A stretch of 35,109 bases of DNA from Candidatus Woesearchaeota archaeon (GTDB taxonomy: Archaea; Nanobdellota; Nanobdellia; Woesearchaeales; GW2011-AR4). The translations under genes were made by a program, and so were the position numbers. A model generated the notes under the pieces. That model ran no database searches, was not told the origin of the DNA, and saw only the letters and a program-made list of their open reading frames with translations. The stretch lies in contig JADHVG010000008.1 in assembly GCA_016784105.1 (NCBI GenBank), forward strand, positions 1 through 35,109, given 5' to 3'. This document shows positions 1 through 35,109 of the stretch, one piece after another. Each line of letters starts with the position of its first letter. Position 1 is the first letter of the stretch.

Positions 1-2449
1 AACTTCTATAGTATTGTCTCAATATTCCTATAGCAGACTTTATATTACAATCCAAGTCATAAGCTGTTTCTCCAGATGCGCATCCAAATTCTTGCAGTCT
101 TTTGCTTCCTGCCTGGAACAAGTCTTGGTGTGCTTTAGGATCTTTGTTTATCTGCATAAGCCCACAACTTCCATAAGCATTACAATTAACGCTTAAAGAC
201 ATTGATGTTCCGCAACTTGAGCCTTGTAATTTACAATGTTCAAGTGAGGATTCCACTCTTGCTATAGATAATAATAATACCGGGTTTTCAAAATTCTGTT
301 GATTTGCTATTTGAATTATTTTGTTCTCCATTTCCGTTGACCCCATAATCGCTCTTCCTCCTGAACTTTCTTGAGTTGCATCATCCAACCCTGGAACCTT
401 GTCTATTCTTACAGCGACCGTTTTTTCAACAGAATAATCATATCTTGCTTTAACTCTGAATGATTTGGTTGTGATTGGTGTGTTGCCAAGAACTTCTGAA
501 GGGTTTGGATTAATGCTGCATGTAAAGAATGTGAATCTTTCAAGATCTTCCTTCTTTTGTATCTTTGATTCTAGGGCCTTTATGTCTAAAGAGTATGCAT
601 TATATTCTTGGTTTTCTTCTTGGAATAATGCATTGCATTCATCTTGACATTGTTCGGATTCTTCTTTGCATGTTTGCTGACAACTTAAATATTCTGTCGA
701 CCCTTCTTTATGTCCTTTGCATACTTTGTTGCATTCATTGAACACAAATTCTTTGCATGATTTTTCCTTACAATCATCTAACTCGTAATTGTTGAATTTT
801 TGATTGCAATCGAGTTGGGGGTTTGCTATGCTTGCACCTTTTGGAGTCAATAATATCAGTTCTTTTAGTGCTGTTATTTTTCCTTCCCATCCTTGCCTGT
901 TTTGTATACTCATCCTAATCCTTGGAAGCGCAAGATAACTATCGCTTACTCCTATCAAAGGGCTTGTTGTTTCTATTCCTATTTCTGCAGGACCATTAGT
1001 GTATATCGCAATAGGACTCTTGTCTTTTATGTCAAATTCTTCAAAGGGGTCTTGGTTTTGTCTGGTCATAGCCCTCAGTCTTTCTCTATCCATAAAATAT
1101 GTTTTTAGTAATGCTAATGTTTCAAAATTGAAGTCTGCATGAGTGGTTATGGTCTTACTTCCGGATTCTAGGATATTTGCCCTAAAGGTACATGCAAAGT
1201 CCTGTTCTTCAAAAGTGAAGACTGAAAATGTTTTGTCAGGATCTATCTTTGTCGCTTCTGTTTTCTTTTCATCTTCCTCAACAAAACATCCTACTTTGAG
1301 ATTTATAGGATCATCAAGTGTTCTTGCACGAACATTGCCCCACACAACTACTGGTTCATCTGTGTAGAACCTCTGTTGTGCAGACTTAACATCTTCAAGA
1401 TAAACTCCTAACGGTTCGTATTGATTCTCTTCTACTTTTCCGGTTATTGCATATTGAATCTGTCCAGAAATCCATTTGCCCCATAAACTTGCATAGTTAG
1501 AAAAAACTTTTTTTGGTGCTGCAAGTGCCGCTTCTCTCTGCTCTGCACTTGTTTGTTCTAAAATTCCCCCTCCAATTATCTGCCATCCGACAAATCCCAG
1601 ATAAAACATCCAGATCAGAATTAATAAGGTGTTCTTGTCTGAACCTTCCCTAATAAAAGATGAAAAATAGATAAGCCATATCGGAAATAATAGTTTGTTG
1701 GATATGACACTCAAAACTTCATTCCCAGCAGCACTTGAAAGAAGGGCAGCACTTGGGAACGCAAAAATGTCCCAAATAACTACAAACAGAAAGAGCCAGT
1801 GTCTTCCATCTATTGCAGTAGATCTATCCAACCCTTTTAGCAAGAACACATAAACTCCCAGAGCAAATATTAAGTGATAAAATATCCAGAAGTTTGTTCT
1901 TGCGAACATCCATATTGTTACTAGTAAGAAAACCAGAAAAAAGTAGTATGATAATTCTTCTTTTGTGTTCGGCTTCCTTATTATGAAATATATTACTAAT
2001 ACCAGTATGAACGGACTCTTCGACAGGATCTGGGTTATAAGGTCAAGGCCTGCATAGTTGAATATGGAATCCCACCTTATTCCGTTTACTCCAGAATAAT
2101 AATCTAATATCCACAGAAGAACTGGGAAGAATATTATCATGATACTTCCTGTTTTTTCGCTGGAAGTTACTGTTCTATAGGCTCCTGCAGCCAGACCCCC
2201 CATCATGCCCGCTCCTGATTTAGCCGCGTTACCTGCTTTTTGTGTTGCTTCGCCCATACCTTGAAATCCTTTCCGCATAGCACCAACAAGTTTCCCAGTA
2301 GAATCTCTGTTTTGCGAGAGAATCTGATTTTCTTTTTTTACATAATCTTGGAAAGAACCTTTAGAACTATCAGATTGATTTTTTATTCTATACGCATCAG
2401 CTTGGCTGATGTTTCCTTTCTTTAATTCTTTCTTCCATCTTGTAGCCAT
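1..2449 (-). CDS. Polytopic membrane protein with extracytoplasmic lysozyme/transglycosylase-like domain (3' end outside window)
   Basis: I translated the minus strand codon by codon from the ATG at 2449 to base 2: 816 codons with no stop, so the gene continues past the left edge. Residues 1-100 are polar and probably cytoplasmic. About seven hydrophobic segments lie between residues 103 and 292. The rest is probably outside the cell. Residues 548-605 hold nine cysteines, including three CX3C pairs (CNKVC, CQQTC, CQDEC). The C-terminal part matches the lysozyme/SLT fold: the catalytic-type glutamate is E733 in ARVESS and the GLMQIN motif is at 763-768. Family knowledge says such domains cut glycan strands between N-acetylated sugars; the substrate here is unknown, since most archaea lack murein. 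It follows the 389-aa surface protein by 56 bp on the same strand, so the two are probably co-transcribed. The architecture is seen directly; a role in cell-wall or partner-cell interaction is inference. Confidence 0.85.
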   Translation of the reverse strand, partial: MATRWKKELKKGNISQADAYRIKNQSDSSKGSFQDYVKKENQILSQNRDSTGKLVGAMRKGFQGMGEATQKAGNAAKSGAGMMGGLAAGAYRTVTSSEKTGSIMIIFFPVLLWILDYYSGVNGIRWDSIFNYAGLDLITQILSKSPFILVLVIYFIIRKPNTKEELSYYFFLVFLLVTIWMFARTNFWIFYHLIFALGVYVFLLKGLDRSTAIDGRHWLFLFVVIWDIFAFPSAALLSSAAGNEVLSVISNKLLFPIWLIYFSSFIREGSDKNTLLILIWMFYLGFVGWQIIGGGILEQTSAEQREAALAAPKKVFSNYASLWGKWISGQIQYAITGKVEENQYEPLGVYLEDVKSAQQRFYTDEPVVVWGNVRARTLDDPINLKVGCFVEEDEKKTEATKIDPDKTFSVFTFEEQDFACTFRANILESGSKTITTHADFNFETLALLKTYFMDRERLRAMTRQNQDPFEEFDIKDKSPIAIYTNGPAEIGIETTSPLIGVSDSYLALPRIRMSIQNRQGWEGKITALKELILLTPKGASIANPQLDCNQKFNNYELDDCKEKSCKEFVFNECNKVCKGHKEGSTEYLSCQQTCKEESEQCQDECNALFQEENQEYNAYSLDIKALESKIQKKEDLERFTFFTCSINPNPSEVLGNTPITTKSFRVKARYDYSVEKTVAVRIDKVPGLDDATQESSGGRAIMGSTEMENKIIQIANQQNFENPVLLLSIARVESSLEHCKLQGSSCGTSMSLSVNCNAYGSCGLMQINKDPKAHQDLFQAGSKRLQEFGCASGETAYDLDCNIKSAIGILRQYYRS

Positions 2450-2505
2450 TTTTATAAATAATTAAAGTAAGAATTCCCCATCACACCTCTTTTGAATTTA
2501 TGAAT

Positions 2506-3675
2506 TTATTCTTCAAGCTCAACCGTAAGCTCAACTATGTCTAATCTTGTTCTTGGTCTTATTTCTATGAAGTTGTTGCCTTCTTTGATATAATCTGTTA
2601 TGTCTTTGCTGAATGTGCGTTCATCAACATCTAAAGTTATGAATCTGTCATTTATGTTTATGTCTGCTCTTTTTAGGTCGTTATCTTCCACAAATTCCAT
2701 TTTGAGTATTACGTCTTCAGCTCCACTTTCGATGTCTTCAAGCGTGGTGTCATTGATTTCAAAGAAGTACACATTTGTCTTCACATCTTCTTCTTTGAAA
2801 GTAACTCTTATTTGTTCAACAGAGTAGCTTCCTTTATTTGTCCTTAACACTATGTTGTTCTCTCCTGAGTTAAGCATTCCTAATGGTATTGCTTGTTTGT
2901 ACGCATCTTCGCAAACTGGGACTGCTGAAAATAAGTTCCGGCTATTTAATGTTATATCCAGTGTTCCAACATCTTCCACATTTCCGCAGTAAGGAACAAA
3001 TCTTAAGTTTGCTTCTTCTATGTTAAATAGGTCTGTTGAGGTTAATGTGAACACATTCTTGCTTTCCTGTTTGGTCTTATCGGTTATGTCCCCTATAACT
3101 TTAACATCTTCCAAACTGTACTCGTTGGTTCTCCAGAATTTCATCCCTACTGGTGATACTGAGAAAATTAATTTGTTTTCTTCCCTAAGCAAATTTTTCT
3201 TTAAGGTTATTGGAGCTACGGTTTGGGATTCTAGGTCATTTTCATAGATAATTTCGTTATTTAGTGTTATTGTGAGTGTTCCTTTGTGTTCTTTTGCCTT
3301 GAATGATAAGATCACGTTATCCGTATTGTCTAAATTTTCTATAGCAAATTCTGTTTCTTTTGTTTTTTCATCGAACCATCCTTTTCTTACAATGAATGGG
3401 TTGATATTTTCCAGTTCTTTTGCGTTTGTTGTCTCAAATAGGAGCACGTTAGGAATATCTTTATCTTCTATTTCTTCAACCGTGTCTAGTCTTTCTGGAA
3501 ATTCTCTGAGAAGTACATCCGTTCCATCTCCATCGGAAGATCTATCTACGGTCTTATTTTCCAGTAATGCTTCTCTTTCCGCATCCGGAAGAAAAACTAT
3601 GTATAGAAGGATTAGTGCTGCGATTACCGCTATCAAAACAGCGGCATTTGTGCCTCCTTGGGCTTTTTTCAACAT
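2506..3675 (-). CDS. Membrane-anchored surface protein with pilin-like leader and three similar beta-rich domains
   Basis: The 389-aa product begins MLKKAQGGTNAAV followed by about 16 hydrophobic residues (LIAVIAALILLYIVFL). This resembles an archaeal class III (pilin-type) signal or a simple N-terminal anchor. The rest is hydrophilic and probably outside the cell. It appears to hold three repeats of one fold, at roughly residues 88-195, 205-295 and 298-389. Each is rich in alternating strands and ends in a similar turn (REENKLIF, SGENNIVL, EGNNFIEI), reminiscent of galactose-binding-like or jelly-roll domains. An upstream GGTGAT lies immediately before the ATG, and a TATA-like stretch lies near 3728-3740. 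It precedes the lysozyme-domain membrane protein on the same strand. I recognise no named family; adhesion or an envelope scaffold is a guess. Confidence 0.8.
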   Translation of the reverse strand: MLKKAQGGTNAAVLIAVIAALILLYIVFLPDAEREALLENKTVDRSSDGDGTDVLLREFPERLDTVEEIEDKDIPNVLLFETTNAKELENINPFIVRKGWFDEKTKETEFAIENLDNTDNVILSFKAKEHKGTLTITLNNEIIYENDLESQTVAPITLKKNLLREENKLIFSVSPVGMKFWRTNEYSLEDVKVIGDITDKTKQESKNVFTLTSTDLFNIEEANLRFVPYCGNVEDVGTLDITLNSRNLFSAVPVCEDAYKQAIPLGMLNSGENNIVLRTNKGSYSVEQIRVTFKEEDVKTNVYFFEINDTTLEDIESGAEDVILKMEFVEDNDLKRADININDRFITLDVDERTFSKDITDYIKEGNNFIEIRPRTRLDIVELTVELEE

Positions 3676-3799
3676 ATCACCTTTTTAAAAATTTTTATCT
3701 ACCTTTGTGTAGAAAATGAATAGTTTAATATTTAAATGTTTTGAATTAACATTAATTTAAAAAGAATAAAAAATATTTGAAAAAATAAGGTATTACTAT
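3676..3799. promoter_or_regulatory. Divergent promoter region (surface operon / pelA)
   Basis: This 124-bp A/T-rich gap separates two genes reading away from each other. On the minus strand an ATTTAAATATT box (about 3728-3740) and a GGTGAT next to the start serve the surface operon. On the plus strand TAATTTAAAAAG (about 3752-3763) could be the TATA box for pelA, with GGTATTACT before its ATG. Confidence 0.5.
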
Positions 3800-4858
3800 A
3801 TGAAATTGATAAGTTCTGACTTCAAAAAACCTGTAAAGTTGAAGATAGAAAATTTGGATGATCTTTGGTACTTAAACCAACTTATCGATACAAATGATAT
3901 AGTTAGTGGAAAAACCTTCAGGAAAATAAAGATTGGTAAGGAAGGTGAGCGCAAGCAAACGATAGTAAAAAAACCGGTTTTTCTTAAGATAAAAGTAGAA
4001 AAGTTGGAGTTCAGCAAGCATTCTAATGTTTTGAGAATTTCCGGTACGGTAACAGAAGCTCCTGAAGATATTGCTCTGGGTTCTTATCACACTTTTAATG
4101 TAGAGGAAAATACTATAATTAAGATACAAAAAGAAAATTGGTTGCATTATCAAATAGAAAAGATAAAGGAAGCGAGTGCTGAAACAAAATCAAAAATTCT
4201 TGTTTGTGTGCATGACCGTGAAGAAGCTTATTTTGCTCTGATAAAAAAATATGGTTTTGACATTCTATCATCTATAAAAGGGAATGTTACCAAAAAAGCA
4301 GATTTGGAAAAGATTGAAAGCAAATTCTACAAGGATATCATAAAGCAGCTGGAAGAATATGATAAAAGACATGGATTAAATAAGATAATTCTCGCAAGTC
4401 CTGCATTCTGGAAAGAAGACCTTATGAAAGAATTAAATAATCAAGATCTAAAGAAAAAAATACTTCTAGCAACATGTTCTGATGTTGGAGAAAACGGAAT
4501 CAATGAAGTTCTTAGAAGACCTGAAACCAGTGAAGCACTGAAGCAGGATCGAATTTCTAAGGAAATGAGGCATGTTGAAGAGCTTCTTGAAGAAATTTCA
4601 AAAAATAATCTTGCTTCTTACGGTCTTGAAGAAACAAAAAATGCTGTTGGGGCTGGTGCTGTAAGAACTTTATTATTAACTGATGAATTCATACAAAAAA
4701 AACGCGAAGAAAATGTCTATGAAGAAATAGAAACTATGATAAAAAATGCTGATAGTAGTAAAGGAAATGTGATAATTGTAAGCTCCGAACATGAAGCTGG
4801 TAAAAAGCTTAATGGTCTTGGTGGTATTGGAGCAATATTGAGATATAAAATAAGTTAG
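3800..4858 (+). CDS. pelA: Pelota/Dom34 mRNA surveillance protein
   Basis: The 352-aa product has the usual length of archaeal Pelota and the whole-family layout. The N-terminal Sm-like domain (residues 1-130) opens MKLISSDFKKPVKLKIENLD and contains the typical segment SGTVTEAPEDIALGSYHTFNVE (split here as SGTVTEAPED and IALGSYHTF). The central domain has ILVCVHDREEAYFALI and ILASPAFWKEDL. The C-terminal domain has YGLEETKNAVGAGAVRTLLLTDE and the conserved tail GxxLNGLGGIGAILRY. Pelota resembles eRF1 without the GGQ loop. It recognises stalled ribosomes and, with an EF-1alpha/ABCE1 partner, splits them. The ATG at 3800 is preceded by AGGTATTACT. A small zinc-ribbon gene starts nine bases after its stop and is probably in the same operon. 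Confidence 0.96.
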   Translation: MKLISSDFKKPVKLKIENLDDLWYLNQLIDTNDIVSGKTFRKIKIGKEGERKQTIVKKPVFLKIKVEKLEFSKHSNVLRISGTVTEAPEDIALGSYHTFNVEENTIIKIQKENWLHYQIEKIKEASAETKSKILVCVHDREEAYFALIKKYGFDILSSIKGNVTKKADLEKIESKFYKDIIKQLEEYDKRHGLNKIILASPAFWKEDLMKELNNQDLKKKILLATCSDVGENGINEVLRRPETSEALKQDRISKEMRHVEELLEEISKNNLASYGLEETKNAVGAGAVRTLLLTDEFIQKKREENVYEEIETMIKNADSSKGNVIIVSSEHEAGKKLNGLGGIGAILRYKIS

Positions 4859-4867
4859 GTGATTGTT

Positions 4868-4996
4868 ATGACAGAAAATTTTTTCCCGAAGTGTCATGAA
4901 TGTGATGAAGGTACTCTTTTGCCATTCTCATTTAAGACTGATGTCTTTGAACTTTGGAAATGTTCAAAGTGCGGGTATAAGGTAGAAAAAAGATAA
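4868..4996 (+). CDS. 42-aa zinc-ribbon protein
   Basis: This short gene starts at the ATG at 4868, nine bases after the pelA stop, with GGTGAT (4858-4863, overlapping the last base of that stop) as a good ribosome-binding site. It ends at TAA 4994-4996. The product has two CXXC knuckles, KCHEC (C9, C12) and KCSKC (C32, C35), which would bind one zinc ion. The segment between them is FKTDVFELW and the tail is GYKVEKR. This is the layout of minimal archaeal zinc ribbons seen in transcription or translation factors. Being directly behind pelA it may act on RNA or the ribosome, but that is inference. Four correctly spaced cysteines and the ribosome-binding site argue strongly that it is a real gene. 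Confidence 0.8.
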   Translation: MTENFFPKCHECDEGTLLPFSFKTDVFELWKCSKCGYKVEKR

Positions 4997-5057
4997 TTTT
5001 TCTATTGGAAAGGTTTAAATAAAAAGTAAATTTAATCTTAAAAAAAAGAGGGATAGT

Positions 5058-7016
5058 ATGTCTGATGATAGTATAACTTCAATTCTAAAAGAGGATCGTG
5101 TTTTCAATCCTACTGCTGAGTTTAGCTCTGATGCTCATGTTAAAAGCTTAAAAGAATACAAAAAGATTTACAAGAAATCTATAGAACATCCTGAAAAGTT
5201 TTGGGCTGAAAAGGCAAAGCAATTGCATTGGTTCAAAAAATGGCATACTATTCTTAGGAATGATCACGGTTTCTTTAAGTGGTTTGAAGGCGGAGAACTA
5301 AACATTTCTTATAACTGCTTAGATAGGCATGTCAATGCTGGTAAAGGAAATAAGTTGGCACTGATTTGGGAAGCCGAGGATGGAGAGGTAAAACGCTATA
5401 CCTATTCTGAACTGCTTGCAGAGGTATGTAAGTTCTCTAATGTTCTCAAGGGCCATGGGCTGAAAAGAGGTGATAGAGTTTGTATCTACATGCCCATGGT
5501 CCCTGAACTCGCTATTGCGATGCTTGCATGCGCTAGGATTGGAGCGATACATTCCATAGTCTTTGGGGGATTTAGTTCTGATTCCCTCAAAGATAGAATT
5601 GATGATTGTGAAGCCAAACTCGTGATAACTGCAGATGGAACTTTTCGTGCCGGCAAAATAATTCCTCTTAAGGTAAATGTCGATCTAGCCATCAAAAAAA
5701 ATAAGTCGGTTGAGAAAGTTGTTGTTGTCAAAAGATGCAAAAACAAAGTTACCATGAAAAAGAAAAGGGATCTGTGGTGGCATGATGAAATTTCTAAAGA
5801 CAATATAGAAGATACTTGCCCAGCAGAAAGTATGCATTCCGAGGACTCACTTTTTATTTTATATACTTCTGGAACAACCGGAAAACCTAAAGGAGTTTTA
5901 CATACGCAAGCCGGTTATTTATTATACGTTTATCAAACTTTCAAATGGGTATTTGATGCTAAAGACAACGATGTTTATTGGTGCACCGCAGATATAGGCT
6001 GGATAACCGGGCATAGCTACATTGTTTATGGCCCTCTTGCAAATTCATCCACCACATTGATGTTTGAAGGAGTTCCTACCTATCCTAGTCCAGACCGGTT
6101 TTGGAAGATTGTAGAAAAACACAAAGTGTCTGTTTTCTATACTGCTCCTACTGCTGTTCGTGCTTTAATGCGTTTAGGAGATGAGTGGCCTAAGAAATGC
6201 AATCTAAAAAGTTTGCGGCTTTTAGGTACGGTTGGTGAACCGATTAATCCAGAAGCTTGGATCTGGTACCATAAAATTATCGGTAAAGAAAAATGTCCTA
6301 TTGTTGATACGTGGTGGCAGACCGAGACTGGAGGAATAATGATAACTCCTCTTCCTGGAGCAACTCCCACGAAACCTGGTTCCGCTACATTGCCCTTCCC
6401 GGGAATTGTTCCGGCTATCTTAAAGGAAGATGGTTCTGAGGCAAAAGCGAACGAAGGAGGTAATTTAGTTATCAAAAAACCTTGGCCAGGAATGTTAAGA
6501 ACTGTTTGGGGAGATCCTCAACGATACAAGGAAACTTATTTTGGAAAATATGAACACATTTACCTCGCTGGAGACAGTGCAAGATATGATAGAGATGGTT
6601 ATTTTTGGGTCATGGGCAGAAACGATGATGTCATCAAGGTATCTGGGCATAGAATAGGAACCGCGGAAGTAGAAAGTCATCTTGTAAGTTATAAGGATGT
6701 TGCGGAAGCAGCAGTTGTTCCTATCCCTCACAAAATAAAAGGCTGGTCAATCTACGCTTTCGTTACACTAAAAAAAGGAACTAAAGGAACCGAAAAAACC
6801 AGGAAAAATATTGTTGCGCATGTTGCTAAAGAAATGGGTCACATCGCAAAACCAGAAAGAATTCAATTCACCGACTTCCTACCAAAAACCCGTTCCGGAA
6901 AGATAATGAGAAGAATTCTAAAAGCTATTGCTGAAGGCAAGAAAGATGTTGGCAACACTACCACTCTCGCAGATCCTTCTGTTGTTCCTAGATTAATTAA
7001 AGGAAGAATAAAGTGA
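5058..7016 (+). CDS. acsA: Acetyl-CoA synthetase (AMP-forming)
   Basis: The 652-aa product is a full-length acetyl-CoA synthetase of the ANL adenylating family. It activates acetate with ATP to acetyl-AMP and then forms acetyl-CoA. The P-loop-like signature YTSGTTGKPKG is at residues 269-279. Other family landmarks are WCTADIGWITGHSYIVYGP (split WCTADIGWITG, HSYIVYGP), DTWWQTETGG, the hinge region GRNDDVIKVSGHRIG and the C-terminal catalytic lysine K615 in TRSGKIMRR, the site of regulatory acetylation in bacterial enzymes. A TATA-like TTTAAATAAA (about 5015-5024) and GAGGGA before the ATG support this start. Acetate activation in a possibly reduced genome would feed acetyl-CoA metabolism; the direction of net flux cannot be read from sequence. 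Confidence 0.96.
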   Translation: MSDDSITSILKEDRVFNPTAEFSSDAHVKSLKEYKKIYKKSIEHPEKFWAEKAKQLHWFKKWHTILRNDHGFFKWFEGGELNISYNCLDRHVNAGKGNKLALIWEAEDGEVKRYTYSELLAEVCKFSNVLKGHGLKRGDRVCIYMPMVPELAIAMLACARIGAIHSIVFGGFSSDSLKDRIDDCEAKLVITADGTFRAGKIIPLKVNVDLAIKKNKSVEKVVVVKRCKNKVTMKKKRDLWWHDEISKDNIEDTCPAESMHSEDSLFILYTSGTTGKPKGVLHTQAGYLLYVYQTFKWVFDAKDNDVYWCTADIGWITGHSYIVYGPLANSSTTLMFEGVPTYPSPDRFWKIVEKHKVSVFYTAPTAVRALMRLGDEWPKKCNLKSLRLLGTVGEPINPEAWIWYHKIIGKEKCPIVDTWWQTETGGIMITPLPGATPTKPGSATLPFPGIVPAILKEDGSEAKANEGGNLVIKKPWPGMLRTVWGDPQRYKETYFGKYEHIYLAGDSARYDRDGYFWVMGRNDDVIKVSGHRIGTAEVESHLVSYKDVAEAAVVPIPHKIKGWSIYAFVTLKKGTKGTEKTRKNIVAHVAKEMGHIAKPERIQFTDFLPKTRSGKIMRRILKAIAEGKKDVGNTTTLADPSVVPRLIKGRIK

Positions 7017-7058
7017 TATTAAGCATTAAATTTTTAAACTGATATTCTTTACTTCTTC

Positions 7059-7895
7059 ATGATTATTATGATAAATCAATTAAAAACAGTAATGTTATTG
7101 GCTTCCTTAACAGCTTTATTGTTGTGGGTAGGCCAACTTCTGGGAGGATCTGGAGGGTTATTAATAGCTGGGATTTTTGCAATTGTGATGAACTTTGGAA
7201 GTTATTGGTTTTCTGACAAGATAGTTCTGAGAATGTATCGGGCTTCCGAGGTTAAAGATACTAATCATCAATTGTACAAAATTGTAAAGGAAGTTATTGA
7301 GATTGCAAAACTTCCAATGCCTAAGGTTTATATTATTCCTGATCAGAACGCTAATGCGTTTGCCACTGGTCGTAATCCTGAACACGCAGCAGTGGCCGCA
7401 ACCGAGGGCATTCTAAACATTTTGAATCATGATGAATTAAAGGGAGTTATGGCTCATGAGGTTGCACACATAAAAAACAGAGATATCTTAATTTCTAGTG
7501 TTGCTGGGACCATTGCTGGAGTCATATCTTATGTTGGGAGCATGGCAATGTGGTCCGCATTCCTAGGAAGAGATAGGGGCAACATGGCGCAGATGTTAAT
7601 GTTAGCTGTAGTGACTCCTTTTGTTGCAACAATAATTCAACTTGCGATTTCCAGATCACGAGAATACATTGCAGATGCTACTGGAGCAGATTTAGTTAAG
7701 AACGGGGAAAGTTTAGCTAGTGCACTAGAAAAATTGCATCAGAGTGCTAAAGTTCATCCAATGCGAATAGGAAATAAAGCAACTGCTCACATGTTCATAT
7801 CCAACCCTTTTTCCGGAAGAGGAATGGTTAATTTGCTTTCTACTCATCCCAATTTTAAGGAAAGAACTAGAAGATTAAGGGCTATGAAGTTTTAA
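7059..7895 (+). CDS. htpX: HtpX-type membrane zinc metalloprotease (M48)
   Basis: The 278-aa product matches HtpX, which degrades misfolded membrane proteins from the cytoplasmic side. Two N-terminal membrane segments (about 8-27 and 33-50) are followed by the zinc-binding HEXXH motif at H133-E134-V-A-H137 (MAHEVAHIKNRD). The third ligand is probably E202 in SRSREYIADATGADL. Two further hydrophobic segments lie between about 145 and 197. The C-terminal STHPNFKERTRRLRAM is typical of the family. The ATG at 7059 lies about 25 bp after an AAATTTTTAAAC TATA-like box, so the transcript may be leaderless; ATG 7068 is an alternative start. The 3' end overlaps the convergent nitrilase-family gene by 14 bp. 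Confidence 0.95.
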   Translation: MIIMINQLKTVMLLASLTALLLWVGQLLGGSGGLLIAGIFAIVMNFGSYWFSDKIVLRMYRASEVKDTNHQLYKIVKEVIEIAKLPMPKVYIIPDQNANAFATGRNPEHAAVAATEGILNILNHDELKGVMAHEVAHIKNRDILISSVAGTIAGVISYVGSMAMWSAFLGRDRGNMAQMLMLAVVTPFVATIIQLAISRSREYIADATGADLVKNGESLASALEKLHQSAKVHPMRIGNKATAHMFISNPFSGRGMVNLLSTHPNFKERTRRLRAMKF

Positions 7896-8616
7896 CAAGC
7901 CCATAATACTTTTTCAAATTCAACATTTTCTTTTTGTCTAAATTTGCTGTTATCATTCCTTCTTTGTTTCTTATTTTGCTTATTATTTTTGAAGGACTGC
8001 AGATATAACTGTAAGAAACCGTGTCTTTTGCGTAAGCATCATTGTAAACAAAATAACAACTGTTCTCGAATGATCTTGCCAAGCCTAAAACTTCGTAACT
8101 TTGAAGCTCTCTTTTGTAATTAAGAACATAGCTAGGACAAAATATTATCCATGCTCCTTTCTTTCCTAGATCTTTTACATATTCTGGGTATGCTATGTCC
8201 CAGCAGATTATTATTCCTATTTTTCCAAACTTGGTATTTATAACCTTATTTTTCCTTCCATTCACAATTTCTTTTCTTTCTGATTTCCATAAGTTATTTT
8301 TCTTGTACTTGTACAACACCTTGCCTTTATCATCAATAAAAAAAGCAGTATTGTATATTTTGTTATTCTCCAGTGTCGCCGTTCCAAATATACAGTGTAT
8401 TTTATTTTGTTTGCAAGAATTCTTTATTTTTTCCAAACAAATTTCAAAGGGAATTTTCTCTATTACTTTTTTATTTTTAGAATGTATTAATGAGACTTCT
8501 GGAAAACATATTATGTCAACTTTCTGAGTAACTGCTTTTTTGATATATTTTAGAATTTGTTCTAGATTTTCTTCTGTTTTCTTTGTTACTTTTATTTGAG
8601 CAGCTGCTATTTTCAT
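7882..8616 (-). CDS. Carbon-nitrogen hydrolase (nitrilase superfamily)
   Basis: The 244-aa product has the nitrilase-superfamily catalytic triad in order: E40 in CFPEVS, K106 in YKYKKNNLW and C138 in IIICWDIAYPE. Such enzymes hydrolyse amides, nitriles or carbamoyl groups. The protein is slightly shorter than the usual 260-300 aa and I cannot assign a substrate. The start codon is separated from the stop of the upstream hef gene by one base (TAA-A-ATG), so the two are probably translationally coupled. The functional link to a DNA repair helicase is not obvious. The gene overlaps the convergent htpX 3' end by 14 bp. Confidence 0.9.
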   Translation of the reverse strand: MKIAAAQIKVTKKTEENLEQILKYIKKAVTQKVDIICFPEVSLIHSKNKKVIEKIPFEICLEKIKNSCKQNKIHCIFGTATLENNKIYNTAFFIDDKGKVLYKYKKNNLWKSERKEIVNGRKNKVINTKFGKIGIIICWDIAYPEYVKDLGKKGAWIIFCPSYVLNYKRELQSYEVLGLARSFENSCYFVYNDAYAKDTVSYSYICSPSKIISKIRNKEGMITANLDKKKMLNLKKYYGLVKTS

Positions 8617-8617
8617 T

Positions 8618-10840
8618 TTATTCTAATGTTTGATATTCTCTATCTAATATTTCTCTTATCTTCTCAGATTTTTTCTTTCCTATCTTTTCTACTTTTTCCA
8701 GTTCTTTAGAGTCTGCGTTCATCACTTTTTTCACGCTGCCAAATTCTTTAAGTAATGGTCTGGCTAATCCGGAGCCGACTCCCGGTAAAGAACTCACTAT
8801 ATACTCTTGTTGATCTCTTATACTCAATGATTTTTTATTTGTGTGTTGTTGAAAATCTTTTCCGGTTTCTTCTTGTTCCCGTCTTGCAATCGTTTCAAGC
8901 AATAATGCAGTATCCCTAAAATTCTTTGAATCTAATATCGGAACTCCATAACTTACTGTGATAGCAGCCAGCATTCCGCGGATAGCGTTAGCATGCACGT
9001 TTCGGATAGAATAAATGTCCTCTATGCCTTCTATTATCAACAGCGGTCTTTCAAAATTATTTTTTAATGACCTTATTTGTTCTAGCAATCTGCCGTCTAT
9101 TATACTTTGAACAAAATCGTCCACGGTCTTGTACTCCACTCCGACTCTTGAACTTAGAATGTAGTCTGCAGAGATTAGAGCATCCATCTTTAGGTTTATC
9201 CCGTTTTCTATGAGTCTCTTTATGACTCCTGAGCTTTTCTCTCGATGATCGGCAAATATTTTTATCTTGTCTTCTTCCTTGATGTAACTTGTGAGTTTTT
9301 TTTTGGGTTGTTGTGAAAAAACAAGTTTTCCTTTCAAGTTTTCGAGGTTCCGGTACATCTTTTTTTCTTTGTGGTGTGCGGACCATCTATAGCCTTCATC
9401 CATCGTATTTTTTGTCATTAGTATCATGACCTTGCCTTCACCATGTCTTCCTGTTCTTCCACGACGTTGTATTTGTCTGATAGCTGAAGGAATAGGTTCA
9501 TAGAACACTACCGCATCTACTTGAGGTATGTCTAAACCTTGTTCCGCTATTGAGGTTGCCACCAAAACATTAAATTCTCCTTGTCTAAATTCATCCAAAA
9601 CTTTTTTTTGTTCTTTTTGACTCATACCCATTTCATTTTTTTTGAGCTGTCCGACAAAAAGTTTCGCTTCTATTCCAGAAATCTGATTCAGTTTTTTTGT
9701 TATGTCACTTGCACTTTCTCGATATTGACTGAATACTATGGTTTTGCTTTCTTTATTCAGCTTCTGTTCATTTTCTATTATTCTTTGGAGCTCTACCAGT
9801 TTTGGATGTTCTACTTCTTCTTCATATAAGCTGGAAACTTTCACAAGTGCAGATCGAAAGTTTGTGTCTGCAACTAAGTTCCTAACTGCTTTTGTTTTTG
9901 TGGTTCTTGCATCAGCATTCATTTTCTCCATGTATCTGTATAGAGGTATTATCCCTTGTGTTTCAAGTAATTCGAGGGCATGTGATACTTTCATTATTTC
10001 TGCTAAAATTGAAATTCCGTTCCATATAGAAAAATCTTTTTCTCCTGTTGATGCTCTTCCTCGTAATTGTCCTTGTAACTGTAAAAGCTCTGTTTTACTT
10101 ACATAATCTACATTCTGCTTTTTTAGTATCCCTAAATCTTTTAGTTTCTGGAAACGGTCTTTCAAGAAATCTTTAATGTATTTCTTTACTTCGTTAAACA
10201 CAGGAGGTAAATGCACTTCCACCCATTTAACATCTATCTCGTGCACGTACGGCTTTACATCTTCGTCTTTATCAGTCCTTATCTCAATCTCTTCTATGTA
10301 CAAGTTCTTGCAAACTTCCTGAATTTTTTCCATGTCTGATCCTGGGCTTGCTGTTAACCCAATTATTCTGGGAAACCTAGAAATTGTGTTGTATTGCTTT
10401 GCGACCCATGTGTACGCATAATCTTTCACTGCATTGTGTGCTTCATCTGTTATCAGTAAAGAAGTATCCTCAAAATTTATCCTTTTGTTTATTATATCGT
10501 TTTCAATGCATTGGGGAGTACTTACTATAACCTTGCTTTTCTGCCACATCTCTTCTCTTTTTTTTGGACTTACTGTTCCTGTAAACAGAGCTACATCTCC
10601 TTCATCTATTTCCAGACAGTCTTTTACTTCCTCATAAATTTGTTCTGCTAAGGGTTTTGTTACTGTCATGAAAAGTGCTTTAGAATTCGGATATTGTTTA
10701 AGGCGCTGGGCTATTGATAAGATAGCAGTTTTTGTTTTTCCAAGACCTGTTGGTAAGATCACCAGACAGTTTCCTTTTGAGCAGGAATTCATGATCGTTT
10801 CCTGATATAACCTTGGAGTAAAATTCTTTATATTCACCAT
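8618..10840 (-). CDS. hef: Hef: fused SF2 helicase and XPF-type nuclease
   Basis: The 740-aa product is a full-length archaeal Hef, which processes stalled forks and branched DNA. The helicase half has Walker A PTGLGKT (residues 30-36), DEAH (132-135), and a late motif near QIQRRGRTGRHGEGKV. The nuclease half begins near residue 530 (ADHREKSSGV) and has the XPF signature as SADYILSSRVGVEYKTVDDF. The usual ERKxxxD reads E569-Y-K571-T-V-D-D, with tyrosine in place of arginine and the charged residues kept. A tandem helix-hairpin-helix domain follows (about 683-738, with LPGVGSGLARPLL). A TATATAAA box near 10862-10870 lies just before the ATG, so transcription is probably leaderless. A nitrilase-family gene is coupled downstream. 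Confidence 0.96.
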   Translation of the reverse strand: MVNIKNFTPRLYQETIMNSCSKGNCLVILPTGLGKTKTAILSIAQRLKQYPNSKALFMTVTKPLAEQIYEEVKDCLEIDEGDVALFTGTVSPKKREEMWQKSKVIVSTPQCIENDIINKRINFEDTSLLITDEAHNAVKDYAYTWVAKQYNTISRFPRIIGLTASPGSDMEKIQEVCKNLYIEEIEIRTDKDEDVKPYVHEIDVKWVEVHLPPVFNEVKKYIKDFLKDRFQKLKDLGILKKQNVDYVSKTELLQLQGQLRGRASTGEKDFSIWNGISILAEIMKVSHALELLETQGIIPLYRYMEKMNADARTTKTKAVRNLVADTNFRSALVKVSSLYEEEVEHPKLVELQRIIENEQKLNKESKTIVFSQYRESASDITKKLNQISGIEAKLFVGQLKKNEMGMSQKEQKKVLDEFRQGEFNVLVATSIAEQGLDIPQVDAVVFYEPIPSAIRQIQRRGRTGRHGEGKVMILMTKNTMDEGYRWSAHHKEKKMYRNLENLKGKLVFSQQPKKKLTSYIKEEDKIKIFADHREKSSGVIKRLIENGINLKMDALISADYILSSRVGVEYKTVDDFVQSIIDGRLLEQIRSLKNNFERPLLIIEGIEDIYSIRNVHANAIRGMLAAITVSYGVPILDSKNFRDTALLLETIARREQEETGKDFQQHTNKKSLSIRDQQEYIVSSLPGVGSGLARPLLKEFGSVKKVMNADSKELEKVEKIGKKKSEKIREILDREYQTLE

Positions 10841-10959
10841 AGAAAAAAAGAATGCAATTTCATTTATATAGATAGTGATTAATATGATGTTGAAGTTGTA
10901 TTGACAATCAAGAAAACAATGCAGGTTAGGGGGATTCTTAGACTCTCTAACTGTAGGGA

Positions 10960-11184
10960 TTAGAAGTTGTATTTAGAAATTATTTCTTGAGTGAGAGCAA
11001 CATAAGGGATTGCTTTTGCCATATCAAAAGCTCCTGCTGCCAAAAAAAGAGGAATGCTCGTAATCGAACCCGAAGAATATCCATCCTCATAACCTGCCTC
11101 ATTTTTAAGAAAAGCATTGACCGTTTGAATAGAGGTATACCCTGGAAGTGTTGCGTGCAGTAATAATTCCAAACCTTTTCCCAT
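10960..11184 (-). CDS. Small protein of unknown function (74 aa)
   Basis: The frame is open further upstream (to 11286), but the ATG at 11184 is the better start. A TTTATATA box lies at about 11203-11212 on the minus strand, roughly 25 bp upstream, as for leaderless archaeal genes. The product opens MGKGLELLLHATLPGYTSIQ and contains a Gly/Ser/Ala-rich central part (SSGSITSIPLFLAAGAFDMA), then AKAIPYVALTQEII. I recognise no family. No cysteines or clear membrane segment are seen; the middle is moderately hydrophobic. Confidence 0.5.
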   Translation of the reverse strand: MGKGLELLLHATLPGYTSIQTVNAFLKNEAGYEDGYSSGSITSIPLFLAAGAFDMAKAIPYVALTQEIISKYNF

Positions 11185-11316
11185 GGAATGAAGAATTTTT
11201 AGAGAATATATAAATATTTCTTTATTGTCTGGAACTATACTAAAAAAGAAATACTCGGGATAATTTGAATCTCTCCTGAGAACCAAAACTTCTCAAGGGA
11301 ATACCCAGAAATCCTA

Positions 11317-11643
11317 CTAATACAATACATCTTTCAAATAACCTTTGTTGTGTAGATGATAGCTGAACAATATCCCTAGTATGAACAGTATTAAGATGAT
11401 TTTTTTGCTTCCGTAAAAATTTCCTAAAAGAAATCCTATCAAAAACCCTATGATTATTATGTAATACGGGAACGTTAGTTTCTTTTTTCGGTCATATAAG
11501 ATTCTTCCTCCGATCATACCGCTGAGGAAAATAACAATATAACTGATAAAAGCACTTGGAGAGGATATTGCCATAACAAAACCTAGTACCATGAGTACAA
11601 AAAAGAAGAATTCTGCCCAGTTTTTGAAAAAAAAGTCTGTCAT
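11317..11643 (-). CDS. Small multi-spanning membrane protein (108 aa)
   Basis: The chosen start is the ATG at 11643 (product begins MTDFFFKNWAEFFFFVLM), one base after the TAA stop of the upstream M50-like gene. The sequence TAA-A-ATG suggests coupled translation. An in-frame upstream start would add 20 residues overlapping the upstream gene and is less likely. The protein has about four hydrophobic segments, separated by a basic turn (YDRKKKL), and ends KGYLKDVLY. Family not recognised. Position suggests it acts with the degenerate site-2-protease-like protein. Confidence 0.75.
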   Translation of the reverse strand: MTDFFFKNWAEFFFFVLMVLGFVMAISSPSAFISYIVIFLSGMIGGRILYDRKKKLTFPYYIIIIGFLIGFLLGNFYGSKKIILILFILGILFSYHLHNKGYLKDVLY

Positions 11644-11644
11644 T

Positions 11645-12400
11645 TTATGCTCCCGCCCAGGTGTGTTGTTCAAAAAATATGTAGTATAATATCCACAGCA
11701 CAAACGCTATTACCAATGATAATAAGATTGCTATTAATATACTTATCTTCATTGTAAGAAGAATCGATATTGTAACTATTCCCGCTACCGAGAAAGCGTA
11801 AAGCATTCTTCCTCCAAAGAATATTCTGCTCCCATCCAGAGGGGGTATTGGGAGCATGCTGAATAATGCATAAGCCAGATTGAAAAGTATTGCTTTCTGA
11901 ATAAAAGCACTAAGCACAACCCCTCCTATTGTCTTGAAGAGAATTGCTAACAATATACTCCCTACGCATCCCATGACCGCAATAATTCCAAGAGAATAAA
12001 AATTTATTCCGTACCTAAACCAGCCTAATCTATGCCCTCCCATATGATGCACTATAAACCCTCCTGGGAGTATTAACCACAAGTTTCCATTGCTTAAAAA
12101 AACGAATATTAATCCTAAGAATATTCCTATGTTCCACATTTTCCATTCCAGCTTGTATCCTGTTCCTAATGCCCATACTCTTTGAACGGATACATGGACC
12201 CAGATAGAAACTGCAACTATCAGCATCGCTTGCAAGAAATTAAAAAATCCTATTGCAAGGTTTACCTCTTCTGTTCCCCAGTCCTTAAATGAGATGATGA
12301 ATGCTATAACTATTGTAGAAATTGCTAATCCTCTTAGCTCTGAAGGAGAGAAAGAATAGTATCTTTTTATTTTGTCTATTAAATCTACAATCATTCCCAT
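11645..12400 (-). CDS. Site-2 protease (M50)-like membrane protein with degenerate zinc motif
   Basis: The 251-aa polytopic protein aligns by eye with archaeal M50 site-2 proteases. The second signature is intact: FNLAYALFSMLPIPPLDGSRIF (split FNLAYALFSML, PIPPLDGSRIF), with D189 as the expected third zinc ligand. The first signature, normally HEXXH, reads H69-V70-S-V-Q73 and is followed by the family-like GYKLEWKMWNIG. Both the catalytic glutamate and the second histidine are therefore replaced, so classical zinc proteolysis is unlikely. Residues HHMGGHR (118-123) add histidines in a loop, but they do not restore the motif. A TATA-like ATATTTAAATA lies near 12420-12432. A small membrane protein is coupled downstream. 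It is best read as a pseudoprotease, or a site-2-protease relative with altered chemistry. Confidence 0.8.
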   Translation of the reverse strand: MGMIVDLIDKIKRYYSFSPSELRGLAISTIVIAFIISFKDWGTEEVNLAIGFFNFLQAMLIVAVSIWVHVSVQRVWALGTGYKLEWKMWNIGIFLGLIFVFLSNGNLWLILPGGFIVHHMGGHRLGWFRYGINFYSLGIIAVMGCVGSILLAILFKTIGGVVLSAFIQKAILFNLAYALFSMLPIPPLDGSRIFFGGRMLYAFSVAGIVTISILLTMKISILIAILLSLVIAFVLWILYYIFFEQHTWAGA

Positions 12401-12437
12401 ATTAATGATTCTTGTTTTGTGATATTTAAATATTTAC

Positions 12438-13130
12438 TTATCTTACTGAGAAAGAATAAGAAATATTGTCTTTTTCTATCATCTTTATTATTTCTTCTTC
12501 GTGTCCTGCTCCCATAACTGCGACTATCTTCTTTTCTGGGTTTTGTTCCATTATATTTTTTAGATTCTTTGCCATCACCTGATTTCTTTCCTCTATGAGC
12601 ACTTTGTATACGTTTGGGTATCTTTCCTTAACTTTCCCTATAAGTTTCTTAATTAATTTTTTTTCTGGAACTTTTGTGAGGTCAAAATCTATTGCTTTTT
12701 CTCTCTTAAAGATTGCTTTTATTATATCTGCTAAAAAGTTCCATTTCTCTTTCCAAGTTAACATCTTGGAAAACCGTTTTAGTGTTATTTCTATGTCTTG
12801 GTCTATTAAAGCTATTTTCATCTTGTGTTTTCTTGCTAGCTGTATGGCTTTTTTCATCTCGGATCCGGGACTTACCCCCACTAATTTTCCAAGTTTTTTT
12901 GATGCCCACGCTCCAAAAAGTGAGAATAAGAATCCTTTTACCCCTATGTGTTTTATGTCGTAAATGCTTACTTTATTCTGTTTCTTTTGAAATAGCGCAT
13001 AAAGCCTTCTCCGGTCTAATTCTACTGCAACTATATCTGGTTTATTTTCTTCTATCTCTTTTTGCACTTCTTCGAGACTTTGTTTTGCTATGTGAGATGT
13101 GCCTATTATTGTAAGGTTATTGTATTTCAT
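12438..13130 (-). CDS. TraB/PrgY-family protein
   Basis: The chosen start is the ATG at 13130 (MKYNNLTIIGTSHIAKQS); a TTG three codons upstream (13139) is in frame but unnecessary. The 230-aa product carries the TraB family hallmarks. GTSH at residues 10-13 is followed by IAKQSLEEVQKEI, then IVAVELDRRRLYAL, and a second GxxH near the C terminus (VMGAGHEEEI). Related bacterial PrgY proteins reduce peptide pheromone activity; archaeal members are mostly uncharacterised. Longer family members have a C-terminal membrane domain that is absent here. A central hydrophobic stretch (VKGFLFSLFGAWA) could be membrane-associated. The product is divergent from a PRC-barrel gene. Confidence 0.85.
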   Translation of the reverse strand: MKYNNLTIIGTSHIAKQSLEEVQKEIEENKPDIVAVELDRRRLYALFQKKQNKVSIYDIKHIGVKGFLFSLFGAWASKKLGKLVGVSPGSEMKKAIQLARKHKMKIALIDQDIEITLKRFSKMLTWKEKWNFLADIIKAIFKREKAIDFDLTKVPEKKLIKKLIGKVKERYPNVYKVLIEERNQVMAKNLKNIMEQNPEKKIVAVMGAGHEEEIIKMIEKDNISYSFSVR

Positions 13131-13231
13131 ATGCTCCAATAATTGTTCTTTGTTTAAAAAACTAATTCAAAATCGAAGATTTTATATATTTGGTGAGTAC
13201 ATTTAAGTCATAACTAAAAAGGTGATGTTGA
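13131..13231. promoter_or_regulatory. Divergent promoter region (TraB-family / PRC-barrel genes)
   Basis: About 100 bp between divergent starts. On the minus strand TTTTTTAAAC (near 13152-13165) precedes the TraB-family gene. On the plus strand TTTATATATT (about 13178-13190) and a strong GGTGATG ribosome-binding site at about 13221 precede the PRC-barrel gene. Confidence 0.5.
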
Positions 13232-13507
13232 ATGCTTAAGATGAAACGTATTTCAGAAACATATGATATGAAAGTTTTTACTGATGTTGGAGAGTATTTT
13301 GGTGACGTTGAGGAGTCTATTCTTACTCAAAACAAGGTTTTTGGGTGGCGTGTTAGAGCAACAAAAACTTCTTTCCTGAATAAGGTTTTAGGATCTGCTA
13401 AAGGAGTTATTGTGCCGCATCAGCTTGTGAAGTCCATCGGAGACATCATGATAATAAGTAAAAGTGCTCTTCCAAGTTCTTCGGATGAAGAAGAATCTCA
13501 AGAGTAA
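13232..13507 (+). CDS. PRC-barrel-like small protein
   Basis: The 91-aa product looks like an archaeal PRC-barrel protein. It has YDMKVFTDVGEYFGDVEES followed by WRVRA and the strand-rich core GVIVPHQLVKSIGDIMII, with an acidic, serine-rich tail (SSSDEEESQE). PRC-barrel proteins of this size often bind RNA or partner proteins; the specific role is unknown. GGTGATG upstream supports the ATG at 13232; ATG 13241 (MKRISE) is possible. A second PRC-barrel gene lies at 16878-17141. Confidence 0.75.
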   Translation: MLKMKRISETYDMKVFTDVGEYFGDVEESILTQNKVFGWRVRATKTSFLNKVLGSAKGVIVPHQLVKSIGDIMIISKSALPSSSDEEESQE

Positions 13508-13521
13508 TTTTCTTTTTTTTT
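13508..13521 (+). terminator. T-rich terminator after PRC-barrel gene
   Basis: A T-rich tract with a run of nine T (13513-13521) follows the stop codon directly. This fits the oligo-T termination used by archaeal RNA polymerase. The run touches the 3' end of the convergent exchanger gene. Confidence 0.5.
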
Positions 13522-14539
13522 ATGCATCTACTGCAAAAAACTTTATTCTGGCCAGAATATAAATTAAATACATACTGATGAGGATTAGTGATTCTTTTTT
13601 TGATAATCGCTGGCTGGTCCAAAAAAACCCCATTATGATGATTGCTGTTATGATTTTAACTGGAAGATCAAAAACAATTATTGGTTTTGGAACTTCATAA
13701 GTTGAGATCATGGCTCCCAATCCTAGAGCAAACATCGGATTTGTGATGTTGCTTCCAATCAGAGTTCCAATGGATATCGAGGTTGCTCCTTTCATGATTG
13801 CTGTTACCGAAGTTGTTAATTCTGGAAGCGCGGTAGCTATTCCCACAACGAGAATTCCTATTAATGACCCTCCAACCCCATATTCAATCACAAAAAATTC
13901 TGTTACTCTCAATATGTATTCTGCACTCAGAATTATTACTATAAATCCAACCAGAATGTGAACAACATCTACTATTATCTCTTTTTTATCGTTCCCATCA
14001 AGCTCTATCTTGTTGATTTTTTTCTCTGGTTTCTTTTCTTCCAGCCACAGGTACCACAAATAGAGTATGTATCCAAAAAACAGGACGGCTCCTTCAACCC
14101 TGCTTATGAAAGCGTCTATTGAAAAAAGCAATAATAAGACAGCAGCCACAATCATCAGCAAAAAATCTTTTTTCAGAAAACTTCTTTTCATGTGGATTTT
14201 GTGTCCATGTAATATTGCGAGAAGTCCTACTAGGCCTATGATAAAATTTTGTTGAACAATATCTGAGCCGATGTTTGTGCCTATTACTGTAGAAGATGCT
14301 ATGAAAGAATCTATGTTTCCTCTTACTATGTCTAAACTTGCAACAACATGAGTTGTTATTTCCGGTAAGCTTGTTCCTATAGAAATGATTGTTAATCCGA
14401 TAAATATTTGAGAAATTCCTAATTTGTTGCTTATTTTGATGGATTTCCCTATTACTCTATCGGATAAGTAAACAAGAAAAATTACCGCAATTATCCCTAT
14501 GATTACATTATTTATTGGATCTTGAGAAATGTAAACCAT
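13520..14539 (-). CDS. Sodium/calcium exchanger-family cation antiporter
   Basis: The 339-aa polytopic protein belongs to the CaCA superfamily, which exchanges Ca2+ for Na+ or H+ across the membrane. Both alpha repeats are visible. The first has GTSLPEITTHV (55-65) followed by GTNIGSD (87-93). The second has ATALPELTTSV (235-245) followed by GSNITNP (262-268). Each contributes the acidic PE residue that lines the ion site (E60, E240). A charged cytoplasmic loop (WLEEKKPEKKINKIELDGND, residues 165-184) separates the halves. About ten membrane segments are expected. A small two-TM protein gene lies 35 bp upstream on the same strand. Confidence 0.93.
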   Translation of the reverse strand: MVYISQDPINNVIIGIIAVIFLVYLSDRVIGKSIKISNKLGISQIFIGLTIISIGTSLPEITTHVVASLDIVRGNIDSFIASSTVIGTNIGSDIVQQNFIIGLVGLLAILHGHKIHMKRSFLKKDFLLMIVAAVLLLLFSIDAFISRVEGAVLFFGYILYLWYLWLEEKKPEKKINKIELDGNDKKEIIVDVVHILVGFIVIILSAEYILRVTEFFVIEYGVGGSLIGILVVGIATALPELTTSVTAIMKGATSISIGTLIGSNITNPMFALGLGAMISTYEVPKPIIVFDLPVKIITAIIIMGFFWTSQRLSKKESLILISMYLIYILARIKFFAVDA

Positions 14540-14574
14540 TAGAATCTATATTTTTGAGGATTATTAATACTTTA

Positions 14575-14790
14575 CTATCCATTCTTGATGGCTGAACCAA
14601 TCATGATTCCTGACACTATTATAGAAGCAGAAATGATTACATAATTGCTGTCCGGGGAAAGCCCCATAAAAGCAGAAGAGAATTTTACTATCCACAATGT
14701 TAATATGAGGTATATGAGCCCCATGACTATGAGAATCAGTGACGCTACTATCGTAACAAACAAGCTATCTACGAGACCACTTCTCTTCAT
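14575..14790 (-). CDS. Small two-TM membrane protein (71 aa)
   Basis: The product begins MKRSGLVDSLFVTIV and has two hydrophobic segments (about residues 8-36 and 48-67) around a short polar link (MGLSPDSNY). A TTTTTAAAC box lies about 25-30 bp upstream of the ATG. It precedes the cation exchanger by 35 bp on the same strand and may be co-transcribed as an accessory subunit. No family recognised. Confidence 0.65.
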   Translation of the reverse strand: MKRSGLVDSLFVTIVASLILIVMGLIYLILTLWIVKFSSAFMGLSPDSNYVIISASIIVSGIMIGSAIKNG

Positions 14791-14895
14791 AACTCACTTA
14801 TTAAATTTCATGTTTAAAAAGATTTTGTTTTCGTGTTTCAACAGAAAGCTTTAAATAAAATAATTCAAATTGTAGTTTTATAAAAAGGTATTACT

Positions 14896-15891
14896 ATGAA
14901 AAGATATTCATTTTTGATTTTTGGCATTATTTCTTTGCTTGTTATTGCTGGTTGTGAATCAGGAGGTTCTGGAAGTCCAGAAGGTTCTGGTTCCGCTCCC
15001 AAGTCTGCTTTTCTTGGTGGTAGCGACGGGCTAAAGATAGATTTCCTTAAAGGGGAACCTCCAGAAGAAGTTACTGATAAAGGAACTTTTGATTTTCAAA
15101 CTGTTGTTTCTCTAGAAAATAAAGGGGAATATGATCTTAAGCGGGATGAAGTCCGCATAGATTTAATCGGATTTTTGGCTTCAGACTTCGGTGCTAACGA
15201 AGATGAACTAAGAGATAAAAGACCAGAAGATGATCCTAGCCCTAGAAGGCGTGATTCTGAAGGCAATGTTATTGATTCTGTACAAACATTCCTCGCTTTT
15301 CCAAGTGATGAAGGTTTCTTTAATTACGAACGTAGTGTTACCGGAAACACAGAATTTACTTTCCGTGCAAATGTTTGCTATAAGTACCAAACTAAAGCTC
15401 TTTCACAATTATGCGTTCTTAGAGATTTAATAAACCCTAATAATGCTGTTTGTGACCCTACTGGAAGCAAAACTCTGCACAGCTCTGGTAGTCCTGTTAA
15501 GCTAAGTTCATTTAGACAAACAGTAGCTGGAAAGGACAAAATAAGTTTTAGTTTTGATGTTTCTAGTTCAGGTACTGGTGAAGTTTACAAGGAAGGAGAT
15601 AGTACTAGTCCTCCCGCTTCCTGTCCTTCTGACCCAAGAGAGAGAAGGGAAAAGCGGGATAGGGTTTTAGTGACTGTAGAAACTGGCCTTCCAGAATTGA
15701 GATGTGTTGGTCTAAGTGGAGGTTCCTCTGGGTACGTTAATTTGGTAGAAGGTAAGAGAACCGTTACTTGCACTCAAGAACTTGATCCGGGAAGGACTGA
15801 TTTTGAGACTAATGTAGAAATAACGGCTGACTTCAATTATCTTGATAATGAAGAGAAAAAGATATTGGTAAAGCACATAGTTGATTCTTAA
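14896..15891 (+). CDS. Secreted lipoprotein of unknown function
   Basis: The 331-aa product starts with a clear lipoprotein signal: MKRYSF, a hydrophobic core, and the lipobox VIAGC with C20 as the predicted lipidated cysteine. A Gly/Ser/Pro linker follows (residues 21-35, ESGGSGSPEGSGSAP). The remainder is beta-rich with several cysteines (for example VCYKYQTKALSQLC and ELRCVGLSGG). It reads like tandem immunoglobulin-like or CARDB-like surface domains (DFQTVVSLENKGEYDLKRDE). The promoter CTTTAAATAAAA (about 14850-14861) and AAGGTATTACT before the ATG resemble those of pelA. The 3' end overlaps rfcS by 4 bp. Substrate or role unknown. Confidence 0.85.
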   Translation: MKRYSFLIFGIISLLVIAGCESGGSGSPEGSGSAPKSAFLGGSDGLKIDFLKGEPPEEVTDKGTFDFQTVVSLENKGEYDLKRDEVRIDLIGFLASDFGANEDELRDKRPEDDPSPRRRDSEGNVIDSVQTFLAFPSDEGFFNYERSVTGNTEFTFRANVCYKYQTKALSQLCVLRDLINPNNAVCDPTGSKTLHSSGSPVKLSSFRQTVAGKDKISFSFDVSSSGTGEVYKEGDSTSPPASCPSDPRERREKRDRVLVTVETGLPELRCVGLSGGSSGYVNLVEGKRTVTCTQELDPGRTDFETNVEITADFNYLDNEEKKILVKHIVDS

Positions 15892-16844
15892 TTTTTTCCG
15901 TACAAACAAAATTGGCTTAATAATGCTTCTAGTTGTATGAATTCATCACTTCCTTCTGTTAACCTAAATTCTATTTCTCCGCATTTTTCCATGAGAAGCA
16001 TCTGGTTTTTATGTCCTATCTCCAGATTTAATATTTCTTGTTGTACTTGTTTTATGATGTCTGTTCCGGAAAGACCATAATTTAACATTACATCCAATAA
16101 TTTTGTTCTCGCTTCTATGAACTTATTTTCTATTGCTAATTTTAGCACTTCGTCAACTTCTTTAGGTTTTGCTACCGCGGCCATCGAATAGATTGTGTCT
16201 TCAGTTATGTTGTCCTCTATTGCGGCAGAGCTTTGCAATATGTTCTCTAATTTTCTTGCGTCGCCTTGGCTGATTATGAACAATGCTTCTTTTGCCTTAT
16301 CATTTATCTTTAAATTCTCATCTCTCTCGATTTTTTCTATTATAGCAAATATTTCCTTTTTTCCTAGTGGCTTAAACCTAAAAACTGCACATCGGCTTTG
16401 GATAGGATCTATGATTTTGGAAGAATAATTGCAGCTCAGGATGAACCTGCAAGTACTGGTGTAATTCTCCATTGTCCTTCTTAAGGATTGTTGAGCTTCT
16501 CTTGTTAACGCATCGCATTCATCCAAAAAAATGACTTTAAAAGGCACATCTCCTATCGCTCTTGTTCTCGCAAAATCTTTTACTTTATTCCTTATCACAT
16601 CTATTCCGCGCTCATCAGAGGCATTTAGTTCCATGAAATTTTGATGCCAAGAATCCTTAAACAGGTTTCTCGCTATGACCAAAGATAAAGTGCTTTTTCC
16701 AACGCCTGCTGGACCGGCAAACATCAGATGAGGCATGTTTTTTTGTTCAACAAAAGCCTTTACTCTTCTCACTATTTCCTTTTGGCCTTTAACCTCAGAG
16801 AAACTTTTAGGCCTGTACTTCTCAGTCCAGATTGTACTTTCCAT
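15888..16844 (-). CDS. rfcS: Replication factor C small subunit
   Basis: The 318-aa AAA+ protein is the archaeal clamp-loader small subunit, which loads PCNA onto primed DNA. It opens with the family hallmark WTEKYRPKSFSEVKGQ. Walker A GPAGVGKST is at 44-52, Walker B LDECD at 107-111 (with cysteine where DEAD is usual), and the SRC motif providing the arginine finger at 150-152. The C-terminal collar domain follows. The length is normal for the family. The large subunit (rfcL) is not in this window. Convergent with the lipoprotein gene (4-bp overlap) and 33 bp downstream of a PRC-barrel gene on the same strand. Confidence 0.96.
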   Translation of the reverse strand: MESTIWTEKYRPKSFSEVKGQKEIVRRVKAFVEQKNMPHLMFAGPAGVGKSTLSLVIARNLFKDSWHQNFMELNASDERGIDVIRNKVKDFARTRAIGDVPFKVIFLDECDALTREAQQSLRRTMENYTSTCRFILSCNYSSKIIDPIQSRCAVFRFKPLGKKEIFAIIEKIERDENLKINDKAKEALFIISQGDARKLENILQSSAAIEDNITEDTIYSMAAVAKPKEVDEVLKLAIENKFIEARTKLLDVMLNYGLSGTDIIKQVQQEILNLEIGHKNQMLLMEKCGEIEFRLTEGSDEFIQLEALLSQFCLYGKN

Positions 16845-16877
16845 AAGAAAAAGAATGAAAGTTTAATTTAAATAACT

Positions 16878-17141
16878 TTAGATTATGTCTTCTTCAGCCA
16901 CAACCATGAAATCTCCTATGGCGATGACTGCTGAGAATGGAATAAGAATGTGTCCTTGCTTGTCCTTTTCTAATTCTAATTTTGCTGTGTAAGAAGTGGG
17001 ATTATGTAATACTAAATGTATTAGTTCCCCTGATCTTGTCTCAAAGATTAAGTCTCCGACTTCTCCGAAGCGTTTTCCGGTTTTGCTCACAACCGTTTTT
17101 CCGATTAATTGTTTTGAGAATTTCTTGTCTTCTTCTGACAT
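16878..17141 (-). CDS. PRC-barrel domain protein
   Basis: The 87-aa product is a single PRC-barrel: FSKQLIGKTVVSKTGKRFGEV (split FSKQLIGKTVV, SKTGKRFGEV), GDLIFETRSGELIHLVL, then ILIPFSAVIAIGDFMVV. Family members in archaea are often small RNA- or protein-binding modules. It precedes rfcS on the same strand and may be in the same transcript. The tail VVAEEDII is acidic. Confidence 0.9.
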   Translation of the reverse strand: MSEEDKKFSKQLIGKTVVSKTGKRFGEVGDLIFETRSGELIHLVLHNPTSYTAKLELEKDKQGHILIPFSAVIAIGDFMVVAEEDII

Positions 17142-17183
17142 AATGATTCCTCGCTGATAGTATATCTAAACTATAATTTATAT

Positions 17184-18041
17184 TTAAATGTTTTGTTTTG
17201 ACGTTTTTTGTTCTTCTTTCATCAATTTTTGGAGAGTTTCTTCATCATAGCACTTGTCTCTTAAGCCGCATTTTGTGCATTTTGCTTCACTCCCACAATA
17301 AGCAGGAAGGTAAGTTTTTACTAAAAGTTCTTGCACCTTCTTTACAAGTTCAATTATTTCTTCCTTCATGAAAGGATTTATTGTGATATGTCTTTTTTCG
17401 TTGATATCTAAGTACTGTACAAAAGCCTCCTTAATTTTTGTATCAAATTTTTCTTCTAATAGTAAAGCATACGCTGCTGTTTGTATTCTATGACCTTCCC
17501 ACGTTCCTTCTCTTGGTGCTTTCCCTGTTTTCATCTCAATGGGAACATACTCTTCTTCATAGACCTCTATCCTATCCACTATCCCCCGAAGGTCTAAGCT
17601 GTCTGATGAAACTCTTAATTCAGAAATTATTTTTGGGGTAAGTTTTTCCCATAACTCTTTTCCGTACAAATTATTTTTTTCTATGAATTTTCTGATGTTT
17701 TCTGCTCTTTCAACTGCTTCACGTTCCATGTAAGGCCAGGTCTTTTGAAAAACCCCACTTAGGTCTAATTTTACTTTAGTTATGTTCGCTTTATTCTTTA
17801 TTATTACTTCTCTGGTTTTTTGTAGATATGATTTTTTGTACAATTCTTTTAGATGGTCTTTATCCGTTATCAAACTCACCAAAGCTTCTTCACCAGAATT
17901 TATCTTATCGTAAATCTCATGCCGAACCGTTCCTAAAACTAAACTATCTTTTAACGGTTCTCTAAGCTTTAGAACTTTTTCTAAAAACAATTTTCTAGAA
18001 CAATACAAGTAAGAACTCAGCATAGTAACAGAAATCTTCAT
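17184..18041 (-). CDS. Cas4-like RecB-family nuclease with iron-sulfur cluster motif
   Basis: The 285-aa product has the PD-(D/E)XK core of Cas4/RecB nucleases. H41 lies in LGTVRHEIYD, D156 in GIVDRIE, E169-x-K171 in PIEMKTGK, and Q187xxxY191 in RIQTAAYALLL. Four cysteines suited to a 4Fe-4S cluster are C14 (YLYCSRK) and C255, C258, C264 (KCTKCGLRDKC); C249 is extra. Cas4-type enzymes resect DNA ends and, in CRISPR systems, prepare spacers. No CRISPR array or other cas gene is seen, so this is probably a stand-alone genome-maintenance nuclease. A TATA-like TTTTTAAATTG lies at about 18061-18071, directly next to repeat element A. Confidence 0.88.
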   Translation of the reverse strand: MKISVTMLSSYLYCSRKLFLEKVLKLREPLKDSLVLGTVRHEIYDKINSGEEALVSLITDKDHLKELYKKSYLQKTREVIIKNKANITKVKLDLSGVFQKTWPYMEREAVERAENIRKFIEKNNLYGKELWEKLTPKIISELRVSSDSLDLRGIVDRIEVYEEEYVPIEMKTGKAPREGTWEGHRIQTAAYALLLEEKFDTKIKEAFVQYLDINEKRHITINPFMKEEIIELVKKVQELLVKTYLPAYCGSEAKCTKCGLRDKCYDEETLQKLMKEEQKTSKQNI

Positions 18042-18083
18042 AACCAGAACTAATCAAACTCAATTTAAAAACATTATGCGAGG

Positions 18084-18170
18084 ATGTCCAGTGCACTTCT
18101 CCTAACACTCCTTAAACGTACATTTCATAACTTTTACAAGTAAAAGTTCGCTTAAGGATAGTTACCTGTG
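18084..18170. repeat. Structured intergenic element A
   Basis: The element begins ATGTCCAGTG (18084-18093). The left arm 18101-18118 pairs imperfectly (13 of 18) with the right arm 18149-18166. An inner perfect 9-bp hairpin, AACTTTTAC/GTAAAAGTT (18129-18148), abuts the right arm, and a 10-nt bulge (18119-18128) sits on its left. The left arm (CTTCTCCTAACAC) recurs in element C, which has the same plan with a different inner stem sequence. Read on the minus strand, the end CTGGACAT points at the promoter of the Cas4-like gene. Confidence 0.7.
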
Positions 18171-18182
18171 AGTTTTTATTTG

Positions 18183-18242
18183 CCGCGCTGTCGCGCATCT
18201 CGAATGATAACTAGTCTCACATCAAAGCTCAAATAAGTTATC
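18183..18242. other. Further hairpins right of element A
   Basis: A GCGC-TGTC-GCGC hairpin (18185-18196) is followed by GATAACT (18206-18212) pairing with AGTTATC (18236-18242) across a 23-nt loop. The loop contains ATCAAAG, a hexamer-plus also found in both loops of element B. The stretch 18042-18285 has no credible gene. Confidence 0.45.
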
Positions 18243-18285
18243 TTCTGAGAATAATTAAAGTAATATGAATAGTCAATAATAAAAA

Positions 18286-18657
18286 TTATCTTCCAAATAA
18301 AGTATTAAAATAATCTTCAATCCGATCTACCAATTGGCGTAATCCAAAAACATCATATCTATACCCATATCTTATCACTTCGTAAAAAGCATATATCGTT
18401 GCCAATGGAATCAAAACATAAAATAAATCAATAAGAAAATTGGTTTCAGCATACCATAATGAGTTTGGAACTAGATTTTCCTTAGTATGGGCCACTAATG
18501 CCTCATAGATATTTATTTCAGAGGGGATTATGTTAAGTAATCCAACGATGAACCAGAAGATCCTTTTAATTAACCCAAATTCTGATTTTTTTATTGGAAC
18601 TAGACTTAATATAAACAATAAAATAATTCCAAATTTAAAAAAATCTAGTTCATTCAT
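18286..18657 (-). CDS. Small membrane protein of unknown function (123 aa)
   Basis: The 123-aa product has three hydrophobic segments (about residues 8-21, 30-45 and 74-96) and a hydrophilic tail with VDRIEDYFNTLFGR. The start (MNELDFFKF) has an in-frame ATG and no strong ribosome-binding site. It lies inside the accessory island between elements A and B, and is AT-rich (about 30% G+C in the line I counted), unlike its neighbour at 18773-19324. No family recognised. Confidence 0.65.
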   Translation of the reverse strand: MNELDFFKFGIILLFILSLVPIKKSEFGLIKRIFWFIVGLLNIIPSEINIYEALVAHTKENLVPNSLWYAETNFLIDLFYVLIPLATIYAFYEVIRYGYRYDVFGLRQLVDRIEDYFNTLFGR

Positions 18658-18734
18658 TGGATAATGGAAGATTCAATTATTTAAAAAACTGACTACTACT
18701 TAGGTTCTCTCAACTTCTTAACGCAAAACCTTTC

Positions 18735-18755
18735 GTTTAATGTGAAACATTAAAC
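18735..18755. terminator. Hairpin downstream of the 183-aa gene
   Basis: A perfect 8-bp stem, GTTTAATG (18735-18742) and CATTAAAC (18748-18755), with loop TGAAA lies 18 bp past the stop of the minus-strand gene at 18773. It could end or stabilise that transcript. There is no strong T run after it on the minus strand. Confidence 0.35.
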
Positions 18756-18772
18756 AAACTTTATTTAGAAAT

Positions 18773-19324
18773 CTACTCGGTTGGAGCACGAATAAGTGCA
18801 ACATCTCTGTAATGAGCTCTTAATTTTCCAAATTCGTTCTGAGCATTATCGCATAAGTAAAGTGCTGCTGAATCACCAAAATTATCTGCTCTGAACTGTT
18901 CAGCTAATGGAAAATCATCTCGTGATGGAACAATAAGTTTTCCTTCTATTCCCCCAGATTTCCATTCTGCAAGTCTCCTATCGCTCAACGCTCCATGAAC
19001 ATGTTTAACAACCGCAAATCCTCCATACTGATCTAATTCTACTGGCTGTGCTGCCTCAAAAAGTTCTCTTAACTCAGCCTGTCGCTGACTATCATCTCCA
19101 AAATAATCCCCTACGACCCCTATTGCTTCATCAATAAAATGATAATGTCGTACCGGATGCTCAAGTCCAGGTGGCACTGATCCAGAAGTTAGAATTGATC
19201 TTACAACAGTATAAAATTTGTTCGCAGCATTATCTCTCTGCCTTTCATCAGTAGATTTTCCTAATATACCATGCCAAGATTTTACATCATTGGCAAACTT
19301 TTGCTCCTTGGATAATTCTGACAT
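18773..19324 (-). CDS. Protein of unknown function (183 aa), unusually GC-rich
   Basis: The soluble 183-aa product (MSELSKEQKFANDVKSWHGI) is rich in Asp, Glu, Arg and Ala, with segments such as HYHFIDEAIGVVGDYFGDDS and GFAVVKHVHGALSDRRLAEW. I recognise no family. In the 60-base lines I counted, G+C runs from about 38% to 47%, clearly above the roughly 30% of the next gene, and the protein has fewer lysines than its neighbours. A TTTATAAAT box about 25 bp before the ATG gives it a normal archaeal promoter. It lies between elements A and B. Recent acquisition is likely but not proven. Confidence 0.7.
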   Translation of the reverse strand: MSELSKEQKFANDVKSWHGILGKSTDERQRDNAANKFYTVVRSILTSGSVPPGLEHPVRHYHFIDEAIGVVGDYFGDDSQRQAELRELFEAAQPVELDQYGGFAVVKHVHGALSDRRLAEWKSGGIEGKLIVPSRDDFPLAEQFRADNFGDSAALYLCDNAQNEFGKLRAHYRDVALIRAPTE

Positions 19325-19380
19325 TCAGTTAGTTTATTCAAATTCATTTATAAAACTTTCTATTATTTACTATTTAGAAG

Positions 19381-19617
19381 TGGTTATCAAATAAAGACGG
19401 TTTTGCTAGAAGTTTCGGCAAATAAAAACATCCGCTCGGCATCAAAGCCTCGCTGCAGGTAACACACCTTATACGGGTCCGTTCCTCGGGGCATCAAAGC
19501 CCCTGCGGTACTCCTCCAACTTTTTCTTTCAGAAAAAGTCTCGTCTGTCGGGATGCCTACCAGACAAGCTAAAGTCGCTTAGCGAAGTACGTTATACGAA
19601 GTTTTTCCGCTGGACAT
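19381..19617. repeat. Structured GC-rich intergenic element B
   Basis: The gap 19325-19652 holds no gene. It holds a series of hairpins at 50-55% G+C: GGGGC-ATCAAA-GCCCC (19488-19503), ACTTTTTC/GAAAAAGT (19519-19539), GTCTG/CAGAC (19543-19565) and GCTAA/TTAGC (19568-19583). Two imperfect direct repeats, 19431-19456 and 19478-19506, each contain a stem with loop ATCAAA. The right end, GTTATACGAAGTTTTTC then CGCTGGACAT (19608-19617), matches the right end of element C. The TyrRS TATA box starts a few bases later. Confidence 0.7.
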
Positions 19618-19652
19618 AAACATTTAAATATAATTCTGATTTATTTCTTATC

Positions 19653-20729
19653 ATGAATGTTGAAGAACGTATTAATTTAATTAAGGAAGTTGGTAAGGAA
19701 GTAGTTAAGGAAGATGAGCTTAAGGAACTTCTGGAAAAGGGAGGGGAGATTATAGCTTATGATGGTTTTGAGCCTAGTGGAACTAATATTCATATCGCAC
19801 AGGGTCTTCTTAGAGCAATTAATGTTAACAAACTTACGAAAGCAGGAATCAAGTTCAAGTTTTGGGTTGCGGATTGGCATGCTTGGGCTAACAACAAGAT
19901 GGAAGGTAACTTAGAACACATCCAAAAAGTCGGAAAATACCTAATTGAGGTTTGGAAAGCTTGTGATATGGATTTAAAGAATGTGGAATTTGTCTGGGCG
20001 AATGATGCCATGAAAGATCCTGAATATTGGAAGATTGTGATGAATATTGCAAGAACTAATACTGTAAAAAGAATCACCAGATGTTCACAAATCATGGGCA
20101 GGAGTGAAAGTGATTCGTTGCAAGCTTCTCAAATTTTTTATCCTTGTATGCAATGCGCGGACATTTTCTATCTTAATGCAAAAATAACACAACTAGGTAT
20201 GGATCAAAGAAAGGTTAATGTTCTTGCCAGGGAAGTAGGAGAAAAACTAGGTTATTATAAACCAATCATAATCAGCCATCACATGCTTATGGGTCTTGGA
20301 GAACCTCCAAAAACGGATAATGTGGAAGATAGAGCCAGAGAGATGAAGATGTCTAAATCTAACCCTGATAGCGCAATCTTCATGGATGATGATGAAGAAA
20401 CAATAAAGAAGAAAATCAAAAAAGCTTATTGCCCAGAAGGAATTATAGAAGAAAATCCTATTTTAGAGTATAACAAATACATTTTGTTCGAAAAGTTCGA
20501 AACTATTAAGATAGAAAGACCTAAAAAATTTGGTGGAAATCTGGAATTTGACAATTATAAAGACTTAGAAACCGCTTTCCAAAAAAAAGAACTGCATCCG
20601 ATGGATCTTAAAATTTCAACTTCCCAATACTTAAACCGATTGATAGAACCTATCAGGAAAAAATTGGAGAACAACAAGGAAGCTAAAAAATTAAAAGAAG
20701 AAATAATGTCTTTTAAAGTGACAAGATAA
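19653..20729 (+). CDS. tyrS: Tyrosyl-tRNA synthetase (archaeal type)
   Basis: The 358-aa class I synthetase charges tRNA-Tyr. The tyrosine pocket and first signature are in AYDGFEPSGTNIHIAQ (residues 35-50; Y36, and HIA where HIGH-type sequences are usual). YPCMQCADIFYL (163-174) and QLGMDQRKVNVLARE are characteristic of TyrRS, and the second signature KMSKS is at 232-236. Length and layout match archaeal/eukaryotic TyrRS without a bacterial S4 domain. A CATTTAAATATA TATA-like box (about 19621-19632) sits directly after element B. The GT-C-like membrane gene begins 9 bp after the stop. Confidence 0.96.
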   Translation: MNVEERINLIKEVGKEVVKEDELKELLEKGGEIIAYDGFEPSGTNIHIAQGLLRAINVNKLTKAGIKFKFWVADWHAWANNKMEGNLEHIQKVGKYLIEVWKACDMDLKNVEFVWANDAMKDPEYWKIVMNIARTNTVKRITRCSQIMGRSESDSLQASQIFYPCMQCADIFYLNAKITQLGMDQRKVNVLAREVGEKLGYYKPIIISHHMLMGLGEPPKTDNVEDRAREMKMSKSNPDSAIFMDDDEETIKKKIKKAYCPEGIIEENPILEYNKYILFEKFETIKIERPKKFGGNLEFDNYKDLETAFQKKELHPMDLKISTSQYLNRLIEPIRKKLENNKEAKKLKEEIMSFKVTR

Positions 20730-20738
20730 CTAAGATTC

Positions 20739-22175
20739 ATGAATAAAAAAATATTTTTTGTCTTTAATAAATTAAGACTTCCCTTATTCTTTTTTGTATC
20801 TATCCTGCTTATTTTTTTGTTCAGTAGTTTAGGAACTGTGATAGTAAAAAGCGATTTCTATTTTTTTCTGCTCTCCTTAGTTTTTGTCTGTGCATTTTGT
20901 GTTTTCATTTTTTTAATTTTTCAACAAGTAAAAAATATGTGTAAGAACATCAAAAATTACGATAAAAAAGATTTGTACTCTTTTATTGTTGTTGCTGTTT
21001 TTTCAGTGTTTTTTGTTTTTTATGTGTTAAAGGGAAATTTTAATGGTAGATTTTCGGTGTTTCCAGAAATTATGGGAAACATATTTTTAGACAATATTAA
21101 AGAAAATTTTCCTGGAACAATAAGAACGTACTCTTTCATGTTTTATTCGGTTTTGGGTGCAATTTTCCAGATGCCGATAACTCCCCTAGTTGTTTTGACT
21201 ATAAATAAAATCTTTTCCGTTTTTATCTTGATTATTGTTTTTCTTATCTCAAGAGAGGTTTTCAAAAAAAATTGGATTGGTTTTTTTGTTTTGGCTTCTT
21301 TTGTTTCTTCATTATGGATCCAAAAAAGCTTATCTTCAATAGAATATGGGGTTATGGCTGCTTTTTTTGTCCATACTTCTATCTTATTTTTGTTGAAGTA
21401 TTCAAAAAATAGAAGAAACGATTTTCTTATTTTGTCAATTGTTTGCTTAGTTTTAGCTACATTGTATCGCACAGAACTAGCTTTCTTGTTTGGACTCCCA
21501 TACCTTGCTTTTTTTAACATTTTCCTGTATACCAACGGAAACAACAAATCTGAAAAGAAACTTATTACTGGGGCTTTTTTCTTTTTGGTCTTCGTTTTTA
21601 TGTCTGTTATCGTTAGTGACTTTTCAGGAAAGGATTTGGTTGATGTAAACTTTATTCAGGGGAGGGAACTTGATAACTATGGATTTGTTTCCTTAATCAT
21701 TAACATCCAATATTTATTAGAAAATAACTTAGGGGCTGATGAAAATTTGTTGTTGGAAAATGGTTTTGTATCTCTTTTTTTCTATATCAGTTTGTTCTTT
21801 TCTTTTATCCTAATTGTCAATTTGGTTTGGTTTTTGTTTAAAGGATACATTCCAAACAAGTTTTCCAATTTCGCTTATTTTTTCTGTTTTTACTTTTTGG
21901 TTTATTTTTTATCACAAGTGGCATTCCATTTTCAGGGTATGGAGGCTGCGTTTAGGTATAGTGTAAATTATTTCATCTGTGAAATTATTTTGTCTTATCT
22001 CTTTATTTTTTGGGTTATTGGTAGACTCCGGTTTAGAAGAAAACCGTATCCTAATTTTTTAAGTGTGTTGTTTGTTTTTATTTTGTTTTTTGTTGTTTAT
22101 GTCTCTTCTCCTTCACTTTCTTATGAACTAAACAATTCTAATTCTCCAGAAGCAAAAGAAATGTTTTTTTGTTGA
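20739..22175 (+). CDS. GT-C-like polytopic membrane protein, probably glycosyltransferase, frameshifted
   Basis: The 478-aa product is very Phe-rich with about 10-11 membrane segments. The layout resembles GT-C glycosyltransferases of the PMT/ArnT type, which use lipid-linked sugars: a long loop after an early helix (VFPEIMGNIFLDNIKENFPG), then WIQKSLSSIEYGVMAAFFVH, then the family-like LATLYRTELAFLFGLPYL. No catalytic residue can be assigned with certainty. The frame ends in EMFFC-stop within and just after a run of seven T (22164-22170). The -1 frame continues for another 108 codons, so the full protein would be about 585 aa. Confidence 0.7.
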   Translation: MNKKIFFVFNKLRLPLFFFVSILLIFLFSSLGTVIVKSDFYFFLLSLVFVCAFCVFIFLIFQQVKNMCKNIKNYDKKDLYSFIVVAVFSVFFVFYVLKGNFNGRFSVFPEIMGNIFLDNIKENFPGTIRTYSFMFYSVLGAIFQMPITPLVVLTINKIFSVFILIIVFLISREVFKKNWIGFFVLASFVSSLWIQKSLSSIEYGVMAAFFVHTSILFLLKYSKNRRNDFLILSIVCLVLATLYRTELAFLFGLPYLAFFNIFLYTNGNNKSEKKLITGAFFFLVFVFMSVIVSDFSGKDLVDVNFIQGRELDNYGFVSLIINIQYLLENNLGADENLLLENGFVSLFFYISLFFSFILIVNLVWFLFKGYIPNKFSNFAYFFCFYFLVYFLSQVAFHFQGMEAAFRYSVNYFICEIILSYLFIFWVIGRLRFRRKPYPNFLSVLFVFILFFVVYVSSPSLSYELNNSNSPEAKEMFFC

Positions 22176-22495
22176 AGAATGTTGATTTAGACAAAGAATG
22201 CCGCATCATAAAATCTAATGTCTACCAACCGAGACTTGATTTTTACTATGGGGTGCAAGAAAATTCAGTTTTCTTTGGTTTTCCTCCAGAAATGTATTTT
22301 TTTCTTTCTAAATACAAACAAAAAAGCAGATGTTATTATTATTATCACGAAATCTTGTTAGAAAAAGAATATTTAACTGATTTTAGGCATAGAATAAATT
22401 CTTCTGAGATAGACCTTGCTTTAGATGATTGTAAAAAAGAAATTGTTTTTAGTGGAGGAGTGGGAAGGAATTCTTTGACAAAATATTCTTGTTGA
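22169..22495 (+). CDS. Frame-shifted C-terminal part of the GT-C-like protein
   Basis: This frame has no ATG or ribosome-binding site of its own; the first possible start is a TTG inside the end of the preceding gene. Adding one T to the T7 tract, or slipping back by one base, joins the two frames as EMFF-LLKNVDLDKECRI. The 108-residue part is soluble, with YGVQENSVFFGFPPEMYFFL and a Cys-ending tail. It looks like the outer C-terminal domain that follows the membrane part in many GT-C enzymes. It could be a real frameshift, programmed slippage, or a sequencing/assembly error. Confidence 0.6.
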   Translation: MLKNVDLDKECRIIKSNVYQPRLDFYYGVQENSVFFGFPPEMYFFLSKYKQKSRCYYYYHEILLEKEYLTDFRHRINSSEIDLALDDCKKEIVFSGGVGRNSLTKYSC

Positions 22496-23704
22496 TTATT
22501 TTTGTTCTATAGAGACTAAAACATATTTATCATTCAAATATTTCTTTGAAACTTTTCTTATATCATCAAGAGAAACTTTTCTTATGTTCTTAATGTACTT
22601 ATCGGATATTTTTGCGTCTTTTATTGTTTCCCAGTACGCAAGAGAATCTGCTTTTTGAAAGTTGTCTTCCATTTGCAAGGTGGAATTTCCTTCTACATAG
22701 TTTTTTGCTTCTGCTAGTTCTGTTTTTGTTAACCGGTTTAACTTGTCGAATTGTTCAAATATTAATTTTTTTGCTTCAGGAATCTTGCTCTTATCTAAAC
22801 CACAGTAAACAGTAAAAAATCCACAGTCTTTTTCGTGTTCTGCATGTATCCCCACTTGATAAGCAAGACCTCTTTTGTTTCTTATCTCGTTAAACATCCA
22901 TCCACTTTGGCCCCTGCCAAGAATGCCATTTATTACATCAAGAACGTAACTTTCCTTATTTAGTCTTGAAACTGTTTTATAACCTAAGATCATGTAAGAA
23001 TTTTGTATGTCTCTTTTCTCAAAATATCTTTTAGATTTTCTTTGAGAAGGTTCTTTGGGTCTCTTCATCCTAGAAAGTTTTTGTTTTTTTAGTGCTCCAA
23101 AGTACTTGAATATTTTCTTGTTGACACCTGAAACGTTTCCCACAACAGAAATAACGATATTGTTAGCACAATAGTTTTTTTTGTAATAATCCAAGAGCAT
23201 TTTTCTGGAAACATTCTTGACTGTTTCTTTTGTTCCGTATGTGGGATTTTTTGCGGGATGTTTAGAAAATAACTGTTGTTGGAGTAATATCCATTGATGC
23301 TGCCTTGGATCATCAGTGACCATGTTAATTTCTTTTAAGATGACTTTCTTCTCTTTTTCCATGATTTTTTCATTAAAAACAGAATGAAGAAACATATCTG
23401 ATAATATTTCTAGTGCCTTATCGAATTTTTTGTTTATTATCTTAATATAGTATGCGGTCCTGTCTCCAGTAGTATATGCATTAAATTCTGCCCCGTACTT
23501 TTCGATTTCATTGGCAATCTCCCGGCTGTTTGCCCTTTTCTGGGTTCCTTCAAATAACATATGTTCAAGATAATGTGAGATTCCGGCTTCCTTAGCGGTT
23601 TCATCATTTGACCCGGTTTTAACCATTACTTCTACACAAACCGAGCTAGATTGGTTTTTTTCAAATATGATTGTTATCCCATTAGAAAGTTTATATTTTT
23701 TCAT
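22496..23704 (-). CDS. M16-family zinc peptidase
   Basis: The 402-aa product is a single-half M16B (insulinase/processing-peptidase-like) metallopeptidase. The inverted zinc motif HXXEH is H44-Y-L-E47-H48 in ISHYLEHMLFEG. The third ligand is probably E125 in VILKEINMV. The substrate-binding Arg/Tyr pair appears in RGLAYQVG. Length matches M16B subunits that work as dimers. A TATA-like ATATAAAT lies about 25 bp upstream and transcription appears leaderless. It is divergent from the M24 peptidase gene. Substrate unknown; it lies beside other peptidase genes. Confidence 0.93.
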   Translation of the reverse strand: MKKYKLSNGITIIFEKNQSSSVCVEVMVKTGSNDETAKEAGISHYLEHMLFEGTQKRANSREIANEIEKYGAEFNAYTTGDRTAYYIKIINKKFDKALEILSDMFLHSVFNEKIMEKEKKVILKEINMVTDDPRQHQWILLQQQLFSKHPAKNPTYGTKETVKNVSRKMLLDYYKKNYCANNIVISVVGNVSGVNKKIFKYFGALKKQKLSRMKRPKEPSQRKSKRYFEKRDIQNSYMILGYKTVSRLNKESYVLDVINGILGRGQSGWMFNEIRNKRGLAYQVGIHAEHEKDCGFFTVYCGLDKSKIPEAKKLIFEQFDKLNRLTKTELAEAKNYVEGNSTLQMEDNFQKADSLAYWETIKDAKISDKYIKNIRKVSLDDIRKVSKKYLNDKYVLVSIEQK

Positions 23705-23746
23705 CTTTGGAAAGATTTATATCTCATTTATTAATCTTGCTTTTTC
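23705..23746. promoter_or_regulatory. Compact divergent promoter (M16 / M24 peptidases)
   Basis: Only 42 bp separate the two start codons. GATTTATATCTCATTTATTAA in the middle (about 23714-23734; core TTTATAT and ATTTATTAA) can serve as TATA boxes in both directions, so both messages would be nearly leaderless and may be co-regulated. Confidence 0.5.
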
Positions 23747-24805
23747 ATGAAAATAAAAGCATTACAAAATTTCTTGCAAGCAAAAAAAACAGATTTCGCT
23801 TTGCTATATAACGTAGGGATGGACGTAAACCCTAACTTCTATTATTTTACCCAATATTCTGGGGTTGGGTGCCTGGTTATACCTAAGAATAATGATCCTT
23901 TCTTGATAGTTCCTGAAATGGAATTTGAAAGAGCAAAAAAAGGCACGATAAAGAATGTAAAAAAATTAGAGAAAAAAAGATTTTTTGACTCTGTATATGA
24001 AAACATTAAAGGAAAAAAGGAAGTTATAGGGATAGATACTTCTGCTTTTACTTTGGCCGCGTACAAAAATTTCAGGAAAACGTTCAAAAAGTGCAAGACA
24101 CTGGACATTTCCCAAAAATGTAGGGAACTCAGAATAGAGAAAACAAAGAAAGAATCGAAATATCTCAAAAAATCTTGTGATTACGCTTCTAAAATCCTAA
24201 AAAGTTGTTTAAACAATTTTAAAGATTTCAAGAAAGAAAGTGATGTTGCTTCTTTCTTAAGAAATGAAACTTTCAAACAAGGATTAGAACTTTCTTTCCC
24301 TCCGATCATCGCCTCAGGGAAAAATGGCAGCATGCCCCATTATGAACCTAAAAATGTAAGATTAAACCAAGGTTTATGTGTCCTGGATTTTGGAGTTAAA
24401 TACAAAGGTTACTGTTCCGATGTGACTAGAACCGTAGGAATAAACAAAATATCAAAACAAGAAAAGGAAAAATATCATAAACTGTTACAAATTCAAGAAT
24501 CTTCGATTAACAAAATAGAAAATGGTTCTGTTTGTGGAAACATCTATCAATCTGTTGTTGATTCGCTTGGAAAAGATGCAATGTACTTTACTCATGGCCT
24601 AGGGCATGGGATTGGTGCAGAAATCCATGAACTCCCTAACCTAACCTTAAATTCAAAAGACAAAATAAAAAATAATGTTTTCTTTACGATAGAACCCGGA
24701 ATTTATTACCCAAGAAGATTTGGAATAAGGATAGAAGATTCTATTGTATTCGACAAAAAACCAGTAATCTTGACCAAAGTCACAAAAGAATTGATTGTTT
24801 TGTAG
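23747..24805 (+). CDS. M24-family aminopeptidase (Xaa-Pro peptidase type)
   Basis: The 352-aa product has the creatinase-like N-terminal domain and the pita-bread catalytic domain of M24 peptidases. The five metal ligands are all visible: D214 (CVLDFGVKYK), D225 (GYCSDVTRT), H287 (HGLGHGIG), E316 (TIEPGIYYP) and E330 (IRIEDSIV). HELP after the histidine is typical of Xaa-Pro dipeptidases/aminopeptidases, which remove the residue before a proline. It starts a plus-strand run with the M29 peptidase 9 bp downstream. Specificity for proline is inferred from family resemblance. Confidence 0.93.
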   Translation: MKIKALQNFLQAKKTDFALLYNVGMDVNPNFYYFTQYSGVGCLVIPKNNDPFLIVPEMEFERAKKGTIKNVKKLEKKRFFDSVYENIKGKKEVIGIDTSAFTLAAYKNFRKTFKKCKTLDISQKCRELRIEKTKKESKYLKKSCDYASKILKSCLNNFKDFKKESDVASFLRNETFKQGLELSFPPIIASGKNGSMPHYEPKNVRLNQGLCVLDFGVKYKGYCSDVTRTVGINKISKQEKEKYHKLLQIQESSINKIENGSVCGNIYQSVVDSLGKDAMYFTHGLGHGIGAEIHELPNLTLNSKDKIKNNVFFTIEPGIYYPRRFGIRIEDSIVFDKKPVILTKVTKELIVL

Positions 24806-24814
24806 AGGTATAAC

Positions 24815-26554
24815 ATGAAATATGATGAAAAAACGTTCCAAGAATGTGTGTCTTACTATAAAGAAAAAATAAATGTTAAAAATAAAGTTGTGTTGATAAC
24901 TTTTCCTAAAGACAATAAGAAAGCTTTTTTTTCAATTGCGCCATTATCCAGAGCTCTTCACGAACTTTCTTGTGAAGTAACAGCTGTGGGTTATGGGGAA
25001 GATAAAACCCCCATAGAAGTTCTTGAAACTGTTTGGGAAGAGTATGAAAACCTTGAAGATGGTAAAGCTCCAGAACTAAGCAAGTTTATAGAAAAAGTGA
25101 AAAATAAGATTTCTGATTTTGAGAATATTTTTAGAAAACCAGACCTTGTTCTAAATGCAAGTAGTGCTGGTTTTAATAATTTAGAGTTCAAAGATTCCTG
25201 GCTTGTTGAATACAAAACTGCAAAACTAAAAGAAACAGGGAAAATTTTGTGGGATGAAGTGTACAATATAAAAAATGAGGAGCGTGTAGGAATAGGTTTT
25301 GAGCTCATAAACATAGACAAGATGCTTGGTCATCCGCTGAAACACTATTTGGATTCTTACCAAATTATCTGGGGGATGTCTGAGTCTTGTAACGGCAAAG
25401 TTATCTTAACTGCTTCCACAAAAAAAGGTTCTATGATGCTTCCCTCAGATAGGATATCTGAATTAAGGACTGTCCTGTTGGGTTGTGAACTAGAAAAGGA
25501 CATAGATGAAGAGCCTTTCTCAACTTTCAACAATCTTTCAAAAAAACTAAACCTAGAAAGATTAAAACCGGCTGATGCCACATTCTTCATATCCGGGAAA
25601 GGCTATCCTGGCAAGCATGCTTTTGGCGAGAAAATCGGTTATCCGTCAAAAAATAAAAAAACTAGGTGGAATTCTCCGGGACAATTCATCTACAAATTTG
25701 ATTTCTTCCCACAAACACGACTTGATGATAGAAAACCACAATCAAGGGTTGCGTTCACGGAAACCTTGCCCATAGATATTTTTATTGATACAAATCTTGT
25801 GGATTGGGCCGATATAAGAGAAAGAAATCAAAAAGTAAAGGGTGTTATGGATAAATGCGATAAGATTTTTGTAAAAAGCAATATCAAAGAAAAACACACA
25901 ACAAATCTTGAAGTTAATTTAGTTCAAAAAAACGGGAAAAGGAGATGGGTAAAACGTTCTGATACTGATGTACGTGAAAAAATCAACAAAGAATATTTTG
26001 ATATGACTGGGATAGTTGCTGGTTGTATGGGCAACATTCCTGGAGGGGAAGCTTTTGTTACTCCTGAATCTGTTAAAGGTACTTTTGTGGGGGATGTTGT
26101 TATTGCCATAGATCAAAGTTATCCTCTTTCTCCTGAAGATCCGTTTGTGGTTGAATGTACTGGAAATGATTACAAGGTTATAGCAGCCCCAAAAGAAACA
26201 TTGCAAAAATTCAATAAGAAAAAAGAAGAATCTTGGAAGCTTCTTATGGAATCCAAAAAACATGAATCTCTACCAAAAGAAATCATAGAAATGAAAGAGA
26301 AAAATTTCGACAACATAGGAGAATTTGCGATAAACACTCACCCTAAAGCAAAATTGTGTGATTATCTTATCGTAAATGAGAAGATTGCAAGAATGATGCA
26401 CATAGCTCTAGGATCTGGATACGAAGAAGACCGTTCAACAGAGTATCATATGGACATAGTTTTTGATGCTCCAAGACAAAAGCTGGATGTTTATGGAATA
26501 GATCAAAAAGGAAACGAACACTGGATACTAAAAAAAGGAAATTTTGTTGCTTAA
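24815..26554 (+). CDS. M29-family aminopeptidase
   Basis: The 579-aa product fits thermophilic aminopeptidase family M29. The C-terminal part holds the metal ligands in family order: E412 in GNIPGGEAFVTPES, E503 in NIGEFAINTH, H529 in MMHIALGSGY (with Y536), and H545/D547 in STEYHMDIV. At 579 aa it is longer than the typical roughly 410 aa; the extra sequence is in the N-terminal and middle part (for example LKPADATFFISGKGYPGKHA). AGAGGTATAAC before the ATG is a good ribosome-binding site. It lies 9 bp after the M24 gene, so the two aminopeptidases are probably co-expressed. Confidence 0.88.
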   Translation: MKYDEKTFQECVSYYKEKINVKNKVVLITFPKDNKKAFFSIAPLSRALHELSCEVTAVGYGEDKTPIEVLETVWEEYENLEDGKAPELSKFIEKVKNKISDFENIFRKPDLVLNASSAGFNNLEFKDSWLVEYKTAKLKETGKILWDEVYNIKNEERVGIGFELINIDKMLGHPLKHYLDSYQIIWGMSESCNGKVILTASTKKGSMMLPSDRISELRTVLLGCELEKDIDEEPFSTFNNLSKKLNLERLKPADATFFISGKGYPGKHAFGEKIGYPSKNKKTRWNSPGQFIYKFDFFPQTRLDDRKPQSRVAFTETLPIDIFIDTNLVDWADIRERNQKVKGVMDKCDKIFVKSNIKEKHTTNLEVNLVQKNGKRRWVKRSDTDVREKINKEYFDMTGIVAGCMGNIPGGEAFVTPESVKGTFVGDVVIAIDQSYPLSPEDPFVVECTGNDYKVIAAPKETLQKFNKKKEESWKLLMESKKHESLPKEIIEMKEKNFDNIGEFAINTHPKAKLCDYLIVNEKIARMMHIALGSGYEEDRSTEYHMDIVFDAPRQKLDVYGIDQKGNEHWILKKGNFVA

Positions 26555-26560
26555 TCCTCT

Positions 26561-26599
26561 TAGGGAAAGATATTTATAACATAAAACCTTACTAAAAAC
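26561..26599 (+). promoter_or_regulatory. Promoter of PAN gene
   Basis: GATATTTATAACAT (about 26567-26580) is a good archaeal TATA box about 25 bp before the ATG at 26600, so the message is probably leaderless. The PAN gene can therefore be transcribed separately from the aminopeptidase pair. Confidence 0.55.
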
Positions 26600-27745
26600 A
26601 TGACCACTAAAGAAAAAAATGTTCTTGATAGTGTAATATATAGCTATAGTGTAGACTCTGGAACCATAAATGAGGAAAACAAGATTCTTAAGGAAACACT
26701 AAATAAACTCAAAGAAGAGCTTGACCGTTTTAAAGCCCCTCCTTTGATGGTTGCTGAAGTTTCTAGTGTTTTTGAGAAAGAGGTTGTTATTAGGCTTCCA
26801 AACGGGAATAAGTTTTATGTTAACGTTTCTGATGACTGTGGGAAAATTTCTTCTGGGGATGTTGTTCTTACGGATCAAAAAAACCTTACAGTAATAAGAA
26901 AAATTCCAATAACTAAAAAATTCGATATAGATAGTTTTGTGATTGTAGAAAAACCGAATATCGCTTGGAAAGCTATAGGGGGTCTTGAAGATCAGATTAA
27001 TGAAATCCAGGAGGTTGTTGAACTTCCATTAAAAAAACCCAAACTTTTCAAAAAAGTGGGAATCAGTCCTCCGAAAGGAGTATTGCTATATGGTCCTCCT
27101 GGAACCGGTAAAACTTTACTTGCTAAAGCCGTGGCTAGTTCCACAAACTCCACTTTTATTCAGGTTGTTGGATCTGAACTTGTTCAAAAATTCATTGGTG
27201 AAGGTGCAAAAATGGTGAAGGAAATTTTTGAGCTCGCAAGGAAAAAGTCTCCTTCTATCATATTTATTGATGAACTTGATTCCTTGGCAGCGAGACGTGT
27301 TGAAGTTGGAACTTCTGGTGAACGTGAAGTAAATAGGACTTTCATGCAACTTCTTGCAGAAATTGATGGTTTCTCTCCATTAGATAACGTAAAAGTGATT
27401 GGCGCTACAAACAGAAAAGATATTTTGGATCCTGCTATAATCCGACCTGGACGTTTGGATAGGTTACTTCAAATTCCTTTGCCAAAAGGTAAGGGTAGGT
27501 TGGACATCTTAAAAATACACTCTAAAAATATGAGTCTTGACAAAAGTATTAATCTTGAAAATTTGTCTTCTGAAATGGAAGATTTTTCTGGGGCAGAAAT
27601 CAGAGCGGTGTGTACGGAAGCAGGATATTTCGCAATACGTGATAACCGAACAAAAATATTCCGTAATGATTTCAAGAAAGCCATAGAAAAAGTGAAGAGA
27701 GAAGAAGCTTCTGAAGGGAATGATTATTTGAATATGTTTGGTTAA
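26600..27745 (+). CDS. pan: Proteasome-activating nucleotidase (PAN)
   Basis: The 381-aa AAA ATPase has the PAN/Rpt layout. An N-terminal coiled coil (about residues 22-45) is followed by an OB-like domain (46-100). Walker A GPPGTGKT is at 165-172, the pore loop KFIGEGA at 197-203, Walker B IFIDE at 221-225, GATN at 268-271 and the arginine-finger region RPGRLDR at 282-288. PAN unfolds proteins and feeds them to the 20S proteasome. The protein ends in MFG, a hydrophobic-aromatic-X tail close to the HbYX motif that opens the proteasome gate, with Phe in place of Tyr. No proteasome subunit gene lies in this window. Confidence 0.92.
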   Translation: MTTKEKNVLDSVIYSYSVDSGTINEENKILKETLNKLKEELDRFKAPPLMVAEVSSVFEKEVVIRLPNGNKFYVNVSDDCGKISSGDVVLTDQKNLTVIRKIPITKKFDIDSFVIVEKPNIAWKAIGGLEDQINEIQEVVELPLKKPKLFKKVGISPPKGVLLYGPPGTGKTLLAKAVASSTNSTFIQVVGSELVQKFIGEGAKMVKEIFELARKKSPSIIFIDELDSLAARRVEVGTSGEREVNRTFMQLLAEIDGFSPLDNVKVIGATNRKDILDPAIIRPGRLDRLLQIPLPKGKGRLDILKIHSKNMSLDKSINLENLSSEMEDFSGAEIRAVCTEAGYFAIRDNRTKIFRNDFKKAIEKVKREEASEGNDYLNMFG

Positions 27746-27769
27746 TTCTTAGAATAAAATGTGCTCTTC

Positions 27770-27873
27770 GAAAACTTCTCCTAACACATTTTAAACGTCC
27801 GCTAAAGCAACATTCCTACATAATGTTCGTTTAAAATTAGTTATACGAAGTTTTCTCACAACCCACTGGACAT
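27770..27873. repeat. Structured intergenic element C
   Basis: The left arm 27770-27797 and the right arm 27828-27855 are inverted repeats matching at 23 of 28 positions. Between them lie an 11-nt bulge (27798-27808) and an inner hairpin AACATT/AATGTT (27809-27827) abutting the right arm, exactly as in element A. The right end continues to CACTGGACAT (27864-27873), as in B. It fills the gap between pan and the endonuclease gene. Confidence 0.75.
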
Positions 27874-27955
27874 TTGCACGTCAGCTTTATAAGTTTTGAT
27901 TCTCTAATTTTTGATAGTTTTGACTATTTTAAACCTCGTCATGGTTTGATTTAAA

Positions 27956-28972
27956 ATGCATTCAAAAAACAATAATCAAAAATTGAGTATAGATGATTCA
28001 AAAGCTAAAAAGATATGGGAAATTATAGAATCGTCTCCAAATCAGGTATTTAATTTAAGAAAAATCTGTCAACTCTATAATTCTAAATACGATAACAAAA
28101 TAGAACCCTTGAGAGCCAGCACAATTATATCTAGGTTGTACAATAGAAGCAAAATTATAAGGACAAAGACACAATTAAAAGATGGGCATCTTTATTCTCT
28201 AAGTAATAAAATAGAATTGGATGCTTTATATAAAAATTATTTGCTGCCTTATGATTTTGAGGATAAAGAAAACATTCTGAAACTTCTAACAAAAAACAGA
28301 TTTGGAAAATTACGTACAGATAATAAGGAATTAAGTGATGATATTAGCTCCTTTGTAGCTTTAAATGTTGGCTTCCTTATGTGTGATGGGCACATAAAAA
28401 ATAATTTATTACAAATTCGTTATTATTTTAATCAAAAATCAGATGCAAAATTATTCAAAACAAATTTTTTATTATTTTTTCCGAAAGAAAGGGTTTCTAT
28501 TAAACCTACTTCTTCTTGTTATACTTTGACAGTTTGTAACAAAAAATTAGCAACATACTTTCATTCTTTGGGTGTTCCGAGAGGTAATAAAGTGTGTCAA
28601 CCATTCACGATTCCGAGTTGGATCTATCATGGTTCAGATCCCATAAAAAGAACTTTTTTATCAGTAATTTATGGGAATGAAGGTTCTAAACCAATCAAAA
28701 ATAAGTGGAGAATTCAATTTGTGTTATCCAAAAACAAAAAATTCGTTCCTGATTTGCTTCTATTTTTGAACCAAATTCGAACTATGCTAAATCATTTTGA
28801 CATAAACACTTCACATATTCAACTAAGAAAACAAAAAAATAGGGAATTTTGTGGGAGATTTTACATAACTGGAAAAGAAAACTTAGTAACATTCTATAAC
28901 AAACTTGAATTTTCATATGCTTCTGAAAAACAAAAAGTGTTAGAATCTTTAATTTTGAAGGGAAAGTCTTAA
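27956..28972 (+). CDS. Free-standing LAGLIDADG homing endonuclease-like protein
   Basis: The 338-aa protein has both LAGLIDADG helices: FVALNVGFLMCDGHI with D144, and KRTFLSVIYGNEGSKP with E242, the acidic residues that bind the catalytic metals. The N-terminal 85 residues (VFNLRKICQLYNSKYDNKIE, then STIISRLYNRSKI) look like a winged-helix DNA-binding domain. It is not inside another reading frame, so it is not an intein, and no rRNA or tRNA exon is visible on either side. TTTTAAAC about 25 bp upstream of the ATG suggests a leaderless transcript. It lies between element C and a GC-rich putative RNA. Confidence 0.87.
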   Translation: MHSKNNNQKLSIDDSKAKKIWEIIESSPNQVFNLRKICQLYNSKYDNKIEPLRASTIISRLYNRSKIIRTKTQLKDGHLYSLSNKIELDALYKNYLLPYDFEDKENILKLLTKNRFGKLRTDNKELSDDISSFVALNVGFLMCDGHIKNNLLQIRYYFNQKSDAKLFKTNFLLFFPKERVSIKPTSSCYTLTVCNKKLATYFHSLGVPRGNKVCQPFTIPSWIYHGSDPIKRTFLSVIYGNEGSKPIKNKWRIQFVLSKNKKFVPDLLLFLNQIRTMLNHFDINTSHIQLRKQKNREFCGRFYITGKENLVTFYNKLEFSYASEKQKVLESLILKGKS

Positions 28973-28990
28973 AAGTGTTTTTTGTTATCT

Positions 28991-29071
28991 TACCTTGTAC
29001 GCAATGACTGTGTGAACACCCTTGGAGGGAACCCGATGACATGCGGAAGTAACTGAGGAGCGTGCATTTTT
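28991..29071. ncRNA. Candidate structured small RNA (GC-rich patch)
   Basis: This gene-free patch is about 53% G+C (40 of 76 in 28991-29066) in very AT-rich surroundings. TGTACGC (28996-29002) pairs with GCGTGCA (29060-29066) over 7 bp with one G-T pair, enclosing a 71-nt unit, followed at once by five T (29067-29071). Inside is CCC-TTGGA-GGG (29019-29029). Box C-like ATGAC occurs twice (29004-29008, 29036-29040) and box D-like CTGA once (29053-29056). The boxes do not match C/D consensus fully and the class is unknown. The plus strand is favoured by the T run. Confidence 0.45.
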
Positions 29072-29115
29072 CTAACATGAAAAAACTTATTAATAAAATA
29101 ATTTACAAATAAAAA

Positions 29116-29787
29116 ATGTCAGAAAGTATTTGTGCAACGTGTGCTAAAGGGGCTATTGGGTGTACCAGTTGTTGTATTTCTCCGTTTATAGGTAAAGATC
29201 CTGGGTTTTGGATGACTCTTTCTGATGTTGCCAAGATTGTTAACAAAACAAAACTCAATCCTGAAGAATTTTGTAGGTTCACGGAAGTCGATGATGATGA
29301 ATTGGAAGAAGATGAAGATTTGGATGATAGACATTCAGAACTGATGGAATATAATGAAAAAATAATTTTGATGAACGGCCAAAATAAATGTTTTTTTCTT
29401 GGGAAACAGGGATGTCGAATTTTTGAAGACAGGCCTAAGATGTGTCAATTGTATCCTTTTTGGTTTAAGGAAACAAAAAAGGGTATCAAAATAACTGTAC
29501 AACAAGAAGATAAAATAGAGGAAGATGATTGTTTAATCACAAAATCAAACTACGGAAATAAAGATGTTAAATATCTACTCAAGACGATGAATGAGACTGA
29601 AGAGAATATGCGAAAAATAACTGAAGAGTACATACAAGAAATGGAACTCCATTCAAAACACAAAAAGAATCTAGGAAAAAAATCAATGATAGAAATTCTA
29701 AAAGAGGGTAACCTAATAGATAAAAATTTGGAAGTAAAAAAACTCTCAGAAGAAGAAAGGAAAATTGCCTTAACGGTTATAAACTAG
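29116..29787 (+). CDS. YkgJ-family cysteine-cluster protein
   Basis: The 223-aa product has the YkgJ-type cysteine set thought to bind an Fe-S cluster or zinc: C6, C9, C16, C19, C20 (CATCAKGAIGCTSCC) and C92, C100, C110 in CFFLGKQGCRIFEDRPKMC followed by QLYPFWF. An acidic stretch lies at residues 59-71. The C-terminal half is helical and charged. The biochemical role of the family is not settled. A TTATTAATAAAATAA TATA-like stretch (about 29088-29102) precedes the ATG, so transcription is close to leaderless. It overlaps the convergent Trm5-like gene by 11 bp. Confidence 0.88.
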   Translation: MSESICATCAKGAIGCTSCCISPFIGKDPGFWMTLSDVAKIVNKTKLNPEEFCRFTEVDDDELEEDEDLDDRHSELMEYNEKIILMNGQNKCFFLGKQGCRIFEDRPKMCQLYPFWFKETKKGIKITVQQEDKIEEDDCLITKSNYGNKDVKYLLKTMNETEENMRKITEEYIQEMELHSKHKKNLGKKSMIEILKEGNLIDKNLEVKKLSEEERKIALTVIN

Positions 29788-30616
29788 AGACTCTAAAATC
29801 AACACATACTCTAAATGTTCCTGGAGAATAATGTCCGCACTTAACTATCTTTAATATCCTGCATTTTTTCCCTTGTTTTTTGCACTCTTCTCTGATGTTC
29901 TTCTTGGTGTCATCAAATTTTCCTTCCTCTGAAAACGTATACAAGTGGATGGTCCCTTTTTCTTTTATTTTCTTAAGAGTTATATCCAAGAATCTTTCTG
30001 CTCCTTTGGGTAATGGCATCAGTATCCTATCAAATTTTTTGGTTATGTCTGGAAGGATTTTTCTTACATCTCCTTTATATAACTTAATTTTATCTTCTAT
30101 TTTATTTATTTTTAGATTTTCCAATGCAAATTTATGACCGGTAGGATTTGCTTCTATCCCTATTATTTTTTTTGCATCAGAATTTTTTACAATAGTTAAA
30201 GGATAAACTCCGCAACCAGAGAACATTGCCAAAATTTCTTCATTTTTTTTTACTTGTTCAAAAATTCTTTTGCGTTCTGTGGAAAGTCTAACAGAAAAAT
30301 ATACTTTTTCAACATTCAATTTTATTCTTGTGTTGTTCTCTTTATGTTCGGTTTCCTTGCTATTGATTCCTGCCAATAAAGCAAGTTTTGGAGTCCTATA
30401 TTTTCCAGAATAGTTTTCTGATTTTTTGAAAACAGAAATAATGTTTTTGTGGTGTTCTAATATTCCCTTTCCGATTATTTTTTCTTTTTTCTTTAATTCT
30501 TCTGGGAAATTTGAAAAAACCATTATCTGTCCTATGACATCAAAAGAATTAGGTATCAGCCCAATTTCTTTTTTTGTTACTTTTCCTACAAGGATATCTT
30601 TAAGTTTGTTTCCCAT
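29777..30616 (-). CDS. trm5: Trm5-family tRNA (guanine37-N1)-methyltransferase
   Basis: The 279-aa product is a class I SAM methyltransferase of the Trm5/Met-10+ family. The SAM-binding loop is ILAMFSGCGVYPLTIV (128-143), followed by IIGIEANPTGHKFALENLK and the catalytic-site loop LMPLPKGAERFLD (199-211), corresponding to the NLP loop of Trm5. The N-terminal domain (GNKLKDILVGKVTKKEIGLI) matches the Trm5 D2-like region; the extra D1 domain is absent. It probably methylates G37 of tRNAs, or acts in wyosine synthesis like other archaeal paralogues. The start is one base from the fen stop (TAA-G-ATG), indicating coupling. Confidence 0.87.
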   Translation of the reverse strand: MGNKLKDILVGKVTKKEIGLIPNSFDVIGQIMVFSNFPEELKKKEKIIGKGILEHHKNIISVFKKSENYSGKYRTPKLALLAGINSKETEHKENNTRIKLNVEKVYFSVRLSTERKRIFEQVKKNEEILAMFSGCGVYPLTIVKNSDAKKIIGIEANPTGHKFALENLKINKIEDKIKLYKGDVRKILPDITKKFDRILMPLPKGAERFLDITLKKIKEKGTIHLYTFSEEGKFDDTKKNIREECKKQGKKCRILKIVKCGHYSPGTFRVCVDFRVSSL

Positions 30617-30617
30617 C

Positions 30618-31649
30618 TTAAAAATCCATAAGAGATTTTTGATTTTTCTCTTTTTTTTCTTTTCTTAATTTTTGTAGTGTTGTCTCAACTCTCTCCAGCG
30701 AAAAATCGTGTCTTTCAACAAGAAATTCCTTGATTGCTTCTTCATCTATTTCTTGCCATTCTAGTTCATAGCTGTCCGTGGTAGGTATTTTTTTGATTAA
30801 ATAGTAGACTGTTTCCCAGGAAAAATCAAAATGTTCGGTCCACTTAACTTCCTTGAATAATGAATCAAAATCGTTTCCGTGTTGTTTTACTAATTTCAGG
30901 GCATTTTTTGGGCCTATTCCTTTGATTCCTTTTGGATTGTAATCTGTGCCTATAAGCATAGCCAAGCAAATAAGTTGATTTTGATCAATTCCTAGATTGT
31001 TTAGATTATCAGAAAGTTCTATTATTTCTGGAGTTATTGTTTCATATCCAAATGTTCGTGTTTTTTTTCTTTTTCCGGTAACAGAAAGATTCCTTATGAG
31101 TTTTGGGGCTCCGTGAATCAACGCATCAAAGTCTTGACTTCCTACCGCATACCCTTCCAGTTTTTGTGCCATATAAGATGCTTGTGCCTCTCCTTCCGAG
31201 GGTGCCTGAACTATCGGAATTCCAAAATTTTTTATGAGTTGTTTTGATTCGTCAATGAGTTGATAATTAAGTTTTGTTGTTCTTGAAGCGTATTTTTTCA
31301 TGTCTGCCAAATTTTCATGTTTTTTTGCTTCTAGAAATCTTCTTTCGGCTTCTTGCTTAATTTCTACTCTATTTTCTCTTGTTCTTTTTTTCAATTCTGG
31401 GGCTTCTCCATCAAACACAAAAACGGGTTTTATCCCCTTTTGCAATAAATTAGCAGTTCTTGAAAAAAGGCCAGTTAGGTGTGAAGTCACATTTCCCTTT
31501 GAATCTGTCAACAAACTGCCATCCCTGCCCCTAATGGTGGTGAGGAACTGATACAATATGTTAAAGGCATCAAGAAATATAATTTTTCCGTTCAACTCTT
31601 CCAGAGAAATTTCTTTGGAAATTATTAAATCTTTAAACGCAACTCCCAT
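30618..31649 (-). CDS. fen: Flap endonuclease FEN-1
   Basis: The 343-aa product has the FEN-1 N domain (MGVAFKDLI, with D27 in FLDAFNIL; VFVFDGEAPELKKRT) and I domain (APSEGEAQASYMA; GTDYNPKGIKGIGPKNALKL helix-turn-helix). FEN-1 cuts 5' flaps in Okazaki fragment maturation and repair. The C terminus ends QKSLMDF (337-343), a PCNA-interacting (PIP) box of the Qxx(L)xxF type ending on the last residue. It is coupled at both ends by one-base gaps (TAA-A-ATG upstream, TAA-G-ATG downstream), within a minus-strand operon from about 32550 to 29777. Confidence 0.96.
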   Translation of the reverse strand: MGVAFKDLIISKEISLEELNGKIIFLDAFNILYQFLTTIRGRDGSLLTDSKGNVTSHLTGLFSRTANLLQKGIKPVFVFDGEAPELKKRTRENRVEIKQEAERRFLEAKKHENLADMKKYASRTTKLNYQLIDESKQLIKNFGIPIVQAPSEGEAQASYMAQKLEGYAVGSQDFDALIHGAPKLIRNLSVTGKRKKTRTFGYETITPEIIELSDNLNNLGIDQNQLICLAMLIGTDYNPKGIKGIGPKNALKLVKQHGNDFDSLFKEVKWTEHFDFSWETVYYLIKKIPTTDSYELEWQEIDEEAIKEFLVERHDFSLERVETTLQKLRKEKKEKNQKSLMDF

Positions 31650-31650
31650 T

Positions 31651-32550
31651 TTAGATGTTCTTGAAATTTATGTTTTGAAGTTCGTTCTCAAGTGCCTCTT
31701 TCGCTTTTTTTGTGAGTTCTCCATCCGTAAGAAAAAGCAAGGGTAAATTTCTGGCTTGTGCCTGTACAAATGCGGTGCTTAGGTCTGCATCACTTATCTT
31801 CTTTTTTTTCCTTGCTTTGCAAAAATATTTTGTTTTTCCTATTGGTGTGTCTACTTCCAAAACATAATTTGTTTCTGAATTTTTTTTGACATCTTTTTCT
31901 TCTAAAATGGATATATTGTTTTGATTAAAGAACGACATTACTTCCAATATAAAATATCCTTTTTGTATTTTTGGTTCTTTATTTTCTGATTTTTTTGTTT
32001 CTGCTCGTTTTTCTTCAAGTTTTTTTTGTGGTTTTTCTTTCTTTTTCTCTGCTGCTTCTTTGGGTATTTCTATTTTTTCTTTTTCTAATTTGTCTTCTGC
32101 GATTAGTTTTCCAGAAAGGGTGTCTTTAATCGATTGTTGGGTCTCTTCTGGAGGGGTAAGGTACCATTTCCAAAATATCTCTGTGTTTCCCTGATATTCT
32201 ACTTGCAGCGGAATAGCAAAATCTTTTATTTGCCTTAAAGCTACTCTGATTGCAGGTTCTTGTTCCCTATCTCTCAGGATTTTTTTGTCTTTAAGTAGGG
32301 TGTATGCTTCTTTTTCTTTGTCTTCCAAATTATCAGAGTGTTCTTGTAATTTGTTTTCTTGTCCGGAAAAGTAGTAAAGTGGGCTCCCTCCAACTTTTAG
32401 ATAAGAAATTTTTATTTGTTTGTTTGATAGAAGTTCCGATAGCCGCGCAGAAGTCATCAGAACACTTTCATTTACGTTCCCAGATATTTGTGCAGGTAAA
32501 ACCGGGCCCCTTTCCTTAACAATAGCAAGAATTTCTTCATTAATCCCCAT
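31651..32550 (-). CDS. Winged-helix protein with C-terminal nuclease-fold-like domain
   Basis: The 299-aa product has three parts. Residues 1-62 look like a winged-helix DNA-binding domain (QISGNVNESVLMTSARLSEL, then GSPLYYFSG). Residues 150-195 form a Lys/Glu-rich linker. Residues 198-290 (TNYVLEVDTPIGKTKYFCKA, then ISDADLSTAFVQAQ and LPLLFLTDGEL) resemble a small PD-(D/E)XK restriction-type fold, with D234 and K245/K248 as possible active residues. The usual E/QxK is not clean, so it may be inactive. It is coupled to fen by TAA-A-ATG, suggesting a role in replication or repair. A TATA-like stretch at about 32567-32580 gives it its own promoter. Confidence 0.75.
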   Translation of the reverse strand: MGINEEILAIVKERGPVLPAQISGNVNESVLMTSARLSELLSNKQIKISYLKVGGSPLYYFSGQENKLQEHSDNLEDKEKEAYTLLKDKKILRDREQEPAIRVALRQIKDFAIPLQVEYQGNTEIFWKWYLTPPEETQQSIKDTLSGKLIAEDKLEKEKIEIPKEAAEKKKEKPQKKLEEKRAETKKSENKEPKIQKGYFILEVMSFFNQNNISILEEKDVKKNSETNYVLEVDTPIGKTKYFCKARKKKKISDADLSTAFVQAQARNLPLLFLTDGELTKKAKEALENELQNINFKNI

Positions 32551-32588
32551 AATCTTAGAAAAAGTAATATTTTTTTATATATTTTTTG

Positions 32589-33191
32589 TTAGGGTCTCAT
32601 CCATCTTACTTCCCAATAAGAGACGTCATTTTCCTCATCTACAACCCCTATCAGAACTCGTTTCCTTGTTGAATGGGCAACTCTGTTTTTTGCGGCGAAT
32701 TCATACCACGTAAGTGATTTATCTTCTGAGACTGGGTAAATTATCCAACGGGCATGATCTTCTCCGGGTTTAACTCCCCGATCATACACCCTAAAATCAG
32801 CTCCGAACTTGAGAGCCGTCTTGATGATATATCCTCTGTTTCTTATATCCTTATACACACAATATCTCGTCCAAAAATTTTTGTCTTGTCTTCTTGCTTT
32901 TCTGACATATTCTTCGACTTTTAGTTTTTTGGTTTTGGTCTTATATACTTCTATTTTCGATTTTTCTATTAGGTACAATCCTTCAACCATACTCAGTTGG
33001 AGTCTTCCAGATTCTAAAGGGGTTCCGTATCTGCTTTGGGTGTATAATTCCTGTGATTCGTTGGAATTTTCTGTTAGAACTTTATCTAACAAAAATTCGG
33101 CCTTTATTTTTTCCTTATCCGGTCCTTTTTTGATCTTTGGGATAGATTTGGTTATTGCTTTCTTTTTTGCCTTTCTTTTTGCTTTCGCCAT
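32589..33191 (-). CDS. endA: tRNA-splicing endonuclease EndA
   Basis: The chosen start is the ATG at 33191 (MAKAKRKAKKKAITKS), giving 200 aa. The longer frame would add 45 unconserved residues reaching into the divergent RNase Z gene. The catalytic triad is Y136 (GADFRVYDRG), H146 (EDHARWIIYPV) and K177 (AHSTRKRVL), with spacings of 10 and 31 residues, identical to those of characterised archaeal EndA (Y115/H125/K156 in the methanogen enzyme). EndA cuts bulge-helix-bulge introns out of pre-tRNAs. The length fits the homomeric type. It is divergent from RNase Z. Confidence 0.94.
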   Translation of the reverse strand: MAKAKRKAKKKAITKSIPKIKKGPDKEKIKAEFLLDKVLTENSNESQELYTQSRYGTPLESGRLQLSMVEGLYLIEKSKIEVYKTKTKKLKVEEYVRKARRQDKNFWTRYCVYKDIRNRGYIIKTALKFGADFRVYDRGVKPGEDHARWIIYPVSEDKSLTWYEFAAKNRVAHSTRKRVLIGVVDEENDVSYWEVRWMRP

Positions 33192-33282
33192 CCCATTCAG
33201 ATTTGTATCAACGCTTAAAAAACTATTGCTTATTTGTTTTATAACAAAAATATTAAATTCTCGTGTTTTTTCCTTCTTTTCT
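33192..33282. promoter_or_regulatory. Divergent promoter region (endA / rnz)
   Basis: About 91 bp lie between the preferred starts. AAATATTAAATT (about 33248-33259) sits about 25 bp before the RNase Z ATG. TTATAAAAC (minus strand, about 33233-33243) serves endA. Both reading frames stay open across this stretch, but the added residues look noncoding. Confidence 0.5.
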
Positions 33283-34170
33283 ATGGATATTGTGTTTTTG
33301 GGCACTTCTGCCATGGTACCGACCAAGGAAAGAAACCACAGTGGGATTTTGATTAGATTGGGAACCGAAGATGTCTTAGTAGATTGTGGTGAGGGGACTC
33401 AAAGACAGCTAAAACTCGCAGGAGTAAAATTTTCAAAAATAAAAAAGATATTGATAAGTCACTGGCACGGAGATCACGTTCTTGGGCTTCCCGGCCTAAT
33501 ACAAAGTATGGGTGCTTCAGAGTATAATGAAACACTAGAAATTTACGGTCCAATAGGCACCAAAAAAAACATAAAGAAGGTTTTTGGGATTTTTGGAAAT
33601 AAAAATATGAAAATGGTTGTAAAGGAAATTTCATCCGGAAAGTTTCTTGAAAATGAAAAATATTGTTTTAAGTGTGTGCAGCTAAAACACAATGTTTCTT
33701 GTTTGGGCTATAGTATAACTGAAAAGGACAAAAGAAAAATCAAGTTAAAGGAAATCAAAAAGTTAGGGATTCCTCTCGGTCCCCGTATCGGGACGTTGCA
33801 ACTTGGTAAAAATATTTTTTGGAAAGGCAAAAAAATACTTTCAAAGGATGTATCTTCTCTTATTAAAGGCAAAAAAATAACCATAATTAGTGATACTGCG
33901 CCAAACGAAAAACTAGTTTCCTTTTGTGGTAACTCTGATGTTTTGGTTTGTGAGTCTACATATGGATTAGATGAAATCAAGAAGGCAAAAGAACACTTTC
34001 ATATGACTTCAACCCAAGCAGCAGAACTCGGAAAATTATCAAAAACAAAAAAACTTGTTTTGACCCACTTCAGTGCCAGATACAAAATAACAAAACAATT
34101 AGAAAAAGAAGCAAAAAAAATTTTTCCAAAAACGGTTTGTGCTAGTGATTTTATGGAAATTAAAAGCTAA
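33283..34170 (+). CDS. rnz: Ribonuclease Z
   Basis: The chosen start is the ATG at 33283 (MDIVFLGTSAMVPTKERN), giving the usual 295 aa; the frame is open 158 codons further upstream but that part is antisense to endA. Metal-binding residues of the beta-lactamase fold are visible: H60-x-H62-x-D64-H65 in SHWHGDHVLGLPG, H136 in LKHNVSC, D204 in IISDTAPN and H262 in LTHFSARY, plus the CESTY and HFHMTS segments. RNase Z removes the 3' trailer of pre-tRNAs. It is divergent from endA. Confidence 0.95.
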   Translation: MDIVFLGTSAMVPTKERNHSGILIRLGTEDVLVDCGEGTQRQLKLAGVKFSKIKKILISHWHGDHVLGLPGLIQSMGASEYNETLEIYGPIGTKKNIKKVFGIFGNKNMKMVVKEISSGKFLENEKYCFKCVQLKHNVSCLGYSITEKDKRKIKLKEIKKLGIPLGPRIGTLQLGKNIFWKGKKILSKDVSSLIKGKKITIISDTAPNEKLVSFCGNSDVLVCESTYGLDEIKKAKEHFHMTSTQAAELGKLSKTKKLVLTHFSARYKITKQLEKEAKKIFPKTVCASDFMEIKS

Positions 34171-34172
34171 AA

Positions 34173-34367
34173 TTATCTCTTTTTTCTTTTGAGTGTCCGT
34201 TCTATTTTTAGTTCTTCTCGCATTATTTTATTCACTACGTTCTCTACATGGGATTCTATCCTAGCGATTCTTCGCTCCATAAGAACCAAAACCCTTAAAG
34301 AATAAACTATTGCGGCTAGTGTTCCAACAATGATCGCAAGTGTGACCTCCTGAACTTCTAATACCAT
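34173..34367 (-). CDS. Small single-pass membrane protein with basic coiled-coil tail
   Basis: The 64-aa product has one hydrophobic segment (about residues 8-31, TLAIIVGTLAAIVYSLRVLVL) and a charged helical tail (ERRIARIESHVENVV, then KIERTLKRKKR). GAGGTGGTAAC directly before the ATG is one of the strongest ribosome-binding sites in the window. It lies downstream of the TrmB-type regulator gene on the same strand. Family not recognised; a scaffold or subunit role is possible. Confidence 0.7.
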   Translation of the reverse strand: MVLEVQEVTLAIIVGTLAAIVYSLRVLVLMERRIARIESHVENVVNKIMREELKIERTLKRKKR

Positions 34368-34432
34368 GTTACCACCTCTTTCTTATCTCATTAGAAAGAA
34401 AGGGGTATAAATAGTTTTCGTATTTGCTCTCT

Positions 34433-35107
34433 TCAGTTTGAAGCAAGTAACTGTTTAAAGAATTTGGTTACTTTGGTGTTTTTTATCCAAATCCCAAAGT
34501 CGTAATCGGAATGTGTTTCCTTCTTTTCAAGTGGAAGTAATATTGTGTTATCTTGGTCAACAAGACAAATCCTTAATCCCTCCTCTAAAGCCAAAACTTT
34601 AGTTTTTGTGTTTTCTATTCCTTCTTTCGCTCCCCCTAACATGTTTTTTGGTAAGGTTATGTTTTCACTAGACTCTTTTATTAAGAAGTTGATGTGTTTC
34701 TGTGTGTTTTTCCTTCCTTTTAGTATTGCTATTGTGTCTCGTATGTTTTCTGATGATTTTTCGTATGTTTCTTGTAAGGCCCCCACAAGCCCGTTGAATT
34801 CTGGGTTGTTTATTCCTACCAGGTGTTCTTTTGTGTTTTCTTCTATTTTTCCTTTTACTCTTTCTAGTACTTCTTTTGGTGGTACTGCTAGATACTTGAT
34901 AGGTTTTCCTAGTTTCATAACCACAAAACCTTTTTTCTCTAAACTCTCAAGAACATCATAACTTCTGGACCTCGGAACATTAGCAATATCACTAAGTTCG
35001 CCGGCAGTACTGACTCCTCTGGAAAGCAATGCCGTCCAGATTTTAACTTCATATGTATTGAGACCCAACGATTTTATTTTTTTTATTGATTCTAAGTCAA
35101 CTAACAT
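34433..35107 (-). CDS. TrmB-family transcriptional regulator
   Basis: The 224-aa product starts with the TrmB winged-helix domain. LKSLGLNTYEVKIWTALLSR-like sequence (here KSLGLNTYEVKIWTALLSRG) is followed by STAGELSDIANVPRSRSYDVLESLEKKG (split STAGELSDIA, NVPRSRSYDV, LESLEKKG) and FVVMKLGKPIKYLAVPPKEVL. A coiled-coil region follows, then a C-terminal domain (LGGAKEGIENTKTKVLAL, then IWIKNTKVTKFFKQLL). Sugar-responsive TrmB proteins have a longer effector domain; this one is short and its ligand is unknown. The promoter lies beyond the right edge. Confidence 0.88.
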   Translation of the reverse strand: MLVDLESIKKIKSLGLNTYEVKIWTALLSRGVSTAGELSDIANVPRSRSYDVLESLEKKGFVVMKLGKPIKYLAVPPKEVLERVKGKIEENTKEHLVGINNPEFNGLVGALQETYEKSSENIRDTIAILKGRKNTQKHINFLIKESSENITLPKNMLGGAKEGIENTKTKVLALEEGLRICLVDQDNTILLPLEKKETHSDYDFGIWIKNTKVTKFFKQLLASN

Positions 35108-35109
35108 AG

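Follow-up and report, generated by a model that had tools for sequence, protein, structure and literature searches.

A seven-TM envelope protein of Woesearchaeota with an exchangeable C-terminal enzyme domain predicted to act on bacterial walls

Described transglycosylases and archaeal peptidoglycan hydrolases

Transglycosylase proteins have already been reported for Woesearchaeota. Castelle et al. (2021, PMC8204110) presented murein-transglycosylase proteins of Pacearchaeota and Woesearchaeota (fam00969) and proposed the bacterial wall as their target. GH23 genes were reported in "vampiristic" Woesearchaeota, for which predation on bacteria was proposed (Vigneron et al. 2022, PMC9723730), and the killing of bacteria was reported for other archaeal peptidoglycan hydrolases (PLoS Biol 2025, PMC12352652).

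The protein family analysed here shares with fam00969 the archaeal SLT domain, the lineages and the proposed bacterial-wall target. By the available description of fam00969 it is set apart by its size (about 440-1370 aa, compared to up to 3000 aa), its seven transmembrane (TM) helices and its exchangeable enzyme. Our SLT profile also matched SLT domains in proteins of roughly 1900-2700 aa, which belong to other families of the class. With the GH23 genes of Vigneron et al. our family has the phylum and the enzyme class in common; the accessible text of that study contained no mention of a membrane fusion, an operon or an exchange of modules. The enzymes of PMC12352652 are likewise archaeal, directed against bacterial peptidoglycan and built with shuffled M23 and GH73 catalytic domains. 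Those surveyed in that paper were selected by their cell-wall-binding domain, and the ones studied there are secreted, whereas our family is membrane-fixed and no recognised cell-wall-binding or peptidoglycan-binding Pfam domain was found in the members scanned. In the openly accessible literature we found no earlier description of a fusion to seven TM helices, of this operon or of a swapping of modules.

The family has the fold, the catalytic Glu and the G-x-MQ and AYN motifs in common with GH23 lytic transglycosylases (MltC, MltE, MltF, Slt70) and g-type lysozyme. Unlike in these proteins, the domain is rich in Cys, fused to a seven-TM archaeal protein and encoded in a five-gene operon, and the sequence identity is low (10-18%).

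The window gene and its SLT/GH23 domain

The window, which is the whole stretch of 35,109 nt that was analysed (contig C70), belongs to a genome of 1.19 Mb that is 83% complete. The relatives were Woesearchaeota, in agreement with the predicted archaeal origin. An ORF of 816 aa at 2..2449 on the minus strand encodes a polytopic envelope protein with a C-terminal SLT domain. The ORF is open at the contig start, which interrupts it within this domain. The missing C-terminus was found on contig G000:C10 of the same genome (L003 3-692, plus strand), which overlaps with C70 by about 137 bp with a few mismatches (residues 772-816, 98% identical at the protein level). Since the gene order on C10 agrees with that in relatives, we merged both parts into a protein of 1000 aa, a join that is based on the overlap of about 137 bp and on synteny. 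The continuation on C10 encodes an AYNG motif, an FnIII domain (E=0.0058) and then two lipoproteins.

The seven TM helices of the original prediction were supported by hydropathy, with segments across residues 103-293 (1571..2143, minus strand), and helices were also present in the model of a relative. They follow an N-terminal segment of 102 residues (2144..2449, minus strand) that is predicted to be cytosolic from hydropathy and charge. The loops on the cytosolic side contain 25 Lys and Arg residues versus 2 on the outer side, and all 20 cysteines of the merged protein are located at residue 388 or beyond. Together with the seven TM helices, this places the C-terminal 700 residues outside. 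The window protein is thus predicted to be oriented N-in/C-out with an extracellular enzyme domain, as had been proposed.

Between membrane part and enzyme lies a conserved, beta-rich ectodomain with a helical Cys-rich insert (residues 316-690; 380..1504, minus strand), as judged from the model of the relative L053 (849 aa). This model was calculated with 30 sequences, reached a pLDDT of 83 and comprised membrane helices, two beta-rich ectodomain parts plus the helical Cys-rich insert, and then the SLT domain. The cysteines of the ectodomain may well form disulfides. When the whole relative was searched with Foldseek, all matches to the ectodomain were weak and of a generic beta-sandwich type.

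The SLT/GH23 lytic transglycosylase domain covers residues 705-816 (2..337, minus strand) and is completed on C10 (L003). Translation placed Glu733 within ARVESS (251..253, minus strand) and GLMQIN at residues 763-768 (146..163, minus strand), exactly as predicted, and the merged protein has RAYNG at 856, in the part that comes from C10. Alignment of 17 SLT domains showed these positions to be invariant: the Glu, which is the predicted catalytic acid (17 of 17 rows), G-x-MQ and several Cys. The truncated window protein stayed under the Pfam cut-off for SLT (PF01464, E=0.023, 14.7 bits versus a gathering score of 21.3), which was exceeded by the relatives L008 (24.2 bits), L030 (61.4 bits) and L042 (62.7 bits). 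The window gene was the sole SLT match in the 83%-complete host genome. The domain is short and divergent, and phage records gave no match to it.

A search of PDB sequences with the truncated domain as single sequence yielded chance matches only. With the family profile (A2), MltC was matched with E values of 4.5e-4 and 8.5e-4, goose lysozyme with 0.032 and Slt70 with 0.11. The AF2 model of the SLT domain of a relative had a pLDDT of 92.1, and the 50 Foldseek matches listed for it were solely GH23 transglycosylases and g-type lysozymes, with a top probability of 1.00 and moderate TM-scores (about 0.4-0.5) for the top matches to solved transglycosylases. The structure comparison, the family profile and the conserved motifs all bore out the predicted SLT/lysozyme fold, and the domain would be expected to be catalytically active.

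The conserved operon and the exchange of the C-terminal enzyme

A homologue was present in 69 of 99 relatives, and most of the named relatives are MAGs of Candidatus Woesearchaeota and Nanoarchaeota. Of 19 regions compared, nearly all had the gene order pelota (divergent), a single-pass protein, the seven-TM protein and 2-3 paralogous lipoproteins, followed in most regions by the RFC small subunit and a divergent PRC-barrel gene. Pelota was identified by eye from the sequence, RFC and PRC were confirmed by Pfam. The operon of single-pass protein, seven-TM protein and three lipoproteins is order-wide.

Gene 1 of the operon (2506..3675, minus strand) encodes the single-pass protein of 389 aa with the conserved start KKAQGGxNAAVLVAIIAGLIILYIxFLP; some orthologues had a weak CBM-like match. 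This strikingly conserved N-terminus is reminiscent of class III (pilin-like) signal sequences. Lipoproteins 1 and 2 are encoded on C10 (L003 676-1656 and 1658-2626). The third lipoprotein (14896..15891, plus strand; lipobox IAGC) is displaced in the window from its usual position; its neighbours there, as in relatives, are still the genes for the RFC small subunit and the PRC-barrel protein. A lipobox was found by a simple pattern in 70 of 75 ORFs of the lipoprotein family. Sequence searches revealed no PDB relatives for gene 1 or the lipoproteins, and a homology of the lipoproteins to the ectodomain was tested and not supported.

Some further genes were observed. Two TrmB-family regulators, one in the window (34433-35107, minus strand, extending to the right end of the contig) and one on C10 (L003 2797-3609), have nearly identical N-terminal regions. 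A free-standing ORF at 27956-28972 (plus strand) with a FVALNVGFLMCDGH motif possibly encodes a LAGLIDADG-type protein (PF14528, E=0.0015, under the cut-off). The 183-aa ORF at 18773-19324 (minus strand) had no Pfam match and no relative among the neighbourhoods compared.

The C-terminal region of the seven-TM protein differed between orthologues and contained SLT, GH73, M23, NlpC/P60 or M15 modules or was free of enzymes. SLT modules, of several divergent kinds, were recognised by Pfam in 16 of 30 members. The other families detected by Pfam were GH73 glucosaminidase (3.7e-17, 1e-16, 5e-15 and 2e-8), M23 (7e-17), NlpC/P60 (7e-14 and 5e-5) and M15_4 (1.3e-10). One of the NlpC/P60 members also has an SLT domain, which was detected by the A3 profile only. 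In L131 the NlpC module is located within the ectodomain and not behind it, and L058 has an unclassified lysozyme-like stretch as its C-terminal module. Active-site residues were recognisable by eye for M23 (HxxxD, HLH), M15 (HxxxxxxD, H) and NlpC (C, H). Members free of enzymes carry FnIII, Ig-like or crystallin domains in the same position. The genome NC_groundwater_554 has two copies of the family, L059 and L077, one with SLT and the other with GH73.

A tree of the ectodomains of 58 proteins required at least 17 changes of the module label, compared to a minimum possible number of 7; this was a quick tree with many weak and long branches, in which gain and loss are not separable. No recognised enzyme was present in 24 of the 58 core proteins (for L134 this label was assigned by eye without a Pfam scan), and these proportions are those of a sample chosen by similarity to SLT-bearing members and not those of the order. 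The large number of members free of enzymes suggests that the enzyme is dispensable for a basic role of the complex.

Target and function of the complex

SLT, GH73, M23, NlpC/P60 and M15 enzymes cut different bonds, in the glycan or in the peptide, and their common usual substrate is bacterial peptidoglycan. Among the targets considered in the original prediction, the wall of a bacterial partner is favoured by the exchanged modules, all of which appear to belong to peptidoglycan-hydrolase families, and peptidoglycan is the presumed substrate. Judged from sequence, an exchangeable, membrane-tethered hydrolase directed at bacterial walls would be the best reading. We consider it likely that the window protein belongs to an envelope complex conserved in Woesearchaeota, in which it is the subunit that bears the enzyme, and that its outside SLT domain cleaves bacterial peptidoglycan on contact. 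The products of the operon, a single-pass protein, the seven-TM protein with its presumably disulfide-rich ectodomain and three lipoproteins, would form this complex, and the seven-TM protein would hold the SLT domain outside the archaeal membrane. When the cell touches a bacterium, the domain would cut the MurNAc-GlcNAc bond of the bacterial peptidoglycan. The purpose might be to attach, to feed on a bacterial partner or open it, or to kill a competitor. Points that weigh against this reading are the 24 core proteins with no recognised enzyme, the score of the window domain under the Pfam cut-off, the moderate TM-scores, the incompleteness of the genome and the lack of a recognised peptidoglycan-binding domain.

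Alternatively, the C-terminal domains could act as an adhesin that binds the bacterial wall without cutting it, with enzymes recruited as lectins. An attachment function has been put forward before (Castelle et al. 2021, PMC8204110), and the FnIII, Ig-like or crystallin domains of enzyme-free members and the CBM-like match of gene 1 would fit such a function. The invariant catalytic Glu of the SLT rows and the active-site residues retained in M23, M15 and NlpC members speak against it, because mere binding needs no such conservation, and we regard this alternative as unlikely.

VirB6 is a polytopic membrane protein and VirB1 a lytic transglycosylase. The combination of both features in the window protein is reminiscent of these components (for the role of VirB1 see PMC12102498), and it could be part of a machine for secretion or DNA transfer that locally opens the wall of the recipient. 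A T2SSE-type ATPase is indeed encoded elsewhere in the host genome. However, a secretion or pilus machine, which had been suspected among the adjoining genes, was not found there: the adjoining genes that are conserved encode one single-pass protein and three lipoproteins. Among the recurring families into which the neighbour genes of about 20 genomes were clustered, and to which the annotation applies rather than to every singleton, there was no ATPase, coupling protein or pilin/pilin-motor family and no VirB4-type ATPase or further type IV secretion component. The polytopic part had no VirB-type match in Pfam or PDB. We regard a secretion function as less likely still.

Pseudomurein, also named originally as a target, or the archaeon's own wall is unlikely on sequence grounds, because no murein or pseudomurein ligase was found in the 83%-complete host genome, whose sole Mur-ligase-like gene (a Mur_ligase_M match, rejected as Mur ligase) reads as FolC. 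Trimming of the own envelope glycan, S-layer or a pseudomurein-like wall would suit a core protein that permanently belongs to the envelope and is retained across the order, but it is very improbable, with the enzyme absent in many relatives and orthologues bearing peptidases (M23, NlpC/P60, M15) for peptidoglycan stems.

For the bacterial wall as target, we tentatively suggest a wider role: the standing envelope complex could be a common mount throughout the order, on which lineages swap hydrolases to match their bacterial host or prey, and would then represent an undescribed contact-dependent device for wall opening. The type of module is predicted to track the kind of wall that the bacterial partner has. 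The finding bears on the identity of the partners of Woesearchaeota and supplies a concrete, expressible candidate enzyme. The occurrence of five hydrolase families on one surface protein argues that many Woesearchaeota contact bacteria.
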